Source of the DNA: Stappia sediminis
Lineage (GTDB): Bacteria; Pseudomonadota; Alphaproteobacteria; Rhizobiales; Stappiaceae
Length of the DNA: 64,000 bases
Direction of reading: 5' to 3'
Assembly (NCBI RefSeq): GCF_009826895.1
Contig: NZ_WUMV01000002.1
Coordinates: forward strand, 558,001 to 622,000
In this document: positions 1 to 64,000 of the stretch, in pieces
Numbering within the stretch: the stretch's first letter is position 1
Layout of the letters: each line of letters begins with the position of its first letter
Made by a program: the position numbers and the translations under genes
The notes under the pieces: model-generated
Told to the model about the DNA's origin: nothing
The model's input: the letters and a program-made list of their open reading frames with translations, nothing else
Database searches by the model: none

Positions 1-71
1 GACAGCGCTGTCAACGCCATGACAAAGGCGAGTGTCAACCGTCGAAGAACATAGCGCTCGAACGTTTTCAT
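1..71 (-). CDS. lptF: LptF, LPS export permease (5' end only, cut by window edge)
   Basis: Only the first 23 codons are inside the window, from the ATG at 71. They read MKTFERYVLRRLTLAFVMAL, a short basic start followed by a hydrophobic helix, as in LptF/LptG permeases of the LptB2FG complex that pulls lipopolysaccharide out of the inner membrane. The divergent orientation against pepA is the same as lptFG versus pepA-holC in Escherichia coli, and this supports the call more than the short sequence does. The N-terminus alone could also fit LptG; LptF is preferred because lptF is normally the gene next to pepA. Confidence 0.7.
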   Translation of the reverse strand, partial: MKTFERYVLRRLTLAFVMALTAL

Positions 72-536
72 GGACACACAGTTGTTTATTGGCCGGCGCA
101 TAACGGCAAGTCCGGTGACGGGTACGCAAGGACCGTGCCGACGGGAAACGCCGAGTCGCTGATGTTTCGGTATTTTTAAACGAATTTAGGTAAAAAAAGG
201 CGGAAGAAAAAGAGTTAACAAATCGTTAGTTGACCACTGTTGCGGATGCGCAAGCCGTTGGCGGCTTGCCCGATGGACGCAGCCGCGCCATTGTTGGCTG
301 GTATGGCGAATTTGAAACGTGCCTCATTTCGGCGTCTTTCGCCGGAGCCAATTTCAAATTCGAAAACCACACTGGAATTACGAAGCTGCCGGTCGCCCTG
401 ACATGACGTTCGTTCAGAATATGACGGGAGTTGGAACGAACTCCATATCAGGGCGGCTGCAGGTTCTCCGATCTTCGCATCCGTTCAGCGGTGCGCACCG
501 TCCGAAATCTTCGCCACTGAAAAAAGGGAATTCACC
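72..536. other. Divergent intergenic region between lptF and pepA
   Basis: This 465-bp stretch must carry the promoters for lptF (leftward) and pepA (rightward). The part at 160-230 is AT-rich. The only clear structure is the 11-bp inverted repeat at 307-362, listed separately. I see no supportable small gene. Confidence 0.5.
307..362. repeat. Inverted repeat / stem-loop in the pepA leader
   Basis: CGAATTTGAAA at 307-317 is repeated as its exact reverse complement at 352-362. Between the arms is a second short hairpin, CGGCG(tctt)CGCCG-like, around 330-345. It lies about 175 bp upstream of the pepA start and could be a leader RNA hairpin, a regulator site or a small dispersed palindrome. There is no T-tract, so a simple terminator is unlikely. 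Confidence 0.5.
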
Positions 537-2042
537 TTGCTGCCCGATATTTCATTCGCAAAACCCGCGGCGCCCAAAAAGGGCGTCGCGGTCGTATTCG
601 TCGACGAGAAGCTGAACCTCGGCCCTGCCGCGGGCGAATTTCTTTCCGCTGCCGACGGCCTTCTGGACAAGGCGGCAAAGGCCGCTTCGTTCAAGGGAAA
701 AGCGAATGCCGTGCTGGACCTGATCGCTCCGGCCGGCCTTTCCTGCGACCGGCTGATCGTCATCGGCCTCGGCAAGCCCGACGAGCTCGGCGAGAGCGAG
801 TGGATGAAGCTTGGCGGCATCGCGATGGGGGCCATCAAATCGGCCAAGGCGACGGCGGCAACGGTGTTTCTGGAAGTTCCGGGCACCGACCTGTCAGCGG
901 ATACGGCAGCGACTTTCGCCGCCGGCGCAAAGCTTCGCGCGTACACCTTCGACAAGTACAAGAGCAAGAAAACGAACGACGACGAAAACGGCGAACCGCA
1001 ATCGCCCGTCAAGCTTGTCGTCGGCGTCGACAATGCAAAGGATGCAAAGAAGCTGTGGGCGGCGGCCGATGGTGTAACCGACGGCGTCGTGCTTGCGCGC
1101 GATCTCGTGAACGAGCCCGCGAACGTGCTCGACACCGTGGAGTTCGCCAAGCGCGCAAAGGCGCTTGAAGCACTGGGTGTCGAAATCGAGATCCTCGAAG
1201 AAAAGGACATGAAGAAGCTCAAGATGGATGCGCTTCTTGGTGTCGCCCAAGGATCGGTCAAGCCGCCGAAGCTCGTCATCATGAAATGGAACGGCGGCAA
1301 GAAGCACGACAAGCCGATCGCATTCGTCGGCAAGGGCGTGGTCTTCGATACCGGCGGCATCTCCATCAAACCGGCGGGCAGCATGGAGGACATGAAGGGC
1401 GACATGGGTGGTGCGGCAGCCGTAACGGGCCTCATGCATGCCGTGGCCGCGCGCAAGGCCAAGGCGAACGTGATCGGCGTCATCGGCCTTGTGGAGAACA
1501 TGCCGGACGGCAATGCGCAGCGTCCCGGCGACATCGTCACCGCCATGTCCGGAGCGACGATCGAGATCATCAACACCGACGCCGAAGGCCGTCTCGTGCT
1601 TGCGGATGCGCTCTGGTATACGCAGGAGCGCTTCAAGCCGAGGTTCATGATCAATCTCGCGACGCTGACCGGTGCGATCATCATCGCGCTCGGCAACCAC
1701 CACGCCGGCGTCTTTTCAAATGATGACGAGCTTGTGGAAAACCTTGCAAGGGCGGGAAAGGCGACGCAGGAAAACGTCTGGCGGCTGCCGCTTTCCAAGG
1801 ATTACGACAAGCTGATCGACACGCCGAATGCCGACATGAAGAACACCGGCGGACGCGCCGCCGGCTCCATCACCGCCGCGCAGTTCCTGCAGCGCTTCGT
1901 CAACGACGTGCCCTGGGTCCATATCGATGTGGCAGGCACTGCGATGGGCAGCCCGAAGACGGATATCAGCAAAGGGTGGGCGTCAGGCTTCGGCGTTCGC
2001 CTGCTGGACCGCCTCATTGCCGACTATTACGAAGGCAAGTAA
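537..2042 (+). CDS. pepA: Leucyl aminopeptidase PepA (M17 family)
   Basis: This 501-residue protein is a cytosolic two-metal aminopeptidase that removes N-terminal residues from peptides and works as a hexamer. The C-terminal catalytic half carries the M17 signature NTDAEGRL at about residues 346-353 and the metal/substrate region [11 protein letters not shown] near 263-275. Length matches the family. The start is TTG at 537, preceded by AAAAAGGGAATTC, because no ATG lies in frame between the leader and the conserved N-terminus. A strong hairpin follows the stop. In E. coli PepA is also a DNA-binding protein in cer recombination; nothing here tests that role. Confidence 0.95.
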
Positions 2043-2070
2043 CAGCAGCAAGATGTGTTCGCGAAACGAA

Positions 2071-2095
2071 AAACCCGCCGGAAACGGCGGGTTTT
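2071..2095 (+). terminator. Rho-independent terminator of pepA
   Basis: A perfect 10-bp stem, AAACCCGCCG / CGGCGGGTTT, with a GAAA tetraloop ends in TTTT, 28 bp after the pepA stop. It separates pepA transcriptionally from holC. Confidence 0.9.
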
Positions 2096-2123
2096 CAAAT
2101 GCGATGAAGATAGTCGCTGACGA

Positions 2124-2246
2124 TCAGCAGGTCTTGTAGGAGCCGCAGGCGGTAACCGCTTCGTCGGCCACGAGCGTACCCATCCCGGCGGTAACACCCG
2201 CAAGGCCCATCACCAGACCAAAGAAAAGAGCAATACGCACAGCCAT
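2124..2246 (-). CDS. Possible 40-residue membrane microprotein
   Basis: The frame runs from ATG at 2246 to TGA at 2124. The product is a basic start (MAVR), one hydrophobic segment (residues 4-22) and a short polar tail ending GSYKTC. A GGGAG lies about 11 bp before the ATG. A TGTGA-N6-TCACG palindrome lies about 70 bp upstream, where an activator would bind. I do not recognise the family. The single hydrophobic span suggests an inner-membrane microprotein or a short exported peptide. Support is the start signal, the composition and the lack of any other gene here; conservation was not tested. Confidence 0.45.
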   Translation of the reverse strand: MAVRIALFFGLVMGLAGVTAGMGTLVADEAVTACGSYKTC

Positions 2247-2312
2247 AAAATCCGGACTCCCGTCTCGTTCCCGCGTTTCATGAGGAAGGTAGACCTTCCA
2301 CGATCCTGAGGC

Positions 2313-2328
2313 TGTGACGTGAATCACG
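2313..2328. promoter_or_regulatory. CRP/FNR-type palindrome
   Basis: TGTGA-CGTGAA-TCACG sits inside a longer perfect inverted repeat, GACGTGA-A-TCACGTC (2316-2330). Spacing and half-sites are those of the CRP/FNR superfamily. It is upstream of the 40-codon leftward gene ending at 2124. Binding is inferred from the motif only. Confidence 0.4.
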
Positions 2329-2330
2329 TC

Positions 2331-2637
2331 TTGCCCCCTCCGGCGCCAGAGGTTCGCCGTTTCAAGTTGGGAAAGGGTTAATGAAGGAAACTGTGGCCAA
2401 GTAAAGTCGCAAGCGCGCGATCACCGCGTGATGGAAAGCGGCTGTTGCGCAAACGCCGCACTTCGGCCCGCTCATCGCTCATGCATTGAAGGTCGGCGCC
2501 GCCTGCCACGCTCGGCTGCCGATTGAAAATGGGTACGGGAAATTCCAAGAGTTTGGAATTGAAAGGGTTTTAGGTGCTCGGGCAAGACTTGCGGATTGCG
2601 ATTGACCTGGGCGCGATCAACGATAACAGTCGCTTGC
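2331..2637. other. Intergenic region before holC
   Basis: About 300 bp that should contain the holC operon promoter. I see no convincing gene, hairpin with T-tract or RNA motif here. Confidence 0.4.
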
Positions 2638-3087
2638 ATGACAGAGGTTCTTTTCTATCACCTGATGCTACGTCCGCTTGAGGAGGTACTGCCGGGCCTT
2701 CTGGAGAAATGCCTGGAGCGCGAATGGCGCGTCGTCGTGCAGACCGGGTCGGACGAAAGGGTGGGCGCGCTTGATTCGCTTTTATGGACCTACCGCGACG
2801 ATTCGTTTCTGCCGCATGGCGCATCGGGCGAGGGAAACGAGGCCGACCATCCGGTCTTTTTGACGTCGAAACCCGACAATCCGAACGGCGCAAGCGTGCG
2901 CTTTCTAGTCGACCGGGCTTCGCCGCCGGATCTTTCGCCCTACACGCGCGCCGTCTTTCTGTTCGACGGGCATGATCCTGATGCGCTGAGTGATGCACGT
3001 TCGCACTGGAAGAGCGCGAAGGACGCAGGACATGACATCACCTATTGGCAGCAGACGGAGCGGGGCGGCTGGGAGCGCAAGGCATGA
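2638..3087 (+). CDS. holC: DNA polymerase III chi subunit HolC
   Basis: This 149-residue protein starts MTEVLFYHL, the usual chi N-terminus. Chi belongs to the clamp-loader complex and, with psi where present, links the polymerase to single-strand-binding protein on the lagging strand. The central stretch (WRVVVQTGSDERVGALDSLLW) and the late VFLFDGHDPDAL segment match the family. pepA followed by holC is a widely conserved order. The ATG at 2638 is chosen because the in-frame codons before it do not look like HolC. Its stop overlaps the next ATG (ATGA), implying translational coupling with a methyltransferase. Confidence 0.93.
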   Translation: MTEVLFYHLMLRPLEEVLPGLLEKCLEREWRVVVQTGSDERVGALDSLLWTYRDDSFLPHGASGEGNEADHPVFLTSKPDNPNGASVRFLVDRASPPDLSPYTRAVFLFDGHDPDALSDARSHWKSAKDAGHDITYWQQTERGGWERKA

Positions 3088-3782
3088 GCGATACCGGCGA
3101 TGACGATTTCATGGCCCGGCGGGATGCCGCGCGCGACCGGCTGGATCGGTTATTCGGATCGAAAGGCGGCAATGCGGACGATCGCCGCACATGGTTCGAG
3201 GAGGTCTACGATACGGCGGAGGGCGATCCGGCCGCCGTGCCGTGGGCGGACCTCAAGCCGAAGGAGACGCTCCTGGATTGGCTGTCGCGCAATCCGGGCG
3301 GCGGCCGGCGGGCGCTCGACATCGCATGCGGCCTTGGCGATAACGCGCAGGCGCTCGCGGATGCCGGTTACAGCACCACCGCTTTCGATCTGGCCCAGGG
3401 CGCGGTCGACTGGGCCAAGGCGCGCTTTGCGAATTCACCGGTGGAGTTTTCGCAGGCCGATCTCTTTTCCCCGCCTGCGGATTGGCAGGGCGCCTTCGAT
3501 CTCGTCCATGAGTGCTATACCGTTCAGGCGCTGCACGGCGAACTTCGCGAAAAGTCATACGCCGCCATCTCGGGCTTCGTGAAACCGGGCGGGACGTTGC
3601 TGGTCATCAGCCGCTCGCGAGGCGAGGGGGAGGAGGCCTCAGGCCCGCCGTGGCCGCTGATGCCGTCGGAATTTGCCCGTTTCGAAAAGGAAGGCCTGAG
3701 GCTCGTGGGCGAAAACTCCTACGAGGTCGAACGGACGGGCCGCATCATCCCGCACGTGATCGCCGAGTATCGGCGCGACTGA
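3084..3782 (+). CDS. Class I SAM-dependent methyltransferase, copy 1
   Basis: This 232-residue protein has the Rossmann SAM-binding motif I ALDIACGLGDNA at residues 77-88, then an acidic strand end (TAFDL) and the post-motif FVKPGGTLLVI. The substrate is unknown. The ATG at 3084 overlaps the holC stop by four bases. The protein is clearly related to the next gene: both carry GDPAAVPWADL just before the SAM domain, then LL-x-WL-x2-NPG-x-GRRA and DLVHEC-x-T-x-Q. This indicates tandem duplication followed by divergence. Its position in a holC operon does not itself give a function. Confidence 0.85.
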   Translation: MSDTGDDDFMARRDAARDRLDRLFGSKGGNADDRRTWFEEVYDTAEGDPAAVPWADLKPKETLLDWLSRNPGGGRRALDIACGLGDNAQALADAGYSTTAFDLAQGAVDWAKARFANSPVEFSQADLFSPPADWQGAFDLVHECYTVQALHGELREKSYAAISGFVKPGGTLLVISRSRGEGEEASGPPWPLMPSEFARFEKEGLRLVGENSYEVERTGRIIPHVIAEYRRD

Positions 3783-3785
3783 AGG

Positions 3786-4502
3786 ATGGCTGCCGAAAGC
3801 CGGATGGACGATCCGACCGATCCCGCATTCTTGAAGCGCCGGCTTGATGCGCGTGGCAAGGTGGCGGCGCTTCGGGCCGAAAACTCGCAGGAAGGGGCAA
3901 GTACCGCCGAAGGCGTTACGGATATCTATGTCGAGGCAAAGGGCGATCCCGCCGCCGTTCCCTGGGCCGACCTTGCGCCCAAGCCTCAACTCTTGGGCTG
4001 GCTGGCGGACAATCCGGGCAGGGGCAGGCGGGCGATCGATATCGGCTGCGGGCTCGGGGACAACGCCGAAGCGATATCCGCCGCCGGCTATTGCACCACC
4101 GCCTTCGATCTTTCTCGGCCCGCCATCGACTGGGCGAGGAGGCGGTTCCCGGACAGTGCGGTGAAATACCGGCAGGCCGATTTGTTCGATATGGTGCCGG
4201 AAGGGCGGGGCGATTTCGATCTGGTCCACGAATGCCACACGATCCAGACGTTGAGCGGTAAGGCACGCGATAAGTCCTTTTCCGTCATCGCTGATCTTGT
4301 CGCGCCGGGTGGCACATTGCTTGTGCTGGCTTCACTGGGGCAGCAAGGCACGCAGGTTTCCGGCCCGCCGTATCCCCTCGAACCATCCGAACTTGCGCGG
4401 TTCGAGGATGCGGGCCTTACGCTCGTCAGTGAGAACCGCTTTTCGGTTTCCTGGTTCGGGCGGGAGTATCCGCAGGCTTTTCAGGTCTGGCGCCTGGCGT
4501 GA
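3786..4502 (+). CDS. Class I SAM-dependent methyltransferase, copy 2
   Basis: This is a 238-residue paralogue of the preceding gene, only 3 bp downstream. SAM motif I is AIDIGCGLGDNAEAI at about residues 83-97. The conserved YRQADLFD segment follows near 125, and DLVHECHTIQ near 140-150. Start 3786 is used; the internal Met at 3804 (MDDPTDP) is a possible alternative. The N-terminus (about 45 residues) is the least similar part between the copies, and so is the loop before the C-terminal strand, as expected if they methylate different substrates. The next gene is convergent. Confidence 0.83.
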   Translation: MAAESRMDDPTDPAFLKRRLDARGKVAALRAENSQEGASTAEGVTDIYVEAKGDPAAVPWADLAPKPQLLGWLADNPGRGRRAIDIGCGLGDNAEAISAAGYCTTAFDLSRPAIDWARRRFPDSAVKYRQADLFDMVPEGRGDFDLVHECHTIQTLSGKARDKSFSVIADLVAPGGTLLVLASLGQQGTQVSGPPYPLEPSELARFEDAGLTLVSENRFSVSWFGREYPQAFQVWRLA

Positions 4503-4518
4503 AGGAAGTATGCTTTCG

Positions 4519-5220
4519 CTATTTCAGCCGGCCAAGCAGGGCCGATAGCTCGCTCAAGTCCGCTATACGGTGAAAACGCGGACCGCTCTCGGGCTCGTCC
4601 GCTTGTTCAAGCGCCCAGGTGAGTTCATGCGGAACGTGGATACCGTGGCTCCCCGCTTCAAGCGCCGGGAGGATGTCGGACTTCAGCGAATTGCCGACCA
4701 TCGCGGCGTGCTCCGGTCCGTCGCCGTGGCTGCGGAAAATCCGCTCGTAAGTATCTACCCTTTTGTCGCTGACGATCTCGACCGCATCGAAATACCGGTC
4801 GAGGCCCGATTGTGCGAGCTTTCGTTCCTGATCGAAAAGGTCGCCCTTGGTGACAAGAACGAGGCGAAAAGTCCCGCGCAATGCCTCAAGCGTTTCTTGT
4901 GCGTGGGGAAGCGTCTCCACCGGATGCGAGAGCATGTCGCGCCCGGCATCGAGGATTTCGCCGATAACCGTTGCAGGCACGTGCCCTTTGGTCACCTCGA
5001 TCGCCGTTTCCACCATGGATAGCGTGAAGCCTTTCACGCCGAATCCGTAGTGGTGGATGTTCCGCTTCTCGGCGGAAAGCAAACGCTCCTGCAGATGCTC
5101 CCGATCCGTGAAATCGCCAAGCAGATCGGCAAAGCGATCCTGCGTCAGCTTGAACACGCGCTCATTGTGCCAGAGCGTGTCGTCGGCATCGAAGCCGATG
5201 GTAGAAATTGCCGTTCGCAT
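4519..5220 (-). CDS. HAD-superfamily hydrolase
   Basis: This 233-residue protein has the four HAD motifs: nucleophile motif FDADDTLW (Asp11, Asp13), Thr motif VLVTKGD near residue 124, a Lys around 152 and the acidic loop GNSLKSD near 176. An alpha-helical cap lies between motifs I and II. It probably dephosphorylates a small metabolite in the cytosol; the substrate is not predictable. It starts at ATG 5220 and is convergent with the methyltransferase pair. The gene upstream on the same strand ends in its own terminator, so this one needs its own promoter. Confidence 0.85.
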   Translation of the reverse strand: MRTAISTIGFDADDTLWHNERVFKLTQDRFADLLGDFTDREHLQERLLSAEKRNIHHYGFGVKGFTLSMVETAIEVTKGHVPATVIGEILDAGRDMLSHPVETLPHAQETLEALRGTFRLVLVTKGDLFDQERKLAQSGLDRYFDAVEIVSDKRVDTYERIFRSHGDGPEHAAMVGNSLKSDILPALEAGSHGIHVPHELTWALEQADEPESGPRFHRIADLSELSALLGRLK

Positions 5221-5260
5221 TGGTCCGCCGATGCGTATGCCGTGGGTTTATGAAGGCATA

Positions 5261-5298
5261 AAAAAAGGCCGGCGTTGAGGCAACTCGCGCCGGCCTTT
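5261..5298 (-). terminator. Terminator of the Gly/Asn-rich protein gene
   Basis: AAAGGCCGGCG (5264-5274) pairs exactly with CGCCGGCCTTT (5288-5298). On the minus strand the hairpin is followed by six U residues (5266-5261). It ends the transcript of the gene stopping at 5321. Confidence 0.85.
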
Positions 5299-5320
5299 GC
5301 AAATTTGAAGCGGTGTCGGA

Positions 5321-6559
5321 TTACTGCGTGTCGAGCCTCAGCTCTTCGCTTGCCTCTGCAAGCTCGAGGCCGCCTTCTTCCACACCGCCGGCGTCCGCCG
5401 AAGTATCGTCATCCAGATCATCCGCAGGCTCGTCCGCTGCAGCTTCTTCCGCATCGAAGGCTTCCATCGCCTCACGGTATTCATCGATCTTGCCATAGGC
5501 ATCGCCGACACCGAGCTGCTCTTTCGCCCAGTCGACGACTTCCTGATCGACGAGGCTGCCCGTTGCGGCCAGCGTTTCGGCGAGCGCTTCATCCGAAGCG
5601 GCGGCTTGCAGCTCGCCTGCCTGCATTTCGGCTTCGGAGAGATTGTTCTCCGCCTCGGCAAGTGCAGCAGCTTCCTCGGTTTCAAGAGCGGCGGACAACG
5701 CATCGATTTCCGCGTTGAGCGCGTCCGCATCTTCTGCAGCCAGCTCGCCCTGTTCGATTTCGTTGAGCGCGCCGAGGCGTTCCTCAAGTTCGGCGATCGT
5801 CACTTCCGTGTAGTCGAAGTCGTCATAGGCCACGATCCCGTCCAATGCCGGGGCGAAAGCCTCGCGGGCGGCGAGGACCGGCCCTTCGAGTTCCGCAACC
5901 GCGGCCAGGGCATCCTCATATGCGATCGACGCTCCGATGAATTCCCTGAACGCGATCATCCGCGGCGATTGGGAATTGAGGTAGGCGTTGATGTTGCGGA
6001 CGAGCGAATTGTTTCCGCGCAGCTTGGCGTGAAGGTTCTTTTCCCGAAAGTCCTTCTTCTTGCCGAGCGGATGGGCCGACGGAATCGCGTCGACCTTGGC
6101 AAGCGATGCCCGCGTGGCGGACTTGCCGCGAGATTTCGTCGACGATGCCGTGGCCTTGCCATGTGATTTTGCGCCGCGTTTCTTGTCGGCACCGAGTATG
6201 CCGCCAATGAAATCCTGCACCCCACGCCCGACGGCATTCACCTTGCCGCCGGCAGAGCCGCTGTTGCCGCGCGCAACGGAGGTTCCGCCCTTGTTGCCGA
6301 AATTGCCGCCCTTGCCATTGCCATTGGCCTTGCCCCCGGCATTGGCACTTCCGCCGCCTTTGCCGTTGCCGCCGGCGTTTCCGTTACCGCCACCGTTACC
6401 GTTGCCGCCGCCGTTACCGTTACCGTTGCCGCCGCCGTTTTTCGCGTAAGCGACGCTCAGGTCGTCCAATGTCGGAGAAAGTCCGCCGAGCACTACCGGC
6501 GCCATTGCGATGAGTGATGCGCACGCTGTTACCGTAAGCGCTTTTTGTACCAGTTTCAT
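5321..6559 (-). CDS. Exported Gly/Asn-rich low-complexity protein
   Basis: This 412-residue protein starts MKLVQKALTVTACASLIAMAP, a Sec signal peptide. Residues about 40-90 are almost only Gly and Asn in GNGNGGGNGN-type repeats with Lys/Ala interruptions. A basic Ser/Lys/Arg stretch follows (about 110-165). The C-terminal half is rich in Ala/Glu with coiled-coil character (EEAAALAEAENNLSEAE) and ends in an acidic tail (DDLDDDTSADAGG). A GGAGG precedes the ATG at 6559, which decides the start. It is likely periplasmic or surface associated. I do not recognise a family. The gene is single and has its own terminator. Confidence 0.75.
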   Translation of the reverse strand: MKLVQKALTVTACASLIAMAPVVLGGLSPTLDDLSVAYAKNGGGNGNGNGGGNGNGGGNGNAGGNGKGGGSANAGGKANGNGKGGNFGNKGGTSVARGNSGSAGGKVNAVGRGVQDFIGGILGADKKRGAKSHGKATASSTKSRGKSATRASLAKVDAIPSAHPLGKKKDFREKNLHAKLRGNNSLVRNINAYLNSQSPRMIAFREFIGASIAYEDALAAVAELEGPVLAAREAFAPALDGIVAYDDFDYTEVTIAELEERLGALNEIEQGELAAEDADALNAEIDALSAALETEEAAALAEAENNLSEAEMQAGELQAAASDEALAETLAATGSLVDQEVVDWAKEQLGVGDAYGKIDEYREAMEAFDAEEAAADEPADDLDDDTSADAGGVEEGGLELAEASEELRLDTQ

Positions 6560-6793
6560 GGGTGGACTTCCTCCAGATCTCAGCACTTCCCCGACTCAAT
6601 GTAACGCCGCGGGAATTACGTGCCTGATAACGAAATGTGTCGGGTTTAAGTCAAATTTTAGCATCGTTTCTTCCTGGCGCGCCGAAAATGCGAGCTGGTC
6701 GCATTGCAACTTTCATCGAACTCGCAATGGAACCTTTGAGGACCCCTCTTCGTTTCGTAAGTGAAGAGGGATTGGTCCAGCCAGAATGCGCAA

Positions 6794-7453
6794 ATGATCC
6801 TGGATATCGTTTCAGACCCGCTTTTCCTTATCTGCTGGGCGCTTGCAATGGTGCCGAGCCTTATCGTGCTGATTTACGATCTTCGCTCGAAAAACGCCCA
6901 TCTTATGCCGTTGATGAAACTCGTCTGGGCGCTGACGGTGCTTTACTCCGGGCCGCTCGGCCTGCTCATTTATTGGAAAACCGGCCGCAAGGAGATTGCG
7001 CGCGATTCGATCTGGAGGAGATCGTTCCGCTCCGTTGCACACTGCTATTCCGGCTGTGGGATGGGGGAGATCGTCGGTGTCGTCATCGCTGTCGGGCTGC
7101 TTTCCCTTGGCAATCTGTGGGTCGCCGGAATCACATTCGTGCTTGCCTATGTCGCGGGGTATTCGCTCACGGTGGGCCCGCTCATGCAGGAAGGTGTGCC
7201 ATTTCGCACCGCGTTACGCGATGCTTTCTTTGCGGAAACGCCCAGCATTGCAGTCATGGAGGTCGTGGCAATCGGTTCTGACCTGTATCTGGCCGGCTCC
7301 GCGACGATGGGCGAAATCATTTTCTGGTCGTCGCTGATCGTGTCTCTCACGCTCGGTCTGCTTGCCGCCTATCCGGTGAATGTGCTGCTCATCCATTTTG
7401 GTGTGAAGGAAGGGATGATGGACCCGCGCATGAGCGGACACGCTCACGCCTGA
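6794..7453 (+). CDS. DUF4396 integral membrane protein
   Basis: This protein of about 219 residues has six or so hydrophobic helices. Between helices 2 and 3 is the family hallmark SVAHCYSGCGMGEIVG, with His and two Cys that could bind metal. Members of this family occur next to metal or redox genes, but no biochemical role is established to my knowledge. The start is uncertain: ATG 6794 is used, while GTG 6761 adds eleven polar residues; neither has a good ribosome-binding site. The stop overlaps the end of the convergent cyclase gene by 10 bp. Confidence 0.8.
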   Translation: MILDIVSDPLFLICWALAMVPSLIVLIYDLRSKNAHLMPLMKLVWALTVLYSGPLGLLIYWKTGRKEIARDSIWRRSFRSVAHCYSGCGMGEIVGVVIAVGLLSLGNLWVAGITFVLAYVAGYSLTVGPLMQEGVPFRTALRDAFFAETPSIAVMEVVAIGSDLYLAGSATMGEIIFWSSLIVSLTLGLLAAYPVNVLLIHFGVKEGMMDPRMSGHAHA

Positions 7454-9198
7454 GCAACAGGTTGCCCGGCTTTCTTCAGCCCTTCGCGAAGATGTTCCGC
7501 GTCCGCTTCATTGGCGTAGTGAAGCGTATCGAGGAAGCCTTCTATGGTGAAGTCCGGGTCAAGGACCTTGATGCGGGCCATATGAGCACCGGCTGCCGTG
7601 GCGTCGCCGAGTTGGCCGTATGACGCGGCGATGAAGGCATGCTGCAACACGTCGGTGGACGACATGTGCATGAAGGCCTCTATCGCCTCGGGATATTGCC
7701 GGGCGGCGAAATGCGCCTTGCCGAGGTGGCTCCAGAAGCGCTCGGGATGGTGAGGGTTGAGCTTCATGGCGCGGCGTATCCAGTCGATACCTTCCTTGGG
7801 ATGGCCGAGCCAGGTCAGCAACTCCCCCTGCTGGACGACCACGAGGTCGTAATTCGGGTTGAGCGCCAGCGCCCGTTCCTGGTGGTAGCGCGCACGGGTG
7901 AGGTCGTTGCGGTTCACGTTGATGGCGGCAAGGATACGGTGCACATCGGCGTCATTGTCGTCGAGCGACAAGGCAATTTCGAGTTCCTTCTCGATTTTCG
8001 CGAACGTCGCGTCGGCATCCTCGCACCAGCCATACACCCAGGACTGGCCGAGGATGCAGCCGCGCCAGGCATGGGCATGGGCGTAGTCGGGGTCGAGTTC
8101 GAGCGCGCGCGTAATCAGTTCCTGCGCCATCTCGTTTTCTTCGCGTGCGCTGCGGTGATGGCGAACCTTTGCGGCGAGTACGCATTCGTAGGCCGCCATG
8201 CTGGATGGCGTCTTGCGGGAGAGCCTGTCCTGCTGGGCAGCCTCCACGCGTCCGGGCAGCGTTGCGACGATGGCCGAGGTCACCTCGTCCTGGATGGCGA
8301 AGATATCATCCAGCGTACGGTCGTACTTTTCCGCCCAGATATGCGCGTCGGTCGCTGAATCGATGAGCTGGACCGTTACCCGCAGCCGGTCGCCGCCCTT
8401 GCGAACGCTTCCCTCCACCAGGTACTGCGCGCCGAGCTTTTGCGCGACGTCGCGCAGGTTCACGGACTGCCCCTTGTAGACGAAGCTCGAATTGCGGGAG
8501 ATGACGAAAAGCTCGTGACGGCGCGACAGCTCGGTCAGGATGTCTTCCGTCAGCCCGTCGACGAAGAACTCCTGATCCGGATCCCCGCTCATGTTCGCGA
8601 AGGGCAGCACCGCGATGGTCGGCTTGTTCGTCTGGGGGCGTTCGTCGTCCTTGGCCGGTTTGTCGTCGCGGCGGTCTCCCGGCCTTGCGATCAACGCGCG
8701 CCACACGTGCACGGGCCGGGCGATATTCTTCACGGAGCGCTCGCCAAGATCCTCAAAGCCGATATCCAGACGATCGCGGACCTGATCATATACGGCCTGC
8801 GAAACGCAAAAGCCACCGACGTCGGCAAGCTGCTCGATGCGTGCGGCAACGTTCACCCCGTCGCCGAATATGTCGTCATTGTCGAAGATGATGTCGCCGA
8901 GATTGATGCCGATGCGGAATTGTATGCGCCGGTCGTCGGGCACGTCCGCGTTCCGCCGGTGCATGCGCTCCTGTATCTCGGCGGCACAACGCACCGCATC
9001 GGCGACGCTCTGGAATTCGACCAGCATCCCGTCGCCAGTCGTCTTGATGATGTTGCCCTGATTTTTTGCGATGGCAGGATCTATGAGTTCGATCCTGTGG
9101 GTCCTGAGCCGCGCGAGTGTGCCTTGCTCGTCGGCTTCCATCAGCCGTGAGTATCCAGCCATATCGGCCGCGAGCACCGCGGCGAGCCTTCGTTCCAT
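7444..9198 (-). CDS. Class III adenylate/guanylate cyclase with TolB-like and TPR domains
   Basis: This 584-residue protein has three parts. Residues 1-170 are a class III nucleotide cyclase domain (LAADMAGYSRLM, TTGDGMLVEF, then NLGDIIFDNDDIFGDGVNVAAR). Residues about 195-330 are a FlgO/TolB N-terminal-like domain (AVLPFANMSGDPDQEFFVDG). Residues about 340-580 are tetratricopeptide repeats (EMAQELITRALELDPDYAHAH and later copies). This architecture is common in rhizobia, often in many copies. It probably makes cAMP or cGMP in response to a protein partner bound by the TPRs. The ATG at 9198 has GAGGAAAC upstream. There is no membrane segment, so it is likely cytosolic. Confidence 0.9.
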   Translation of the reverse strand: MERRLAAVLAADMAGYSRLMEADEQGTLARLRTHRIELIDPAIAKNQGNIIKTTGDGMLVEFQSVADAVRCAAEIQERMHRRNADVPDDRRIQFRIGINLGDIIFDNDDIFGDGVNVAARIEQLADVGGFCVSQAVYDQVRDRLDIGFEDLGERSVKNIARPVHVWRALIARPGDRRDDKPAKDDERPQTNKPTIAVLPFANMSGDPDQEFFVDGLTEDILTELSRRHELFVISRNSSFVYKGQSVNLRDVAQKLGAQYLVEGSVRKGGDRLRVTVQLIDSATDAHIWAEKYDRTLDDIFAIQDEVTSAIVATLPGRVEAAQQDRLSRKTPSSMAAYECVLAAKVRHHRSAREENEMAQELITRALELDPDYAHAHAWRGCILGQSWVYGWCEDADATFAKIEKELEIALSLDDNDADVHRILAAINVNRNDLTRARYHQERALALNPNYDLVVVQQGELLTWLGHPKEGIDWIRRAMKLNPHHPERFWSHLGKAHFAARQYPEAIEAFMHMSSTDVLQHAFIAASYGQLGDATAAGAHMARIKVLDPDFTIEGFLDTLHYANEADAEHLREGLKKAGQPVAQA

Positions 9199-9276
9199 GT
9201 GTGTTTCCTCTGCGGGAGGAATTGTAACACGAGACGATTGCACAAAGTTACGGGGAAATTTGTGAAGGATTTCGCG

Positions 9277-11163
9277 TCACGCCGCCCCTTCGTATTCGGC
9301 GGAAAGCTCCAGCCAGCGCTCTTCGGTCTCGGCGAGCTTCTTTTCCGCGTCCGAGCGGTCCTTGGCAAGCTTCGTCGCCTTCGCCGGATCGCGGGCGTAG
9401 AGATCGGCATCGGCCAATGCCGAGTCACACTTGGAAATCAGCGCCTGAAGCTTTTCCATCTCCTTTTCGCAAGTCGTGATTTCCTTGCGGAGAGGGGCAA
9501 GCTGGGCGCGTCGTTCGGCGGCTTCCCGGCGGCGGTCCTGCGCGGATTTTCGGTCCGTCTCATCGCTCTGCTGCTTGTCGCTGCCGTTTTTCGCTCTTTC
9601 TTCCCGCGAAAGGATCAATCGGCGATAGTCGTCCATGTCGCCGTCGAAGGATTTCACGCCGCCGCCGGATACAAGCCAAAGCCTGTCCGCGCAGGCTTCC
9701 ACCAGGTGCCTGTCGTGCGAAATCAGGATGACGGCGCCTTCGAAGGCGTTGATCGCGTGGATCAGCGCTTCGCGGCTGTCGATGTCGAGGTGGTTCGTCG
9801 GCTCGTCGAGGATGAGCAGGTTCGCGCCATGGAAGGTGGCGAGCCCCAAAAGCAGCCGCGCCTTCTCGCCGCCGGAAAGGTCTTTCGCGGCTGTATCCAT
9901 CCGGTCCGTCGGCAGACCGAATTGCGCAACGCGCGCGCGCACCTTCGCCTCCGCTGCATCCGGGATCAGCCTGCGCACATGGTCGACCGGGCTCTCGGTG
10001 GGCCGCAGTTCGTCCAGCTGGTGCTGAGCGAAAAAGGCGATCTCCAGCTTGGGTGCGCGAATGATCGTGCCGGCCTGTTCGCCAAGTCTTCCGGCGATGA
10101 GCTTGGCGAAAGTCGACTTGCCGTTGCCGTTGGCGCCGAGAAGGGCGATGCGGTCGTCCGGATCGATGTTGAGGCTGAGGTTCTTCAGCACCGGATCGCC
10201 GCCATATCCAACGGCGACGGTCTCAAGCTTGATGATCGGCGGCGAAAGCTGTGAGGTCGGATCGGGAAAGGCGATCGGCTGGACGTGGTCTTCGATCACG
10301 CCGGCGATCGGCTGCATCTTTTCCAGCATCTTGATGCGCGACTGCGCCTGGCGCGCCTTGGTCGCCTTGGCGCGGAACCGGTCGACGAAGGCCTGCAGGT
10401 GCTTTCTCTGCGCGTCCTGCTTTTCCTTCATCTTCGCCTGCAGGACCATGGCCTCGCGCCGCTGCCGGTCGAAACTGTCGTAGCCGCCGCGGTAATAGGT
10501 GAGCTTGCCCCGGTCGAGATGAACGATGGAATCGACCGCCTTGTTCAGGAGGTCGCGATCGTGGCTGATGATGATGACCTGATGCGGATAGCGCGCGACA
10601 TAGTTTTCAAGCCAGAGCGTGCCTTCAAGGTCGAGATAGTTCGTCGGCTCGTCGAGCAGAAGAAGATCGGGTTCGGAAAAAAGGAGCGCGGCAAGGGCGA
10701 CCCGCATCCGCCAGCCGCCTGAAAATGCGGAGCAGGGGCGCTGCTGCGCTGCGTCGTCGAAGCCCAGGCCGGAGAGGATCCGGCCCGCGCGCGCTTCCGC
10801 CGTATGGCTGCCGATGTCGGCAAGGCGGGTGTGGATTTCCGCAATCCGGTGCGGATCGCTTGCGGTTTCGGCCTCAGTGATGAGGCGGGTGCGTTCCTCA
10901 TCAGCGGCGAGCACGGTATCGATCAGGCTCACTTCCGTGCCCGGCGCTTCCTGCGCCACCTGACCGATGCGCAGGCCCTTCGGCATCAGGATATCGCCGG
11001 ATTCGGCATGTGCCTCGCCGGTGATCAGCCGAAAGAGCGTGGATTTGCCGGCCCCATTGCGGCCGACAAGCCCGGCTTTGGAGCTTGCGGGCAAGGTGAC
11101 GCTTGCCTTGTCGATGAGCGTTCGTCCGGCGATCCGGTATGTGAGTTCGTTGATCTGCAGCAT
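9277..11163 (-). CDS. ABC-F family ATPase (YheS/Uup-like)
   Basis: This 628-residue protein has two ATP-binding cassettes and no membrane helices. The first cassette has GRNGAGKST near residue 37 and LLLLDEPTNYLD; the second has GANGNGKST and LSGGEKARLLLG followed by LLILDEPTNHLD. The linker between them is charged (KATKARQAQSRIKMLEK), and the C-terminus is a coiled coil (EITTCEKEMEKLQALISKCD). ABC-F proteins act on the ribosome in translation or antibiotic protection, not in transport. The length and C-terminal coiled coil fit YheS. The ATG at 11163 is preferred because it begins the conserved MLQINELTYR. Confidence 0.92.
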   Translation of the reverse strand: MLQINELTYRIAGRTLIDKASVTLPASSKAGLVGRNGAGKSTLFRLITGEAHAESGDILMPKGLRIGQVAQEAPGTEVSLIDTVLAADEERTRLITEAETASDPHRIAEIHTRLADIGSHTAEARAGRILSGLGFDDAAQQRPCSAFSGGWRMRVALAALLFSEPDLLLLDEPTNYLDLEGTLWLENYVARYPHQVIIISHDRDLLNKAVDSIVHLDRGKLTYYRGGYDSFDRQRREAMVLQAKMKEKQDAQRKHLQAFVDRFRAKATKARQAQSRIKMLEKMQPIAGVIEDHVQPIAFPDPTSQLSPPIIKLETVAVGYGGDPVLKNLSLNIDPDDRIALLGANGNGKSTFAKLIAGRLGEQAGTIIRAPKLEIAFFAQHQLDELRPTESPVDHVRRLIPDAAEAKVRARVAQFGLPTDRMDTAAKDLSGGEKARLLLGLATFHGANLLILDEPTNHLDIDSREALIHAINAFEGAVILISHDRHLVEACADRLWLVSGGGVKSFDGDMDDYRRLILSREERAKNGSDKQQSDETDRKSAQDRRREAAERRAQLAPLRKEITTCEKEMEKLQALISKCDSALADADLYARDPAKATKLAKDRSDAEKKLAETEERWLELSAEYEGAA

Positions 11164-11235
11164 GGCGCGGATCAATGGCAGGAGCGCGAGCTCAGTTCAA
11201 GGGGCATTGGCGCTCGGACGCCGGGTGTCGGTGCC

Positions 11236-12078
11236 TTATCCCTTTTGCGGCCGCTTTCCATCGAAGACGCGCCATGCGCGCTTGATGTTTTCCGCCCGGA
11301 AGCCGTGGCCGCTCGGATAAAGACAGACCTCCAGCCGCTTGCCGGTATCGTTCTTCTTGCGCGCGCATTCCATGTCGGAAAGTTCTTCGTGACCCGAGGG
11401 CTTGTAGTCGCCGATACGCGTCATCATGCCCAGCGCGTCGAAGACATTGCCCTGCTTGGCCTCGCGGATGCGCCGCCCGTCAAGCGGCACCACCTTGTCC
11501 TTCGTGCCATGATAGTGGATGAGGTTCACAGGTCCCGTGGGGCATTCCCGTGGCACCGGTTCCCAGAAGGTGCCGGACATCGGCGCGAAGCCCATGAATT
11601 CGTCGCCCCGGTAGCAGGCGAGGTACCACGTCACCATGCCGCCGGCGGAAAATCCGGTCATCATGATGTGGTCCTGCGCGATCCCGAAACGGTTATGCAG
11701 ATCGGCTTTCAGGGCGTCGAAATAGGCAAGTTCGTCCTGCCTCAGAAACTGGCTTGAGCCGGGGCGATGCGGCAGATTCCAGTGCCCGTTGACGCCGTTC
11801 GCCGCCACGAATGCGACGCCAAGTTCCTCGGCAAGTGCCGTCAGCGCCTTGTTGTGGATCGTCTTGCCGGCGGATCCCTTGTGGCCGTGGGCATAGACGA
11901 TGGCGCCGAGGTCTTCCATCTTTTCGTACCCTTCCGGCAGCACGACCCTGTAGCTGCGCTCGCCGACCATGCAGTCGCTGTCCCGGCCGCAGGCGTTTGC
12001 CGGGGAAGCAGCTGCATACACAAGCATCGCCACAGCGAAAAATGCCGCTGCGCAAACTCCTTTGCCGATAGGCTTCAT
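11236..12078 (-). CDS. Exported alpha/beta hydrolase (PHB depolymerase/feruloyl esterase type)
   Basis: This 280-residue protein has a Sec signal peptide (MKPIGKGVCAAAFFAVAML to about ASPANA). The mature enzyme has an oxyanion region YAHGHKGSAG, the nucleophile elbow GFSAGG at about residue 142, an Asp in GTKDKVVP and a late His in YPSGHGF. These are the features of the LpqC/polyhydroxybutyrate depolymerase esterase group. It probably cleaves an ester substrate in the periplasm; the actual substrate is unknown. GGAG lies 9 bp before ATG 12078. Several Cys residues (ACGRDSDC) suggest a disulfide near the mature N-terminus. Confidence 0.85.
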   Translation of the reverse strand: MKPIGKGVCAAAFFAVAMLVYAAASPANACGRDSDCMVGERSYRVVLPEGYEKMEDLGAIVYAHGHKGSAGKTIHNKALTALAEELGVAFVAANGVNGHWNLPHRPGSSQFLRQDELAYFDALKADLHNRFGIAQDHIMMTGFSAGGMVTWYLACYRGDEFMGFAPMSGTFWEPVPRECPTGPVNLIHYHGTKDKVVPLDGRRIREAKQGNVFDALGMMTRIGDYKPSGHEELSDMECARKKNDTGKRLEVCLYPSGHGFRAENIKRAWRVFDGKRPQKG

Positions 12079-12238
12079 GGGCAAACGCTCCGTCGGTTAA
12101 ATCCGAAGCTTAAGTATAGTCCCTTATCCAGCATTTGACCGCCCCCTAACGTCAATTTGAGCGCGGGGCCCGTCGCCGCCGGCGGTGTCATACATCGGGC
12201 GTATTAGCGCACCATTTTAGAAAATAAAGGAGAGTGCG

Positions 12239-12631
12239 ATGCCCTACTATCATGCGGTGACCACCACGACGGAATTCGAACAGGCTGTTGAGGCTGTAAA
12301 GGCGGCGCTTTCCCGACACGGCTTCGGCGTGCTGAGCGAGATAGATGTAGCCGATACGCTTCACAAGAAGATCGGCGAGACGATCCCGCCCTACAGGATC
12401 CTGGGAGCCTGCAATCCGAAGATGGCGCATAAGGCGCTGACGTCGGAGCCGCACATCGGCGTCATGCTTCCCTGCAATGTGATTGTCCGGCGCACGGATA
12501 ACGGCGAGACCGAAATTGCCGCCGTCGATCCGGTCGCGTCCATGCGTGCGGTCCAGAACCCGGCTCTCGCATCCGTTGCAGAGGAAGTGCGGGCGTCACT
12601 CAATCAGGCTATCGACGAATTGGTGAAATAA
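12239..12631 (+). CDS. DUF302 family protein
   Basis: This 130-residue protein starts MPYYHAVTTTTEFEQAVEAV, the standard DUF302 N-terminus. The family core FGVLSEIDVADTLHKKIG and the ILGACNPKMAHKAL motif, with its conserved Cys-Asn-Pro, follow. A strong AAAGGAG precedes the ATG. Function is not established; DUF302 genes often lie near redox or metal-stress genes. It is convergent with the tautomerase gene. Confidence 0.88.
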   Translation: MPYYHAVTTTTEFEQAVEAVKAALSRHGFGVLSEIDVADTLHKKIGETIPPYRILGACNPKMAHKALTSEPHIGVMLPCNVIVRRTDNGETEIAAVDPVASMRAVQNPALASVAEEVRASLNQAIDELVK

Positions 12632-12686
12632 ACCTTTTCAAAAATTGCCGGCCCGGCCGGGCTTGCCCGGCCGGAGCCCGGAAGTG

Positions 12687-12721
12687 CTTTCCACTCAGGT
12701 GATGACCACCTGAGCGAAAAG
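12687..12721. other. Stem-loop between convergent genes
   Basis: CTCAGGTG (12694-12701) pairs exactly with CACCTGAG (12707-12714), and flanking CTTTC/GAAAAG lengthens the stem. It lies between the DUF302 stop and the convergent tautomerase stop. A T-tract is missing on both sides, so it may protect 3' ends or help Rho-independent stopping only weakly. Confidence 0.45.
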
Positions 12722-12736
12722 AATTCGCTCCGGACC

Positions 12737-12958
12737 CTATCCGGCTTGCGCCTGAATGGCCTTCACGTCCTCGGCTGTAAGAGCCTTGCCGCCGATGCCC
12801 CATTCGCCGCTTGCAACTTCCTGGACGCGTACCCAGGTGACGCCGCGCATGGCCTCTCCTTCGATGCCGACCATCGCGTCGGTAACCTTTTCGATCATTT
12901 CGCGTTTCTGTTCGGCGTTGAAGACGCCTTCGATCAGTTGAATGTCTACGAGCGGCAT
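12737..12958 (-). CDS. 4-oxalocrotonate tautomerase family protein
   Basis: This 73-residue protein begins MPLVDIQLIEGVF. Removal of Met exposes the catalytic N-terminal proline that defines the tautomerase superfamily. The body (EQKREMIEKVTDAMVGIEGE) matches the short 4-OT group, which forms hexamers. The physiological substrate is unknown. GAGGAG lies upstream of ATG 12958. It is divergent from the HxlR regulator gene, which may control it. Confidence 0.88.
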   Translation of the reverse strand: MPLVDIQLIEGVFNAEQKREMIEKVTDAMVGIEGEAMRGVTWVRVQEVASGEWGIGGKALTAEDVKAIQAQAG

Positions 12959-13052
12959 GGCCGTTCTCCTCTTGTGTCTTGTGGTTTCCATTCAGCTTGC
13001 CGGTGTTCGCCGGAGCCAGGTGGAAGGTGCCACGAGGTGAGGCGGCCTACGT

Positions 13053-13092
13053 AGTTCAGGAAATGAATCTGCCCCGGTACAGAAACTGAACT
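13053..13092. promoter_or_regulatory. Possible operator between tautomerase and HxlR genes
   Basis: AGTTCAG at 13053-13059 is repeated as CTGAACT at 13086-13092, with centres about 33 bp apart (three helical turns). HxlR-type regulators are dimers that bind such inverted repeats next to their own gene. Assignment rests on position and symmetry only. Confidence 0.35.
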
Positions 13093-13159
13093 GGCCGGTT
13101 TTCTGCCGTTGAGTTAGCCTTTACCCGCCTCACTGGAGACGGTGCGAGAGGAGGGCTCG

Positions 13160-13858
13160 ATGACGGAAGGAAGCTACAAGCAGTTCTGCCCGGTCGCGAT
13201 GGCGGCCGAAACGCTGTGCACCCGCTGGACGGTGGTGCTCCTGCGCGAACTCGTTGCCGGGTCCACGCGTTTCAACGAGCTGCGGCGCGGCGTGCCGCGC
13301 ATGTCGCCGGCGCTTCTTTCCAAGCGGCTGAAGGATCTGGAGGCAGCCGGCATCCTCGAGCGCACGCCGGTTTCCGGGGAGCCGGATACCTATGAATACA
13401 AGCTTACCGAAGCTGGCCGTGACCTGAGGCCGGTGATCGAGGCGATCGGCCACTGGGGCCAGCGCTGGGTGGAGACCGAGCCTTCGCTCGACAATCTCGA
13501 TGTCGAACTTCTCATGTGGGACATGCACCGCAACCTCGATACGACGCCCATGCCGCAAAAGCGCTCGACCATCCAGTTCATCTATACCGACCTGCCGTCG
13601 GCGCGGAAGAACTGGTGGCTTTTGGTCATGCCCGAAAAGCCTGTCGATCTTTGTTCCGTCGATCCGGGGTTCGATGTGGACCTTTTCGTCACCGTGGATC
13701 TTCGCACGATGACGGAGATCTGGATGGGCCTGCGGACCGTGGATGCCGCGCGCCGCGACGAGCGGCTGATTGCGACCGGAGACCGGTCGCTGGAAACGGC
13801 CATGCAAATGTGGCTCGGCCTCAGCCCCTTTGCCGGCGTGAAAAAGGTCGCCGCCTGA
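13160..13858 (+). CDS. HxlR-family transcriptional regulator with C-terminal sterol-carrier-like domain
   Basis: This 232-residue protein has an N-terminal winged helix of the HxlR/MarR-like group: CPVAMAAETLCTRWTVVLLREL, then TRFNELRRGVPRMSPALLSKRLKDLE, to about residue 105. The C-terminal 115 residues resemble an SCP2-type ligand-binding fold (VDPGFDVDLFVTVDLRTMTEIWMG). HxlR alone is about 110 residues, so this is a two-domain form, probably sensing a hydrophobic ligand. Start ATG 13160 follows GAGGAGGGCTCG. It is divergent from the tautomerase and 60 bp upstream of an MFS exporter, both plausible targets. Confidence 0.88.
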   Translation: MTEGSYKQFCPVAMAAETLCTRWTVVLLRELVAGSTRFNELRRGVPRMSPALLSKRLKDLEAAGILERTPVSGEPDTYEYKLTEAGRDLRPVIEAIGHWGQRWVETEPSLDNLDVELLMWDMHRNLDTTPMPQKRSTIQFIYTDLPSARKNWWLLVMPEKPVDLCSVDPGFDVDLFVTVDLRTMTEIWMGLRTVDAARRDERLIATGDRSLETAMQMWLGLSPFAGVKKVAA

Positions 13859-13918
13859 CCTGACAGCGGCGATTGGCTATAGTTCTGCCGCCCTATACAC
13901 CGGGAGCGAGAGGCCGGC

Positions 13919-15307
13919 ATGGCGCTTATCGACGATGGCAATCGCCGCTGGTGGGTTCTGCTCTCATCCGCCTTTACCTTCGGTCTGATGGTGCTCGACG
14001 AGACGATCGTCGGTGTCGCGCTCGTCACGATCCGCTCCGAGCTCGGCCTCTCCGTCGTTGTTTCGCACTGGGTGGTGAACGTTTATCTGCTGACCTTCAC
14101 AAGCTTCGTCGCCGTTGGTGGAAAGCTTGTCGACGAGCTTGGTCAGACGCGAATGCTGACGGTTGGCCTTGCCATTTTCGGCCTGTCGTCGCTTGCGGCG
14201 GGGTTCTCGGAAAGCGGCGGCATACTGATCGCAGCGCGAGGGTTGCAGGGCGTAGGCGCAGGGATAATCGTGCCGGCGTCGATGGCGATTGGAACCGCGC
14301 TCTTTTCCTCCGGGGATCGAGGGCTTGCGCTCGGCGTTCAGGTGACGATCGCCGCGGTCTTCATGTCGTCGGGGCCGCTGCTCGGCGGGTATTTCTCGGA
14401 AGTGGTCTCCTGGAGGTGGATTTTCTGGGTCAACCTGCCGGTGATCGCCGTTATTATCGCCGTCATCCATTCGGCCTGGGTGCCGCCCAAGCCCGCTCAC
14501 GGCGGCGATGAGGCCGAAGCGCGGTTTATTCTCGACATGCGCGGCTTTGTTCTTCTGGTCGCCGGGTTGGGCGCCTTCGTCGGCGGTGTCATGCAAGGTG
14601 CCGACTGGGGCTGGTCGTCGCCGGCGACCCTTGGCCTGGTCCTCTCAGGGCTCGTCCTGCTTTCGGCGTTCACCTTCGCGGAACTGAAGACCAACGCACC
14701 GCTTGTCGATCTTGAGCTTCTGCGTATCACAGCGTTCTCGGCAAGTTGTTCCGCTTTTTTCATGTTTCAGTTCGGCAAGATGGTCGTTTTCGTCTTCCTG
14801 GCGCTCTACCTGCAGCAAGTCCTTGGGCTTTCCCCGCTCAATGCGGGCCTTGTCATCGTGCTTGCCGTTTTGCCTTCGCTGGGCGTTTCCTATATTGCCG
14901 GCAAATGCGCTGACAGGTTCGGTTCGCGTCCACCGCTCCTGATCGCCATGCTGGCAAGCGGCTTTGCGCTCGCCGGTATCGGCATTTCTACCTGGATGGA
15001 TCGGCTGGCGCCAATCGTCGTGTTTCTTCTTATCTGGGGGGCTTCGATGCCGTTTTACGCTATCGCAGGGCGCAGGACGGTGCTGAATGCCGTGCCGCTA
15101 GAGGGCAGGGGCAAGGCAACGGGCGTAAATTTCACCATTCAGTTGCTAGGCGGCACGATCGGCGTCGCCATCGCCAGCGCAATCCACAGCGAGACGGGCG
15201 GCTTCACCATGATGTTCCTGGTAACCTCGGGCCTGACGCTTGCCGCCCTTTTCCCGGTCGCGGCCTGTGTGAAGGCGGAAAAACACGCGCCGCAGGCTGC
15301 CGCGTAG
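13919..15307 (+). CDS. MFS drug:H+ antiporter, DHA2 (EmrB/QacA) type
   Basis: This 462-residue protein has about fourteen hydrophobic helices. The first helix carries the DHA2 motif LDETIVGVAL (the D1 motif of 14-helix exporters). GGKLVDELGQTRML is motif A and RGLQGVGAGIIVP is motif B. It is likely to export a lipophilic or cationic compound in exchange for protons. It follows the HxlR-type regulator by 60 bp in the same direction, so the regulator may control it. The ATG at 13919 is the only reasonable start. Confidence 0.9.
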   Translation: MALIDDGNRRWWVLLSSAFTFGLMVLDETIVGVALVTIRSELGLSVVVSHWVVNVYLLTFTSFVAVGGKLVDELGQTRMLTVGLAIFGLSSLAAGFSESGGILIAARGLQGVGAGIIVPASMAIGTALFSSGDRGLALGVQVTIAAVFMSSGPLLGGYFSEVVSWRWIFWVNLPVIAVIIAVIHSAWVPPKPAHGGDEAEARFILDMRGFVLLVAGLGAFVGGVMQGADWGWSSPATLGLVLSGLVLLSAFTFAELKTNAPLVDLELLRITAFSASCSAFFMFQFGKMVVFVFLALYLQQVLGLSPLNAGLVIVLAVLPSLGVSYIAGKCADRFGSRPPLLIAMLASGFALAGIGISTWMDRLAPIVVFLLIWGASMPFYAIAGRRTVLNAVPLEGRGKATGVNFTIQLLGGTIGVAIASAIHSETGGFTMMFLVTSGLTLAALFPVAACVKAEKHAPQAAA

Positions 15308-15406
15308 GCCTGATGACCGGTCTGTCGACTTTTGCTTTGCAATAATATTCCGTAACGTCATACGCTTTCCCGGCAATAAAACATTCAACACAGGGGGGAA
15401 CGCTTC

Positions 15407-16231
15407 ATGTGCGTACCAGGGTGCCAGGAAACGGTCATGCGCCGCCTGAGCCGGCGCGGGTTTTTCAAGGGGCTGGGAGCTGCGGGCGCGGGGGCCGCGG
15501 TTTTCACGGCTTTTCCGCCGCCGCGCCCCGCAATCGCGCAAGGCGCATCCTTTTCCAGGGTGGTGGATCTCACGCATGCGCTAGGGCCGGATTTCCCGAC
15601 GTTCTTCGGCAAACCTCAGCTTTCGATGGAGCGCAATGCCGCCTTCGACAAGGACGGCTACAACATGTTCACCTGGACGATCGTGGAGCACACGGGCACC
15701 CATCTCGACGCACCGATACATTTTTCCGCGGATGGGGTCGATGCATCGTCGATAGGCGCCGATCAGCTTGTCGTTCCGCTTGCCGTCGTCGACATCAAGG
15801 AAAAGGCGGCGTCCGATACCGATTACCAGCTTACCCCCGACGATCTGAAAACCTGGGAAGCGGCAAACGGCGACCTGCCCAACGGCGGATGCGTGGCCAT
15901 GAATTCGGGCTGGGCGCGATATGTCACGGGCGAAAAGTTCCGCAATACCGACCCGGAGGGCCGGATGCATTTTCCGGGCTTTCACGTCGAAGCGGCGATG
16001 TACATGATGGAAAAAGGCGTGGTCGGGATGGCGGTCGACACGCTTTCGCTCGACTTCGGAGCGTCAGAGGATTTCGCGACGCATTATGCCTGGCTGCCGT
16101 CGGGGCGCTGGGGCGTGGAATGCGTGGCGAACCTCGACGATGTGCCGGCAACGGGCGCGACCTTCGTCCTTGGCGGACCGAAGATCAAGGGTGCTTCCGG
16201 CGGACCGAGCAGGGTTTTCGCTCTGGTTTGA
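15407..16231 (+). CDS. Tat-exported cyclase-family (kynurenine formamidase-like) hydrolase
   Basis: This 274-residue protein has a twin-arginine signal (RRLSRRGFFKGLG) followed by an Ala-rich hydrophobic stretch and cleavage near AIAQG. The mature part has the cyclase-family metal motif HTGTHLDAPIHF near residues 95-106, with the conserved VDLTHALGPDFP start. This family hydrolyses amides or lactones with a bound divalent metal; kynurenine formamidase is the known example. Tat export suggests that the protein folds with metal before secretion. The ATG at 15407 follows CAGGGGGGAACG. Met 15437 (MRRLSRR) is an alternative start that keeps the whole signal. Confidence 0.85.
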   Translation: MCVPGCQETVMRRLSRRGFFKGLGAAGAGAAVFTAFPPPRPAIAQGASFSRVVDLTHALGPDFPTFFGKPQLSMERNAAFDKDGYNMFTWTIVEHTGTHLDAPIHFSADGVDASSIGADQLVVPLAVVDIKEKAASDTDYQLTPDDLKTWEAANGDLPNGGCVAMNSGWARYVTGEKFRNTDPEGRMHFPGFHVEAAMYMMEKGVVGMAVDTLSLDFGASEDFATHYAWLPSGRWGVECVANLDDVPATGATFVLGGPKIKGASGGPSRVFALV

Positions 16232-16294
16232 GCGCTGTCTGGAGCCGAGCATCGAGCGTAGTTACCGAACGATCGGATGACGTGAACCTGGCTT

Positions 16295-16532
16295 CACCCT
16301 CACCCGGCGCTGTCGCGCCGACCTCTCCCTTCAAGGGAGAGGTAAGGGAGAATGCGGCCGGCATTTATGCTCCTGATTTATGCGGTGTCCCAATTTTCTG
16401 CACTTGATATCGGGTAGAGGAGGAGCCGCTTGCGCCCACTCTCCAGGCGAAGTCGGATGTTTCCGGCTTCGCATTTTTTCATCCAAACTGGGGAACACCC
16501 GAGTTTGGCGGGAGAGGGGCCGGGTGAGGGTG
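16295..16532. repeat. Intergenic repeat element with 14-bp perfect inverted ends
   Basis: CACCCTCACCCGGC at 16295-16308 is matched exactly by its reverse complement at 16519-16532, giving a 238-bp element. Inside the left end are two small hairpins, GGCGC(tgt)CGCGCC-like and CTCTCCCTTCAAGGGAGAG. The interior has no gene. Sequences of this type are frequent between genes in rhizobial chromosomes. It could be one miniature element or two facing copies of a short palindromic repeat. It fills most of the 334-bp gap between the Tat hydrolase and M20 peptidase genes. Confidence 0.75.
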
Positions 16533-16565
16533 TCTTTCAGGTGCCTTCACCGCCCGCCTGTCCGC

Positions 16566-17690
16566 TCACTCCAGCGTTTCGTAAAGCCGCTTTATGAGCG
16601 TCATGCGCGGGACGAGCGACGAGACGAATATATGCTCATTGAGCGTGTGAACGCCGTCGCCGTCGGCACCCATGCCGTCGATCGTCGCCACCTTGTCGGC
16701 GATGAAGTTGCCGTCAGATCCGCCGCCCGTATGCTCGCCGATCAGCTCGAAGCCGATTTCCTCCGCCAGTCCCGCGGCATGGGCGAACAGGCGTCTGGAG
16801 GCTTCGCTCTGCTCGAAAGGCGGGCGGTTCATGCCTCCGGTCACGGTCACCGTGCATCCGTCCGTCTGGGGCTTCAGTCCCGTGATCTTGGCCACCATCT
16901 CCTCGCCGGCCTGCGCCGTGGGCACGCGCAGGTCGATGTCGGCGCGCGCATGCTGCGCGATCACGTTTGAGCCCGTGCCGCCCTGGATTACGCCGACATT
17001 GACGGTTATGCCACGCTCGTAGTCCGTCATGGCTTCGAGTGTCAGGATCTGGTGTGCCAGTTCCTTGATGGCGCTTCGCCCGTCGTGATGGCGCGCACCG
17101 GCGTGCGAGGGGCGGCCTTCGACGATCAGCTCGAAACGCGCGACGCCCTTGCGTGCCGTCACGATGTGCCCGCCGTTGCGCGCCGGTTCCGTCACGATGC
17201 AGTATTTCGCGCGTTCCCCGAGCTCTTCGATCAGCGCTTGCGATGTCGGGCTGCCGATCTCCTCATCGGACGTGAAAAGATGCCAGACGGGAAGGGGCGC
17301 GGATTTGCGCCCCTCGGCGATGCGGCGCATCGCATCGAGCGCGATATAGGCGCCCGCCTTCATGTCGCAGACACCGGGACCGTAAAGCTTGTCGCCGTCG
17401 CGGCGGATGGGAAGCGTGGTGGAGAGCGTTCCCTTCGGGTGCACGGTGTCCAGATGGCTGAGGGTGAGGATATAGGGCTCGTCCAGGCCGCCCCAGGGCG
17501 AGCGCACGAGGAGGTGCCCGCCGCGTCCGCTCCGCCCCGGAAAGCGCTTGATACCGGCGCCGAACCCCGAGGCTTCGCCCGCCACAATGCCCATCAGCCG
17601 ATCGAGGTCGGCGGCATCGGGCGTGTTCGTTTCAACCTCGACCCAACGATTGATGCCTTCCACCAGCGCTTCGACATCCGGCTCCGCCAT
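16566..17690 (-). CDS. M20 family peptidase (glutamate carboxypeptidase type)
   Basis: This 374-residue protein carries the M20 metal ligands in order: LSHLDTVHPKGT, GPGVCDMKAG, the catalytic and metal glutamates in FTSDEEIGSP, and HTGGGSDGNF near the C-terminus. The lid domain includes GRPSHAGARHHDGRSAI. This pattern fits CPG2-like carboxypeptidases or deacylases that release an amino acid from an N-acyl or folyl substrate. There is no signal peptide from ATG 17690, which has AGAAGGGATATGAC upstream, so it is probably cytosolic. The exact substrate is not predictable. Confidence 0.88.
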   Translation of the reverse strand: MAEPDVEALVEGINRWVEVETNTPDAADLDRLMGIVAGEASGFGAGIKRFPGRSGRGGHLLVRSPWGGLDEPYILTLSHLDTVHPKGTLSTTLPIRRDGDKLYGPGVCDMKAGAYIALDAMRRIAEGRKSAPLPVWHLFTSDEEIGSPTSQALIEELGERAKYCIVTEPARNGGHIVTARKGVARFELIVEGRPSHAGARHHDGRSAIKELAHQILTLEAMTDYERGITVNVGVIQGGTGSNVIAQHARADIDLRVPTAQAGEEMVAKITGLKPQTDGCTVTVTGGMNRPPFEQSEASRRLFAHAAGLAEEIGFELIGEHTGGGSDGNFIADKVATIDGMGADGDGVHTLNEHIFVSSLVPRMTLIKRLYETLE

Positions 17691-18039
17691 GTCATATCCC
17701 TTCTTCGAAATCTGTTTGGAATGCAGGGGCGCGCGGCATTTCGGGCGCAAGCGTTCCCTGCTCGTGAATCGGAAAGCGAAGAAGACTATCGCAGACGTGC
17801 AGGCGCGCAGGCAAACACGCACGATAAACAATTCGCACCTGTTCGTTACATGGTCGAAGGCACTGTGCAGGCAACGGGCGGGGCAATCGATGTCTTCAAG
17901 TTGAATGAGGATTTAGGCGAATTTTCTTCCACCGCGATTATCTTTGTTTCCGTGCCCGTCCGGGCCGGCTTAGGCCAGTCCGGTGCCGGTAGCCGGCAGG
18001 AGGTACCATTTCAGATGCTGGATCGACCGGAGTCTTGCC
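17691..18039. other. Intergenic region, M20 peptidase to YecM-like gene
   Basis: This 349-bp divergent region has GC-rich short hairpins around 17955-18000 (GCCGGC repeated in both orientations). No gene or known RNA is visible. Promoters for both flanking genes should lie here. Confidence 0.4.
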
Positions 18040-18591
18040 TTGAGCGGAAATGACCCACTGATTGACATACTCGGGAACTGCGAGGGTTTCTTTTCGATGC
18101 AGAAATCCAGGCTTACGGATCTCGGCATTTCCATCGAAGGGTGCGAGATCAGCCATCTCGCGTTTCGCACGCTGACCTACCCTGAATACCTTGAGGCGCG
18201 CGCACGCCTCGAAGAACATGCGCAAGCAAATCTCGAGAACGTATGGAACGGCCGGCCGATCTCGAAGATCCTGTTGCGGTCGCCGCTCGATCTGGGAGAT
18301 GGCTTCAGCGTGCGGATGATCGAGCTCATCCCGCCGATGCACCAGTGCGTCTATCGCATGGGTCTTGAGCATGTGGGCGTGGTGATCGGCGAAGGCGTGG
18401 ACGAGTTCGGCAAGACGCACCGGTCCGTGCTGACCGGCCAGCAGTATCAGGGGCCGGTCAACGAGCCTTATTTCATTCGCTTCGAGGATTACACGAACGT
18501 CAAATTCTACCGCCGTTCCCTGAAGGACGTGTGCGAGATGGAGGGGCGTCCTTTCGCCGGCTTCGTCCATGTCGAACGCTGGCAGGGTTAA
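18040..18591 (+). CDS. YecM-like VOC-fold protein
   Basis: This 183-residue protein resembles E. coli YecM: an N-terminal helix-rich part (GNDPLIDILGNCEGFFSMQKSRLTDLGI) followed by a vicinal-oxygen-chelate-like fold. The segment ISHLAFRTLTYPEYLEARARL holds the conserved His, and MIELIPPM carries the acidic residue that would complete a metal site. Function is unknown. The start is TTG 18040, since GGAG lies 7 bp upstream and the length then matches the family; the longer GTG reading from 17983 adds a basic stretch unlike YecM. Confidence 0.8.
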   Translation: MSGNDPLIDILGNCEGFFSMQKSRLTDLGISIEGCEISHLAFRTLTYPEYLEARARLEEHAQANLENVWNGRPISKILLRSPLDLGDGFSVRMIELIPPMHQCVYRMGLEHVGVVIGEGVDEFGKTHRSVLTGQQYQGPVNEPYFIRFEDYTNVKFYRRSLKDVCEMEGRPFAGFVHVERWQG

Positions 18592-18600
18592 GGCCGATCC

Positions 18601-19128
18601 TCAGGCGGCATTTGCGTTTTTCGCCATGCCGATCCCGGTTTCGCGCTGGAAGTAGATCATGTCGAGCGCTTCCGGCTTGCGGCCCAGCATCGTCAGGAAG
18701 GTGTGGGCTTGCCCGCGGTGGTGCGTCTGGTGGTTGAAGACGTGGAACATCGCCGAGCCGAGCGGCTGTTCCATCACCAGAGGCTTGCGAATGGTGCGAT
18801 AGAGGATCGTGCGCATGATATCCGCTTCGTTCAATTGCTGAACGAATGCGAGGATGCGCTCGTCCACATGGCTGCGGCGTTCCTTCAGAGCTGGAAAATC
18901 CTCCGTCAGTACTTCGTCCAGGCTGTCGAAAGAATCTCCCAGTCCCGTGAAGCGGTGCATCCAGATAAGGTCGGCCACGAGGAGATGGTCGAGCGTGCCG
19001 TGGATGGAGCGGAAATAGGCGCCGAGGTCGCGGTGATATTCTTCGGGCGACAAGTCTTCGCAGCCCTTCAGAATACGTGCGTTGGCCCAGCGGTTGTATT
19101 CGGCGAACATGAGCAATGCGGCCTTCAT
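18601..19128 (-). CDS. DinB-family metal-dependent protein
   Basis: This 175-residue four-helix-bundle protein has the DinB/YfiT triad: His48 (TLDHLLVADL), His133 and His137 (FNHQTHHRGQAHT). These would bind Zn or Ni. In some Gram-positives the family includes thiol transferases that use bacillithiol or mycothiol; in alphaproteobacteria the cofactor is unknown. It begins at ATG 19128 after GAGGGCAAG. It is convergent with the YecM-like gene and divergent from a GST gene, so a thiol-linked detoxification context is possible. Confidence 0.86.
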   Translation of the reverse strand: MKAALLMFAEYNRWANARILKGCEDLSPEEYHRDLGAYFRSIHGTLDHLLVADLIWMHRFTGLGDSFDSLDEVLTEDFPALKERRSHVDERILAFVQQLNEADIMRTILYRTIRKPLVMEQPLGSAMFHVFNHQTHHRGQAHTFLTMLGRKPEALDMIYFQRETGIGMAKNANAA

Positions 19129-19189
19129 CTTGCCCTCGCTTTCACAAGACGCTGAATTCTACATATTAACATATCCAGGCACGGAAGAG

Positions 19190-19214
19190 TTGACTGCGCA
19201 TTGCGCAGGGTCAA
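19190..19214. promoter_or_regulatory. Palindrome in the DinB/GST divergent promoter region
   Basis: CTGCGCA-T-TGCGCAG (19194-19208) is a perfect inverted repeat flanked by TTGAC and GTCAA. It lies about 60 bp upstream of the DinB start. It looks like a site for a dimeric regulator, but no regulator gene is adjacent. Confidence 0.35.
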
Positions 19215-19357
19215 ATTGATGGCGATTGCGGGCCGAATTGCCATTACGTGCGCTCGATGTTGCAATTCGAACTGTCGATCACGCAGCCGTGCTTCGACGT
19301 AGCGTCGATTGCGGTTAGTTTCGCGCGCGAAAGATGACCCAATACTGGAGGACACCC

Positions 19358-20062
19358 TTGAAACCGATCCTGTACGATCTGTGCGGCGCCAACCCCGAGC
19401 AGCGCTTCAGCCCTTACTGCTGGCGCACCGTCTATGCGTTGGCGCACAAGGGGATCGAGGTTGAAGTTCGCCCGACACCCTTCACCAAGATCAAGGATAT
19501 CGCGCCGGAGGCCGGCAAGACGGTGCCGATCCTCGTCGACGGCGACAAGACGATCTGCGACAGCACTGCGATCGCGGCCTATCTGGAAGACGCATATCCC
19601 GACAGGCCGAGCCTATTCGGCGGCGAAGGCGGGCGTGCGGCAAGCCATTTCTTCGAAAGCTACGTGATTTCGATGATGCCGATCTTCGCCTCGCTCGTCG
19701 TCAAGGACGTGCACGACGTTCTGGCGCCGGACGATCAGGCCTATTTCCGCACGACGCGCGAGCAGCGCTTCGGCAAGTCTTTGGAAGAAGTGCAGGCGGG
19801 CCGGGAAAACCGCCTCGGCGACCTTGCGAAGGCGCTGAAGCCGCTTGAACTGATGCTGGCAAGCCAGCCGTTCGTCGGCGGCGAATCCCCGCTTTACGGC
19901 GACTATGTTATCTTCGCCGCTCTCCAGTGGGGTAGAGTGGTGAGCGACATCGACCTTCTTGAGGCAGGTACTCCGGTACATGCCTGGTTCGAGCGCCTTC
20001 TGGATATGTACGACGGTCTCGGCCGCAAGGTGGCGACGGGTCAGGCGGCAGCCGCGGCTTGA
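19358..20062 (+). CDS. Glutathione S-transferase family protein (beta-etherase-like)
   Basis: This 234-residue protein has a thioredoxin-like N-terminal domain (PILYDLCGANPEQRFSPYCWRT, then KTVPILVDG and DSTAIAAYLE, the glutathione gamma-Glu site) and an all-helical C-terminal domain (PFVGGESPLYGDYVIFAALQW). The spacing resembles LigE/LigF-type etherase GSTs, although the substrate is not predictable. The start is TTG 19358 because GGAGG lies 7 bp upstream; ATG 19334 would place that site inside the gene. A hairpin follows in the ndk leader. Confidence 0.85.
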   Translation: MKPILYDLCGANPEQRFSPYCWRTVYALAHKGIEVEVRPTPFTKIKDIAPEAGKTVPILVDGDKTICDSTAIAAYLEDAYPDRPSLFGGEGGRAASHFFESYVISMMPIFASLVVKDVHDVLAPDDQAYFRTTREQRFGKSLEEVQAGRENRLGDLAKALKPLELMLASQPFVGGESPLYGDYVIFAALQWGRVVSDIDLLEAGTPVHAWFERLLDMYDGLGRKVATGQAAAAA

Positions 20063-20160
20063 GGCGACGAACTTTATCCTGCGCCAAGGCTGTTAAGCCC
20101 CGTTATCCGGTCTTGCGGGGATAAAGGCACGAGGCTATACCCGTGCCCGCAACAGGAGCG

Positions 20161-20202
20161 AGCCGGCGACCGCTATTTCCATCGCGGTGCCGGCTTGTCT
20201 TT
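20161..20202 (+). terminator. Hairpin after the GST gene / ahead of ndk
   Basis: AGCCGGC and ACCGC (20161-20173) pair with GCGGT and GCCGGCT (20184-20195), interrupted by one unpaired G, then TGTCTTT. It likely ends the GST transcript. The weak T-tract means it could instead be part of the ndk leader. Confidence 0.5.
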
Positions 20203-20274
20203 ATGGGTTTCAAAACGATCGCAAGTGCGGCGGACCGAACGCCGCCTGCGAAAAGACAAGACGGGACTGTTTTC

Positions 20275-20697
20275 ATGGCGATCGAACGCACTTTCTCGAT
20301 GATCAAGCCGGATGCGACGAAGCGCAACCTGACCGGCGCCATCACGGCCATGCTGGAAGAGGCGGGCCTGCGCGTCGTTGCTTCCAAGCGCGTGTGGATG
20401 TCGCGCCGCGAAGCGGAAGGCTTCTATGCGGTCCACAAGGAGCGCCCGTTCTTTGATGAACTCGTGGAGTTCATGTCTTCCGGCCCGACGGTCGTTCAGG
20501 TCCTGGAAGGCGAGAATGCGATCGCGAAGAACCGCGACGTGATGGGCGCGACCAATCCGGCGGACGCAGCGGAAGGAACGATCCGCAAGAAATTCGCCGA
20601 ATCCATCGGCGAAAACTCCGTCCACGGTTCCGATGCGGCCGAGACAGCGGCGGAGGAGATCGCCTACTGGTTCTCGCAGACCGAAATCGTCGGCTGA
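20275..20697 (+). CDS. ndk: Nucleoside diphosphate kinase
   Basis: This 140-residue enzyme transfers the gamma-phosphate between nucleoside triphosphates and diphosphates through a phospho-histidine. The active-site motif NSVHGSDA lies near residue 116, and the N-terminus [18 protein letters not shown] is standard. The length is the usual one. ATG 20275 is chosen on this conserved start. A strong terminator follows. Confidence 0.97.
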
Positions 20698-20731
20698 GAT
20701 CTCCGGCGGATTTCTGAATAACCTTTTTGTG

Positions 20732-20765
20732 CGGGGCTGGCGACGTGCCAGCCCCGTTTTTCTTT
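20732..20765 (+). terminator. Rho-independent terminator of ndk
   Basis: CGGGGCTGGC / GCCAGCCCCG form a perfect 10-bp stem with a GACGT loop, followed by TTTTTCTTTTT. Confidence 0.93.
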
Positions 20766-20892
20766 TTCCTCGACGCACCTGCGGGGACTGGCCGAATGGA
20801 GGAGGATCGCCGCCGCGGCGCAGCTTGACAGCGGTGGTCATGAGGTCGACAACCGCTATCTTTCATATTCTTGTCCTCGCCATGGAACGCTC

Positions 20893-22974
20893 ATGAACGC
20901 GCCGGTTATTCGCTCTTCCGCCTGTCCGCACGATTGTCCGTCAACCTGCGCACTCGATGTGGAAGTGCTGCCGGACGGCAGGATCGGGCGTATTCGCGGG
21001 GCGAAGGACAATCGCTACACCGCGGGCGTCATCTGCGCGAAAGTCGCTCGCTATACCGAACGGCTTTATCATCCCGACCGGCTGACGCATCCGCTCGTGC
21101 GCGTCGGCGCGAAAGGGGACGGGCGTTTCGAGCGCGTGAGCTGGGACAAGGCGCTCGATATCGTTGCCGAAAAGTTCCTGGAAGCGGAAGAACGTTTCGG
21201 GGCGCAGGCCGTCTGGCCGTATCACTTCGCGGGCACCATGGGCCTCGTTCAGCGCGACGGCCTCCATCGGTTGCGACACGCGAAAAGCTATTCCCACCAA
21301 TATGATACGATTTGCACGAACATGGCCTGGAACGGTTATATCGCCGGTACGGGACGGCTTGCCGGGCCCGATCCGCGCGAAATGGCGGTTTCCGATTTCG
21401 TCGTGATCTGGGGCACGAACCCGGTCAGCACGCAGGTCAACGTCATGACCCATGCGATATCGGCCAGGAAGACGCGCGGGGCGAAGATCGCCGTCATCGA
21501 CGTCTATCCGACGGAAACGCTGAAGCAGGCCGATATCGGTCTTGTGCTGAAGCCGGGAACTGATGCGGCACTTGCCTGCGCGGTCATGCATGTGCTCTTC
21601 CGCGACGGATTTGCCGACCGCGACTACCTTGAAAAATACACCGATGCGCCGCGCGAACTCGAAGCGCATGTGAAGACGCGCACGCCCGAATGGGCGGCAT
21701 CTATCACCGGTCTGACGATCGGGGAAATCGAGACTTTTGCCCGCATGGTGGGTGAAACGAAACGGACGTTCTTCCGCCTCGGCTACGGTTTCACCCGCTC
21801 TCGCAACGGTACGGTTTCCATGCATGCCGCTTCCTGCATCGCCTCGGTCACGGGGGCCTGGAAATATGAAGGCGGCGGCGCGTTCCACAACAACGGGCGC
21901 ATCTACGAACTCAACAAGACCATGGTCGAAGGTATTGATATCGTTGACGAAACGACGCGTCGCCTCGATCAGTGCCTGATCGGGCGCATCCTGACCGGCG
22001 ACGGCGAGGCCCTTCAGGACGGACCGCCCGTTGCGGCGATGTTGATCCAGAACACCAATCCGGTCTCGGTCGCGCCCGAGCAAGCCCTTGTAAAAGAAGG
22101 TTTTTCCCGCGATGACCTGTTCGTCTGCGTGCACGAACAGTTCATGACGGAAACGGCGCAAATGGCCGATGTCGTCCTGCCGGCAACGCAGTTTCTGGAG
22201 CATGACGACATCTACAAGGGGGGCGGGCACCAGTATCTCATTTTCGGGCCGAAACTGACCGACGGGCCGGGCGAGGCGCGGGAAAACCTGTACGTTCAAA
22301 ACGAGATAGCGCAGCGGACAGGCGCGAAGGAACATCCCGGCTTCAGGATGACGGCGCGCGAACATGTAGACTGGATGCTGCAGAAGTCCGGCTACGGAAC
22401 TCTTGAGGAACTGGAGGAAAAGCGTTGGCTCGATTGTCAGCCAGATTTCGAAAGCGCTCATTATATCAACGGTTTCGCTTATCCGGATGGCAAGTTTCGG
22501 TTCAAGCCGGACTGGCCCCGTATCCCGGCGGCCAACAATGGGCCGATGGGACCCTGGGCGGAGATGCCGACTTTGCCCGATTACTGGCCGGTGGTCGAGG
22601 AAGCTGATGAAACCCACCCATTCCGCCTTGCGACGTCGCCGGCGCGCTCCTTCCTGAATTCCACCTTCAACGAGACGCCCGGTTCCCGAAAGAAGGAGGG
22701 CCGGCCGGAAGTCATGATCCTGCCTGAGGACGCGAGCGCGCTCGGTATTGCGGATGGCGACGTGGTCGTGCTGGGAAACAAGCGGGGCCGGGTGACGCTG
22801 CATGCGCGCTATACGGAAGGGCTGAAACAGGGTGTGGTGATTGCGGAAGGCATCTGGCCGAACGATGCCTATCCGGACGGAAACGGCATCAACACACTGA
22901 CGGGCGCCGATCCTGTCGCGCCCTATGGCGGTGCCGCGTTTCATGACACCGCCATATGGATCAGGAAGGCCTGA
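20893..22974 (+). CDS. Molybdopterin oxidoreductase with N-terminal 4Fe-4S site
   Basis: This 693-residue protein starts with the iron-sulphur motif ACPHDCPSTC (residues 10-19), and a fourth Cys sits in VICAKVARY near residue 48. The molybdopterin-binding body follows (WGTNPVSTQVN; GYGFTRSRNG; IQNTNPVSVAPEQ; VVLPATQFLEHDD), and the C-terminal cofactor domain includes SPARSFLNSTFNE and NKRGRVTLHARY. There is no Tat signal, so the enzyme is cytosolic. The family includes thiosulfate/polysulfide reductase-like and other DMSO reductase-family proteins; partner subunits are absent here and the substrate is unknown. The start is ATG 20893. Confidence 0.9.
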   Translation: MNAPVIRSSACPHDCPSTCALDVEVLPDGRIGRIRGAKDNRYTAGVICAKVARYTERLYHPDRLTHPLVRVGAKGDGRFERVSWDKALDIVAEKFLEAEERFGAQAVWPYHFAGTMGLVQRDGLHRLRHAKSYSHQYDTICTNMAWNGYIAGTGRLAGPDPREMAVSDFVVIWGTNPVSTQVNVMTHAISARKTRGAKIAVIDVYPTETLKQADIGLVLKPGTDAALACAVMHVLFRDGFADRDYLEKYTDAPRELEAHVKTRTPEWAASITGLTIGEIETFARMVGETKRTFFRLGYGFTRSRNGTVSMHAASCIASVTGAWKYEGGGAFHNNGRIYELNKTMVEGIDIVDETTRRLDQCLIGRILTGDGEALQDGPPVAAMLIQNTNPVSVAPEQALVKEGFSRDDLFVCVHEQFMTETAQMADVVLPATQFLEHDDIYKGGGHQYLIFGPKLTDGPGEARENLYVQNEIAQRTGAKEHPGFRMTAREHVDWMLQKSGYGTLEELEEKRWLDCQPDFESAHYINGFAYPDGKFRFKPDWPRIPAANNGPMGPWAEMPTLPDYWPVVEEADETHPFRLATSPARSFLNSTFNETPGSRKKEGRPEVMILPEDASALGIADGDVVVLGNKRGRVTLHARYTEGLKQGVVIAEGIWPNDAYPDGNGINTLTGADPVAPYGGAAFHDTAIWIRKA

Positions 22975-22982
22975 TCGACCTA

Positions 22983-23708
22983 TTAAGCTGCTGCCGGAAC
23001 GATTGCCTTGTCGCCGAAAACCGCTTCTTCGAAGCGGATCACATAATCGCGGAAGGCCGGAATCGTCTCGGCATATGACCTGAGTGGCGACGCAAAAGCG
23101 GGGTTCAGAACATTCGACAAGAGGCCCACGAGCGTTGCATCGACAGTTGTCGGTTCGTCGCCCAGAAAATACGCCTTATCGTCGAGATATCCCGCAATCG
23201 CGTCGAGATCCCTTTGTCCCGAAGCATAGATTTCCGTAGGCTCATGCAAACCGATGCCATGGGCGGCGAGCTTCTCCTTCACCGATGCCCTGATTTCCCT
23301 GAACGCCGGCTGTCGCTGTTCTTCGGGCAGTGCGCTCAAGACGCCGTTTATCATTGTCGTTTCATTTCGCGGGTCGATCCAACGGCTGTAGAGGATCACC
23401 CAATAGAGATGATCCTCGCCAAGGCGGCGGAATGCTTCCGCGACTGACAATTCCATTGTCGTCAGGGACCTGTCGGCATTTAGCCCGTGGTAACGCTCCA
23501 GATGCGCCTGAATGAGCGCGCTGTCGGGTATGACGAGTTCGCCATCTCTCAGCACCGGCACCTTGCCGCGCGGTGTCACGGAAAGATCGACGATGTATTC
23601 GCAGATATACGGCTTGCCGGCCATGGCAAGCAGGGCTTCGGCCTTATAGCAAAAGGCGCTGAGGCTGCGGGTCCCCGGCATCGAAGGGAAAGCTATGAGT
23701 GTAAGCAT
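22983..23708 (-). CDS. Glutathione S-transferase family protein, YafY-associated
   Basis: This 241-residue protein has the N-terminal thioredoxin-like domain of the GST/metaxin group (IAFPSMPGTRSLSAFCYKAEALLAMAG, then TPRGKVPVLRDGELVIPDSALIQAHLE) and a helical C-terminal domain (YFLGDEPTTVDATLVGLLSN). Conserved Pro-Ser-Ala in VPVLRDG..PDSALI forms the glutathione site. ATG 23708 follows GGGAGATCACGCC. It is divergent from the WYL regulator with a palindrome between them, suggesting derepression by a stress signal. Confidence 0.85.
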   Translation of the reverse strand: MLTLIAFPSMPGTRSLSAFCYKAEALLAMAGKPYICEYIVDLSVTPRGKVPVLRDGELVIPDSALIQAHLERYHGLNADRSLTTMELSVAEAFRRLGEDHLYWVILYSRWIDPRNETTMINGVLSALPEEQRQPAFREIRASVKEKLAAHGIGLHEPTEIYASGQRDLDAIAGYLDDKAYFLGDEPTTVDATLVGLLSNVLNPAFASPLRSYAETIPAFRDYVIRFEEAVFGDKAIVPAAA

Positions 23709-23755
23709 GGCGTGATCTCCCGGTTTTTGGATAGCCGCTTGATACGCCAGTAGTA

Positions 23756-23773
23756 CTGACAGCATAATGTCAG
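23756..23773. promoter_or_regulatory. Likely operator of the YafY-type regulator
   Basis: CTGACA-GCATAA-TGTCAG is a perfect 6-6-6 inverted repeat lying between the divergent GST (start 23708) and regulator (start 23806) genes. Such a site would let the regulator control both. The binding assignment is inference from symmetry and position. Confidence 0.6.
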
Positions 23774-23805
23774 CATCCTCCCGTTCGGTTCCAGGGACGT
23801 TGACG

Positions 23806-24528
23806 ATGCGCCGCGCCGACAGACTGCTGCAGATCATCCAGGTGTTGAGGCGTGAGCGAAGACCGGTAAGCGGGCGCTACATCGCGGAGGAGCTTGAGGT
23901 TTCGCTAAGGACTATCTATCGCGACATGGTGGCACTGGAGGCAAGCGGCGTGCCGATACGCGGTGAGGCCGGGGTCGGCTATATCCTCGAAGCAGGCTAC
24001 GACCTCCCGCCAATGATGTTCGACACCGACGAGATGGAGGCCGTCATGCTGGGCCTGCGCATGGCAGAAAGCAGAGGCGATGCGGCGTTGGCCAAGGCGG
24101 CGCGAAATGCGGTGGCGAAAATCGCGGCGGTGCTGCCCGCTACGATGCGCGATGAATTTATCGAGATCCCCCTGTATGCGCCCGTTTTCGAGCCGTTTCC
24201 GCAAGAGCGGATCGAACTTCCTGAATTGCGCGCGGCGCTTAGGAGCGGGCAGATCGTGGAAATTCTCTATCAAGTGCCGGATCGTATGCCTGAAAGGCGC
24301 AGGATCTGGCCGATCGTGCTCGGTTTTTTCCAGCAATCGCGCGTGCTCGGCGCCTGGTGCGAGTTGCGTCAGGATTTTCGCAATTTCAGAACGGACCGGA
24401 TTATCGAAATGACGGTTACAAACCGGCGCACACCGGTGAACCGACAGAAACTCTTCTCCGACTGGAATGAGCAGCAACTCCAGGAACTGGAACGCTACAA
24501 GCAGGAGCGGAAGGTCGCAGCGAGCTAA
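23806..24528 (+). CDS. YafY-type HTH/WYL transcriptional regulator
   Basis: This 240-residue protein begins MRRADRLLQIIQVLRRERRP, followed by the winged-helix segment GRYIAEELEVSLRTIYRDMVALEASG. The C-terminal WYL-type ligand domain is at about residues 130-220, and its sequence is variant (ILYQVPDRMPERRRIWPIVLGFF). Related regulators repress a neighbouring enzyme gene and respond to small molecules or DNA fragments. ATG 23806 is preferred over 23767 because the family starts at MRRADRL, and this places the palindrome at 23756-23773 upstream. The stop overlaps the convergent purN stop by 4 bp. Confidence 0.87.
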   Translation: MRRADRLLQIIQVLRRERRPVSGRYIAEELEVSLRTIYRDMVALEASGVPIRGEAGVGYILEAGYDLPPMMFDTDEMEAVMLGLRMAESRGDAALAKAARNAVAKIAAVLPATMRDEFIEIPLYAPVFEPFPQERIELPELRAALRSGQIVEILYQVPDRMPERRRIWPIVLGFFQQSRVLGAWCELRQDFRNFRTDRIIEMTVTNRRTPVNRQKLFSDWNEQQLQELERYKQERKVAAS

Positions 24529-25181
24529 TTTTCCGGTACAATTAAGGACCTGAAGTCGTTCGAGCCTTCAACGCCTGTTCGTACGCGCATTCCCTCAACA
24601 CTTGTTCGTTCTGACGCTACGAGCGCAAGAGCTTGCGGGTAAATCTTGTGTTCCACGGTGAGGACGCGTGCCGCGAGCGTCACGGCATCGTCGCCGTCCA
24701 TCACCGGTACCGCTCCCTGCACGATAATCGGGCCGGCATCCATCTCGCTGCGGACGAAATGGACTGTGGCGCCATGAATGAGACACCCTTCCGCAAGCGC
24801 GCGGGCATGCGTATCGAGCCCCTTGAAGGATGGTAGCAGGGCAGGGTGGATATTGAGAATGCGGTCGTGCCAGCGTTCGATGAACCATGGCGTCAGGATG
24901 CGCATGAAACCCGCAAGGCAGATGAGATCGATATCCTTTGCGCGGATCGTGCGGTCGAGTTCTTCCTCGAATGCCTGTCGCGATCCGCGTCCGCGATGAT
25001 CGACCGTCGTGGTCTCGATACCCTCCGACGCCGCCTTTTCGAGTCCGCCAGCGCCCGGCACATTGGATACGACCAGCGCGATTTCAGCCGGATAGCCGTC
25101 GGCGCGCGCGGCTTCGATCAGAGCGGTCATATTGCTGCCGCGTCCTGAAATCAGCACCGCTACACGCTTTCGCGACGTCAT
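24525..25181 (-). CDS. purN: Phosphoribosylglycinamide formyltransferase
   Basis: This 218-residue enzyme transfers a formyl group from 10-formyl-THF to GAR in purine synthesis. Seen motifs are the substrate loop ISGRGSNM at residues 9-16, NIHPALLPSFKG with the catalytic Asn/His near 105, and GATVHFVRSEMDAGPIIVQ with the catalytic Asp. The start at ATG 25181 is one base after the purM stop (TGA-A-ATG), so the pair is translated together. The last 30 or so residues are longer than in E. coli PurN and not conserved in appearance. Confidence 0.96.
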   Translation of the reverse strand: MTSRKRVAVLISGRGSNMTALIEAARADGYPAEIALVVSNVPGAGGLEKAASEGIETTTVDHRGRGSRQAFEEELDRTIRAKDIDLICLAGFMRILTPWFIERWHDRILNIHPALLPSFKGLDTHARALAEGCLIHGATVHFVRSEMDAGPIIVQGAVPVMDGDDAVTLAARVLTVEHKIYPQALALVASERTSVEGMRVRTGVEGSNDFRSLIVPEN

Positions 25182-25182
25182 T

Positions 25183-26259
25183 TCAAAGCTCCAGCGCGCC
25201 GTTGAAGACCACCGGTGCGTCGCTCCGCGCAATCATTCGACCTATTTCGAAAACCTGCTCGCCTTCCTGCGTCAGAATTTCCCTGATTGTGGAAGCGTCC
25301 TGCTTTGCGACGACGATGACCATGCCAATGCCGCAGTTGAAGGTCCTGAGCATTTCGGCCTGCGATACCACGCCTTCGCGCGCGAGCCACGCGAATACGG
25401 GTGGTACGGAAACCGCCGACAAATCGATTTCAGCCGAAAGCGCGGAAGGCAGAACGCGCGGCAGATTTTCCGGCAATCCGCCTCCGGTGATATGGGCAAG
25501 CGCCTTGACCCCCGAAGTGCGCCTGATTGCGGCAAGGAGAGGCTTCACGTAGATCCTGGTCGGCGTCATCAGGGCTTGCGCCAGTGTCGAGCCATCGGCG
25601 AAGGGCGCTGCGTCGGCAAAGGAAATGCCTGAACGCTCGACAATTCTGCGGACCAGCGAGAATCCATTTGAATGAACGCCCGACGAGGCGAGGCCCAAGA
25701 GAACGTCGCCTTCGCTAACGTCGCCGCGCGGCAGCAATCCATCACGGTTGACGGCACCAACCGCAAAACCGGCGAGATCGTAGTCCTTTGCCGCGTACAT
25801 GCCCGGCATTTCCGCCGTCTCGCCACCGATGAGCGCGCAGCCGGCCATGCGACAACCATCGGCAATGCCCTTGACGACGCTTGCCGCGGCCTCCACATCA
25901 AGCGCGCCGCAGGCGTAATAATCGAGGAAAAACAAGGGTTCCGCGCCTTGGACCACGAGATCGTTCACACACATGGCGACAAGGTCGATGCCGACCGTGT
26001 CATGAATGCCGGTGTCGATCGCGATCTTGAGCTTCGTGCCGACGCCGTCGTTTGCGGCAACGAGAACCGGATCCGTAAAGCCTGCGGCTTTCAGATCGAA
26101 CAGTCCGCCGAAACCGCCGATTGCGCTGTCCGCGCCGGGCCGGGCAGTCGCCTTGACGAAAGGTTTGATACGCTCGACCAGGGCATTTCCCGCGTCGATG
26201 TCCACGCCGGCATCGGCATAGGTGAGACCATTCGCCTTTCGGCCGGAAGTATCGCTCAT
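25183..26259 (-). CDS. purM: Phosphoribosylformylglycinamidine cyclo-ligase
   Basis: This 358-residue AIR synthetase closes the imidazole ring (FGAM to AIR) using ATP. Recognised segments are [19 protein letters not shown] at the N-terminus, [35 protein letters not shown] and [10 protein letters not shown], all typical of PurM. The length is normal. It is directly followed by purN, the usual alphaproteobacterial order. Divergent from the phosphatidyltransferase gene. Confidence 0.97.
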
Positions 26260-26400
26260 CGGGGTTCTCCGGAAATCTTTCCGCCGCGTCTACAATGCGG
26301 GCGAAGCAAGGGCAAGGCGGGAACGTAAGAATTCGCAATTCCGCGCCGCCGCAAAAGACGGTAAAGGGAACGCCAACGGTTTACATTGAATGCTAATTTC

Positions 26401-27009
26401 ATGGAGATGCTGCGGGTGACGCTGCCCAATTTCATCACCATCGCAAGGCTCATCGCCGTGCCGATATTCGTCTGGCTCGTGGTCGACGAGCGGGAAGCGA
26501 CGGCATTCTGGGTGTTTCTGGCGGCAGGTGTTTCGGATGCCGCAGACGGTTTTATCGCGCGGCGCTTCGACCTGCGCAGCCAGCTTGGTTCGTATCTCGA
26601 CCCGGTGGCGGACAAGGCGCTTCTCATCGCGGCCTTCGTTTCGCTCGGGCTTGCCGGCCTTATCCCCAGTTGGCTGGTGATCGCAGCCGTCGCTCGCGAC
26701 TTCCTGATCATCGGTGCCGTCGTCATATCCTGGGTCATGGACCATCCGGTAACGGTCAGGCCGCTCTTCGTCAGCAAGGCGAATACGCTTGCCCAGATTA
26801 CCCTGATCACGCTCGTTCTGGGGCAGGCAGCCTTCAACGTCAGCGTGGATAGGGTGGAAGGCGGTCTCGTTTGGATCACCGGCGGCTTGACGCTCATATC
26901 TGCCGCTGCGTATCTCGTTACCTGGCTGCACCACATGGCGGGTGAAGAAACATCGCTTCAGGATAATTCCGCCGCCAGCGACCACCGGAACGGAGACAAG
27001 CGACCGTGA
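26401..27009 (+). CDS. CDP-alcohol phosphatidyltransferase
   Basis: This 202-residue inner-membrane enzyme has about six helices and the full family motif D-x2-DG-x2-AR-x8-G-x3-D-x3-D at Asp46, Asp49-Gly50, Ala53-Arg54, Gly63, Asp67 and Asp71. It condenses a CDP-diacylglycerol-type donor with an alcohol. It may be a phosphatidylglycerophosphate or cardiolipin synthase; the motif does not separate these. ATG 26401 is used, with ATG 26407 equally possible. Its stop overlaps the start of the AI-2E family gene (GTGA), indicating a coupled operon. Confidence 0.88.
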   Translation: MEMLRVTLPNFITIARLIAVPIFVWLVVDEREATAFWVFLAAGVSDAADGFIARRFDLRSQLGSYLDPVADKALLIAAFVSLGLAGLIPSWLVIAAVARDFLIIGAVVISWVMDHPVTVRPLFVSKANTLAQITLITLVLGQAAFNVSVDRVEGGLVWITGGLTLISAAAYLVTWLHHMAGEETSLQDNSAASDHRNGDKRP

Positions 27010-28100
27010 CCCTGCAACGCCAAATTTCTTTCTGGCTGCTGGCGCTGGTCGCCGCGATCGCCTTTCTTTATGTCTTCAGCCCGATCCTGTTGCCGTTTGT
27101 CGCCGGCATGGCACTCGCCTATCTTCTGGACCCGATCGCCGACCGGCTCGAGGCAATGGGCCTCAACAGGCTTGCGGCGACGGTCACCATCCTCATTTTG
27201 TTCGTGATTTTATTCATCCTTGCGCTGATCGTCATTCTGCCGATCCTGGGTAGCCAGCTTGCCGGCTTCATCGAAAACCTGCCGAAACTGATCGGCCAGC
27301 TTCAAAGCATCATTACGGAGCAGTTCGGCACCCGTCTGCAATCCGTAACCGGTATCGGCGTCAAGGATATCCAGTCGAACCTGGGTGATATCCTGAGCAA
27401 GAGCGCGAGTTGGTTCGGTGGCCTGCTTCAATCCGTCTGGAGCGGCGGGCAGGCTGTTCTCTCCATCATCTCGTTGTTCGTCATCACGCCTGTCGTCGCA
27501 TTCTACCTTCTCCTCGACTGGGACAGGATGGTGGCGAAGATCGACGACTGGCTGCCGCGCGACCACAGGGATGTCATTCACAGGTTGGCCCGGGAAATGG
27601 ACGGCGCCGTGGCCGGCTTCGTCCGAGGCCAGTTCAGCGTGTGCCTGCTGCTCGGCATCTTCTACGCCGTCGGACTTGCAGCGGTCGGGCTCAATTTCGG
27701 ACTTCTGATCGGACTTGGCGCGGGCATGGTAAGTTTCATTCCCTATGTCGGTGCGACGTTGGGCTTCGTCGTGTCTCTTGGCGTCGCGCTTGTGCAATTC
27801 TGGCCGGACTGGCACTGGATCGTGGCCGTGTTCGCTGTGTTCGCCATCGGTCAGTTCCTGGAAGGCAATATCCTCCAGCCAAGGCTCGTAGGGCGCAGTG
27901 TCGGGCTGCATCCCGTCTGGCTCATGTTCGCGCTCTTCGCTTTCGGGTATCTTTTCGGCTTCGTCGGGCTGCTTGTCGCAGTTCCGGTCTCGGCCATGAT
28001 TGCCGTTCTGGTGCGCTTCGCCCTTGAGCAATACAGGTCCAGCCCGCTCTACAGGGGTACCGGAAGCCCACCGAATAAATGGGAGGAGGACGATGGCTGA
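27006..28100 (+). CDS. AI-2E family (PerM-like) transporter
   Basis: This 364-residue membrane protein has hydrophobic pairs at about 8-45 and 60-85, a soluble loop (QLQSIITEQFGTRLQSVTGIG) and four or more later helices. The conserved PVVAFYLLLDWDRM and the C-terminal GLHPVWLMFALFAFGYLFG are hallmarks of the AI-2E/PerM family. Some members export autoinducer-2 and others act as Na+/H+ antiporters, so the substrate is open. The start is GTG 27006. The last 8 bases overlap hdaA, linking it to a replication regulator, a conserved order in Hyphomicrobiales. Confidence 0.88.
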   Translation: MTLQRQISFWLLALVAAIAFLYVFSPILLPFVAGMALAYLLDPIADRLEAMGLNRLAATVTILILFVILFILALIVILPILGSQLAGFIENLPKLIGQLQSIITEQFGTRLQSVTGIGVKDIQSNLGDILSKSASWFGGLLQSVWSGGQAVLSIISLFVITPVVAFYLLLDWDRMVAKIDDWLPRDHRDVIHRLAREMDGAVAGFVRGQFSVCLLLGIFYAVGLAAVGLNFGLLIGLGAGMVSFIPYVGATLGFVVSLGVALVQFWPDWHWIVAVFAVFAIGQFLEGNILQPRLVGRSVGLHPVWLMFALFAFGYLFGFVGLLVAVPVSAMIAVLVRFALEQYRSSPLYRGTGSPPNKWEEDDG

Positions 28101-28782
28101 TCCGATCGGCGCCGGCCAGATCCCCTTGGACCTGCCATACGAAGAAGCGCTAGGCCGCGACGATTTCCTGATCGGCGCCTCCAATCGCGCCGCTTTCGAA
28201 CTGATCGACCGCTGGCCGGACTGGCCGTCCGACGTCGTGTTGCTTGCCGGGCCGATCGGCGCGGGCAAGACCCATCTCGTCGAAATCTGGCGTGAACTTT
28301 CCGGCGCCCGCAAGGTGGCGGCCGCCGATCTCCACCTGACGGAGCCATCCGCGCTTGCCGCGCAAGGTGCGGTCGCGGTGGAGGATGCCCACGCGGGGTT
28401 CGACGAAAAGGCGATGTTCCACCTTTTGAACACCTGTCGTCAGTCGGGAGCGCATGTACTCATCACCAGCCGTACATGGCCGCAAAGCTGGAAGTTGACC
28501 GTGCCGGACCTTGCCTCCCGCTTGCGCGCGGCAACGCCCGTGGAGATCGAGGAACCGGATGATGACCTCCTGCGCCGACTTCTGGTGAAACTCTTCGCGG
28601 ACCGTCAGATCATGGTCGACCCGGCCGTGATCGAGTTCCTTGTGGTGCGCATGGAACGCTCGCTCGCGGTTGCCGGTCGGCTGGTCAACCTGCTTGATCG
28701 CATGTCTCTTGCCGACCGGAAGAAAATCACGCGTCCGCTTGCCGGAAAGTGCCTGGAAATGCTGTCATCATCATCTGAATGA
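28093..28782 (+). CDS. hdaA: DnaA-related regulatory ATPase HdaA
   Basis: This 229-residue protein is a short DnaA-like AAA+ protein without the DNA-binding domain IV. Walker A is GPIGAGKTH near residues 55-63, and Walker B-like AVAVEDAHAG follows. QIPLDLPYEEALGRDDFLIG at the N-terminus is the clamp-binding region typical of Hda (QxPLxL). It works with the beta clamp to make DnaA hydrolyse ATP, so that replication starts once per cycle. GGGAGGAGG precedes ATG 28093, overlapping the previous gene's stop. Confidence 0.9.
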   Translation: MADPIGAGQIPLDLPYEEALGRDDFLIGASNRAAFELIDRWPDWPSDVVLLAGPIGAGKTHLVEIWRELSGARKVAAADLHLTEPSALAAQGAVAVEDAHAGFDEKAMFHLLNTCRQSGAHVLITSRTWPQSWKLTVPDLASRLRAATPVEIEEPDDDLLRRLLVKLFADRQIMVDPAVIEFLVVRMERSLAVAGRLVNLLDRMSLADRKKITRPLAGKCLEMLSSSSE

Positions 28783-28898
28783 CGGGGCAGGCGGCATAAA
28801 CGGGCGGGCTAAGGGTTTTGCCACAGCTTCGCTGGTAATGAAAATCCGTCATAGTCGCAGGATAGGGTCGGGCTTATACCGATCCCGGAGTTCGTGAA

Positions 28899-31133
28899 AT
28901 GACCGAAACGACAGAAGCGCCCGCAAAACCTAAGCGCATGGAGGCAACGGAAAACCAGCCGGTCGCCGTGCTGCCCAAACGCCTCGACGCCGCGGAAGCG
29001 CTTGCCGGGCAGCCCGAGCGTTTCATGAACCGCGAGCTTTCCTGGCTGCAGTTCAACCACCGGGTCCTGGAAGAATCGGAAAACGGATCCCATCCGATGC
29101 TCGAGCGGCTGCGCTTCCTGTCGATCTCGGCGAACAACCTTGATGAATTTTTCATGGTTCGCGTGGCGGGCCTGCGGGGCCAGCAGCGTGCGGATGTCGC
29201 GACACGCTCCGAAGACGGGCTGACGCCGACCGGGCAGCTTGAAAAGATCGGCCAGGCCGCACAGCGCCTGCAGAGCGAGCAGCAGCGGTGCTGGCGTTCC
29301 CTCAAGGAGAAGCTTTCGGAGACAGGCATCGTCATCGTCGACGGACCCGATCTCAGGAAGGCGGAAATGGCCTGGCTGGAGGACCATTTCCTGTCGCATA
29401 TCTTTCCGGTGCTGACGCCCCTTGCCATCGACCCGGCCCATCCTTTCCCGTTCATCCCGAACCTGGGATTTTCGCTCGTCCTGGAACTTGCGGCAGCTAA
29501 GGGCGGACGCGGAATGACGGCGCTGTTGCGCATGCCGGTGCAGCTCGACCGGTTCGTGCAACTCCCGTCCCAGAAAAACAAGGAAGAGGTTCAGCGCTTC
29601 ATCACGATCGAAAATGCCATCGGGCTTTTCATCTCGAGACTGTTTCCCGGCTACGAGGTGCGCGGCAAGGGCGTCTTCCGCGTGATCCGCGATTCCGATA
29701 TCGAGATCGAGGAAGAGGCCGAAGATCTGGTTCGGCTTTTTGAATCCGCGCTAAAGCGGCGGCGCCGCGGCTCGGTCATCCGCCTGGAGATCGAAAAATC
29801 GACGCCCAAGGCGCTCAGGGAATTCGTTGCGGAGGCGCTGAACGTTCAAGATGACGAGATCTTCCTGGTTGACGGGCTTCTGGCGCTCAACAACCTTTCC
29901 CAGCTTGTCAGCATCGACCGGGACGATCTCAAGTTCCATCCTTTCTCGGCGCGTTTTCCGGAGCGTATCCGCGAACATGGCGGAGACTGCTTCTCGGCGA
30001 TCCAGCAAAAGGACATCGTCGTCCACCACCCGTATGAGTCCTTTGACGTGGTGGTCCAGTTCCTGCGGCAGGCAGCACAGGACCCGGACGTCGTGGCGAT
30101 CAAGCAGACGCTCTACCGCACCTCGAACGATTCCCCCATCGTGAAGGCGCTCGCCGAAGCCGCGGAGGCCGGGAAATCCGTAACCGCGCTTGTGGAGCTT
30201 AAGGCCCGCTTCGACGAGGAGGCGAATATCCGCTGGGCGCGGGACCTCGAACGTGCGGGCGTACAGGTCGTCTTCGGGTTCCTGGAGCTCAAGACGCATG
30301 CGAAGCTTTCCATGGTCGTTCGCCGCGAACACGGGGAGCTCAAGACCTACTGCCATATCGGTACGGGCAACTATCACCCGATCACGGCGCGGATCTACAC
30401 GGACCTTTCGTTCTTTACCGCGGACGAGGTGATCGCGCGGGACGTGGCAAAGATTTTCAACTTCATCACCGGTTACGCCGAGCCGGCCGGCCTTGAGCGG
30501 CTCATGGTTTCTCCGATTACGTTGCGGAGCGATATCCTCAGGCTCATTCGTGAAGAAGCTAAACACGCGAAAGCCAAACGCCCGGCGCAAATCTGGATGA
30601 AGATGAATTCGCTGGTCGATCCGGAGATCATCGACGCCCTTTACGAGGCAAGCCAGGCGGGTGTGGAAATCGACCTTGTCGTGCGAGGCATATGCTGCCT
30701 GAGGCCCGGAATTCCGGGGCTTTCGGAAAACATCCGGGCCAAGTCCATCGTTGGGCGTTTTCTGGAGCACAGCCGTATTTTCTGTTTCGGCAACGGCTAT
30801 GGGCTTCCCTCTGCGAAAGCTCTCGTCTATATCGGCTCCGCCGACCTGATGCCGCGCAACATCGACAGGCGTGTGGAAACATTGGCGCCGCTGCTAACCC
30901 CTACCGTTCACGAGCAGGTTCTGGAGCAGATCATGGTGGCCAACCTGAAGGACAACCAGCAAAGCTGGCGTTTGCTGCCGGATGGCGGACATGTAAGGAT
31001 CACGCCCGCCAAAGGCGAAGAACCGTTTAACGCGCATGAGTATTTCATGACGAACCCTTCGCTCTCGGGACGCGGCAAGTCGCTGAAGAGCCATTCTCCG
31101 AAGTCGATCCTGGAGCCGCAGAAGCGTGGCTGA
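28899..31133 (+). CDS. ppk: Polyphosphate kinase 1
   Basis: This 744-residue enzyme reversibly polymerises the gamma-phosphate of ATP into polyphosphate. The N-terminal domain contains [19 protein letters not shown], the head domain follows, and the two catalytic C domains carry the phospho-histidine motif HIGTGNYHP (His about 485) and the second His in GRFLEHSRI (about 623). The first 30 residues are a variable extension. The gene overlaps ppx by 8 bp, so synthesis and breakdown of polyphosphate are co-expressed. Confidence 0.97.
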
Positions 31134-32655
31134 TGAAGCCGAAAGGGAAACGCCCGTGCGCGGCCGCCTGAACGGGACCGGTCCCGTCGCTGTCATCGAC
31201 ATCGGCTCGAACTCGGTACGCCTTGTCGTCTACGAGCGGCTGTCCAGGGCGCCGACCACGTTGTTCAACGAAAAGGTGCTGGCGGGACTTGGGCGCGGTG
31301 TCGGCAAGACAGGCAGGCTTGCGAACGAGTCCGTGGCGCTGGCGCTTTCCACGCTGGTCCGCTTTCGACGCATATGCGACCAGTCGGACGTGAAGGACCT
31401 GCACGTTCTTGCGACAGCGGCTGCGCGCGACGCGGAAAACGGCGCGGAGTTCATTGCCGATGCGGAACGCATCTGCGGAGTGAAGGTCAAGGTTCTTTCG
31501 GGAAAGGACGAAGCGCGGCTTTCCGCCTGTGGCATCATGTCCGGCATCTGGCATCCCTCCGGTATCGTTGGAGATCTGGGTGGCGGCAGCCTTGAACTCG
31601 TCGAGGTGGACGGGGAAACGGTAGGACGCGGAAAGACGCTGCCGCTCGGAGGTATACGCCTTCAGGAAACGGCAGACGGCAAACCCGCCAAGGCGCAGAA
31701 GATTGCGGACGAATACCTCCAGAAGATCGACTGGCTGTCAGGAGGCGAGGGGAAGGATTTTTACGCGGTCGGCGGCACATGGCGCTCGCTCGGGCGGCTG
31801 CACCTTTTTCAGGAAGGCTATCCGCTTCACGTGATGCACGACTATTCGATCGCGCTCGAGGAGGCTATCGACTTTTGCCAGATGGTGGTGCGCCGCGACA
31901 TCGATTCGATCGATTGCATCGAGGTGGTCTCGAAAGCGCGGCGGCCCCTGCTTGCTTTCGGCGCGGCGGTGATGGAGCGCACGCTGAAGCGGATGAAACC
32001 GCGCAGGGTCGTGTTTTCGGCGCTTGGCGTGCGCGAAGGCCTGCTATTCGACCTGATGACGCCTGAGGCGCGGGCCATGGATCCGCTGGTGGAAGCCGCA
32101 CGCGAACTTTCCCTGCTCAGATCGCGTTCTCCAGCTTATGCCGAAGAGCTTATCGACTGGACGGGCAGGCTCTTTTCCGCAACCGGTATCGATGAAACGG
32201 ATGAGGAAAAGCGCCTCCGCGAGGCAAGCTGCCTGCTATCGGATATCGGCTGGCGAGCGCATCCGGATTACCGGGGCGAACAAAGCCTCAATATCATCTC
32301 GAATGCCGGTTTCGTCGGGGTCGACCATGCCGGGCGAGCCTATCTGGCGCTTGCGGTCTACTATCGCCACCAGGGCCTCATCGACGATGCGTTGAGCCCC
32401 CGCATTCGCGAACTCGCCAATTCGCGCATCAAGGAAAGGGCGAGGATCCTCGGCGCCGCGTTGCGTGTTGCATCGGTCATCACCGCGTCGGTTGAAGGTA
32501 TCCTTCCCAGGACCGAAGTCGTGATAGACGGGGATTCCGCCATGCTGCGGCTTTCCGGCGAACTCGCCGATCTCGACGGCGAGCGGTTGCGCAAGCGCAT
32601 GGGGCAGTTTGCCAAGCTCGTTGGCATGAAAGGGATTGTCCTGCCGCTGCCGTAA
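31126..32655 (+). CDS. ppx: Exopolyphosphatase
   Basis: This 509-residue Ppx/GppA family phosphatase has the ASKHA-type phosphate loops [15 protein letters not shown] near residues 24-38 and [13 protein letters not shown] near 148, with the [11 protein letters not shown] segment typical of Ppx. The C-terminal third has an HD-like helical region ([14 protein letters not shown]). It releases phosphate from polyphosphate ends or removes pyrophosphate from pppGpp. The start is GTG 31126, inside the end of ppk. It is convergent with rnd. Confidence 0.95.
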
Positions 32656-32682
32656 AGGGCGATTCGGGCAGGGGCATCGAAA

Positions 32683-33909
32683 CTATTCCGCCGCCAATTG
32701 CGACTTGCCCCGGCCCTGACGCCGTTTGCGTTTTGGCGAAGGCTTTTCGGCGATATCGGCGGTTTGAGGCACGGCGACGACACGCCGCCCGTTGAAGGCA
32801 AGCGCGATTTCGCCCGTCTTGAGCTTCAGCGCCGTTTCGCCGAAAAGCTCACGCCGCCAGCCTTTGAGTGCCGCAACGTCGGCTTCATCGTCGGCGGCGA
32901 TGCGCTCAAGATCTTCAACCGTTGCAATGACCTTTGCCGCAACGCCATGCTCTTCGCTAACGAGCTTCAGGAGGACCTTCAGCAAGTCCACCGCCGCAGC
33001 CGAACCGTCAGGCGCCGGACGCCCCTTCGGCAAGGTGGGAAGCTGGTCCTTGGGAATCGCCAGCGCGCGTCTGACCGCCGACAGGATATCATCCGCCGAG
33101 CGCGAACGCTCGAACCCTCGAGGGATTGTGCGCAGTACACCAAGGGCATTGGCGTTTTTCGGTTGCTGGGTGGCGATCTCATAGATCGCGTCGTCCTTGA
33201 GCACACGGTTGCGCGGAACGTCGCGCGTCTGCGCTTCGCGCTCGCGCCACGCGGCAAGCTCCTGAAGTACCGCCAGTTCGATAGGCTTTCGCACACGAAG
33301 TTTCAGGCGCTGCCAGGCCTTTTCCGGATCGGTGCGATAAGTCGCCTCCGATGTCAGGACCTCCATTTCGTCGCCTACCCAGTGGCTGCGATCCTGCTCG
33401 GCGAGATTGACCTGCAGAAAACGGTAGACCTCGCGCAGGTGTGTGACATCCGCAAGCGCGTATTCAAGCTGCTTTTCGCTCAAAGGTCTGCGCGACCAGT
33501 CCGTAAAACGCGAGGACTTGTCGATCCGAGCGCCCGTAATCTTCTGAACCAGCTGGTCATAGGAGATAGAATCGCCAAAGCCGCAGACCATTGCCGCGAC
33601 CTGCGTGTCGAAAACGGGGTGCGGGATAAATCCGCCGCGATGATAGACGATCTCGATATCCTGCCGCGCGGCATGGAAAACCTTCGTCACCGCCTCGTTT
33701 TTCATCAATTCGAAGAATGGCTTGAGGTCCAGGTCGCCAGACAGCGCGTCCACGATGACGGCTTCTTCCGGCGAAGCCATCTGAATGACGCAAAGCTTCG
33801 GCCAGAAAGTGGTTTCGCGAAGGAATTCCGTATCGACCGTGATGAAGGCGTGCTCTGACAGACGTTCGCAGACAGCAGCCAGTTCTGAGGTTCTTGTGAT
33901 TACTTTCAT
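32683..33909 (-). CDS. rnd: Ribonuclease D
   Basis: This 408-residue 3'-5' exoribonuclease has the DEDDy nuclease domain at residues 1-190: [11 protein letters not shown] (Asp/Glu of Exo I), the second Asp in [14 protein letters not shown], and the Tyr/Asp pair in [13 protein letters not shown]. An HRDC domain follows ([24 protein letters not shown]). The C-terminal tail is basic ([15 protein letters not shown]), likely for RNA contact. It trims tRNA and other stable RNA precursors. ATG 33909 starts the conserved [11 protein letters not shown]. Confidence 0.94.
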
Positions 33910-34347
33910 GGTGATCGCGAGATATACCTCAGCTTCGCCCATTTGTCGCCACGAAACCGCCGGAGTGCAACCATCTTCCTTTCAACTCTTCGTCGAAGGT
34001 CGCGTTTCGGTCCGGACGGAGTGCAAAAAGTGCGCTTGATCGCATGGTGGATACAGCGACGATTCCTGCGCGAGGGGTTGCCAATGACCCGTTCACCCGA
34101 AATCGAAGCCGGCAATGGCCGTCGGAAAACGGCCGACGACGACTTTCGCCGTCCGAAGGGCACTTGCTTGTGAACAGGATGCAAGACTGATAAATCGCTG
34201 TCCCGAATCCCCGCGCCTTCCGCCTCCACCCGGGGGCTTGGGCAGGGCCGAATCTTGACTTTGCCGGCGTGACATGGCTTGTCCACCCGGCGCGCATGGC
34301 GCGCGGAAAGAACGAATTCAATTTCTGACACTCTGTCGAGGACACTT
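33910..34347. other. Divergent intergenic region, rnd to aspS
   Basis: This 438-bp region includes one hairpin, CGTCGG(aaaacgg)CCGACG near 34120-34137. A T-box, other known riboswitch or small gene is not visible. It must hold promoters for both genes; aspS may have a leader here. Confidence 0.4.
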
Positions 34348-36135
34348 ATGCATCGCTATCGCAGCCACACGTGCGGAGATCTGCGCGAAACCCATGTGGG
34401 TGAAACCGCTCGCCTTTCCGGCTGGGTTCATCGGGTGCGCGATCATGGCGGCCTGTTGTTCATCGACCTGCGCGACGACTACGGGATTACGCAGTGCGTG
34501 GTCGACCCGGATTCGGCCGCCTTCGCTCTCGCCGAGACGGTGCGAGCGGAATGGTGCCTGCGCATCGACGGCGATGTGAAGAAACGCTCCGATGAGACGA
34601 TCAATACAAACCTGCCGACGGGACACATCGAGATCTTCATTCGCGATCTCGAGGTCCTTGGCGCGGCAAAGGAACTGCCGCTGCCCGTCTTCGGCGAGCC
34701 TGAGTACCCGGAAGATGTGCGTCTAACGTATCGTTTTCTGGACCTTCGCAGGGAAACGCTGCACAAGAACATCAAGATTCGCTCGCAGGTCATCGCCTCC
34801 ATCCGCAAGCGGATGTCCGATGTCGGCTTTACCGAATACCAGACCCCGATCCTCACGGCTTCATCACCTGAGGGCGCGCGCGACTTCCTGGTGCCTTCGC
34901 GGCTGCATCCGGGCAAGTTCTACGCGTTGCCGCAGGCGCCGCAGCAGTTCAAGCAGCTGCTGATGATGTCGGGCTTCGACCGCTATTTCCAGATAGCGCC
35001 CTGCTTCCGCGACGAGGACCCTCGCGCCGACCGCTTGCCGGGTGAGTTCTACCAGCTCGACCTTGAAATGAGCTTCGTCGAGCAGGAAGACGTCTTCCAG
35101 GCGATGGAGCCGGTTCTACGCGACCTCTTCATGGAATTTTCGGGCGGCAAGCCCGTTACCGAAACATTCCCGCGCATTCCCTATGCGGAGGCGCTTCGCA
35201 AATACGGCACCGACAAGCCGGATCTGCGCAACCCGATCGAAATGCAAGGCGTCAGCAAGCATTTCGCCGGTTCCGGCTTCAAGATCTTCGCGCGCATGCT
35301 GGAAGGCGATTCGCATAACGAAATCTGGGCATTGCCGGCACGTGGCGGCGGCAGTCGCGCCTTTTGCGACCGCATGAACTCCTGGGCGCAGGGCGAAGGC
35401 CAGCCGGGCCTTGGCTACATATTCTGGCGCAAGGAAGGAGAGCATCTGGAAGGGGCGGGCCCGATCGCCAAGAACATCGGACCCGAACGTACGGAGGAGA
35501 TTCGCCTCCAGCTCGGCCTTGGCGATGGCGATGCCGCTTTCTTCATCGCAGGCGAGCCGAAGAAATTCGTAGACTTCGCCGGCAAGGCACGCATCAAGGT
35601 CGGTGAGGACCTGAACCTGATCGACCGCGACCGCTACGAGCTTGCATGGATCATCGATTTTCCGATGTACGAGTGGGACGAGGACGAAAAGAAAGTCGAG
35701 TTCTCCCACAATCCCTTCTCCATGCCGCAGGGCGGCTATGACGGACTGACTTCCACCGATCCGCTGGAACTCAAGGCCTATCAATACGATATGGTCTGCA
35801 ATGGTTATGAGATCGCCTCGGGTGCGATCAGAAACCACAGCCCCGAAACGATGAAGAAAGCCTTCGCCATCGCCGGCTACGATGAGAAGACGCTTGAGGA
35901 CAAGTTCGGCGGAATGTACCGGGCTTTCCAGTACGGCGCTCCGCCGCATGGCGGTATGGCGGCGGGTATCGACCGGATCGTCATGCTGATTGTCGGCGCG
36001 ATAAACCTGCGCGAGGTGACGTTGTTCCCGATGAACCAGCAGGCGCATGACCTGCTGATGGGAGCACCGTCGGAGGCGACGCCGAAGCAGTTGCGCGAGT
36101 TGCATATCCGTCTCAATCTTCCGGAAAACGGCTGA
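34348..36135 (+). CDS. aspS: Aspartyl-tRNA synthetase
   Basis: This 595-residue class II synthetase charges tRNA with aspartate. It has an N-terminal OB anticodon domain ([25 protein letters not shown]), class II motif 2 ([16 protein letters not shown]), the bacterial GAD insertion domain in the middle, and motif 3 near the end ([14 protein letters not shown]). The length fits the bacterial type. In many alphaproteobacteria AspRS is non-discriminating and also charges tRNA-Asn. ATG 34348 follows CGAGGACACTT. Confidence 0.97.
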
Positions 36136-36392
36136 ATACCGGGGCCGGTGGATTGCCAGTACGGATGAAAACAGGCTATGGGCGTTTGACCTGCCGGTCG
36201 GACGCCCGCTTGCGTAACGGCCATGGAAGATGATGTTGCGTCGAGACGAATTATCGTCAATGGACGTTGCCGGAGCGCTTTCGTGATAGGAAACCGCTCC
36301 CAGATCAATGCCTTGAGCGTATCCATGCTGCCAAAACAGGTTCGGATTTTGCGGGATACGTTCAAGGGCCGGTTGTCGCCAGGGGTGAATTC

Positions 36393-38177
36393 GTGCTGAA
36401 ACGTTTCCTGGCCCGCTTGGTTGAAGATCCGGATGGCGCTCCGGCCCTGATCGGCCGCCTCGTTTCCGAAAACGCTCGGGCTTATGTTCCCCAATACATG
36501 CTGGCATTCGTCTTCATGGGTCTCGTCGCCGCGACGACGGCGGCTACGGCCTGGATCATGAAGGATGTGGTGAACGAGGTCTTCATCAATCGTGAAATCA
36601 CGATGGTTTATGCCATCGCAGCGGCGGTCGTCGTCATATTCGTCGTCAAGGGGGCTGCCACCTACGGTCAGACGCTGCTGCTCCAGCGCATCGGCAACAA
36701 CATGATCGCCAATCTGCAGCGGCGGATCTACCAACATGTCGTTCAGCAGGGGCTGACGTATTTCGACGAAACCTCTTTCGGCGATATCGGCACGCGCCTT
36801 TCCCATAACTCGCGCGCTGCGCGCGCCGCGCTGGAAATGGTCATCACGAGCCTTGGGCGCGATGTCTTCACCCTCATCGGCCTGCTTTTCGTGATGATCG
36901 CCCAGGACCCTGTCATGAGCGTTATCGCGCTTGTGATCATGCCGCCGGTGATCATCCTGGTGACGAAGCTGGTGCGCAGGGTCCGAAAGGTCGCCAAATC
37001 GCAATTCGTTTCGATGACCGACATTTTGTCCCTGGTGAAAGAGACCGCAAGCGGCATACGGATCGTGAAGGCCTTCGGGGTGGAAGGGTTCCTCAAGGAG
37101 CGGATGGACAAGGCGATCGGCGACGTCGAAGTTCAATCGAACAAGATTGCCAGGCTGACCGCGCGGACTTCACCGATCATGGAAACGCTGGGCGGACTGG
37201 CTGTCGCCGGGATCATCCTCTACGGCGGATATAGCGTAATCGAACTCGACAAGGACCCCGGCGGCTTTTTCGCGTTCATTACGGCGCTGCTTCTTTCCTA
37301 CGAGCCGGCCAAACGGCTTGCGAGGTTGAACGTCGCACTGAGCAACCAGCTAGTCGGGGTGCGGCTGATGTATGAGCTGCTCGATCGTCCTGTCGTCCTT
37401 CGCGACAAGCCGGATGCGCGTAATTTCACGGTCGAAAGGGGCGAAGTGGCTTTTGAAAATATCGTTTTCCGCTACAAGGACGCGCCGGCGCTGACCGGAT
37501 TTTCGATGGTTGCCCCACCCGGAAAGGTAACGGCGCTCGTCGGTGCGTCGGGGGCCGGCAAGTCGACGGCTTTTTCCCTGCTCGAGCGCTTTTACGATGT
37601 TGAAAGCGGGTCGATTTCCATCGATGGGATCGATATTCGGGATGTGACACTGGCATCCCTGCGCGACAACATCGCGCTTGTGAACCAGGATACATTCCTT
37701 TTCGACCTCAGTATCCGCGACAACATCGCGCTTGGCCGAACTGATGCAAGCGAAGCTGAAATCATGGAGGCTGCAAAAGCGGCCAATGCCCATGGTTTCA
37801 TCATGGAACTGCCCGGCGGTTACGGTGCGTCGGCCGGTGAGGGCGGCTTGCAACTGTCCGGCGGTCAGAGGCAACGCATCGCCATCGCGAGGGCCATGCT
37901 TCGCGATGCGCCGATACTGCTGCTGGACGAAGCGACGTCGGCACTGGATGCGGAAGCGGAAGCGAAAATCCAGTCGGCGCTGTCACGCCTGATGGCGGGC
38001 CGCACGACGCTGGTTATCGCTCACCGGCTTGCGACGGTTCGCGACGCCGACAAGATCGTTGTCCTCGACCGGGGAAAGGTGGTGGAGGAGGGAACCCACG
38101 ACGAACTCTTCGCCGCAGACGGGATTTACCGCAGGCTTTGCGATCTGCAGTTCCGCACGCCCGACGCGGCGGCGTAA
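36393..38177 (+). CDS. MsbA-like ABC exporter (permease and ATPase fused)
   Basis: This 594-residue half-transporter has a six-helix membrane domain (residues about 30-320) and a nucleotide-binding domain with GASGAGKST near 383, QLSGGQRQRIAIARAML and LLLDEATSALD, ending in IAHRLATVRDAD. It probably flips a lipid or LPS precursor, as MsbA does, as a homodimer. The start is GTG 36393 with AGGGGTGAATTC upstream; a longer in-frame reading before it does not look like protein. The neighbouring gene is convergent. Confidence 0.9.
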   Translation: MLKRFLARLVEDPDGAPALIGRLVSENARAYVPQYMLAFVFMGLVAATTAATAWIMKDVVNEVFINREITMVYAIAAAVVVIFVVKGAATYGQTLLLQRIGNNMIANLQRRIYQHVVQQGLTYFDETSFGDIGTRLSHNSRAARAALEMVITSLGRDVFTLIGLLFVMIAQDPVMSVIALVIMPPVIILVTKLVRRVRKVAKSQFVSMTDILSLVKETASGIRIVKAFGVEGFLKERMDKAIGDVEVQSNKIARLTARTSPIMETLGGLAVAGIILYGGYSVIELDKDPGGFFAFITALLLSYEPAKRLARLNVALSNQLVGVRLMYELLDRPVVLRDKPDARNFTVERGEVAFENIVFRYKDAPALTGFSMVAPPGKVTALVGASGAGKSTAFSLLERFYDVESGSISIDGIDIRDVTLASLRDNIALVNQDTFLFDLSIRDNIALGRTDASEAEIMEAAKAANAHGFIMELPGGYGASAGEGGLQLSGGQRQRIAIARAMLRDAPILLLDEATSALDAEAEAKIQSALSRLMAGRTTLVIAHRLATVRDADKIVVLDRGKVVEEGTHDELFAADGIYRRLCDLQFRTPDAAA

Positions 38178-38207
38178 GTAAAGCCTGTCGGGCGTTTTCG
38201 ATAGCTT

Positions 38208-40286
38208 CTACTTCGCGGCAGTGATTGTCGCGCCCAGTGTCTGGGGCAATTGGCCGGGCGCGGTTGCCAGCATCCCGATGACCTGGGCAAGGGGAACCGG
38301 TGCGTCCGGCCTGATGGAAAGCTCGATCCTCTTCTGATTTGTCAGGAACGTCTTCACCGCTTCGCGAAGGTCGCGCCCGAAGCTGGTATCGGCCGCAGGC
38401 CCGAGTGCATTTTGCGCCTGGTCCGCAAGGCCGAGCGCGAGGGTATCGGCGGACTGATTCGCCTTTTCAGCTTCCTTCGTTATCATTGCCGCAACCACGG
38501 TCGCGTCGGAAATTTCAATTGTCCCGCTCTTGATCGTCGCCGTGGCAAGAGCGACTTGCGCCTGATCCGGCCTTTCGAAAACAAGACGCGGTATCCCGCC
38601 GATCACGAGGTCTGCGCGAGCCTTTATTCCATCCTTCATAACGAACGAGAGGCGTTCGAGCGACAAATCCTGCGTTTCTTCATTCCAGTTGATGTGCAGT
38701 TCGTCATCATAGATAACCTGCTCAATCCCCATCCCTTCCAGCAGGGCGCGCGCGTCTTGATCCTCGAGAAGGGATACCGGGAAGGAAAGCTTGTCCGTTC
38801 TGCTCGACACATCTGTCGGGATAGGATCGATAAATCCGGATGCCGAAAGGCGATAATTCTCGAGCGAGATGTGTTCCGCAATTTCGGGTGCCGATATGTC
38901 AAGGCCCTCGATTTCAAGTCCCCCAAGCCGCGGGATGATCGGAAGAATATCGTAAAGCTCTGGCTCTTGCCCTCCAGCACTTGCGACCGCGAGGTCGACA
39001 TATCTGGGAAGCTCCGCAAGACGCAAGTCCGACAGTTCAAAGCGGTTCAGGCCAAAGGAAACCATATCCGGACCCTTGAAGGAGACGCCGCGTATGAACG
39101 CGCGCTCAACCCCTTCGTAGGATAGTCCCAGTCCGCCCATGCTTTCTATGACGCCATTGATATTCATCGCTTCCACGGCAACGGCGTTGATATCGAGACG
39201 GGCAAGGGTCATGCCGCCAAGGATCGCCAGACCGTCGCGGGCCTTGGCGATCAGTTCCTCTTCGCTCGCGTTCTCCAGTTCACCGAGCGCGAGCGAATCG
39301 AGAAACCCACCGAGATCGAATGCGCCTGCGTCCGGATCGAGTGAGAAACCATCCATCTCGATCTTCTGGATCGCGGCTTTTCCTTCATGGAAAGAGACGG
39401 AGATCTCGTTGATTTCCGACGCCTCGAGCATTGTTCCCCCGAAATCGGCGCCAGCAGCGGGCAGAATGGAGAACGCGCGCAAAATCGGCTTGATGTCCAA
39501 TCCACGACTGATGGAATTCTTCGCTTCCTGGCGGATCGTCATATCGATGGCTTCCGCACCATCGCCGACGGAAAACGTTTGCTCGGAAATGAAACTCCCG
39601 ATGCTATAGGACTCAACGTGCCCATTCGATATGCCGACACTGCGAATGTCTTCGTATCGATCGTAGCCTTGAGAGCCGTCGGGCATTTCCCTGCTGAGGA
39701 TCTCCACGCTGGCGGAGCTTGCCTCCGCACCGCGGATGGCGACCGCCCAGCGAAGCCATTCGAAATACTTCGAAATAGGTTTGCTTGGATCGTCCTGAAT
39801 TTGCGGAAATGCGGGCAGAAAATAATCCGTGGAAACGGTATCGGTCTGTTTGATCACAATGTTGAAGGGGTAGGATTTGTCGACCGTTTCACCACCTCCC
39901 GTTTCGACTATGGTGCCCTTGGCCTCGACCTCCGCCGTTCCCGGCGCTTCCCACCGCCCTATCGTCACGCCCTCGGAGGCCGCTTCGAGACCGCTCAGGA
40001 TTGTTTCGGGAAGTCTGATCGTTATCGCTGCATCGAAGCTTCCGCCTTCCGGCAATTCGAAGCCGAGGGGAAAAACGATTTCCGCCCCGATCAATGCGGC
40101 TCCGTCGGGGCCGCGTTCCTCAAGACGTTCGTATGTTGCCGTCTTTGCCCCGAGGCCGCGTAACGTTTCGAACCATTGACCGATCGTATCGGTCGCCGGA
40201 TTGGCGAGTGAGGCGGCGCTCTCGACCGTCAGGAACAGGAGCGATAGCGCGACCGTGGTCTTGGCATTCCCGTAAGGTATCGTCAT
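38208..40286 (-). CDS. Exported protein of unknown function, large paralogue
   Basis: This 692-residue protein has an N-terminal signal peptide (KTTVALSLLFLTVESAASLANP). The rest is soluble, with many short beta-type repeats of alternating hydrophobic residues (GGLEIEGLDISAPEIAEHI; VDLAVASAG; MVSFGLNRFELSDLRL), suggesting a long beta-rich periplasmic protein. The last 45 residues, including APVPLAQVIGMLATAPGQLP, resemble the end of the next gene upstream, so the two are related. I do not recognise the family. Start ATG 40286. A terminator at 40322-40349 lies between the two genes. Confidence 0.8.
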   Translation of the reverse strand: MTIPYGNAKTTVALSLLFLTVESAASLANPATDTIGQWFETLRGLGAKTATYERLEERGPDGAALIGAEIVFPLGFELPEGGSFDAAITIRLPETILSGLEAASEGVTIGRWEAPGTAEVEAKGTIVETGGGETVDKSYPFNIVIKQTDTVSTDYFLPAFPQIQDDPSKPISKYFEWLRWAVAIRGAEASSASVEILSREMPDGSQGYDRYEDIRSVGISNGHVESYSIGSFISEQTFSVGDGAEAIDMTIRQEAKNSISRGLDIKPILRAFSILPAAGADFGGTMLEASEINEISVSFHEGKAAIQKIEMDGFSLDPDAGAFDLGGFLDSLALGELENASEEELIAKARDGLAILGGMTLARLDINAVAVEAMNINGVIESMGGLGLSYEGVERAFIRGVSFKGPDMVSFGLNRFELSDLRLAELPRYVDLAVASAGGQEPELYDILPIIPRLGGLEIEGLDISAPEIAEHISLENYRLSASGFIDPIPTDVSSRTDKLSFPVSLLEDQDARALLEGMGIEQVIYDDELHINWNEETQDLSLERLSFVMKDGIKARADLVIGGIPRLVFERPDQAQVALATATIKSGTIEISDATVVAAMITKEAEKANQSADTLALGLADQAQNALGPAADTSFGRDLREAVKTFLTNQKRIELSIRPDAPVPLAQVIGMLATAPGQLPQTLGATITAAK

Positions 40287-40321
40287 GGCGCCGGGCTTTC
40301 GGTGTATTGCATATCTGAACG

Positions 40322-40349
40322 AAAAAAGGGGGCCGCATCGTGCCCCCTT
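40322..40349 (-). terminator. Terminator between the two exported paralogues
   Basis: AAGGGGGC (40326-40333) pairs with GCCCCCTT (40342-40349), followed on the minus strand by a run of six U. It ends the transcript of the upstream, shorter paralogue. Confidence 0.85.
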
Positions 40350-40360
40350 GGAAATCGCTG

Positions 40361-41545
40361 CTACTGGCTCTGGTTTGCCTGGATATCCACACTGAGGATA
40401 TCGGGCAGGGTTTGCGGTGCGATCATCGCCGCGCCGATAATCTGCGCGACAGGCACCGGATTTGCCGGTGCCGCGACCGCTCTGAGCGAATTCGGCTCAT
40501 TCAGGAATGTGGTAAGAGCGGTTGCGACCTTATCTTGAAACTGCGGATTGTTGAGGATCGAGAGCAACAGCGGCAGAGCGCCCGTCAACTGTCCCACGAA
40601 TGCAGCGCGATCCGTACCCGCTTCGGCAGCTTGCATGTCGAGCACACGTTCGATTACGGATTTGTTCTGCAGGTCGATCGAAAGGTGCTCGATTGAAAGT
40701 CCCTGGAGCAGCCCCATTGCTTCCTGAGCGTTGCCCTGCGCCTTGTCGAGCTTTTCCACCAGGTCGCGAGTGACGCCGTTGATCCTGGCGGAAAGGGAAA
40801 GATCGGCAACATTTTCTCCGGATATGGAAATCCTCTCCATGTTGAGCCTGCCATCGTCAGGCGTCCATTTGCCGACACCGTGAACCGCGAGGCTCACTTC
40901 CTCATAGCCGAGGTCGGTGAGCATCTTCTTTCCGTCATCGTCCAGTTCGTCGCGCGAAAGTTTGAGGCCGCGCATGGAGATTGTTCCCGCGGTCGGCAAA
41001 TCCCCGTCCATCGCATCCACGGTCACTTTGATCTGTTCGATCGGAACGACACCTTGGTCATCCGTCTGGATTTCGATGCCGTTGACTTCGGCCGAGCGAT
41101 AAAGCGGAGCGACGGCGTTGCTCGTGCCTGCCTTGGATACCTCCTCGGGTGAGGGCAATACCGTGTCCGTCGTTTTGAGGCCCTGAACGGTCAGGCCGCC
41201 ATCATCGGCTTCGATAGTGATTGTGGTCATTTCAAGCAAACCGACGGACAGCCGATCATTGTCGAGTACGCTCGCATTCCGCAACATGGTTTGCCCGACA
41301 ACCAGTTTTGCGGCCTTTTCATTTTCCCTGATGTCGACCGACAGATCGTTGATTTGAATACCGTCTCCATCTTGCGAAACGGATCCGATGCCGCTTACGG
41401 TGGCTCCACCTGCTTCAACCGTTTTCAGGAAGTGATCGGCAGTCGCATTTCCGGTAGGGTCAAAGGCCAGCGCCGGCCAGCTGAAGGCAACGCCGCAGGC
41501 CAGTGTAACAGCGAGGGCGCGATTTCTCAGTCTGAATTGCATCAT
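40361..41545 (-). CDS. Exported protein of unknown function, small paralogue
   Basis: This 394-residue protein starts MMQFRLRNRALAVTLACGVAFSW with cleavage near PALAFD. The mature part alternates short beta-like segments (IQINDLSVDIRENEKAAKLV; MTTITIEADDGGLTVQGLK; GTISMRGLKLSRDELDDDGK). Its C-terminus (NPVPVAQIIGAAMIAPQTLPDIL) matches that of the 692-residue neighbour. GGAG precedes the ATGs at 41545 and 41542; the first is used. Family unknown. The tandem pair suggests a duplicated periplasmic or outer-membrane-associated function. Confidence 0.8.
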   Translation of the reverse strand: MMQFRLRNRALAVTLACGVAFSWPALAFDPTGNATADHFLKTVEAGGATVSGIGSVSQDGDGIQINDLSVDIRENEKAAKLVVGQTMLRNASVLDNDRLSVGLLEMTTITIEADDGGLTVQGLKTTDTVLPSPEEVSKAGTSNAVAPLYRSAEVNGIEIQTDDQGVVPIEQIKVTVDAMDGDLPTAGTISMRGLKLSRDELDDDGKKMLTDLGYEEVSLAVHGVGKWTPDDGRLNMERISISGENVADLSLSARINGVTRDLVEKLDKAQGNAQEAMGLLQGLSIEHLSIDLQNKSVIERVLDMQAAEAGTDRAAFVGQLTGALPLLLSILNNPQFQDKVATALTTFLNEPNSLRAVAAPANPVPVAQIIGAAMIAPQTLPDILSVDIQANQSQ

Positions 41546-41696
41546 TGCAGCTCCATGAATATGGCCTCGATTGTTGACCGCTCCCTGCCTGCGGCCACTT
41601 ACGATGCGACAGGAATGCGACCGCGACAAGCCGTCGGCCGCCATTTGATTGGCCGACTTCCGGTCGGCGCATGGGATCTTCTTGCGGCGCACCCGG

Positions 41697-42590
41697 CTAG
41701 TCGGCCTCACGCCATGATTTAGCGGCGGCTTCCACATCGGCCAGCGTCGGAAGGCTTGCCTCATTGCCCAAATACCGGATCGAGTGCGTAGAGGCGGCCC
41801 GCGCGAATCGGAAATGCTCCGCCCAGCTGCGGTCGGGCGCTGCAAGGTAGGAGTACACATATGCTCCATGAAAAATGTCGCCGGCGCCATTCGTATCGAC
41901 GATTTGGTCCGCGGGCACGAAGAGCGAGGGGAGGAACTGGATGGCGCCGCTTCCTTCGAACCAATGGATTCCACGCTCGCCGAGCGTGACCCCTCCGACC
42001 TTGCAGCCTTTCGAACGTAGAAATTCAAGCGTATGGGTTGGAGTTTCGCCCAGCTTCTCGCAGAACAGCTCCGAGACGACAGCTATATCTATAAATTCCA
42101 GGATTTCCATGGTGTTATCGCGGATAGTTCCACCATCCAGTGAAGTCAAGATCCCCGCATTCCGACATTTTTTTGCATAGTGAAGCGCAGCGTCCGGCAT
42201 GTGCCCGTCGAGATGAAGCGCCCTGCATCCTGTAAGGTTCAATTCCTGAAAGGGGTGCAGGAAATTATTGTCCCGGCAACGTACGATGGCGCGCTTTCCT
42301 TCTTTCGGCATGATGAAGGAAAGCGATGATTCGTGGACCTTGCGGCCGTGAATCGAGATGCCGTATTTCGCGGCCATGTCGAGAAACATGCGTGACAGCC
42401 AGTCGTCGGCCTGCGAGCACATCAAATCCGGATGGATTCCGAGTTTTGCACAGGCGAAGGCTGCCGTAACGGCGTTGCCGCCGAAGCTGATTGCGTAATC
42501 CTCGGCGATCGCTTTTTCATCGCCTACCGGTAACTGATCCGTCAAAAATGTGACGTCTATATACGCTTGGCCTATGAACAGGGCTTGCAT
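41697..42590 (-). CDS. PfkB-family carbohydrate/nucleoside kinase
   Basis: This 297-residue ribokinase-fold protein has the N-terminal glycine pair ISFGGNAVTAAFACAKLG at about residues 34-51 and the C-terminal PfkB signature DTNGAGDIFHGAYVYS near 233, which holds the catalytic Asp. It phosphorylates a sugar or nucleoside with ATP. The substrate is not predictable and no sugar transport genes adjoin. The start ATG 42590 gives MQALFIGQAYIDVTF, the normal family start. Confidence 0.9.
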   Translation of the reverse strand: MQALFIGQAYIDVTFLTDQLPVGDEKAIAEDYAISFGGNAVTAAFACAKLGIHPDLMCSQADDWLSRMFLDMAAKYGISIHGRKVHESSLSFIMPKEGKRAIVRCRDNNFLHPFQELNLTGCRALHLDGHMPDAALHYAKKCRNAGILTSLDGGTIRDNTMEILEFIDIAVVSELFCEKLGETPTHTLEFLRSKGCKVGGVTLGERGIHWFEGSGAIQFLPSLFVPADQIVDTNGAGDIFHGAYVYSYLAAPDRSWAEHFRFARAASTHSIRYLGNEASLPTLADVEAAAKSWREAD

Positions 42591-42724
42591 CGGATGGCGA
42601 CTCCGGCAGATTCGTTGGGTGAATTCGCTTGTCCGTCATACGAGTATCCGTTTGAGGGGGAAGAGGCAAAAACCTTTCGGGACCACGCGGCGTTCAGTCC
42701 GCATTTACTATCTTTAGGGATACT

Positions 42725-44356
42725 TTGCGCGATCTAAATCCTTGGAACCTACCAGTGTCGCGAAGATACGCACTTTTCCTGCGCTCTCTTGCTATCGCGC
42801 TCGTACTCGCGATCGCGCCGCTGGTTGCTGCGAATTTCGTACTCAACAGGTTTGCCGAAAATCAGGCGCGCGCCGAGATGGCGGCAATCGCCAAGCGCTA
42901 TATCGCGCGCTCCGAAAAGGCGATCGACGAAGCTGTCAAAAACCTGCAGATGCTTCATCGTGATGGCGCGACAACTTGTTCCAATGCCGACCGGGCGCGG
43001 TTTCGCAATGCGCTTTCGGACGCGCCATTCCTGCAAAAGATCGGCCTTGTCGATTTCGACGGCATCCGCATGTGCATCGTGCCCGATCAGCCGTTGAACG
43101 GCGAGGCGGTGTTGCCCGTTCTCAGACCGGAAGCGCCGCTTGTCGGTATTGGCATGCTGACGAGCGGTTTCGAGGGCGCCCGGGTCGCGCTTGTAAGCTG
43201 GCGGCTTGAAAACGGCATCCGGCTTTTCGCGGAGATCGCACCTGCCTCCATTGCTATTGATCCGGGGGCCGATTTTCTCCGATCATTCCGGCACGTAGAG
43301 CTGACACTGGGGGGCGACGTTCTCTGGCTTAGGTCGGGAGAGGGGGGACTTGAAGGCTACGATGCCGATCTTCCAATGACCGAGACAGTGATTTCCGAGA
43401 AATATCCGCTGAGCGCAGTCGTTACGGCGCCGTCATCGGCGGCCAGCCATCTTGTGCGCGATCTCAAGGTCATTTCGGCGATCGCGAGTGCGGGCTTCGC
43501 GATCCTCTTCGTCATGGGTGGCGTTTGGATATCCTGGAAGCCGGGCAGTGAAGCCGAGGACGAATTCGTCCAGGCAATTCGCAACAGCGAATTCATCCCC
43601 TACTATCAACCGGTCATGGACATAGAAACCGGCAGATTGAGGGGGTGTGAAGTGCTTATCCGCTGGCTGCGGCCTGACGGATCGATCATATCGCCGGGAC
43701 AGTTCATGACGTTCGCCGAAACCTCCGGTCATATATTCGAAATGACACGCCAGATCATGCGTAAAACCAGGGCGGAGATGGAGGACCTTTATCACGACAA
43801 TCCGGACTACAAACTATCGGTGAACCTGTTCGCCGGGCATTTCGACGACCGCCAGATTATTGACGACATCGTGGAAATCTACGGTGGCTCGAAAATCGCC
43901 TATCAGCAGATCGTTGTTGAGGTGACTGAGCGTCAGCCTTTGGGCAACATGGACGTCGCGCGCAAGATCATTGCCGAATTGCAGGCGCTAGGCGTACGCG
44001 TCGCACTTGACGACGTTGGGACCGGTCACGGCGGACTTGCCTATCTGCAAAGGCTCGGCATCGATATCATCAAGATAGACAAGATGTTTATCGACTATCT
44101 CGGCACCGACGACAATTCGACGACGATCGTCGATACTCTGGTCGAGCTTGCCGACAATCTCGGGATGGGCATCATCGCCGAAGGCGTTGAGAACGTGGAG
44201 CAAATCGAGCGACTGCGTGCGCTCGGCGTTTCGGCGGCGCAAGGGTTTGTCTTCGCGCCCGCGCTTCCGGCGAAACTTTTCCTTGAACTTGCTCAAGCCC
44301 TTTCCACCAAGCCTCAGGAAATCGGCGCGGGACAACAGGGTAAACTCGCAAGCTGA
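42725..44356 (+). CDS. CSS-motif EAL-domain c-di-GMP phosphodiesterase
   Basis: This 543-residue inner-membrane protein has one helix at about 17-40, a periplasmic CSS domain (TCSNADRARF, Cys85, and Cys117 in FDGIRMCIV) and a second helix at about 248-271. A cytosolic EAL domain follows. The signature reads EVL (309-311, GCEVLIRW) instead of EAL, with the other active-site parts NLFAGHF, EVTERQPLGN, DDVGTGHGG and IKIDKMF present, so the enzyme is probably active on c-di-GMP. CSS domains are thought to sense redox through their cysteine pair. The start is TTG 42725, with AGGGATAC upstream. Confidence 0.88.
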   Translation: MRDLNPWNLPVSRRYALFLRSLAIALVLAIAPLVAANFVLNRFAENQARAEMAAIAKRYIARSEKAIDEAVKNLQMLHRDGATTCSNADRARFRNALSDAPFLQKIGLVDFDGIRMCIVPDQPLNGEAVLPVLRPEAPLVGIGMLTSGFEGARVALVSWRLENGIRLFAEIAPASIAIDPGADFLRSFRHVELTLGGDVLWLRSGEGGLEGYDADLPMTETVISEKYPLSAVVTAPSSAASHLVRDLKVISAIASAGFAILFVMGGVWISWKPGSEAEDEFVQAIRNSEFIPYYQPVMDIETGRLRGCEVLIRWLRPDGSIISPGQFMTFAETSGHIFEMTRQIMRKTRAEMEDLYHDNPDYKLSVNLFAGHFDDRQIIDDIVEIYGGSKIAYQQIVVEVTERQPLGNMDVARKIIAELQALGVRVALDDVGTGHGGLAYLQRLGIDIIKIDKMFIDYLGTDDNSTTIVDTLVELADNLGMGIIAEGVENVEQIERLRALGVSAAQGFVFAPALPAKLFLELAQALSTKPQEIGAGQQGKLAS

Positions 44357-44499
44357 CGGTCAGTTATTGAAGGAGCGCTGGCCCAACGAAGCGCGCTCAA
44401 CCGTCTACGACTTCATCCCGGCTGCGGCATGTGCTGATTTGAGAGGTTGCCACCATTGTGGCGATTGTGCATTTTCTCAAGCACGGCACACCACGGATT

Positions 44500-45183
44500 T
44501 TAGCGGTTTTTTCGTCGCCAATCCCAAGGCGCCTCGAATGTACCTTGCCAAATACCTCGTTTTTCTGCTTGCGCGGCCCTTTGTTCGGTCGAGTATTTCC
44601 CGCCGCTATAACGCGGCCAGTCAATTGCATGCCCGTTTCGGACTAGCCAGGAAGCGATGCTTCGGCCGTCTGCCCGAAAGCAATCGCCGACAATGCGTCC
44701 ATATCGATCACGGGTTAAGAACTGACAGCGCGTCGGGCTTGACCGCGCAAGAAATTGGGACAGTTCGCGCGCCGCAACAGCTCCGCACCTATAATTGTAT
44801 CCGGCACTGTCCGCACAATTCTGGAAAGATTCCGGAGCATCCACTCCGTTGAACCGAATACGCTCGCCCTGGATTTCGATCGTGTCCCCATCGATGACGG
44901 AAGCGCGCCCGATGAGCTCACCTTTTACAGCCCGGGATACGATCTGTGATCCTGGTTCGGAAACCGTCTTGTGGGTCCGTTCGCGATGCGAGGTGAATAA
45001 ATCCCTTTCTGCCAGTTCATAGCCGCCGACCATAATGCCGGCGACGCACACCAGGCCGACCAAAGGGGTCCATTCCGGCCACTTGGCAAGGTATCGGCTC
45101 CGTTCTCCCTCCTTGCCGGGATTGAATAACGATCTTATTCGTTTTTTGGACCGTGATTGATTGAAACGTAATATCTCGCCCAT
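44500..45183 (-). CDS. Membrane-anchored thermonuclease (SNase) family protein
   Basis: This 227-residue protein has a basic N-terminus, one membrane helix (WTPLVGLVCVAGIMVGGYEL, about residues 40-60) and a staphylococcal-nuclease domain: ASVIDGDTIEIQGERIRFNGVDAPE (metal and Arg/Glu residues) and RDRYGRIVGDC. Four Cys residues may form disulfides. It is likely held in the inner membrane with the nuclease domain outside. ATG 45183 is used. It is convergent with the EAL gene. Confidence 0.86.
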   Translation of the reverse strand: MGEILRFNQSRSKKRIRSLFNPGKEGERSRYLAKWPEWTPLVGLVCVAGIMVGGYELAERDLFTSHRERTHKTVSEPGSQIVSRAVKGELIGRASVIDGDTIEIQGERIRFNGVDAPESFQNCADSAGYNYRCGAVAARELSQFLARSSPTRCQFLTRDRYGRIVGDCFRADGRSIASWLVRNGHAIDWPRYSGGKYSTEQRAAQAEKRGIWQGTFEAPWDWRRKNR

Positions 45184-45644
45184 TGAAGCACCCCCGGGTT
45201 TCAAAGCTTCAAGCAGGCGTTTCCTCGTTGCATAATCTATTTGCGGGAATAATTCGAAATTACATAGAAATCAAAATTAGAGAAGCTGTTTGGTTATGAG
45301 ACAAGCGCTGCATAAGCTTTGTGTGCACAATATTAACGATGCAGAAATCCAATATGACGATCAATAACTCTACGTAAGTATAGTTAATATCAACCAGTAA
45401 TCGACGCTATGGAGGCCGAGTGTCCGACTCTCAGGCGCTACGCCTCGTTGTTTGGGCTCCCAACCGAGAGCATATCCCGCGAAACCTGAATCAGGTTTCG
45501 CGGGATATGCTCAAAGCATTGATTTTATAGAGAGTTCTTGTCTCGAAAGCGGTCCCGCTTTCGTGGAAAGCGCTCTAGGCCCGATCAAGAAGGCCCCTGC
45601 CTGGATAGGGACTTTCTGTTGTGAAGGCAATTTTCGCAATGAGT
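45184..45644. other. Intergenic region upstream of the nuclease and downstream of aas
   Basis: This 461-bp region is AT-rich from 45235 to 45410, where the nuclease promoter should be. It then contains the palindromic repeat block at 45468-45580. No gene is supported. Confidence 0.5.
45468..45580. repeat. Large palindrome and adjoining hairpin (rhizobial intergenic repeat type)
   Basis: Two 22-bp arms (45468-45489 and 45491-45512) are exact reverse complements separated by one base; the core is CGCGAAACCTGA-A-TCAGGTTTCGCG and the ends are GAGCATATCC/GGATATGCTC. A second perfect hairpin, CGAAAGCGG-TC-CCGCTTTCG (45544-45563), follows. Blocks ending in GCATATCC and AAAGCGCTCTAG are common between genes in this bacterial order. 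It may also act as a terminator or transcript stabiliser 3' of aas. Confidence 0.7.
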
Positions 45645-48600
45645 TCAGGCTGCTTCAGAAGTCTGGAGATTTTTCACCAACCTGTTCACGCCTGCGAAGT
45701 CGAGCTTTCCAGATCCGAGGATCGGCACTTTTTCAACAATCCGCACTTCGGCGGGCACCATCAGGTCCTGGGCACCATTCGCTTTGGCATGGTTCAGGAA
45801 ATCCGCTCTGGACGCGGACGCACAATCAGTGATGAGGATCAGCTTTTCGCCTTTGCGCTCATCCTTGACGGCAGCGACGGCCGAGAGGTGACCAGGCCAG
45901 ATGAGTCCGGCAATCTCCTCGACGGCCGACAGCGAAACCATTTCACCGCCGATCTTGGCAAAGCGTTTGGCGCGGCCCTTGATGGAAACGAAGCCGTCCT
46001 CATCGATGCCGACAATGTCGCCTGTATCGTGCCAGCCATCGGCCAAGGGAACGATGACGCCAGGATTGTTCGGCAAAATATAGCCGACCATGATGTTTGG
46101 ACCGGCAATGTAAAGACGGCCGCCATCATCCACGCCTGGTACATCCTCAAGGCGAGCCTCGATCCCTGGCATCAGTTTCCCTACCGTGCCGACCTTGTTG
46201 TACATGGGCGTGTTTATCGCAACCACGGGCGCTGCTTCCGTTACGCCGTAACCTTCAAGGATACGGATCCCGAAACGTTCCATGTATGTCTGGCGCGTCG
46301 TGGGTTTCACAGGTTCGGCGCCTGCGAAGCAATAGCGCAGGGAGCGGAAATCGTAGGCATGCGCCACACGAGCGTATCCGTTCAGGAAAGTATCCGTACC
46401 GAAAAGGATCGTGGCATTCGATGCATAGATCAGCTCAGGAACGATGCGGTAATGCAGCGGCGAGGGATAAAGGAAGATCGGCACGCCCGATACCAATGGC
46501 AGGATCGTTCCGGCGGTCAGTCCGAAGGAATGGAACATCGGCAGGACATTGAAGACCTTGTCGCTCGGTGTGAAATCGATGCGTGCCGCCGCCTGGGTGG
46601 CGTTCGCCAGTACGTTCGCGTGGCTGAGCACCACGCCCTTCGGCTGACCTTCGGAGCCGGAGGTGAACATGATGACGGCCACGTCGCCGATCGAGCGCTT
46701 CTCAAGGGGGCGCGTACGGTTCAACCTTCCCATGATCTTGTCGGACAGGCTGATTTCCGAGCGGATATCATCCAGCCATATGAATTCGACTTCCCGGCCG
46801 ACCTCATCGACGAGCGCATCGAGCTTGGCCTGGGTGACGAAGGCGCGTGATGACAGAACCTTGGTTACCTTTGCAGTGTGGCAGGCGGAAATGACGTTTC
46901 GCGTACCGGAGGTGAAATTGATCATCGCCGGGATCTTGCCCGCTGACATCAGCGCAAGTGTCGTCACAACGGCTCCATTGGCGTTCGGCAACATCACGCC
47001 CACGGTTTCCTCGTCACCCAATATCCGGGAAAGCTTGCGTGCCAAAACAGACGTCCCGGTCAGGAGGTTGCCGTAGGAGAGGCGGCCTGACACGGGATCC
47101 TCGACCGCTGTCTCGGACATGCCACGCTCCCGGGCGGTCTCGACGACCCGCTCCACGATCGTCTTGTCCGTCGGCAAGCTCGTTTCGAAGATCAGGTTGG
47201 ACATGATCTCATAAAGCTTCGTACCGGCGGCGGCGCGTCGCTTGCGGCCCCTCAAGTCGGCCGCGACCGTCAGTTCCTGCGGCTCCATGATGGTGACCTT
47301 GACCTTTGGGAAGAGTTTCTTCCGGATCTGGCTCGGGCTCAGGTATGAAAACGGCGTTTTTTCCAGACCGTCGATGCGGATCGGCAGGATTTTCGCGCCG
47401 GTCTTGTCGGCCACCATGGCCGCGCCGTCGTAAACCTTCATCAGACTTCCGGTAACCGTGATCCGCCCTTCGGGGAAAATCACCATTGGTTCTCCCGATC
47501 CGACCACCTTGATGAGGGATCGCGTTGCCATGGGTTTCGCCGGGTTGATCGGCAAGGCATTCGCCAGCTTCAGGAACGGGCGGATCCAGGGTCGTTGTGC
47601 AACGTGATAGTCGACGGCAAAAGTGGGTGCCTTGTCGGTCAGGGTAAGTGCGACTGCAGCATCGAGATAACTTACATGGTTCAAAGCCAGGATTGGCGCC
47701 TCACCGGCTTTTTCCAGGTTTTCAAGGCCTTTTACCTCCAGGCGGAAGAAGGCGCGGTAGATGATGGAGACCAGGTCGCGAAAGGGGTCCGTCGGCAGTT
47801 TCTTGAACATGACGATTGCCGCAAGCGCGCTGAACCCGGCCAGAATGAGCATGACATTGGATGTGCCCAGCCCGAGGTTCTGCGCGAAGGCGAGTGCAGC
47901 CCCACCGGCCGCCATTACAGCCGCACCGAGAGCATTGGCACCGGCAATGGTGCGCGCACGGTGTTGCGGGGCAGCCCAAGCCTGCAGGGCCGTAAAGGTC
48001 GGAACTGCCAGCAAGGCGCCCGAGATTGCGAGCCCCGTCATGTCTACCGCGACCCGCAACACACCGGGCTGGGATATGAAGTCGCTAAAGGTGACCGCGC
48101 TCGACACAGTCGCGAAGCCGTTTAGGGCGAAATGGACATCAAGGCAGAAGACAGCCATCAAGGCCGTGCCCAGCACTGCGGGAAGCAATACGACGCGTCC
48201 CGCGCAAAACCACGCGGCAATCGCCGAACCGATGCCAATGGACAGCGCGAAGACGGTCAGGAAGAACGTGACCATCGTCTCTCCACCGCCGAGGGTATCC
48301 CTCACGATTACGGGGAGAACGGACAGGACGACTGCGCCAACCAGCCAGAACCAGGAACTCATGACCGCGACGCGGAAGAGGCGCCGGTCACGGAAAAGAT
48401 CCGCGAGGATATTCCTGGTGGATTTCAGGACGTTCCAGTCGGGGCGAAGATCGGGCGCTGCAGCCTGGGTGGAAGGGATTTTCCGGCTGACGAGGTAACA
48501 TCCGACGGCAAGCGTCAACATGAGCGGCGCGAAGGCGAGCGTGGCATTGTTGCGGGCAAACAGGAGGCCTGCGGATATTGTACCGCCTAAAATGGCGAGG

Positions 48601-49043
48601 AATGTACCAGCCTCGACCCAGGCGTTTGCCCTTGGCAGTTCTTCCGGATCCAGATGATCCGGAAGGATACCGTATTTAACCGGACTGAACAGCGCGGAGA
48701 CGGACCCAAAAACAAATAGCGCGACAAACAGGACTGGAACGGATTGGAAGGCCATGCCCGCCACCGCGAGGGCCGCCCCTCCGATCTCGGCAAGTTTCAG
48801 ATTCCGAGCCACCGATGCCTTGTCGCAGCGGTCCGCGATCTGCCCGCCGAGTGCGGAAAGGAACAGGAATGGCGCGATGAAGACGGCGCCTGCAAGCGAA
48901 ACCAGAGCGGCAGAGCCGTTGGCGACCTGGAACAGGATCATGAATACGAGCGCATTCTTCAGAAAATTATCGTTGAACGCAGAAAGGAACTGGGTCCAGA
49001 ACAGCGGCGCAAAGCGCCGGGATTTCATTAATGAATTGGTCAT
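45645..49043 (-). CDS. aas: LplT-Aas fusion: lysophospholipid transporter, acyltransferase and acyl-ACP synthetase
   Basis: This 1132-residue protein joins three activities. Residues 1-400 are an MFS transporter like LplT (FWTQFLSAFNDNFLKNALVFM). Residues about 420-620 are a PlsC acyltransferase (NHVSYLDAAV, the H-x4-D motif near 452; FPEGRIT). Residues about 640-1120 are an AMP-binding acyl-ACP synthetase (FTSGSEGQPKG near 790; GYGVTEAAPV; YIAGPNIMVGY). In E. coli, LplT flips lysophosphatidylethanolamine inward and Aas reacylates it; here one polypeptide does both. ATG 49043 follows GAGGAAGCC. It is 54 bp after yiaA and likely in the pspA operon, fitting membrane repair. Confidence 0.93.
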   Translation of the reverse strand: MTNSLMKSRRFAPLFWTQFLSAFNDNFLKNALVFMILFQVANGSAALVSLAGAVFIAPFLFLSALGGQIADRCDKASVARNLKLAEIGGAALAVAGMAFQSVPVLFVALFVFGSVSALFSPVKYGILPDHLDPEELPRANAWVEAGTFLAILGGTISAGLLFARNNATLAFAPLMLTLAVGCYLVSRKIPSTQAAAPDLRPDWNVLKSTRNILADLFRDRRLFRVAVMSSWFWLVGAVVLSVLPVIVRDTLGGGETMVTFFLTVFALSIGIGSAIAAWFCAGRVVLLPAVLGTALMAVFCLDVHFALNGFATVSSAVTFSDFISQPGVLRVAVDMTGLAISGALLAVPTFTALQAWAAPQHRARTIAGANALGAAVMAAGGAALAFAQNLGLGTSNVMLILAGFSALAAIVMFKKLPTDPFRDLVSIIYRAFFRLEVKGLENLEKAGEAPILALNHVSYLDAAVALTLTDKAPTFAVDYHVAQRPWIRPFLKLANALPINPAKPMATRSLIKVVGSGEPMVIFPEGRITVTGSLMKVYDGAAMVADKTGAKILPIRIDGLEKTPFSYLSPSQIRKKLFPKVKVTIMEPQELTVAADLRGRKRRAAAGTKLYEIMSNLIFETSLPTDKTIVERVVETARERGMSETAVEDPVSGRLSYGNLLTGTSVLARKLSRILGDEETVGVMLPNANGAVVTTLALMSAGKIPAMINFTSGTRNVISACHTAKVTKVLSSRAFVTQAKLDALVDEVGREVEFIWLDDIRSEISLSDKIMGRLNRTRPLEKRSIGDVAVIMFTSGSEGQPKGVVLSHANVLANATQAAARIDFTPSDKVFNVLPMFHSFGLTAGTILPLVSGVPIFLYPSPLHYRIVPELIYASNATILFGTDTFLNGYARVAHAYDFRSLRYCFAGAEPVKPTTRQTYMERFGIRILEGYGVTEAAPVVAINTPMYNKVGTVGKLMPGIEARLEDVPGVDDGGRLYIAGPNIMVGYILPNNPGVIVPLADGWHDTGDIVGIDEDGFVSIKGRAKRFAKIGGEMVSLSAVEEIAGLIWPGHLSAVAAVKDERKGEKLILITDCASASRADFLNHAKANGAQDLMVPAEVRIVEKVPILGSGKLDFAGVNRLVKNLQTSEAA

Positions 49044-49097
49044 GGCTTCCTCCTTGCCAAAGCCCGGCGCAACTGCGGGCCGCTAGCTCGCATTCCC

Positions 49098-49379
49098 TTA
49101 GGCATCGTCAGTACTGCCGACGTCCCTCAAAAGCTTTTCGGTCTTGGCATCCTCGAGTCGGTTGTGGAATTTCTGGGCTTCGTCCCTGTCGCGGAGGGTC
49201 TTGGTGAGAGTGATGGCCGTGTGAACCAGCATGATCGACGCCATGGTGTAAAAGCCCTTCGCGGCGAAGCTGGCTTCCAGGTTGTAAATGCCGATTGCCA
49301 TCATGACCGCGGCGACGATGAAGCTCGTGGTCGTGAAGATGACCCAGTTCTGCGAATGTTTGATCGTGTTGTCCTGCAT
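49098..49379 (-). CDS. YiaA/YiaB-family two-helix membrane protein
   Basis: This 93-residue protein has two hydrophobic helices (FTTTSFIVAAVMMAIGIYNL and GFYTMASIMLVHTAITLTKTL) and a charged C-terminus (RDRDEAQKFHNRLEDAKTEK). The paired helices with NLEASFAAKGFY between them match the YiaAB family. Function is unknown. GAAGGAGAAAACC precedes ATG 49379. The gene sits 21 bp after pspA, suggesting cotranscription and a shared envelope role. Confidence 0.85.
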   Translation of the reverse strand: MQDNTIKHSQNWVIFTTTSFIVAAVMMAIGIYNLEASFAAKGFYTMASIMLVHTAITLTKTLRDRDEAQKFHNRLEDAKTEKLLRDVGSTDDA

Positions 49380-49400
49380 CGGTTTTCTCCTTCCTATGGT

Positions 49401-50093
49401 TCAGTTTTTCGAGACAAGAAGAGGGGTTGATTTCAGCCGCTGCAAAACGTCGTCCGTTGAAGGTCCAAGCGGTGCGCCGCAGCCTGCATCTGCCAGCCGG
49501 GCAACGAGTTCCTTCGGCCTGTCGAGGATGGAAAGCGAGGCAAGCGCCTGATCCGCGAGGGTTCCACGCTCCTGGCGTTCCTTGATGCGCGAGAGAGTGT
49601 CTTCCGCTTCGCCAAGGCTCGAATACTCGACTGATGGTCCTGGTCCGCCGGCTGCGCGGACCTGCTCCCTGACGCTTGCCACGCGATGACCGCGTTTGAG
49701 CTCGCGAAGCCGCGCTTCGGCGCAGCGAACGTTTTCCGTCAAGAGGCCGATGTCGGCGCTGAAGGCTTCGACGGCATCCGACAATGCGGCACGCTCGGCC
49801 TCCATGACCGCAAGCGCTTCCGCAGCTTCGCGGGCAAGCGCGTCTTCGCCCTTGGCCAATGCCGACCTTGCGCGAGTTTCAAGGTCCTCGATCGCATTGC
49901 TCAGTTTCGCGATGCGCCTGTGATCCTGCTCGTTTTGAGCCTTTGCCAGGGCAACGGCCTTTTGCGCGGCGCGAACATTCGATCCCGCGTCGCGGATCTG
50001 CTGGGTAAGCAGGGCGAGGTCATGGCGTCCCCCGGCTTCCTCAATGGCTCCGTTCACGAGAGCCCTTAGTGTCGAAATCAATCTCCGGAACAT
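49401..50093 (-). CDS. pspA: PspA/IM30-family membrane stress protein
   Basis: This 230-residue protein is almost entirely helical coiled coil, with an amphipathic start MFRRLISTLRALVNGAIEE typical of PspA, then QQIRDAGSNVRAAQKAVALAKAQ and long Ala/Glu/Arg heptads to about residue 150. PspA and Vipp1 belong to the ESCRT-III superfamily and coat damaged inner membranes. The C-terminal part is more variable and Pro/Gly-rich near 155-165. The gene is divergent from a TetR regulator, with two palindromes at 50108 and 50165 in between, not the usual PspF/PspBC control. No pspB, pspC or pspF is nearby. Confidence 0.88.
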   Translation of the reverse strand: MFRRLISTLRALVNGAIEEAGGRHDLALLTQQIRDAGSNVRAAQKAVALAKAQNEQDHRRIAKLSNAIEDLETRARSALAKGEDALAREAAEALAVMEAERAALSDAVEAFSADIGLLTENVRCAEARLRELKRGHRVASVREQVRAAGGPGPSVEYSSLGEAEDTLSRIKERQERGTLADQALASLSILDRPKELVARLADAGCGAPLGPSTDDVLQRLKSTPLLVSKN

Positions 50094-50107
50094 GCTTCCT
50101 CCAAAAA

Positions 50108-50120
50108 TGAACAATGTTCA
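50108..50120. promoter_or_regulatory. Palindromic operator 1, pspA/tetR intergenic region
   Basis: TGAACAATGTTCA is a perfect palindrome 15 bp from the pspA start. An identical copy lies 57 bp further on. It would block pspA transcription when bound. A TTGACA (50125-50130) lies right next to it. Confidence 0.75.
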
Positions 50121-50164
50121 CTATTTGACAAAGCCATAGATATGAGCCAAGGTCAAGTAGAAAA

Positions 50165-50177
50165 TGAACAATGTTCA
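50165..50177. promoter_or_regulatory. Palindromic operator 2, pspA/tetR intergenic region
   Basis: A second exact TGAACAATGTTCA, 22 bp before the preferred GTG start of the TetR gene. Two identical sites on either side of TTGACA fit autoregulation and repression of pspA by the same TetR dimer. Confidence 0.75.
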
Positions 50178-50198
50178 ATTTTGATCGGGGATTGGTTG

Positions 50199-50789
50199 GT
50201 GGCTGGCCTTCAAAAAGTGAAAAGCGAGGAGACGCGGAAGCGCGTCCTTGGCGCCGCGGTCGACCTGATGGAAGAAGGCGGTCTCGACGCCGTGCAAATT
50301 CGCAGCGTTGCCGAAAGAGCCGGATATTCCGTCGGCTCCGTCTACAAACACTACGCCGACATCGATGCACTTATCATTGCTGTGAATTCGATCACCCTGG
50401 AACGCATCCACCAGGTAATGAGGAATGCGACAGAAGGACTTGAAACACCGATTGACCGTCTGAAGGCATTGGCTCACGCCTACTCCGAATTTTCGCGCGA
50501 GAATCCAAAATTGTGGAAAGGCCTGTTCGATCATCATCTGCCAGAGAGCAGATCGATCCCGGAAGAGCACAAACTGGCGAATGTCGCCCTGTTGTCCTTG
50601 ATCGGCGGAGAGCTTAAGGCACTGGACCCAAGCATGGGCGAAGACGAACTGGCAGCTCGCACCAGAACCTGCTTCGGCGCCGTGCATGGACTCGTGACGA
50701 TCAGCCTGGAGGAGCGCTTCGCCGGACTATCTGGCGATACGCTTTCCTCGGAACTGGACTTTCTCGTTCAACGTTTGGCCGAAGCCTAG
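50199..50789 (+). CDS. TetR-family transcriptional regulator of the psp region
   Basis: This 196-residue protein has the TetR helix-turn-helix at residues 10-60 (ETRKRVLGAAVDLMEEGGLDAVQIRSVAERAGYSVGSVYKHYADIDAL, shown here only as landmark) and an all-helical ligand-binding C-terminal domain. The start is GTG 50199: GGGGA lies 7 bp upstream and both operators are then outside the gene. ATG 50142 is possible but would put operator 2 inside the gene. It is divergent from pspA-yiaA-aas, which it probably represses; the inducing signal is unknown but may be a lipid. Confidence 0.87.
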   Translation: MAGLQKVKSEETRKRVLGAAVDLMEEGGLDAVQIRSVAERAGYSVGSVYKHYADIDALIIAVNSITLERIHQVMRNATEGLETPIDRLKALAHAYSEFSRENPKLWKGLFDHHLPESRSIPEEHKLANVALLSLIGGELKALDPSMGEDELAARTRTCFGAVHGLVTISLEERFAGLSGDTLSSELDFLVQRLAEA

Positions 50790-50840
50790 GTCCATGACCT
50801 TGGGTATATTGCGCTCAAGAAGATTTCTGCGGGATATGCG

Positions 50841-51509
50841 TTAGCCGAACCAACGCTTTAACCAGCGCCGTAAGCCGCTGGCTGCCGAAGATGCACGCTT
50901 CCGCGCGTGAGTTCTGGCCTCACTGGTATTTTCGTCGAGGTCATCGATAAGGTTGTCAATACCTTCAACGATAGGGTCGAGCCTGTTTCGCTTGAAAGCA
51001 CGGGCCAAATGGAAAACCAGGATGGCAATGATTGCAAGCGTCGACAGGAAGGCGATATTGAACCAGGGGATCACGATAGCGTCGGGTCCGGACACTTCCC
51101 TGATGCTTATGATGTTCGGGAATATCGTGAAAAACTTGATGCGCCACCCGTAATGGGTAACTGCCACCCATGCGCTATCGTGCTGAGCAAGTGCCTGAGC
51201 CTGCGCCGTTACGCTGCTGCTGTCGAATTTAAGGTAGGGCGGCCAGCCCCAATCGGTATCCTCGTTGCGATAGACGCGTGGTTTGCCATCCGGCCATACG
51301 GCATTGATGAAACGCACATCCCTTGTGCCTTCAGTGTTGGTTCCGGCATCCGGTGCGGCCCAAAATAACGACGAAGCGCCGATATCCATGCGCTTCACGT
51401 CGGTGCCGACGATGCGAACCACATCGTGACCGGGCAACGTATAGTGCGCGAAAAAGATGAAGATCAACGCTAGCGGAGCGCCCAAAACCCATTTGTATTG
51501 CCCAGTCAA
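50841..51509 (-). CDS. DUF1523 membrane protein
   Basis: This 222-residue protein has a helix at residues 7-22, an extracytoplasmic domain (HDVVRIVGTDVKRMDIGASSLFW, RNEDTDWGWPPYLKFDSSS) and a second helix at about 148-168, then a basic cytosolic tail (RKRASSAASGLRRWLKRWF). The DVVRIVGTDVKR region is the mark of DUF1523. Start is TTG 51509, overlapping the previous stop (TTGA). It is the last gene of the five-gene operon and probably its membrane anchor or sensor. Function unknown. Confidence 0.82.
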   Translation of the reverse strand: MTGQYKWVLGAPLALIFIFFAHYTLPGHDVVRIVGTDVKRMDIGASSLFWAAPDAGTNTEGTRDVRFINAVWPDGKPRVYRNEDTDWGWPPYLKFDSSSVTAQAQALAQHDSAWVAVTHYGWRIKFFTIFPNIISIREVSGPDAIVIPWFNIAFLSTLAIIAILVFHLARAFKRNRLDPIVEGIDNLIDDLDENTSEARTHARKRASSAASGLRRWLKRWFG

Positions 51510-52861
51510 TCATCCGCCCCTTCGTCTACCGGTATGGCGCCCCAGGGACCCATGTTCTTGCCCAAACCGTAATCTTGACCATCTTCATCCATGCCCGGTT
51601 CGGGGCCGAACAGTTCTTCCCGCGTCCCGACCTTGTCGACCATGTATTCGTCGGCGAGGAATTTCGAAGCGTACGCCTTCTTTTCGTCGCTCCAGGTGCG
51701 GTACTGGTCGTAGAAAGCTTCCTTGTGGCAAATGAAAAGCTGCCGGAAATCGTGCGGTGTCATCTGGGACAGAAGCATGTTGACCAAATGTTTGTCGGCG
51801 TGATTGCGAGATCGCAAAAGATAGAAATAGGCAGCGTCGTCCGGCGTGAGTCTGGGCAAGTCGGTGCCGATAGCTATCCGGCGAACAATGTCTTCAAGCG
51901 CGTGGTATACTTCCGGTAAGGCCTTGTGATATTTGCGCTTCAATGCGCGCAGATCGCGGCGGGAAACAGAAGAGAGATCTTCTCCATTGCTCGCGGCGGC
52001 ATCGATGACGATGAAATCCAGCTTCTGTTTCAAGATGCCCTGCGCGTCTGTGTCCCTGGCGTCGAAGATCGGTTCCACAAGCTCGTTTACATTCAGGAAA
52101 GACGCTACTGCCTGGCGATCATCCAGCGACAGAACGCTTTGCACCGGCAGATCATCCTTGCTATTCAGCCTTTCGATCGTGATGCAGGCCGTTTCCTTGG
52201 CATCGCGGAAAACGTAGATTCCGCCAAAAAGCGATGTGTAGAAATTGCGCTGTTCAAAGCTTTGCGAGCGAAGATTGAGCGGAGTACGAATGATGTCTCC
52301 GGTGTGTTTCGACAATTCGACCATTTCGGCGATGAGAACATCATCCCACCAGCCGTCAGGCTCGGTCATGAACCGCTCGATTTTCGCTGAAAGTTCATCT
52401 CCGGCTTCCACATGTCCGCCAACAGTGTCCGCATCGACTTCAATGGTGCTGAAATTGAAGAGATCACGCGGATTTTTCACGGAATAGACGGAGTTGACCA
52501 ATTCACCGACCACGGGGTCGCGGACGGAAAGTGCGAAGAGTTGCTCTTCATTCTCGTCGATGAAGCGCCTGAGGATCGCTCGCGACGTTGAAAAACGGGC
52601 GTTGAGGAGGGGGGCTGTCTTCTGTTCGACGGAAAGCAGGATGAACTGGCGATTGCAGCCGTTCGGGTTAAGATATAGAGGGTCATCCAATTCGTCGCCG
52701 ATTTCCGGAGAAAACCCGGAAATATCGATGTGAAACTCCTCAAGGGCGGTGCGCTTTCCCGTAACATGCTCCAGCGCCCGGTTGTACCGGCTGACCATGG
52801 ACGTGGAAGTGACCTCATAGAGGTTTCCGAACATCAGGCCATGTTTGACGAGACGCATCAT
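51506..52861 (-). CDS. Conserved unknown protein, AAA+ operon gene 4
   Basis: This 451-residue protein is cytosolic with no signal peptide or membrane helix. A beta-rich first half (YEVTSTSMVSRYNRALEHV; LNPNGCNRQFILLSVEQK) and a helical second half (SRRDLRALKRKYHKALPEVYHALEDIVRR) lead to an acidic, Gly-rich tail (GMDEDGQDYGLGKNMGPW). I do not recognise a catalytic motif. The ATG at 52861 overlaps the ATPase stop (ATGATG over TGA), so it is translated with the ATPase, and likely acts with it. DUF1523 overlaps its own stop. Confidence 0.72.
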   Translation of the reverse strand: MMRLVKHGLMFGNLYEVTSTSMVSRYNRALEHVTGKRTALEEFHIDISGFSPEIGDELDDPLYLNPNGCNRQFILLSVEQKTAPLLNARFSTSRAILRRFIDENEEQLFALSVRDPVVGELVNSVYSVKNPRDLFNFSTIEVDADTVGGHVEAGDELSAKIERFMTEPDGWWDDVLIAEMVELSKHTGDIIRTPLNLRSQSFEQRNFYTSLFGGIYVFRDAKETACITIERLNSKDDLPVQSVLSLDDRQAVASFLNVNELVEPIFDARDTDAQGILKQKLDFIVIDAAASNGEDLSSVSRRDLRALKRKYHKALPEVYHALEDIVRRIAIGTDLPRLTPDDAAYFYLLRSRNHADKHLVNMLLSQMTPHDFRQLFICHKEAFYDQYRTWSDEKKAYASKFLADEYMVDKVGTREELFGPEPGMDEDGQDYGLGKNMGPWGAIPVDEGADD

Positions 52862-54804
52862 GCGCGCGAAGCTTCCATGAAACGCCTTTTTGCCTCCTCC
52901 ATGCGCTGCATCTCGCGAACGGCATTCTCGATCGCGGCTTCGTCGGACTTGTCGGCATAGCGGAATTCGCTGTCCGCGTAGCGGTTGATCTCCTGAATGA
53001 CCATATCGACCGTGATCGGTCGGGCCAGTTCGGCGATCATGTTTTTCTTCGTATCGTAATCCTTGAAAAGAAAGACATCCGGATTCTCCATCCATTCATC
53101 GGGTAACTCGAAATCCATGGACCTGACCTTGATGGCATCGGTGATATTCTTGATGGCGCGGCCCGTGAACCTTTCATCCGCTTCCTGAATGGCCTTGAGG
53201 TACGTGCCGAGTTTAGCAATCGAATCGAGTTCGCCAATTTGCAAGCGCACACGATCGAAGACTTGCGACAGGGCGAGTTCCTGGGGCTGCGAATGGCGCT
53301 CGAACGAGGCTTCAACCGCTTTCGTTATGGCTTGTGCCTCGAATAGCCGATGATCGCCGACAGGAATGGAGTGGTTCTTTCCGATCAGCAGATGCAGAAG
53401 ATCGATGTAATCTTCGCGGGTCTGGGGGCCGTCGACCAGAAAGCGCGCCCCGGCGCGCTGCCTGAGCGCATCGTCCACATTCTCGGGGTAATTCGAGAAC
53501 ATCCCGAAGGTGCAATTTCCGCGCACAACGGTATTGGCGCCCGCGAAACTCTCCATCAAAACGGCGGTAATTTCCAGTTGGCCGGCTGATGATTGCCGGT
53601 CGCCGCGCTTGCCCGCAAGCTGGTCGATATCGTCGATCGTTCCGAAGCCGATGGCATTTGGATCGGTGATATTCTTTATGAATGACTTGGCGTTTTGAGC
53701 CGACTTGCCCTGGTAGCTGTCGATGCTTTCGGTTGACAGGTTCTGGTAGCGAAAGGCGTAGCCGGCGTTGGCGCAATATTCGTTGATCATGCCCGCCATC
53801 ATCTGAATGAGCGTGGTCTTGCCCGTTCCCGGTTTGCCGTCACCCATGAAAGTGAATATGAACCCGCCCAACTCCGCGAACGGGTTGATCTTCCGGTCAA
53901 AATCATAGGCCATAAGCATCTTTGACAGCTTCATTGCCTGATACTTGGCGATATGGTTTCCCACCACCTCTTCAGGCTTCTTGAATGCCATCGTCAGGAC
54001 TGAGGAGCGAGCGCGCGCTGCCGGCGTAAAACCGGTGATCTCGAAATTGTCGGCTTCGACGCGATATCTTGCCTCCGAAAACGACCTTGCTTGCAGGGAG
54101 CCTTCAGCGCGGAGCGTCACCTTCTCCATCAGCTTTTCGCAAAATGAGGTGATAACGCCGACCAGTTGCGCGTCCGAATTCGCGGCGGCCGCTATTTCCT
54201 GGTCCATTTCCCAAAGGGCGCCGTGCAGGGCAAGCTGATCGTTGTCGAGAAGGACCTCTTCCACTTCTCCGCTCTGGATTTCGGTCTCGCCAGCCTCAGG
54301 AGTGATGCCCGACAGCAGAAAGTCCGTCATGTTCGCAAATACATGGAGCGAAATGAGCGCGGATGCGGTTAGCAGTTCCTGAAACAGGTTCTTGCGCGAA
54401 GCGTCCAGCGTTCCAGCGAGATTGCTGCGCTTCAGGTCGCTGAGCCCGGATTGTTCCGCGAACTGGTCCGACGCCACTTGCGCAACCGAAAGTGCCCGTC
54501 GCAGCGAGCGCAGCACACTCGCCTGCAATGGGGTGATCATTGCATCATCATCTGTGTCGAAAATGCGGGCGCTCAACTGCACGCCTTGCGGCCGCGCGGT
54601 CGACCGTGTCACGAGACCGGGTGTTGTGGAGCGAAACCGGCGTCTCGTTCCCAATCCGCTGGAGCGCTCCCGAACATCCTTTGTCTGCCTTTTTGCGGCA
54701 ATGCGAGGCGTATGGTCGAACCCCTCCAGCATCGCCTCCGCCAAAGGGTATTTTTCCCGGATCTTTTCTTCTTTCAATTCCATGAGGTCGTTAGAAACAG
54801 TCAC
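52858..54804 (-). CDS. AAA+ ATPase, centre of a five-gene operon
   Basis: This 648-residue protein has a single AAA+ module. Walker A is GDGKPGTGKTT at 321-331, Walker B region is IGFGTIDDID at 385-394, sensor 1 is in FGMFSNYPENVDD (Asn438), and the probable arginine finger is in LRQRAGARF (449-454). The 300-residue N-terminal part has helical domains (SALISLHVFANMTDFLLSG) and could recognise substrate. The C-terminal helices are charged. Start GTG 54804 is used; ATG 54783 is possible. Such single-module AAA+ proteins often form hexamers that pull apart protein assemblies. The substrate here is unknown, with PspA or the coiled-coil partner as candidates. Confidence 0.85.
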   Translation of the reverse strand: MTVSNDLMELKEEKIREKYPLAEAMLEGFDHTPRIAAKRQTKDVRERSSGLGTRRRFRSTTPGLVTRSTARPQGVQLSARIFDTDDDAMITPLQASVLRSLRRALSVAQVASDQFAEQSGLSDLKRSNLAGTLDASRKNLFQELLTASALISLHVFANMTDFLLSGITPEAGETEIQSGEVEEVLLDNDQLALHGALWEMDQEIAAAANSDAQLVGVITSFCEKLMEKVTLRAEGSLQARSFSEARYRVEADNFEITGFTPAARARSSVLTMAFKKPEEVVGNHIAKYQAMKLSKMLMAYDFDRKINPFAELGGFIFTFMGDGKPGTGKTTLIQMMAGMINEYCANAGYAFRYQNLSTESIDSYQGKSAQNAKSFIKNITDPNAIGFGTIDDIDQLAGKRGDRQSSAGQLEITAVLMESFAGANTVVRGNCTFGMFSNYPENVDDALRQRAGARFLVDGPQTREDYIDLLHLLIGKNHSIPVGDHRLFEAQAITKAVEASFERHSQPQELALSQVFDRVRLQIGELDSIAKLGTYLKAIQEADERFTGRAIKNITDAIKVRSMDFELPDEWMENPDVFLFKDYDTKKNMIAELARPITVDMVIQEINRYADSEFRYADKSDEAAIENAVREMQRMEEAKRRFMEASRA

Positions 54805-54813
54805 GGGCGGAAC

Positions 54814-55947
54814 CTACTTGTAGCTGAGAATTTTGCCCTTCGGGCCAACGACGAATTTACGGACATTCGCAAAGCCTGGTGGATTGCGTTCCTTCAGTAT
54901 CTGAAAAGGGTGCAGGGGGAGAATGAGCGATCGCTGCTGATTGGTGTGGCCGTTGATGTCTTGCAAGGGGTCGCCGGGTCCGGCGAACGGATCAAGCCGA
55001 TAGACCTGGCGTTCAACCAGGGAAAAGAAGCCAGAGGCTTTCAATTCGGTACTTGAGGCCACGATTGTCTCGGTTGTCCATGCGAGTGCCCAATCCTCGC
55101 CGGGGTGGCCGCTGGCTTCGCTCAGAACATCGCGCAAGGGACCGGACTGCTGGGTATAGGCGCGGCTGTACATCGGGCCGATATAGAAACGTCGCAATCT
55201 TTTCGGGTGCAGATCATCGAAATCCTGATCGAAGCCCCGGGCGATCGTGACAAGCTTCAATGACGAAGATGATTGCGCCACGAGATGGCTTTGAATGCGG
55301 GGCCACCTTTTTTCGTCCTTCGCCAACGGTTTTCTGCCGCTGTCCTCCAGATCCATGATGTATATGAGCGGAATATTCTGCTGGCTGTCATAAACGGCCC
55401 AGTGCAGTCGGTATTGGCGGCGTGTCGGGTTGACGTTCCCGGTCCAGATCAAGCGTGGGTCATTTCGCGCCCAGAATATCCATCCGTTTGCCAGTCGCTC
55501 GTAATAGTGGCGCTGCGATGCGGCGAATTGCAGGTTCAACGGGGAGGAGTGTTCTCGCAGGATGTGATTCACCATCCCCACTTTCAGCTCTTTCAAGCCA
55601 GGGAGCGAGCGCAGGTGGTTTTCCGCCTGCATCGCATCGTTCGCCATCTGCAGCAGTTCCTGGTAAACGGGAAAGCCGCTGTCCTGGCGATCTATGCTCA
55701 GTAGGCTCGGCAGCAAATTCGATACGCGCCCGGCCAGAAGGTACTTGTAGGAGAGCGCCGTGAAGGTGCCCGACAGCGCTTCGAGATATCCTTGAAGAAT
55801 CGGAATTTCGGACTGAAGCGCGATGTCTTCGGATACAACGCCCTTCGCGACGCTTTTCAGGTGGGCAATAATCCGTTCGAACTTTGCGAAATAGCGCCGC
55901 GTTTCATGCGCCTCCTCCAAAGTTCTGTGATCCAGTGTTAGATCCAA
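54814..55947 (-). CDS. Conserved unknown protein, AAA+ operon gene 2
   Basis: This 377-residue soluble protein has no signal peptide. The N-terminal half is helical (RYFAKFERIIAHLKSVAKGVV; LPSLLSIDRQDSGFPVYQELLQMAND), and the C-terminal half is beta-rich with Trp and Tyr (GWIFWARNDPRLIWTGNVNPTR; LHWAVYDSQQNIPLIYIMDLED). I do not recognise a family. Start is TTG 55947 with GAGGG upstream, 10 bp after the coiled-coil gene, and it ends 9 bp before the ATPase gene, so all are cotranscribed. Confidence 0.7.
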   Translation of the reverse strand: MDLTLDHRTLEEAHETRRYFAKFERIIAHLKSVAKGVVSEDIALQSEIPILQGYLEALSGTFTALSYKYLLAGRVSNLLPSLLSIDRQDSGFPVYQELLQMANDAMQAENHLRSLPGLKELKVGMVNHILREHSSPLNLQFAASQRHYYERLANGWIFWARNDPRLIWTGNVNPTRRQYRLHWAVYDSQQNIPLIYIMDLEDSGRKPLAKDEKRWPRIQSHLVAQSSSSLKLVTIARGFDQDFDDLHPKRLRRFYIGPMYSRAYTQQSGPLRDVLSEASGHPGEDWALAWTTETIVASSTELKASGFFSLVERQVYRLDPFAGPGDPLQDINGHTNQQRSLILPLHPFQILKERNPPGFANVRKFVVGPKGKILSYK

Positions 55948-55957
55948 CGTTCAGCCC

Positions 55958-57034
55958 TCAGGCGCCGTAGGCATTCTTGTCGTGCTTTTCGACAATTTTC
56001 TCAAACCGGCGGGCAAAGCGTTCGTCCGATTTTGCCTTTTCCTCCAGAACCTTGCGGGCAAACAAGATGTGCTCGTCGTGCTGCTCCAGCATATCGGCCA
56101 TGCGGTGGTTGGTGGCAGAGCCGATGGCCGCCATGGCGGACTGCGCTTCCTTGTCCGTGGCCACTCCGATTTCGTTGATCTTGTGCGCGATATCCTGTTG
56201 CTGCGCGGTTTTCAGCGATTTGACGAGCGCATCGTACAGGACGACTCGCTGCCTCGTGTCCGTCTGGAGCTTGTTAATCAACACCATCTGGGTGGCCGCC
56301 TGATTCTGAAGGCTATCGACCCAGGTCTTGCCTTTCTCGATATAGCGTTCGAGCGTTTGGCTTTCGGCAAGCTTTACCTGTTCTTCTTGCACCAGCCTGT
56401 TGTAGTCGGCGTTCACTCGCGCAAGCTCACCTTCCAGTCTTGTGCGGGCCGATGCATCGGTCTCAACGGCGATCTTGTTCTCCAGAGAGATAATCTCCGG
56501 GTCCATTGCAAGGAGTTGCTTCTTGATCTCTTCCAGGGCACCGACAGTCTGTTCGCGCTTTGTGAGCGTTTCGCCAAGATTGGATTCAACGCGTTTGCTG
56601 TGTTCTTTAAGCGTGTTCAACTGGTCCTGAAGCAACTGCCCGATGACGTTGGACTTTGAGATCAGATCCTGCAGCTTGTCATCGATACTTGCGCTTCGCA
56701 TGCGCTCTTGCCGGATACTGTCGGCTCTCGCCTTCGAGAAGATTCCGATAAAGGTCTCCCAGCCGGTCTTGGAGCGCATGGCATCGAAGTCTTTTGTGAA
56801 ATTAGCCGTGACGTCATCAAGACCCATGATGAGTTCTGCGATATTGGCGCCCATCATTTCCGTATGGGCATGGACGTCATCAAGGGTCGCGTTCTCAATG
56901 TCGACTGAAATGTCTTGACCGGTGTCGAGCTTTTCCCGGGCAGTTTCTATTTTCGACGTGAGTTCGTCGATCTTTGCCCTTGCGGCGGCTACATCCTGTT
57001 TCGATTTTTCAATTTGAGCGCCAAAGTCTGCCAT
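55958..57034 (-). CDS. Coiled-coil protein, AAA+ operon gene 1 (TelA-like in character)
   Basis: This 358-residue protein is almost all helix: KSKQDVAAARAKIDELTSKIE at the start, then WETFIGIFSKARADSI, IDDKLQDLISKSNVIGQLL and a long heptad stretch to the end. There is no membrane helix. Its plan (helical rods, a Trp/Phe segment near 105-115, then a Gln-rich helix TQMVLINKLQTDTRQRV) is reminiscent of the TelA/YaaN family of stress proteins, but I cannot confirm that. ATG 57034 has AGGAAGAGG upstream. It opens the operon and may polymerise, serving as the target of the ATPase. Confidence 0.75.
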   Translation of the reverse strand: MADFGAQIEKSKQDVAAARAKIDELTSKIETAREKLDTGQDISVDIENATLDDVHAHTEMMGANIAELIMGLDDVTANFTKDFDAMRSKTGWETFIGIFSKARADSIRQERMRSASIDDKLQDLISKSNVIGQLLQDQLNTLKEHSKRVESNLGETLTKREQTVGALEEIKKQLLAMDPEIISLENKIAVETDASARTRLEGELARVNADYNRLVQEEQVKLAESQTLERYIEKGKTWVDSLQNQAATQMVLINKLQTDTRQRVVLYDALVKSLKTAQQQDIAHKINEIGVATDKEAQSAMAAIGSATNHRMADMLEQHDEHILFARKVLEEKAKSDERFARRFEKIVEKHDKNAYGA

Positions 57035-57415
57035 GAGCCTCTTCCTGAAAATTTCAGAACGAAATGCTGATCGACTACCATTAATTTGTAGACCGACGAT
57101 TAACAACCGCTCCAAAGCCTAAGCGTTGCGCTTATTATCGAGCAAAGTCTGCATATGCCGGAAATCACTTTCCCAAAAGTTATTGGAAGTGTGAAATTTT
57201 CCGTAATTTCCGATTTTGCAGGGCGCGCCATTGCGTGAAATCTGCACAAATTTCCTTCAATGCTGCACGGAAGTGGCGGTGAAAATGCAATTTTGCCGAT
57301 TAGAAGCATTCAATGCGCGGCGGATGGGCAATCATCAATCCAGGAAAATCCATCAAGGATTTCGGCCTGTTGGCAGCACGAACATAAATTCATTCGATCA
57401 TAGGTGGCCCGAAAG
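57035..57415. other. Divergent promoter region, AAA+ operon and DUF4173 gene
   Basis: This 381-bp region is AT-rich and should contain the promoters of the five-gene operon (left) and DUF4173 (right). I see an imperfect inverted repeat around 57155-57195 (CACTTTCCCA and TGGAAGTG) but no copy of the TGAACAATGTTCA operator and no gene. Confidence 0.45.
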
Positions 57416-58906
57416 ATGCGAGCATCATTATATTCACGAGCCGGCTTCGCGAAATTCAAATTCCCAAGAAAGATAATAATCAGAATTTCCGTTGCTCTTG
57501 CCTTGATAATTCTAGCCGATTTCCTTTTTTATCAACGGCTCATAGGCATATCATTCGTATTGTTCATGTTGGTACTGGCTGCTGGCGTTCTGTTGGCTAA
57601 TCGTTTGCGGGCAACCTGGCGCGAACGAATTCTGGCGGCATCGGTACTCGTCCTTTCACTATGTCCGGCAGCGGAGGCGATAACTCCGCTTTCCGTCATT
57701 ATCGGTGCCGGCGGCGTCGCCTTGTTCGTGCTCAAAATGACCGGCAACGGTCGGGTTGCTCCTCCGGTTCTGGCGAGCCGGATGACCATTTTGTTGACGG
57801 CGGGTCTTTCCAGAATAGGGCGCCACCGCAAAAGGTGGCGCAGGCCTCATCATTTAAACACATTAAAAAATCTGGGTGCCGCCTCTGCATCCTGGCTCGC
57901 TCCAATGGGTCTCGGATTGGTGTTCGTCGTAATATTCTCCGAGGCCAATCCGATATTTTGGTCCTGGGTAAGCGTGCTTGATCCGCGGAGCCTGCTCGCC
58001 TCTCTGGAACCACGGCGGCTCCTGTTCTGGGTGTTGTTGGGCATATTCCTGTCGCCATTCGTTCGCGTGCCGGCCTTCGTCCGAGCGCGGATAGAAAGCG
58101 AGGACATTCACATCCTGCCGGAAAGCTGGTTCGTGGAGACAGCTTTTATTGTTCGCTCGCTCGTTGTTTTAAACGCGGTCTTCGCTCTGCAGACGGTTTT
58201 GGATATGATTTATTTATGGGGTGGTGCTCAATTGCCTGAAGGCGTGAGCCCTGCGGCCGATGCCCAGAAAGCGGCCTATCTTCTGGTAGTCTCAGCATTG
58301 CTTGCGGCCGGCTTCGTCCTGCTTGCCACGCGCAATGCAGCCGAAGGGGCGATGTCGCGTCTGGTACGCAAACTTATCTACCTCTGGATTGCGCAGAACG
58401 TAGTGTTGATCTTCTCGGCTATTCTTCGCCTGGATCTCTACGTTGAAACGTTCTCCCTGACGCGCCTTAGACTGGCGGCATTCATATGGATGGGCCTTGT
58501 GGTCGCTGGCCTTGTTCTCATCGTGTTGCGCCTGGTCCTGTCGAGGTCGAACCGCTGGCTGGTCAATGCGAACCTGATAGCGCTTGCCATTGCCCTATAC
58601 GGTTGCAGCATTGTGGATCTGAACCGGATAATCGCGGACTACAATGTCGTGCATAGCCGTGAGGTCTCGGGGCGTGGGGGCGCCCTCGATCGGAACTACC
58701 TGTGCGGGCTTGGCGCTTCGGCACTTCCCGCCATCGACACGTTTCTTGCCGGGCGTAAGAAGGAACGGCGTGGCGGATGGGTAATGCTCGATCTCGCGAA
58801 TTGTGCGGAAACGTTACGTCGGGAGCTTCACCGCGGGTCCGGTGACTGGAGGTCTTGGACATTTCGCAAACACCGATTGCGCGATGATTTGGCGATGCTG
58901 ATGTAA
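57416..58906 (+). CDS. DUF4173 polytopic membrane protein
   Basis: This 496-residue protein has about ten membrane helices (IIIRISVALALIILADFLF and others) and ends in a soluble region (GGALDRNYLCGLGASALPAID). Its layout fits the DUF4173 family, which has no known function. The ATG at 57416 has AGGTGG 8 bp upstream; GTG 57404 is the longer option. It is divergent from the AAA+ operon. The basic segment RIGRHRKRWRRPHH near residues 135-148 is a likely cytosolic loop. Confidence 0.82.
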   Translation: MRASLYSRAGFAKFKFPRKIIIRISVALALIILADFLFYQRLIGISFVLFMLVLAAGVLLANRLRATWRERILAASVLVLSLCPAAEAITPLSVIIGAGGVALFVLKMTGNGRVAPPVLASRMTILLTAGLSRIGRHRKRWRRPHHLNTLKNLGAASASWLAPMGLGLVFVVIFSEANPIFWSWVSVLDPRSLLASLEPRRLLFWVLLGIFLSPFVRVPAFVRARIESEDIHILPESWFVETAFIVRSLVVLNAVFALQTVLDMIYLWGGAQLPEGVSPAADAQKAAYLLVVSALLAAGFVLLATRNAAEGAMSRLVRKLIYLWIAQNVVLIFSAILRLDLYVETFSLTRLRLAAFIWMGLVVAGLVLIVLRLVLSRSNRWLVNANLIALAIALYGCSIVDLNRIIADYNVVHSREVSGRGGALDRNYLCGLGASALPAIDTFLAGRKKERRGGWVMLDLANCAETLRRELHRGSGDWRSWTFRKHRLRDDLAMLM

Positions 58907-59020
58907 GGGCGCAAGTACGGGAAGGGGAATGTTGCTGCTCGACGTTGCAGCAGTTGCTTGAGAGAAAATCGCGGCGGATACCGCGGCAGATGCATTCGGT
59001 TCTTTTATCGTGCGGGAACT

Positions 59021-59620
59021 TCAAGCCGAGGGTTTCGGCATCCCGGCGCCAGGCACCAGCTTTCCTCGATAACGCACAACCAAACCGCCGCCCAGCGGGG
59101 CGAACAACGCAACATCGAAGTGGAATATTCCCTCTCGCGCATATTCGCGGCTTTCGCTCAAGGGCAACAGGAAGCGTGGAAGCGGAATACCCAGGAACCA
59201 GCCGCGACGTACCGGAAGATGCATGGCCTCGTTTTTCACAAGCAATTCCTGCTCGTATATGAAAGGCCCGAAACGCTCTCGATAACGGCAGGGCAGGGTG
59301 GCCGGTGTGCAGTATGAGCGGAAAATCCGGTTGTCAAAATCTCTTTCCCAGATCTCGCCCGTGGCGATGCGTGTTTTTGTAACCGTGACGGGTACGTTTT
59401 CTCCAGCCGATGGAAACCCGAAAAACCAGGTTGCCAGCCGAGCGATGAATGACGAGCCACGCGTGATCCGTGCCGTGCCTGAAAAACGTTCAGTGTCTTG
59501 AACGCTGTGCAGCGCCTGGAGTTGCGGAGGCAGCAGTTCCCATCGCTCGGCGAGCGCGGATTGAAACAGCGTGGGCTGGTTCGATCCGTTCGTATTCTTT
59601 GTGCCACAAACGTCGGACAT
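59021..59620 (-). CDS. DUF4166 domain protein
   Basis: This 199-residue soluble protein matches the DUF4166 pattern: ALAERWELLPPQLQALHSV at the N-terminus, then the beta-rich stretch TRGSSFIARLATWFFGFPSAGENVPVTV and TGEIWERDFDNRIFRS. The family often resembles a lipid-binding fold and can be fused to dehydrogenases; function is unknown. Start ATG 59620. It is convergent with the DUF4173 gene and closes the envelope-stress stretch. Confidence 0.8.
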   Translation of the reverse strand: MSDVCGTKNTNGSNQPTLFQSALAERWELLPPQLQALHSVQDTERFSGTARITRGSSFIARLATWFFGFPSAGENVPVTVTKTRIATGEIWERDFDNRIFRSYCTPATLPCRYRERFGPFIYEQELLVKNEAMHLPVRRGWFLGIPLPRFLLPLSESREYAREGIFHFDVALFAPLGGGLVVRYRGKLVPGAGMPKPSA

Positions 59621-59662
59621 GACCCTATCTATTTCATTTGCAGGTATTTTCGGCAGTAAGGC

Positions 59663-60985
59663 CTAAAGGTTTACGAAATGCAGTTGGTTGAATTCCTTGC
59701 GCCAATTCGCGACATCTGCAGCCATGGCTTCTGGCGCACCGGACCGTAGAGCTTCGGCAATGAGGCGGGCAAGGCGAGCCATGTCAGCCTCTTTCATGCC
59801 CCAGCGAACCAATTCGGGCGTCCCCAACCGTAACCCGTTCATGTCTCCTTCGACCGGTTCGCGCGGCAACCCGATGCCGCAGGAAAGAAAGCCGGCGCGG
59901 CGCAGTTTTTTCGCTGCCGCCTGCCCCCCTCCAAATGGAGCTGCTTCCAGCGCGAACTGATGTGAGGCTGTAAAACCACGCGGCGTACCGAAGACCGGCA
60001 TTGCTTCCCCCGACAGAGCTTCGGCGAGAGTGCTGGCCGTCGCGGCCATGGCCCTGGCGTATTCCCGACCGTGCTCCCGCCAGTCCAAAAGTCCGACTGC
60101 AAGCGCCGCGGATTTTGCAACATCGAAATTCGCGGTCAGTCCCGGAAAGGCGATTTCCTCGATCCGCTCTGCCAGCGCGTCGTCATTTGTGACGATCAAC
60201 CCGCCCGCCGGACCGCCGAGGCTTTTGTAGGTGCTCATTGTCATCAGATGTGCCCCTTCGGCGAGGGGATCGGCAAAAACACCGCCGGCGATCATCCCGC
60301 ATTGGTGGGCTGCGTCGAACAGGACAAAGGCTTCCACCTCGTCGGCGATCGCACGTATTTCGCGAACGGGATGAGGGAAGAGGTTGAGGCTCATCCCGAT
60401 GGTGATGAGCTTGGGCCGGACTTCGAGTGCCAGTTTGCGGAGGCCATCCAGATCGACGGTATATCCGTCCGGGTCGACTGGCGCTGAATGGGTTTTCAGC
60501 CCGTAAAGGCCGGCACAACCGGGGAGGTGATGCGTCACGTGACCGCCGACCGAGGCGGGAGGCGCTATGATGGCATCCCCAGGCCTTGTGGTGGCGATGA
60601 AGGCATAAAGGTTGGCAAGTGCCCCGGACGCCACACGGATTTCTGCGTGCTTTGCGTGGAAGATTTCGCAGACCAACTCGGATGCGATAACCTCTATCTC
60701 CTCGATGGCTTCGAGACCCATTTCGTATTTGTCGCCGGGGTAGCCAAGTGAAGGGCGTGATCCAAGGCCGCTTGCAAGAAGCGCTTCCGCACGCGGATTC
60801 ATCACGTTGGTGGCCGGGTTCAGGTTGAAGCACTGACGCTCATGGATGGCTCTGTTTTCTTCCGCGAGCGCTCCAATACGGGTGAAAATCTCCACTGAAG
60901 ACGAATTGGCTGCACGCTTGGCGAATTCATCAATTCGGGCGGCCACCGCTGCGGGCAACCAGGGCCGGGTTTCATGTGCCGTCAT
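59663..60985 (-). CDS. Divergent serine hydroxymethyltransferase-like PLP enzyme
   Basis: This 440-residue fold-type I PLP enzyme aligns with SHMT: GYPGDKYEMG (81-90), SGALANLYAF (120-129), GGHVTHHLPG (148-157), FDAAHQCGMI (223-232, Asp224 and His227 for the cofactor) and the PLP lysine in STYKSLGGPAGG (Lys254). Two key places differ from SHMT: the SEN motif with the catalytic Glu is NPATN (56-60), and THKTLRGPRGG is STYKSLGGPAGG. So it probably handles another amino acid, or an aldol reaction without folate. Start ATG 60985. Length is close to SHMT. Confidence 0.82.
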   Translation of the reverse strand: MTAHETRPWLPAAVAARIDEFAKRAANSSSVEIFTRIGALAEENRAIHERQCFNLNPATNVMNPRAEALLASGLGSRPSLGYPGDKYEMGLEAIEEIEVIASELVCEIFHAKHAEIRVASGALANLYAFIATTRPGDAIIAPPASVGGHVTHHLPGCAGLYGLKTHSAPVDPDGYTVDLDGLRKLALEVRPKLITIGMSLNLFPHPVREIRAIADEVEAFVLFDAAHQCGMIAGGVFADPLAEGAHLMTMSTYKSLGGPAGGLIVTNDDALAERIEEIAFPGLTANFDVAKSAALAVGLLDWREHGREYARAMAATASTLAEALSGEAMPVFGTPRGFTASHQFALEAAPFGGGQAAAKKLRRAGFLSCGIGLPREPVEGDMNGLRLGTPELVRWGMKEADMARLARLIAEALRSGAPEAMAADVANWRKEFNQLHFVNL

Positions 60986-61435
60986 CTCCACCTCCTCTGG
61001 GATGCAGAAATAATCCGCCGCAAACCCGCTTTTGGGCAAATGGGAATTCAGAAAAATTCAAGCTGGCAAATCGTATCTTGCCGTTTCGCACTCATCGAAA
61101 GAGCAGTCGCCTCGACATGTTTGTTTTCGCAGTGTGGCACTGCCCGAAGGCGAAACGTTCGAAAAGAGGTAGCTTCATCTTGGGGCCTTATCGACTTCAA
61201 TCGATTACCCACAGGGATATCCACAGAGCATATATAGGCTGCCTGCAATCAATGGTGATTTGAAAATATTATTCAATCAAAAAATAAAAGAGCCAGGCAG
61301 ATTTCGTCTGGCTCTTCAATTTTGCAATAAAATATGAATTTGATACAGCTGCATGGAGTTATTTATGATGTTATCGGTGTATTTATAGACATTTCTTTGA
61401 GGTGGTGTATTGCTGATCGATGTCATTTCGATTGT
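60986..61435. other. AT-rich intergenic region
   Basis: This 450-bp gap contains the SHMT-like gene's promoter and, at 61281-61316, the terminator of the next gene to the right. Around 61205-61225 are two DnaA-box-like 9-mers with one mismatch each. No gene is seen; base composition drops clearly from 61255 to 61440. Confidence 0.45.
61281..61316 (-). terminator. Terminator of the nucleotidyltransferase-like gene
   Basis: AAGAGCCAG (61288-61296) pairs with CTGGCTCTT (61308-61316), and on the minus strand the stem is followed by UUUUAUUUUUU. It lies 120 bp past the stop at 61436. Confidence 0.75.
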
Positions 61436-61798
61436 TTAATCCTCTTTGCAGAATAATAATCTTCCGTTCTTTATCAGTTGCATGGATGGACGAACATTGG
61501 TCCCGATGCCGCGTTGCAATTCATTGGCCCGGACAGGAATTAATTCAACGTTCACGCCGGTATGCCGGAGCGGGCGTCTTACGTACTCGCAATCGCTGCC
61601 CTTTTCACCGTCTTCGGGTCTCGTCACAACGACGAACTGGAATGGGGAGCCCGGATAGTGGTTTCCGTCTGCGCGACCTCCGACGAGGTAGATCCGAGAC
61701 GGACGAATCGCGCTTTTGAGCCGTCGGACGACCGCTTTAAGTGCGGCTTCTTCCGACGCATAAACACCGGTGTTCGAACTCGTCGCCAACATGTCCAT
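61436..61798 (-). CDS. Small nucleotidyltransferase-like protein lacking metal aspartates
   Basis: This 120-residue protein has an N-terminal helix (EEAALKAVVRRLKSAI) and then a strand-turn reminiscent of the minimal nucleotidyltransferase fold, IYLVGGRADGNHYPGSPFQFVVV (residues 36-58). The usual GS...D-x-D is here GGRADG and SPFQF, so the metal-binding aspartates are missing. It may be an inactive member or a similar-looking protein of another family. A well-formed terminator supports expression. The codons are less GC-biased than the housekeeping genes. Start ATG 61798, with ATG 61792 also possible. Confidence 0.6.
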   Translation of the reverse strand: MDMLATSSNTGVYASEEAALKAVVRRLKSAIRPSRIYLVGGRADGNHYPGSPFQFVVVTRPEDGEKGSDCEYVRRPLRHTGVNVELIPVRANELQRGIGTNVRPSMQLIKNGRLLFCKED

Positions 61799-62633
61799 GA
61801 TTGAGCGCCACTTTCCCTGTTACCACAGCGGATATTGGCATCTAGGCCAATAATATGTCAGTAATGTGACTATCTTTTTAATAAAATAGAGACGGCAATT
61901 ACGGAAGAAATCGTACTCGAAATTTCTTGACAAGAAGTCATACGATTCAGTCGCGCGCATAAGCGGATGTCGGGCCTTTAAAAGAGAGTTCTTTCCCTTT
62001 CAAAACTCATATGTACTGTGGAAGCCAACCGTGTGACGTAATGGTGATCCGTTGTACGGGAGGTTGAGTTCGGTATCGTGCGCTAGAGGGGTTGACGCGT
62101 TTTCTTTGCTCGTGATTCGGAGAATTGGCTAAACGGCAGCGTGATCGATGTGCCGACTGTTTTGCCGCAACTTGAATGTTGCTCGGTTTCGATGTTTGAA
62201 ACAGGAAATTGGGAACGGAGTTCGCTGTATCGATGTAATTCGCCGTTCGTCAGCGGGAACGTTTGATGCGGAGTTGTTCGAGTCCGGACTGCACCCCACA
62301 GAAAGCGCATTATTTCAAGGGATTGAACCTGATCGCGGTTCGGCGTTTGTGTTTGGCGCTGGTTGCGATTTGCTTTTATTTCAATGCCGTTGGAGTATGT
62401 TGAAACTGAAGAAATTTTTACTCGCGGAAGCGCTTTAGACGCCGCTCAAATGCCTGAAGATCGTCTTGAAGTATTGCGAACTGCTTTGAGGGTGTGGACG
62501 CTGCGGCAGGCCAGAGGACGGTGCGCTTTAGACAGCATCGGGTGTGCACGGCGCTCGGTTTCGTTTCGAAATACCGCGCGAAAATCGCCCCACCCGGCGG
62601 GTGAGGCGATGTGCTGCATCCGGTGCGAAGGCA
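61799..62633. other. 835-bp region without a convincing gene
   Basis: Composition is lower in GC than the surroundings up to about 62440. Short open frames occur on both strands (for example 62148-62438 plus, 62083-62310 minus) but none has a start signal, protein-like composition or recognisable domain. GCGCTTTAGAC is directly repeated at 62430 and 62523. It may be decayed foreign DNA. The nitrilase terminator is at its right end. Confidence 0.5.
62581..62610 (-). terminator. Terminator of the D-carbamoylase gene
   Basis: ATCGCC-C-CACCC (62584-62595) pairs with GGGTG-A-GGCGAT (62599-62610) with one mismatch. On the minus strand it ends in UUUU, 24 bp after the stop. Confidence 0.75.
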
Positions 62634-63536
62634 CTATTTAGCAATTGCAGCATAGTCCTTCGGCTGCCGGTGGAGCGAGAAATTGAAGACGTTCGCCCTG
62701 ATCTCCGTGCAACGGTCAAGATCGACGAGCGCTGTTACGACCTCATCCTCGACCGTTGCGGCTTTGGCCACGATCTCGCCCGTGGGGGCCACGATAACGC
62801 TGCCACCAATGAGGTCGCAGTCTTCTTCGCGCCCTGCCTTAGCCACCGCTGCGGCCCATAGCCCATTCTGATAAGCGCCGGCCTGCACGCTAAGTTCGTT
62901 GTGGAAGTATTGCAGGTGGTCGTGTTCCGGTGCCGGCGGGTAGTGAAGCGGTGTGTTGTAGCCGAGAACGACAAGCTCTGCGCCGCCAAGCCCCAACATT
63001 CGCCAGGTCTCCGGCCAGCGCCGATCATTGCAGATGCACATGCCGATACGGCCGTCGAAGGCATCGAAGACCGGGAAACCGAGATCGCCCTTCTCGAAGT
63101 AGCGCTTCTCGAGATGCTGAAAAGGCCGCCAGGGCTCATGCTCTGAATGACCGGGCAAGTGGATCTTGCGGTATTTCCCCGCGATACGCCCGGTTTCGTC
63201 CACCAGGATCGCCGTGTTGAAATGGCGCCCCTCTGGCGTGAGCTCCGCATAACCGAGGTGGAAGCCCAAGCCAAGCTCCGCCGCCATCTCGAAGAGGGGG
63301 CGTGTTTCCGGGGAAGGCATCTCCGTTTCGAACCAGCGGTCACGCCACTCAGGCTCCTCGCGGTACCAGCGCGGGAAGAACGTGGTGAGCGCAAGCTCGG
63401 GAAAGACGACAAGGCGTGCGCCCCGGCTTTTCGCCTCACGCATCATCTCGATCATTCGCGTGACGGCGGAGTTTCGCGGCTCGTCGGCGGCGATAGGGCC
63501 CATCTGGGCGGCGGCGAGGACGAACTTGCGGCTCAT
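62634..63536 (-). CDS. N-carbamoyl-D-amino acid hydrolase (nitrilase superfamily)
   Basis: This 300-residue protein has the nitrilase-fold triad Glu47 (FPELALTTFFPRW), Lys124 (GKYRKIHLPGH) and Cys169 (CICNDRRWPETWR). These flanking sequences, with RPFQHLEKRYFEKGDLGFP and the C-terminal FNFSLHRQPKDY, are very close to known D-carbamoylases. It hydrolyses N-carbamoyl-D-amino acids to D-amino acids, CO2 and ammonia. Its ATG overlaps the stop of the upstream hydrolase (ATGA), so they form an operon, probably for hydantoin or reductive pyrimidine breakdown. Confidence 0.9.
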   Translation of the reverse strand: MSRKFVLAAAQMGPIAADEPRNSAVTRMIEMMREAKSRGARLVVFPELALTTFFPRWYREEPEWRDRWFETEMPSPETRPLFEMAAELGLGFHLGYAELTPEGRHFNTAILVDETGRIAGKYRKIHLPGHSEHEPWRPFQHLEKRYFEKGDLGFPVFDAFDGRIGMCICNDRRWPETWRMLGLGGAELVVLGYNTPLHYPPAPEHDHLQYFHNELSVQAGAYQNGLWAAAVAKAGREEDCDLIGGSVIVAPTGEIVAKAATVEDEVVTALVDLDRCTEIRANVFNFSLHRQPKDYAAIAK

Positions 63537-64000
63537 TGTGCTTCTCCAAGCAAGTCGAGGGCAACGTCGAGCAGGATTTCGGCCCCTGCAATCAGTTCCG
63601 CGGGCTCCGTGTGTTCGGCGATGTTGTGGCTAAGGCCGTCCTTGGATGGCACGAAGATCATCGCGGTCGGGCAGTTCGGCGCGAACATCTGCGCGTCATG
63701 TCCCGCGCCTGAGGGCATGCGGCGGACGGTAAGCTGGCGCGCCATGGCAGCCCCCTCGATCCGGGCGACGACCGTTTCGTCGAAGGCAACGGGAGCGAAA
63801 CGGGCCAGCGATCGGGCCGTGATTTCGCAGCCTTCCTCTTCGGCGAAAGAATGTGCCGCAGCGTGCAGGCGCGCCTCGGCCTCCTTAAGCCGTTCATCAT
63901 CGGTGTTGCGCAAGTCGACGGTGATGACCGCGCGCTCCGGTACGACATTCACGAGGCCGGGCTCAAAATTGACAGAGCCTACTGTCGCCACCTGAGGCGG
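63533..64000 (-). CDS. M20-type N-carbamoyl-amino acid hydrolase / allantoate amidohydrolase family (C-terminal part)
   Basis: About 155 C-terminal residues are present; the rest lies right of the window, and the frame is open to base 64000. Recognised parts are FEPGLVNVVPERAVITVDLRN (dimerisation domain), RMPSGAGHDAQMFAP (metal His in GAGHDA) and MIFVPSKDGLSHNIAEHT with the last metal His. This is the HyuC/allantoate amidohydrolase group, which needs Mn, Co or Ni. Paired with a D-carbamoylase it could serve ring-opened hydantoins or pyrimidines. Overlaps the next gene by four bases. Confidence 0.88.
   Translation of the reverse strand, partial: PPQVATVGSVNFEPGLVNVVPERAVITVDLRNTDDERLKEAEARLHAAAHSFAEEEGCEITARSLARFAPVAFDETVVARIEGAAMARQLTVRRMPSGAGHDAQMFAPNCPTAMIFVPSKDGLSHNIAEHTEPAELIAGAEILLDVALDLLGEAQ

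Follow-up and report, generated by a model that had tools for sequence, protein, structure and literature searches.

A conserved pspA-yiaAB unit with a predicted TetR repressor and a lipid-repair gene in Stappia sediminis

The window analysed here is a 64,000-nucleotide stretch of the Stappia sediminis genome. Within it, positions 45645–50789 (module A) hold a tetR gene divergent from pspA, yiaAB and lplT-aas. The pspA gene (49401–50093, minus strand) begins at an ATG preceded by GGAGG and is the sole PF04012 copy in the genome. Its product matches PF04012 (PspA/IM30) at 89–90 bits against a cut-off of 33.9, which identifies it as a member of the family that characterises Psp systems; PspA is a member of the ESCRT-III superfamily. 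The yiaAB gene (49098–49379, minus strand) follows after 21 bp and encodes a 93 amino acid protein with the YiaAB two-helix domain of Pfam. Beyond it, lplT-aas (45645–49043, minus strand) encodes an 1132 amino acid fusion of an MFS flippase, an HX4D acyltransferase and an acyl-ACP synthetase, assigned by profile matches: the NCBIfam equivalog PRK06814 was matched at 1627 bits (cut-off 1349), and Pfam found all three domains (MFS_1, Acyltransferase and AMP-binding). The divergent gene (50142–50789, plus strand) encodes a predicted TetR-family repressor with TetR_N and TetR_C_33/WHG domains (Pfam).

The promoter shared by tetR and pspA carries two identical 13-bp palindromes, here treated as putative operators. 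Operator 1 (TGAACAATGTTCA, 50108–50120) precedes the pspA start codon by ~14 bp, and operator 2 (50165–50177) is 57 bp away, on the promoter's tetR side; the surrounding 22-bp context is 91% identical. If tetR starts at a possible alternative GTG at 50217, both operators would be intergenic. When the central base is left as N, the 4.79-Mb genome contains no exact site other than these two, and the twin site occurs once, at the tetR/pspA promoter. A one-mismatch site upstream of a nitroreductase-like gene (C10:666919, L179) was not accepted as a target. The preliminary description had placed pspA, yiaA and the LplT-Aas fusion in one orientation behind twin palindromes, and the gene calls and sites bear this out. 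It had also reported no pspF, pspB or pspC, whose products mark a classical pspFABC locus, and this holds for the genes of the neighbourhood, where Pfam assigned the adjoining genes only to TetR, YiaAB, LplT-Aas and an adjacent module B.

Module B is a five-gene minus-strand operon running from 57034 to 50841, correctly recognised earlier as an AAA+ operon ending in a membrane protein. It encodes an all-helical coiled-coil protein of 358 amino acids with no Pfam family (55958–57034; AlphaFold2 pLDDT 71), a 377 amino acid protein with no assigned family (54814–55947), a classical AAA ATPase (52858–54804), a DUF6638 protein (51506–52861; PF20343, E = 1.8e-183), whose gene overlaps that of the ATPase by 4 nt, and a DUF1523 protein, which is the membrane protein (50841–51509; PF07509, E = 7e-62). 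The ATPase has Walker A (GDGKPGTGKT) and Walker B (TIDDID) motifs, matches PF00004 at 49.8 bits and carries an SRH with paired arginines (invariant D444, R450 and R454), as is typical of classical AAA proteins. Pfam detected no MIT domain in it, and the N-terminal region of ~250 residues is largely helical in a low-confidence AlphaFold2 model (61.8), of which only the AAA core could be aligned, alike to p97, PAN and archaeal Vps4 (Z about 6.5–7). A phage- or virus-borne ATPase was considered and rejected: searches of a phage collection and of viral contigs gave no matches, and those from PADLOC were all weak and to generic AAA proteins. Of the two flanking genes noted previously, the DUF4166 assignment (PF13761) was correct, and the gene at 57404–58906, called DUF4173, encodes a DUF4153 protein (PF13687). 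The tetR gene and module B lie tail to tail, 51 bp apart. As module B is convergent with tetR and has its own promoter near 57034–57404, it does not stand behind the palindromes.

The tetR-pspA-yiaAB arrangement was found in 22 alphaproteobacterial loci, which span at least 10 GTDB families and include several plasmids, and YiaAB adjoins pspA in these TetR-type loci. The motif TGAACnnnGTTCA is present at the pspA promoter in 21 of the 22 and was lacking at all 58 pspA loci outside this set (Fisher p about 8e-18, a value inflated by related loci). In the exception, L167 (genome G041), the gene set is present and the operator absent. The shared promoter contains two putative operators in the window and up to three elsewhere, and the window's TetR forms one subfamily with the TetR proteins beside operators at other loci. 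Of 258 genomes of the class, 12 contained the twin-site pattern, while the reversed control gave 0 matches. Module A is a real and conserved unit, as seen in its gene content, gene order, operators and the match of TetR subfamily to operator. Judged from sequence, pspA would have a dedicated regulator, TetR, acting at conserved putative sites, a feature looked for in a Psp system. In one of the 22 loci (L157), the TetR gene is elsewhere, beside lplT-aas.

The lipid-repair gene is less firmly attached. In the window and in five related genomes (G003, G019, G406, G234 and G041), lplT-aas lies directly downstream of tetR-pspA-yiaAB, as it does in four rhizobial plasmids (Rhizobium tropici CIAT 899, R. 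rhododendri, Ensifer and Shinella); loci with the gene in the window's position are L019, L020, L137, L142, L167 and L244–L247. In the family to which the window belongs, only three genomes were found to have full-length lplT-aas, each time beside the TetR-type pspA. Since lplT-aas is missing beside pspA in many TetR-type loci (L021–L024, L138, L146, L147, L152), lipid repair is best described as an optional partner. We also examined whether PspA-linked LplT-Aas proteins form one strict clade, and rejected the idea: five of six linked copies fall within a supported clade of eight rows that also holds unlinked copies, and the linked copy of L167 is placed outside it.

Elsewhere, the same repressor subfamily and operator also occur at lplT-aas by itself. 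One or two genomes in each case have them at another phospholipid operon or a fatty-acid hydroxylase gene. In G030 and G061 the sites lie beside lplT-aas with a TetR homologue adjacent and pspA not adjacent, and related lplT-aas/TetR loci with the same sites are present in G345, G422, G310 and G240. In G241, the twin site precedes an operon for a CDP-alcohol transferase, a PlsC-type acyltransferase and a CdsA-type cytidylyltransferase (CDP-OH_P_transf, Acyltransferase and CTP_transf_1), while in G252 tetR-pspA-yiaAB itself continues into acyltransferase and cytidylyltransferase genes. A fatty-acid hydroxylase gene stands behind the operator in G241 and, by similarity, in G042. In G278, pspA-yiaAB is not linked to tetR/lplT-aas, but one variant half-site, TGCAC, is shared by the two. 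Twin sites at L229, L230, L236 and L238 precede genes with no obvious lipid role. Overall, the most frequent operator-marked targets are pspA-yiaAB and lplT-aas, and the identifiable ones are mostly lipid-active or membrane genes.

Like the classical enterobacterial Psp response (pspFABC), module A combines PspA, an inner-membrane effector, with a gene for a small membrane partner and a dedicated divergent regulator. It differs in having TetR and palindromic operators in place of the sigma54 activator PspF, YiaAB in the place of PspB and PspC, and a lysophospholipid repair enzyme in the operon. That PspA teams up with different partners and regulators in different lineages is familiar from two large Psp surveys (Ravi et al. 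2024, PMC11237479; Popp et al. 2022, PMC9239133); their main texts mention neither TetR nor YiaA, that of Ravi et al. does not contain the word "lysophospholipid", and we found no description in them of the tetR-pspA-yiaAB-lplT/aas arrangement. Among the papers searched, none was found that joins PspA with YiaAB, LplT with PspA, or TetR-family control with pspA. LplT-Aas is known from lysophospholipid remodelling (PMC11416262) and, with Pseudomonas aas PA3267 and arc3, from protection against phospholipase attack (PMC8926400). These systems use the same enzyme family as module A, including LplT-Aas as one polypeptide. Arc3 is under Gac/Rsm control and PspA is unmentioned in that work, whereas in module A the enzyme shares one operon with PspA-YiaAB under predicted TetR control.

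We consider that 45645–50789 is probably a self-contained unit for membrane repair that regulates itself: a Psp variant, run by TetR, whose products coat the inner membrane where it is damaged and re-acylate lysophospholipids. TetR would bind the TGAACnnnGTTCA operators in the shared promoter and repress both its own gene and pspA-yiaAB-lplT/aas, until damage to inner-membrane phospholipids generates a ligand that releases it. This putative ligand would most plausibly be a lipid breakdown product, such as a lysophospholipid or fatty acid. Going by the known activities of their families, PspA would polymerise on the stressed inner leaflet, LplT would flip lysophospholipids inward and Aas would re-acylate them with acyl-ACP. 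YiaAB is a small membrane protein that probably serves PspA as an anchor or a signalling partner. Re-acylation may then take away the inducer and restore repression. A wider proposal is that such a Psp variant is widespread in alphaproteobacteria, with one TetR as the direct sensor of a product of phospholipid damage. This TetR would switch on, in a single feedback regulon, the ESCRT-III-type coat of PspA with YiaAB and the lipid-rebuilding enzymes (LplT-Aas, or PlsC/CdsA/CDP-alcohol transferase); we put this forward tentatively, as possible but somewhat doubtful.

Two other readings keep the unit and change its signal. Many TetR proteins sense foreign hydrophobic compounds, and as TetR_C_33/WHG is a broad family the ligand could be of this kind (solvents, phenolics or antimicrobials), with pspA-yiaAB-lplT/aas as a protective output. 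Efflux repressors are among the NCBIfam-named relatives of the window's TetR, and many regulon copies do not include lplT-aas, which leaves room for a signal other than a lysophospholipid; against this, the operator-marked loci examined showed no efflux pump, their identifiable targets are mostly lipid-active or membrane genes, and we regard a foreign signal as unlikely. TetR may instead resemble FabR or FasR, both among its weak NCBIfam matches, and read acyl-ACP or acyl-CoA supply, so that PspA would be made on changes in phospholipid synthesis or turnover, not on damage. The phospholipid operon of G241 and the hydroxylase genes of G241 and, by similarity, G042 are consistent with such lipid homeostasis, but the operators were not seen to precede any core fatty-acid genes and the commonest targets, pspA-yiaAB and lplT-aas, fit damage repair better, making this an improbable explanation too.

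The preliminary description went further: it joined 45645–59620 into a single envelope-stress island, had the AAA+ protein take PspA polymers apart in the way Vps4 does ESCRT-III, and named rare co-occurrence among the outcomes that would count against the idea. For adjacency, this is what the neighbourhood check found. Of 95 AAA+ operon loci, a single one has pspA at a distance of 10 kb or less, short of the conserved linkage expected of a Vps4-type motor; the operon is complete with no pspA nearby in the other 94, most TetR-type pspA loci lack it, and G003 has the two on different contigs. DUF4153 and DUF4166 genes stood alongside the operon in 0 of the 95. No operator precedes the operon in the window, and the one found among 92 homologues falls in a region shared with a neighbouring tetR. 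An hhalign comparison of the 358-residue coiled coil with a PspA profile gave a probability of 1.5%, PspA/Vipp1 entries were not among its fold-search lists, and its moderate AlphaFold2 model matched PDB entries (syntaxin bundles, ClyA-type bundles and SMC coils) at a generic helical-bundle level. Pfam TelA had no match among the coiled-coil homologues, and PF05816 matched 0 of 26 genomes, including that of S. sediminis; the coiled coil was rejected as an ESCRT-III or TelA relative. The resemblance to ESCRT-III with Vps4 lies in the superfamily of PspA and the class of the neighbouring ATPase. In favour of a link, the genes are adjacent and the ATPase is classical AAA; a Tateyamaria locus (L091) has tetR-pspA-yiaAB abutting the AAA+ operon in a different arrangement, and PspA with other AAA+ proteins is reported by Ravi et al. 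2024 (PMC11237479). Class-wide, five of seven genomes with the AAA+ protein, excluding the window's, also have PspA (p 0.003), but this value ignores relatedness, as four of the seven belong to one family, and among close relatives there is no association (p 0.5). With neighbourhood, operator and close-relative co-occurrence all against it, the Vps4-like motor is strongly disfavoured and very unlikely. The region appears to comprise two modules, the AAA+ operon being an unrelated, independently inherited neighbour. What stands of the proposed TetR-controlled alternative to the Psp response is module A, a TetR-linked unit tied to lipid repair with conserved arrangement and operator; its link to the AAA+ operon falls away.

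In S. sediminis and many relatives, including root-nodule rhizobia, one repressor with conserved sites appears to govern both PspA and LplT-Aas. This bears on two questions in the field: which signal induces PspA where PspF is not the regulator, and how coating of the membrane is tied to lipid repair. With one repressor and a short operator, unique in its genome, apparently governing coating and repair alike, these questions become testable in tractable rhizobia such as Rhizobium tropici CIAT 899, and the uncharacterised YiaAB family acquires a functional setting.

ORF and family scans located pspA (49401-50093), yiaAB (49098-49379) and an intact LplT-Aas fusion (45645-49043) on the minus strand, with gaps of 21 bp (pspA/yiaAB) and 54 bp (yiaAB/lplT-aas); a TetR gene runs in the opposite direction from 50142 (or a GTG at 50217) to 50789. 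The scans confirmed the gene names of the preliminary description, apart from DUF4173, which is actually DUF4153. The twin palindromes it had reported were also borne out: two identical, perfect copies of TGAACAATGTTCA (50108-50120 and 50165-50177) lie in the interval that separates pspA from the likelier TetR start. This pattern is expected to match 1.4 times per window with up to two mismatches; both exact sites fall at pspA/tetR, and a scan of the whole genome, which encodes a single PspA, yielded no further exact site.

The same description had placed these genes and the neighbouring AAA+ operon (57034 to 50841) in one envelope-stress island. We traced the AAA+ operon through 95 loci on genome contigs, in relatives and on plasmids. 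Across lineages ranging from the Stappiaceae and the Rhodobacteraceae to Sinorhizobium and Vibrio megareplicons, the first four genes (coiled coil, 377-aa protein, AAA, DUF6638) kept their order, with DUF1523 as the fifth gene in 76/95; PspA was found within 10 kb at a single locus (L091), arranged differently, and DUF4153/DUF4166 were within range at none of the 95. Among the window's genome and 40 relatives, the AAA+ protein was present in 4/41 (setting aside a weak fifth match, 28%, in G002) and PspA in 9/41. They occurred together in the window's genome and in G003, there on different contigs, and showed no association among close relatives (p 0.5). Of 387 genomes sampled across the class, 8 encode the AAA+ protein and 73 encode PspA; without the window's genome, PspA was present in five of the seven AAA+ genomes (p 0.003), four of the seven coming from one family, and no co-occurring pair was adjacent. 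The AAA+ operon and tetR are convergent, their ends 51 bp apart, so the operon cannot share the pspA promoter, and a search of 56950-57450 that allowed up to two mismatches found no operator ahead of it. Given linkage to pspA in 1/95 loci and the lack of association among close relatives, we reject the AAA+ operon as part of a PspA island: 45645-59620 is two modules, not one. A tetR-pspA-yiaAB unit and the AAA+ operon adjoin at just one other site, L091 (5373-8307, Tateyamaria); there tetR and the coiled-coil gene are transcribed divergently, and an operator (7062) lies between them.

In its Walker A, SRH and arginine residues the AAA+ protein (52858-54804) matches classical AAA proteins, and its sequence resembles those of p97- and Rpt-type ATPases. 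Its Walker B motif (D391-D392) reads TIDDID, with Asp replacing the usual catalytic Glu (DD rather than DE), and DD is invariant in 24/24 aligned homologues. The coiled-coil partner (358 aa) was modelled with moderate confidence as all-helical, matching generic helical bundles only, and profile comparison detected no resemblance to PspA. The operon most likely encodes an independent membrane-associated AAA remodelling system.

The tetR-pspA-yiaAB(-lplT/aas) module is conserved. Profile annotation distinguished tetR-pspA-yiaAB as a distinct type among pspA loci of the class, with tetR divergent in the window and at L019-L024, L137, L138, L142 and L154, and co-directional in Rhodobacteraceae (L091, L140, L146, L147, L152). 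LplT-Aas lies directly downstream in the window, L019, L020, L137 and L142, and beyond an intervening TetR-like frame in L167. Plasmids of Rhizobium tropici CIAT 899, R. rhododendri, Ensifer sp. PDNC004 and Shinella sp. WSC3-e carry the complete set; the Ensifer and Shinella plasmids (L246:8417-13387, L247:8598-13366) share a downstream block (hypothetical/GNAT/hypothetical/ThiF) in inverse orientation. Full-length LplT-Aas was present in 3/25 sampled genomes of the window's family, beside a TetR-type PspA in all three. G234 has one pspA-linked and one unlinked copy. Five of six pspA-linked copies group in one supported clade of eight, which also holds a few unlinked copies. The C-terminus of TetR-type PspA carries a conserved tail, LADAGFG..s.ADDVLxRLK (alignment A5), possibly a partner-binding element.

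The main texts of two comprehensive Psp surveys (Ravi et al. 2024, PMC11237479; Popp et al. 2022, PMC9239133) cover many PspA contexts, AAA+ partners among them, and mention neither TetR nor YiaA; our literature search found no paper joining PspA with YiaAB, with LplT or with TetR-family control. We therefore class tetR-pspA-yiaAB-lplT/aas, excluding the AAA+ part, as a variant of the Psp response.

At 21/22 TetR-type pspA promoters TGAACnnnGTTCA was present in one to three copies; none of the 58 other pspA loci had it. Twin sites (two TGAACnnnGTTCA-type sites 16-46 bp apart) were found in 17 of 22 chosen genomes and in 12 of 258 in a less biased sample of the class; a reversed control pattern had no match in either set. 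Judged by their distribution, these putative binding sites appear to define a regulon. Twin sites mark lplT-aas with a TetR homologue nearby (G030, G345, G061), and single sites mark related lplT-aas loci (G422, G310, G240). In G241 (L228:727-3108), twin operators precede a CDP-alcohol phosphatidyltransferase/PlsC-type acyltransferase/CdsA-type cytidylyltransferase operon, the last two genes of which resemble the acyltransferase and cytidylyltransferase genes into which the G252 pspA operon continues past yiaAB (L140:4352-6015). Sites also precede tetR itself in G104, G216 and G219, a fatty-acid hydroxylase in G241 and, with tetR divergent, a similar protein in G042. Site-adjacent TetR proteins share a recognition-helix glycine and tyrosine, N57/T60, W100 and H157-G158. 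In G278, pspA-yiaAB (L157) and tetR/lplT-aas (L190) are unlinked and both promoters have the altered half-site TGCAC. A single repressor acting on both would predict this, and the shared change suggests co-evolution of the repressor with both operators. Three operators separate a TetR of the same subfamily from a large secreted protein in G104 (L235:1519-3066). Twin operators in G252 (L229, L230) precede a 346-aa periplasmic-type protein and a small membrane protein, the latter upstream of a mur-type gene cluster; neither has a Pfam match, and both are possible further targets.

Membrane coating by PspA, a member of the ESCRT-III superfamily, and re-acylation of lysophospholipids by LplT-Aas, a flippase and acyltransferase, are established for these protein families (PMC8281802, PMC11416262). 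In Pseudomonas, lyso-PE is converted back to PE by the LplT-Aas polypeptide, which was also recovered in screens for protection against phospholipase toxins (PMC8926400). The simplest reading of the tetR-pspA module is a feedback repair unit, for which we infer TetR binding, repression, a ligand, the role of YiaAB and the feedback itself. Membrane damage would produce the ligand, releasing TetR from its operators; PspA and YiaAB would then protect the inner leaflet, and LplT-Aas would remove lysophospholipid, restoring repression.

Follow-up and report, generated by a model that had tools for sequence, protein, structure and literature searches.

Five adjacent genes of Stappia sediminis, here termed A to E, represent a conserved, unstudied ATPase unit with a lineage-specific inner-membrane partner. 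The genes lie in the analysed window, a 64,000-nucleotide stretch of contig NZ_WUMV01000002.1 whose numbering is used throughout. The unit is carried by about half of the sampled Rhodobacteraceae genera (48/100), several Rhizobiaceae and some Vibrio. It places three functionally uncharacterised Pfam families (DUF6638, DUF1523 and DUF2333) in a shared genetic context and makes of them a testable machine. The reading we prefer, at a probability of about 0.4, is an ATP-driven remodelling machine that acts on protein A at DUF1523 or DUF2333. In the open-access literature no paper was recognisable by title or abstract as treating this operon; DUF6638 was not named in any paper found, DUF1523 was named in 4 and DUF2333 in 1.

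Organization of the gene set

The five genes are as follows:

Gene A, 55958..57034, minus strand: 358 aa, all-helical/coiled-coil protein, no Pfam family above the cut-off
Gene B, 54814..55947, minus strand: 377 aa, soluble protein matching no family
Gene C, 52858..54804, minus strand: 648 aa, single-module classical AAA ATPase (Pfam AAA)
Gene D, 51506..52861, minus strand: 451 aa, Pfam DUF6638, with a confident AlphaFold2 model
Gene E, 50841..51509, minus strand: 222 aa, DUF1523 membrane protein, predicted transmembrane segments 7-25 and 150-168

Transcription on the minus strand runs in the order A, B, C, D, E and all five frames are open. The ORF coordinates bear out the number and placement of the genes given in an initial annotation of this DNA, with gaps of 10 bp between A and B and 9 bp between B and C, followed by 4-bp overlaps of C with D (ATGA) and of D with E (TTGA). 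NCBIfam added no name above its cut-offs for A to E, and Rfam and tRNA searches across the window found nothing. A divergent gene encoding a TetR regulator (50142-50789) lies next to E. Beyond it are minus-strand genes for a PspA/IM30 protein (PF04012; 49401-50114) and, near the latter, a YiaAB membrane protein (49098-49379), as well as a 1132-aa protein (45645-49043, minus strand) that we take to be an LplT-Aas type fusion of an MFS transporter, an acyltransferase and an AMP-binding enzyme. A link to the PSP system was rejected within loci L009-L038, where a single-sequence search with the PspA of the window found no relative.

Gene content and order are conserved

A and B are neighbours in the stated order in 81 non-duplicate loci, B and C in 82, C and D in 83, and D and E in 73 (L001-L004, L006-L008, L036, L037, L040 and L068 were left out of these counts as short or duplicate, and the D ORF of L005 is incomplete). 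The A-B-C-D order spans Stappiaceae, Rhodobacteraceae, Rhizobiaceae and Vibrio, where identities to the window proteins are 41% for C, 35% for A, 27% for B and 26% for D. Its recurrence in 81-83 loci, down to Vibrio, shows that the arrangement is not due to chance. A and C are the most conserved members; the window's A shares ∼70% identity with that of most Rhodobacteraceae, and the mean column identity of A is 77% (alignment A4). The A sequences of L045 and L069, which are truncated, and some nearly identical rows do not enter alignment A1, and profiles A7 and A8 were built on part of the available rows.

Most Stappiaceae loci have gaps close to zero at every junction, a tight spacing peculiar to this family, to which the window belongs. 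Across the loci the median gaps are 88 bp (A-B), 53 bp (B-C), 376 bp (C-D) and 281 bp (D-E), with maxima of 1149, 828, 2129 and 329 bp, respectively. Other genes frequently occupy these gaps. As gaps reach hundreds of bases in relatives, fixed stoichiometry does not follow from tight spacing, and the earlier proposal that tight coupling implies a fixed-ratio complex falls. The argument from fixed content and order, unlike that from spacing, stands: order is unbroken wherever both genes of a pair are present, save in two loci (L041 and L077) in which D is followed by F, a small membrane protein described below, and E, and in which other genes lie directly upstream of D instead of C. At least 3 kb upstream of D is present in both of these loci, which come from genomes that are 77% and 85% complete, respectively. 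In the remaining loci that show D and E only (L021, L052, L063, L067 and L072), little sequence upstream of D is available. Small ORFs in 21 of the 81 A-B gaps share no sequence and may be spurious.

A search of GTDB contigs with D yielded 14 loci. Family and profile searches added 8 of 61 relatives and, across the class, 8 of 385 genomes, one of these below the family cut-off. Among 100 Rhodobacteraceae genomes, one per genus, 48 contained D, the family label of this sample being inferred from Sulfitobacter-like neighbours. An A profile matched 29 of 398 genomes across the phylum. Plasmid records (10) add Sinorhizobium, Shinella, Rhizobium and Vibrio, and no phage record matched C.

The ATPase and its soluble partners

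C contains one Pfam AAA domain (PF00004, residues 323-456, 6e-13, 49.8 bits against a cut-off of 21.2), in agreement with the single module initially described. The Walker A Lys (K329), the Walker B pair D391-D392 and R448/R450, the candidate arginine finger, are invariant in 83/83 sequences. In all 83, however, the usual Glu of Walker B is replaced with Asp, making ATP hydrolysis itself uncertain. Among solved structures, the sequences closest to C are those of classical AAA proteins, i-AAA (2.7e-5), fidgetin-like (2.8e-4) and Vps4 (5e-4), relatives that unfold or remodel proteins. Searches of PHROGs gave weak AAA-type matches for C and one weak match for E.

No motif could initially be named in B or D. 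This holds for B, for which Pfam is empty, whereas D matches DUF6638 (PF20343; 1.8e-183, 610.9 bits against a cut-off of 27, residues 10-443), a family of unknown function. The AlphaFold2 model of D (mean pLDDT 87.2, pTM 0.82) is mixed α/β. Comparison with the PDB gave no match better than E 1.1 and with the viral BFVD none better than E 0.6, while the best VIA match had a Z of 4.6 over 65 residues. Rather than revealing an unrelated enzyme, the PDB and BFVD comparisons matched no known fold; the simplest reading of the model is a fold without a solved relative, although a new fold is not thereby proven. In B, W183, D187, D240, R253 and W286 are invariant. Neither B nor D gave a convincing match to the sequences of solved structures, and kinship between the two was rejected, as profile comparison shows no relation.

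The AlphaFold2 model of A is all helical, consistent with the coiled coil originally predicted, at low confidence (mean pLDDT 68.7). Its long helices comprise residues 117-190 and 194-289, and the model is best in 117-190 and the first part of 194-289. This long, hairpin-like helix pair would suit a bacterial ESCRT-like system in which A would form a polymer of ESCRT-III/PspA type and C would play the part of Vps4. Vps4 and fidgetin-like proteins are among the nearest solved relatives of C, the PspA gene of the window lies ∼730 bp beyond E, and hhalign relates A to PspA with a probability of 22.8% (12.8% with wider sampling), higher than for reversed or shuffled controls. TelA, however, scores alike against A (14.3%, and 8.5% with wider sampling, also above both controls); as the two scores are of similar size, neither family is assigned, and both may reflect coiled-coil likeness. 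In addition, Foldseek found no match to A at E 0.001 or better (with the low-confidence model as query), i-AAA outscores Vps4 for C, Pfam shows no MIT domain in C at E 1, and in the other loci examined the operon has no PspA relative beside it. We consider an ESCRT-like system improbable. VIA-align returned many α-pore-forming-toxin and other long-helix chains for A, with Z up to 11.4, a level that the method rates as common for helical models; ESCRT-III chains were absent among the 50 matches listed. The sequence of A gave coiled-coil-type matches only among solved structures. TelA (PF05816) did not match the window A in Pfam at E 1, and was absent among the 25 families listed, of 46 in all, for 55 A homologues.

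The membrane partner differs between lineages

E matches DUF1523 (PF07509; 7e-62, 208.3 bits against a cut-off of 23) and its two predicted transmembrane segments agree with its initial description as a membrane protein. Two such segments are likewise predicted in each of DUF2333 and F, and none in A to D. In the sample of one Rhodobacteraceae genome per genus, DUF1523 is present in 88/100, comprising 48/48 genomes with D and 40/52 without (Fisher p 2.6e-4, uncorrected for kinship). E is not core to the gene set. As it is common without D, the adjacency of D and E may be regulatory or positional. The view of E as a fixed member must be abandoned, given its presence in 40 of 52 D-negative Rhodobacteraceae and its replacement by DUF2333 in rhizobial-type loci.

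In Rhodobacteraceae a two-transmembrane protein of 80-100 aa (∼88 aa), F, lies between D and E. An ORF of at least 80 aa occupies 63 of 73 D-E gaps, and all 63 are linked into one family (F). Stappiaceae have DUF1523 alone as membrane partner. A further multi-transmembrane (4TM) family of ∼110 aa occurs in 19 of 100 Rhodobacteraceae genomes. Ten of these contain D, and there coordinates place the 4TM gene between C and D; nine lack D (L142-L150), and all nine carry it shortly before E, six of them together with a detected F. Hence 4TM-F-E is an independent cluster, to which A-B-C-D is added or which stays behind on the loss of A-B-C-D.

Rhizobial-type loci carry DUF2333 after D, in the place of E, in 15 of 16 cases (confirmed by Pfam in Sinorhizobium meliloti, L023); the exception is Rhizobium leguminosarum L026, with no DUF2333 in the stretch examined. 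At four loci (L085-L088) an A-like gene lies 85-240 bp from DUF2333 on the same strand in 4/4, with no B, C or D nearby. The S. meliloti site is flanked by genes annotated as thymidine kinase and formate-tetrahydrofolate ligase, and the same two genes, from translations read by eye, flank L085. In Vibrio (L024) neither DUF1523 nor DUF2333 is next to D; on this Vibrio vulnificus plasmid an mfd gene directly follows D (L024, 11124-14585). The C tree places DUF1523 loci on one side and DUF2333 loci on the other, indicating a single switch of membrane partner among the loci sampled.

These associations could also arise if C, together with B and D, served as an assembly chaperone for the maturation or insertion of envelope complexes that contain DUF1523 or DUF2333, with A as a scaffold. 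The presence of E in every D-positive genome (48/48), the retention of D with F-E in L041 and L077, and the existence of two different membrane partners are consistent with such a role. However, E persists in 40 of 52 genomes without D, and A-like proteins are paired with DUF2333 where C is not nearby. A chaperone function is, in our view, unlikely.

Descent and lateral movement

In a FastTree phylogeny of 83 C proteins, rooted on a single Vibrio sequence, the window protein groups with Stappiaceae (ten sequences, support 1.0), and this group is nested inside Rhodobacteraceae (support 0.986), which indicates that the unit moves whole. The C protein of G580, a genome from outside the class, is also nested among those of Rhodobacteraceae. 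D was not found in either other genome of the window's genus and is missing from 33 of 37 genomes of its family (4/37 have it), pointing to lateral movement. In an empty-site test no comparable flanking match was found in the two same-genus genomes. In relatives gene order is kept where the genes are present, in line with the initial interpretation; the two other genomes of the genus lack the operon itself. From these sequence comparisons the unit is laterally moved yet slow to change in sequence.

The C-D junction

In 53 of 83 loci a plus-strand ORF of 80 aa or longer lies between C and D. The contents of this gap include AbiJ_NTD4 (L029), DUF3825 (L030), Mrr_N with Mrr_cat (L045), an HNH-like product that scores under the Pfam cut-off (L048), DUF559 (L093, linked by BLAST to six other rhizobial loci), and unnamed transmembrane and soluble families; the B-C gap of L091 holds a Fic protein. 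Four Sulfitobacter loci (L017-L020) are 78-95% identical over A-E and have unrelated C-D contents, with products of at least 80 aa of 201 aa, 263 aa, none and 112 aa, respectively. The commonest family is the 4TM protein (15 loci by linkage). Exact ATGA overlaps were excluded as evidence of coupling of these genes, as a final sense codon with A in third place, followed by TGA, suffices to create one. In four assemblies (L052, L063, L067 and L072) contigs end within ∼700 bp upstream of D, a hint of repeated DNA in the junction.

The junction resembles an effector slot, and a conflict or defence system can be envisaged in which A-B-C-D is a sensing/ATPase core and the exchangeable C-D gene an effector, as in modular antiphage systems. 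The frequency of the C-D ORF (53/83), the nature of its products (AbiJ_NTD4, Mrr_N and Mrr_cat, HNH-like, DUF3825, DUF559 and transmembrane proteins, and Fic in one B-C gap), the turnover seen in the Sulfitobacter loci against a core that is 78-95% identical, and the patchy presence in the window's family (4/37 genomes) all argue in this direction. Passenger genes at a unit boundary, however, explain the contents equally well. L041 and L077, where D-F-E stands apart from A-B-C, mark the C-D gap as a junction between units, and in the window and its family C and D overlap, so no gene lies there. The commonest family belongs to the 4TM-F-E cluster, found also without D, DUF559 genes are gained and lost between loci, and of 5 genomes matched by another tested family (A11), 2 carry it away from the operon. 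In addition, PADLOC 2.0.0 gave no match for A, B, D or E and weak AAA-domain matches only for C, TRIP13-type among these (3.5e-6), and found no antiphage-system core; A and C evolve slowly, and phage records hold no match to C. The effector reading was demoted on the grounds that the commonest family belongs to the 4TM-F-E cluster and that D-F-E can stand without A-B-C, and we judge a defence function to be unlikely. There is an equally slim chance of a broader case, an undescribed, horizontally moving Proteobacteria machine that combines remodelling of a helical polymer, an interchangeable DUF1523/DUF2333 dock and a new-fold DUF6638 partner with, in Rhodobacteraceae, an effector-like central gene tied to conflict or stress.

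A possible remodelling machine at the inner membrane

The single AAA module, helical A, membrane-spanning E and gene order of the initial interpretation are retained, and its fixed ratio and constant E are not. We infer a physical complex, in the form of an ATP-driven machine that would sit at the inner membrane with A as its substrate. C, presumably a hexamer, would pull on or disassemble assemblies of the long helical A, and B and D would act as dedicated soluble cofactors, for example adaptors linking ATPase, A and membrane. The machine would dock at an inner-membrane protein that has an extracytoplasmic part and differs with lineage: in Rhodobacteraceae this is DUF1523, usually with F and sometimes with the ∼110-aa multi-transmembrane protein, in Stappiaceae DUF1523 alone, and in rhizobial-type loci DUF2333. 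Its cellular purpose is probably envelope maintenance.

Several observations favour the remodelling machine: the adjacency of A-B-C-D across Alphaproteobacteria and Vibrio, the presence of E in 48/48 genomes with D, DUF2333 after D in 15/16 rhizobial-type loci and the A-like/DUF2333 pairs (4/4). In addition, the membrane partner tracks the C tree, transmembrane segments are confined to E, DUF2333 and F as opposed to A-D, the relatives of C unfold or remodel, the model of A has long helices, and the unit moves whole. Counted against it are the frequency of E without D, the lack of either partner beside D in L024, the lack of DUF2333 in the stretch examined of L026, the lack of an adjacent C in L041 and L077, the weak model of A and the Walker B Asp.

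Comparison with known systems

The ESCRT-III/Vps4 systems and the PspA/AAA+ loci, the latter as described by Ravi et al. 2024 (PMC11237479), likewise combine a classical AAA protein, a helical protein and membrane proteins. They differ from the present unit in that A is not recognisable as PspA or Snf7, B matches no family and D a family of unknown function, and C has a single AAA domain, whereas the PspA partner described there has two. TelA (PF05816), like A, is a long helical soluble protein with weak profile similarity to it, but 5 of 10 genomes searched carry it as a gene distinct from A, and the search did not find it in the genome of the window. The TRIP13-type AAA+ proteins of defence systems share weak AAA-domain similarity with C (3.5e-6), although A-E include no other defence-type gene. 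MoxR-type AAA+ proteins are single AAA+ ATPases encoded in operons with dedicated partners, among them vWA proteins. The operon described here differs from these in holding no vWA protein, and C matches the AAA family PF00004.
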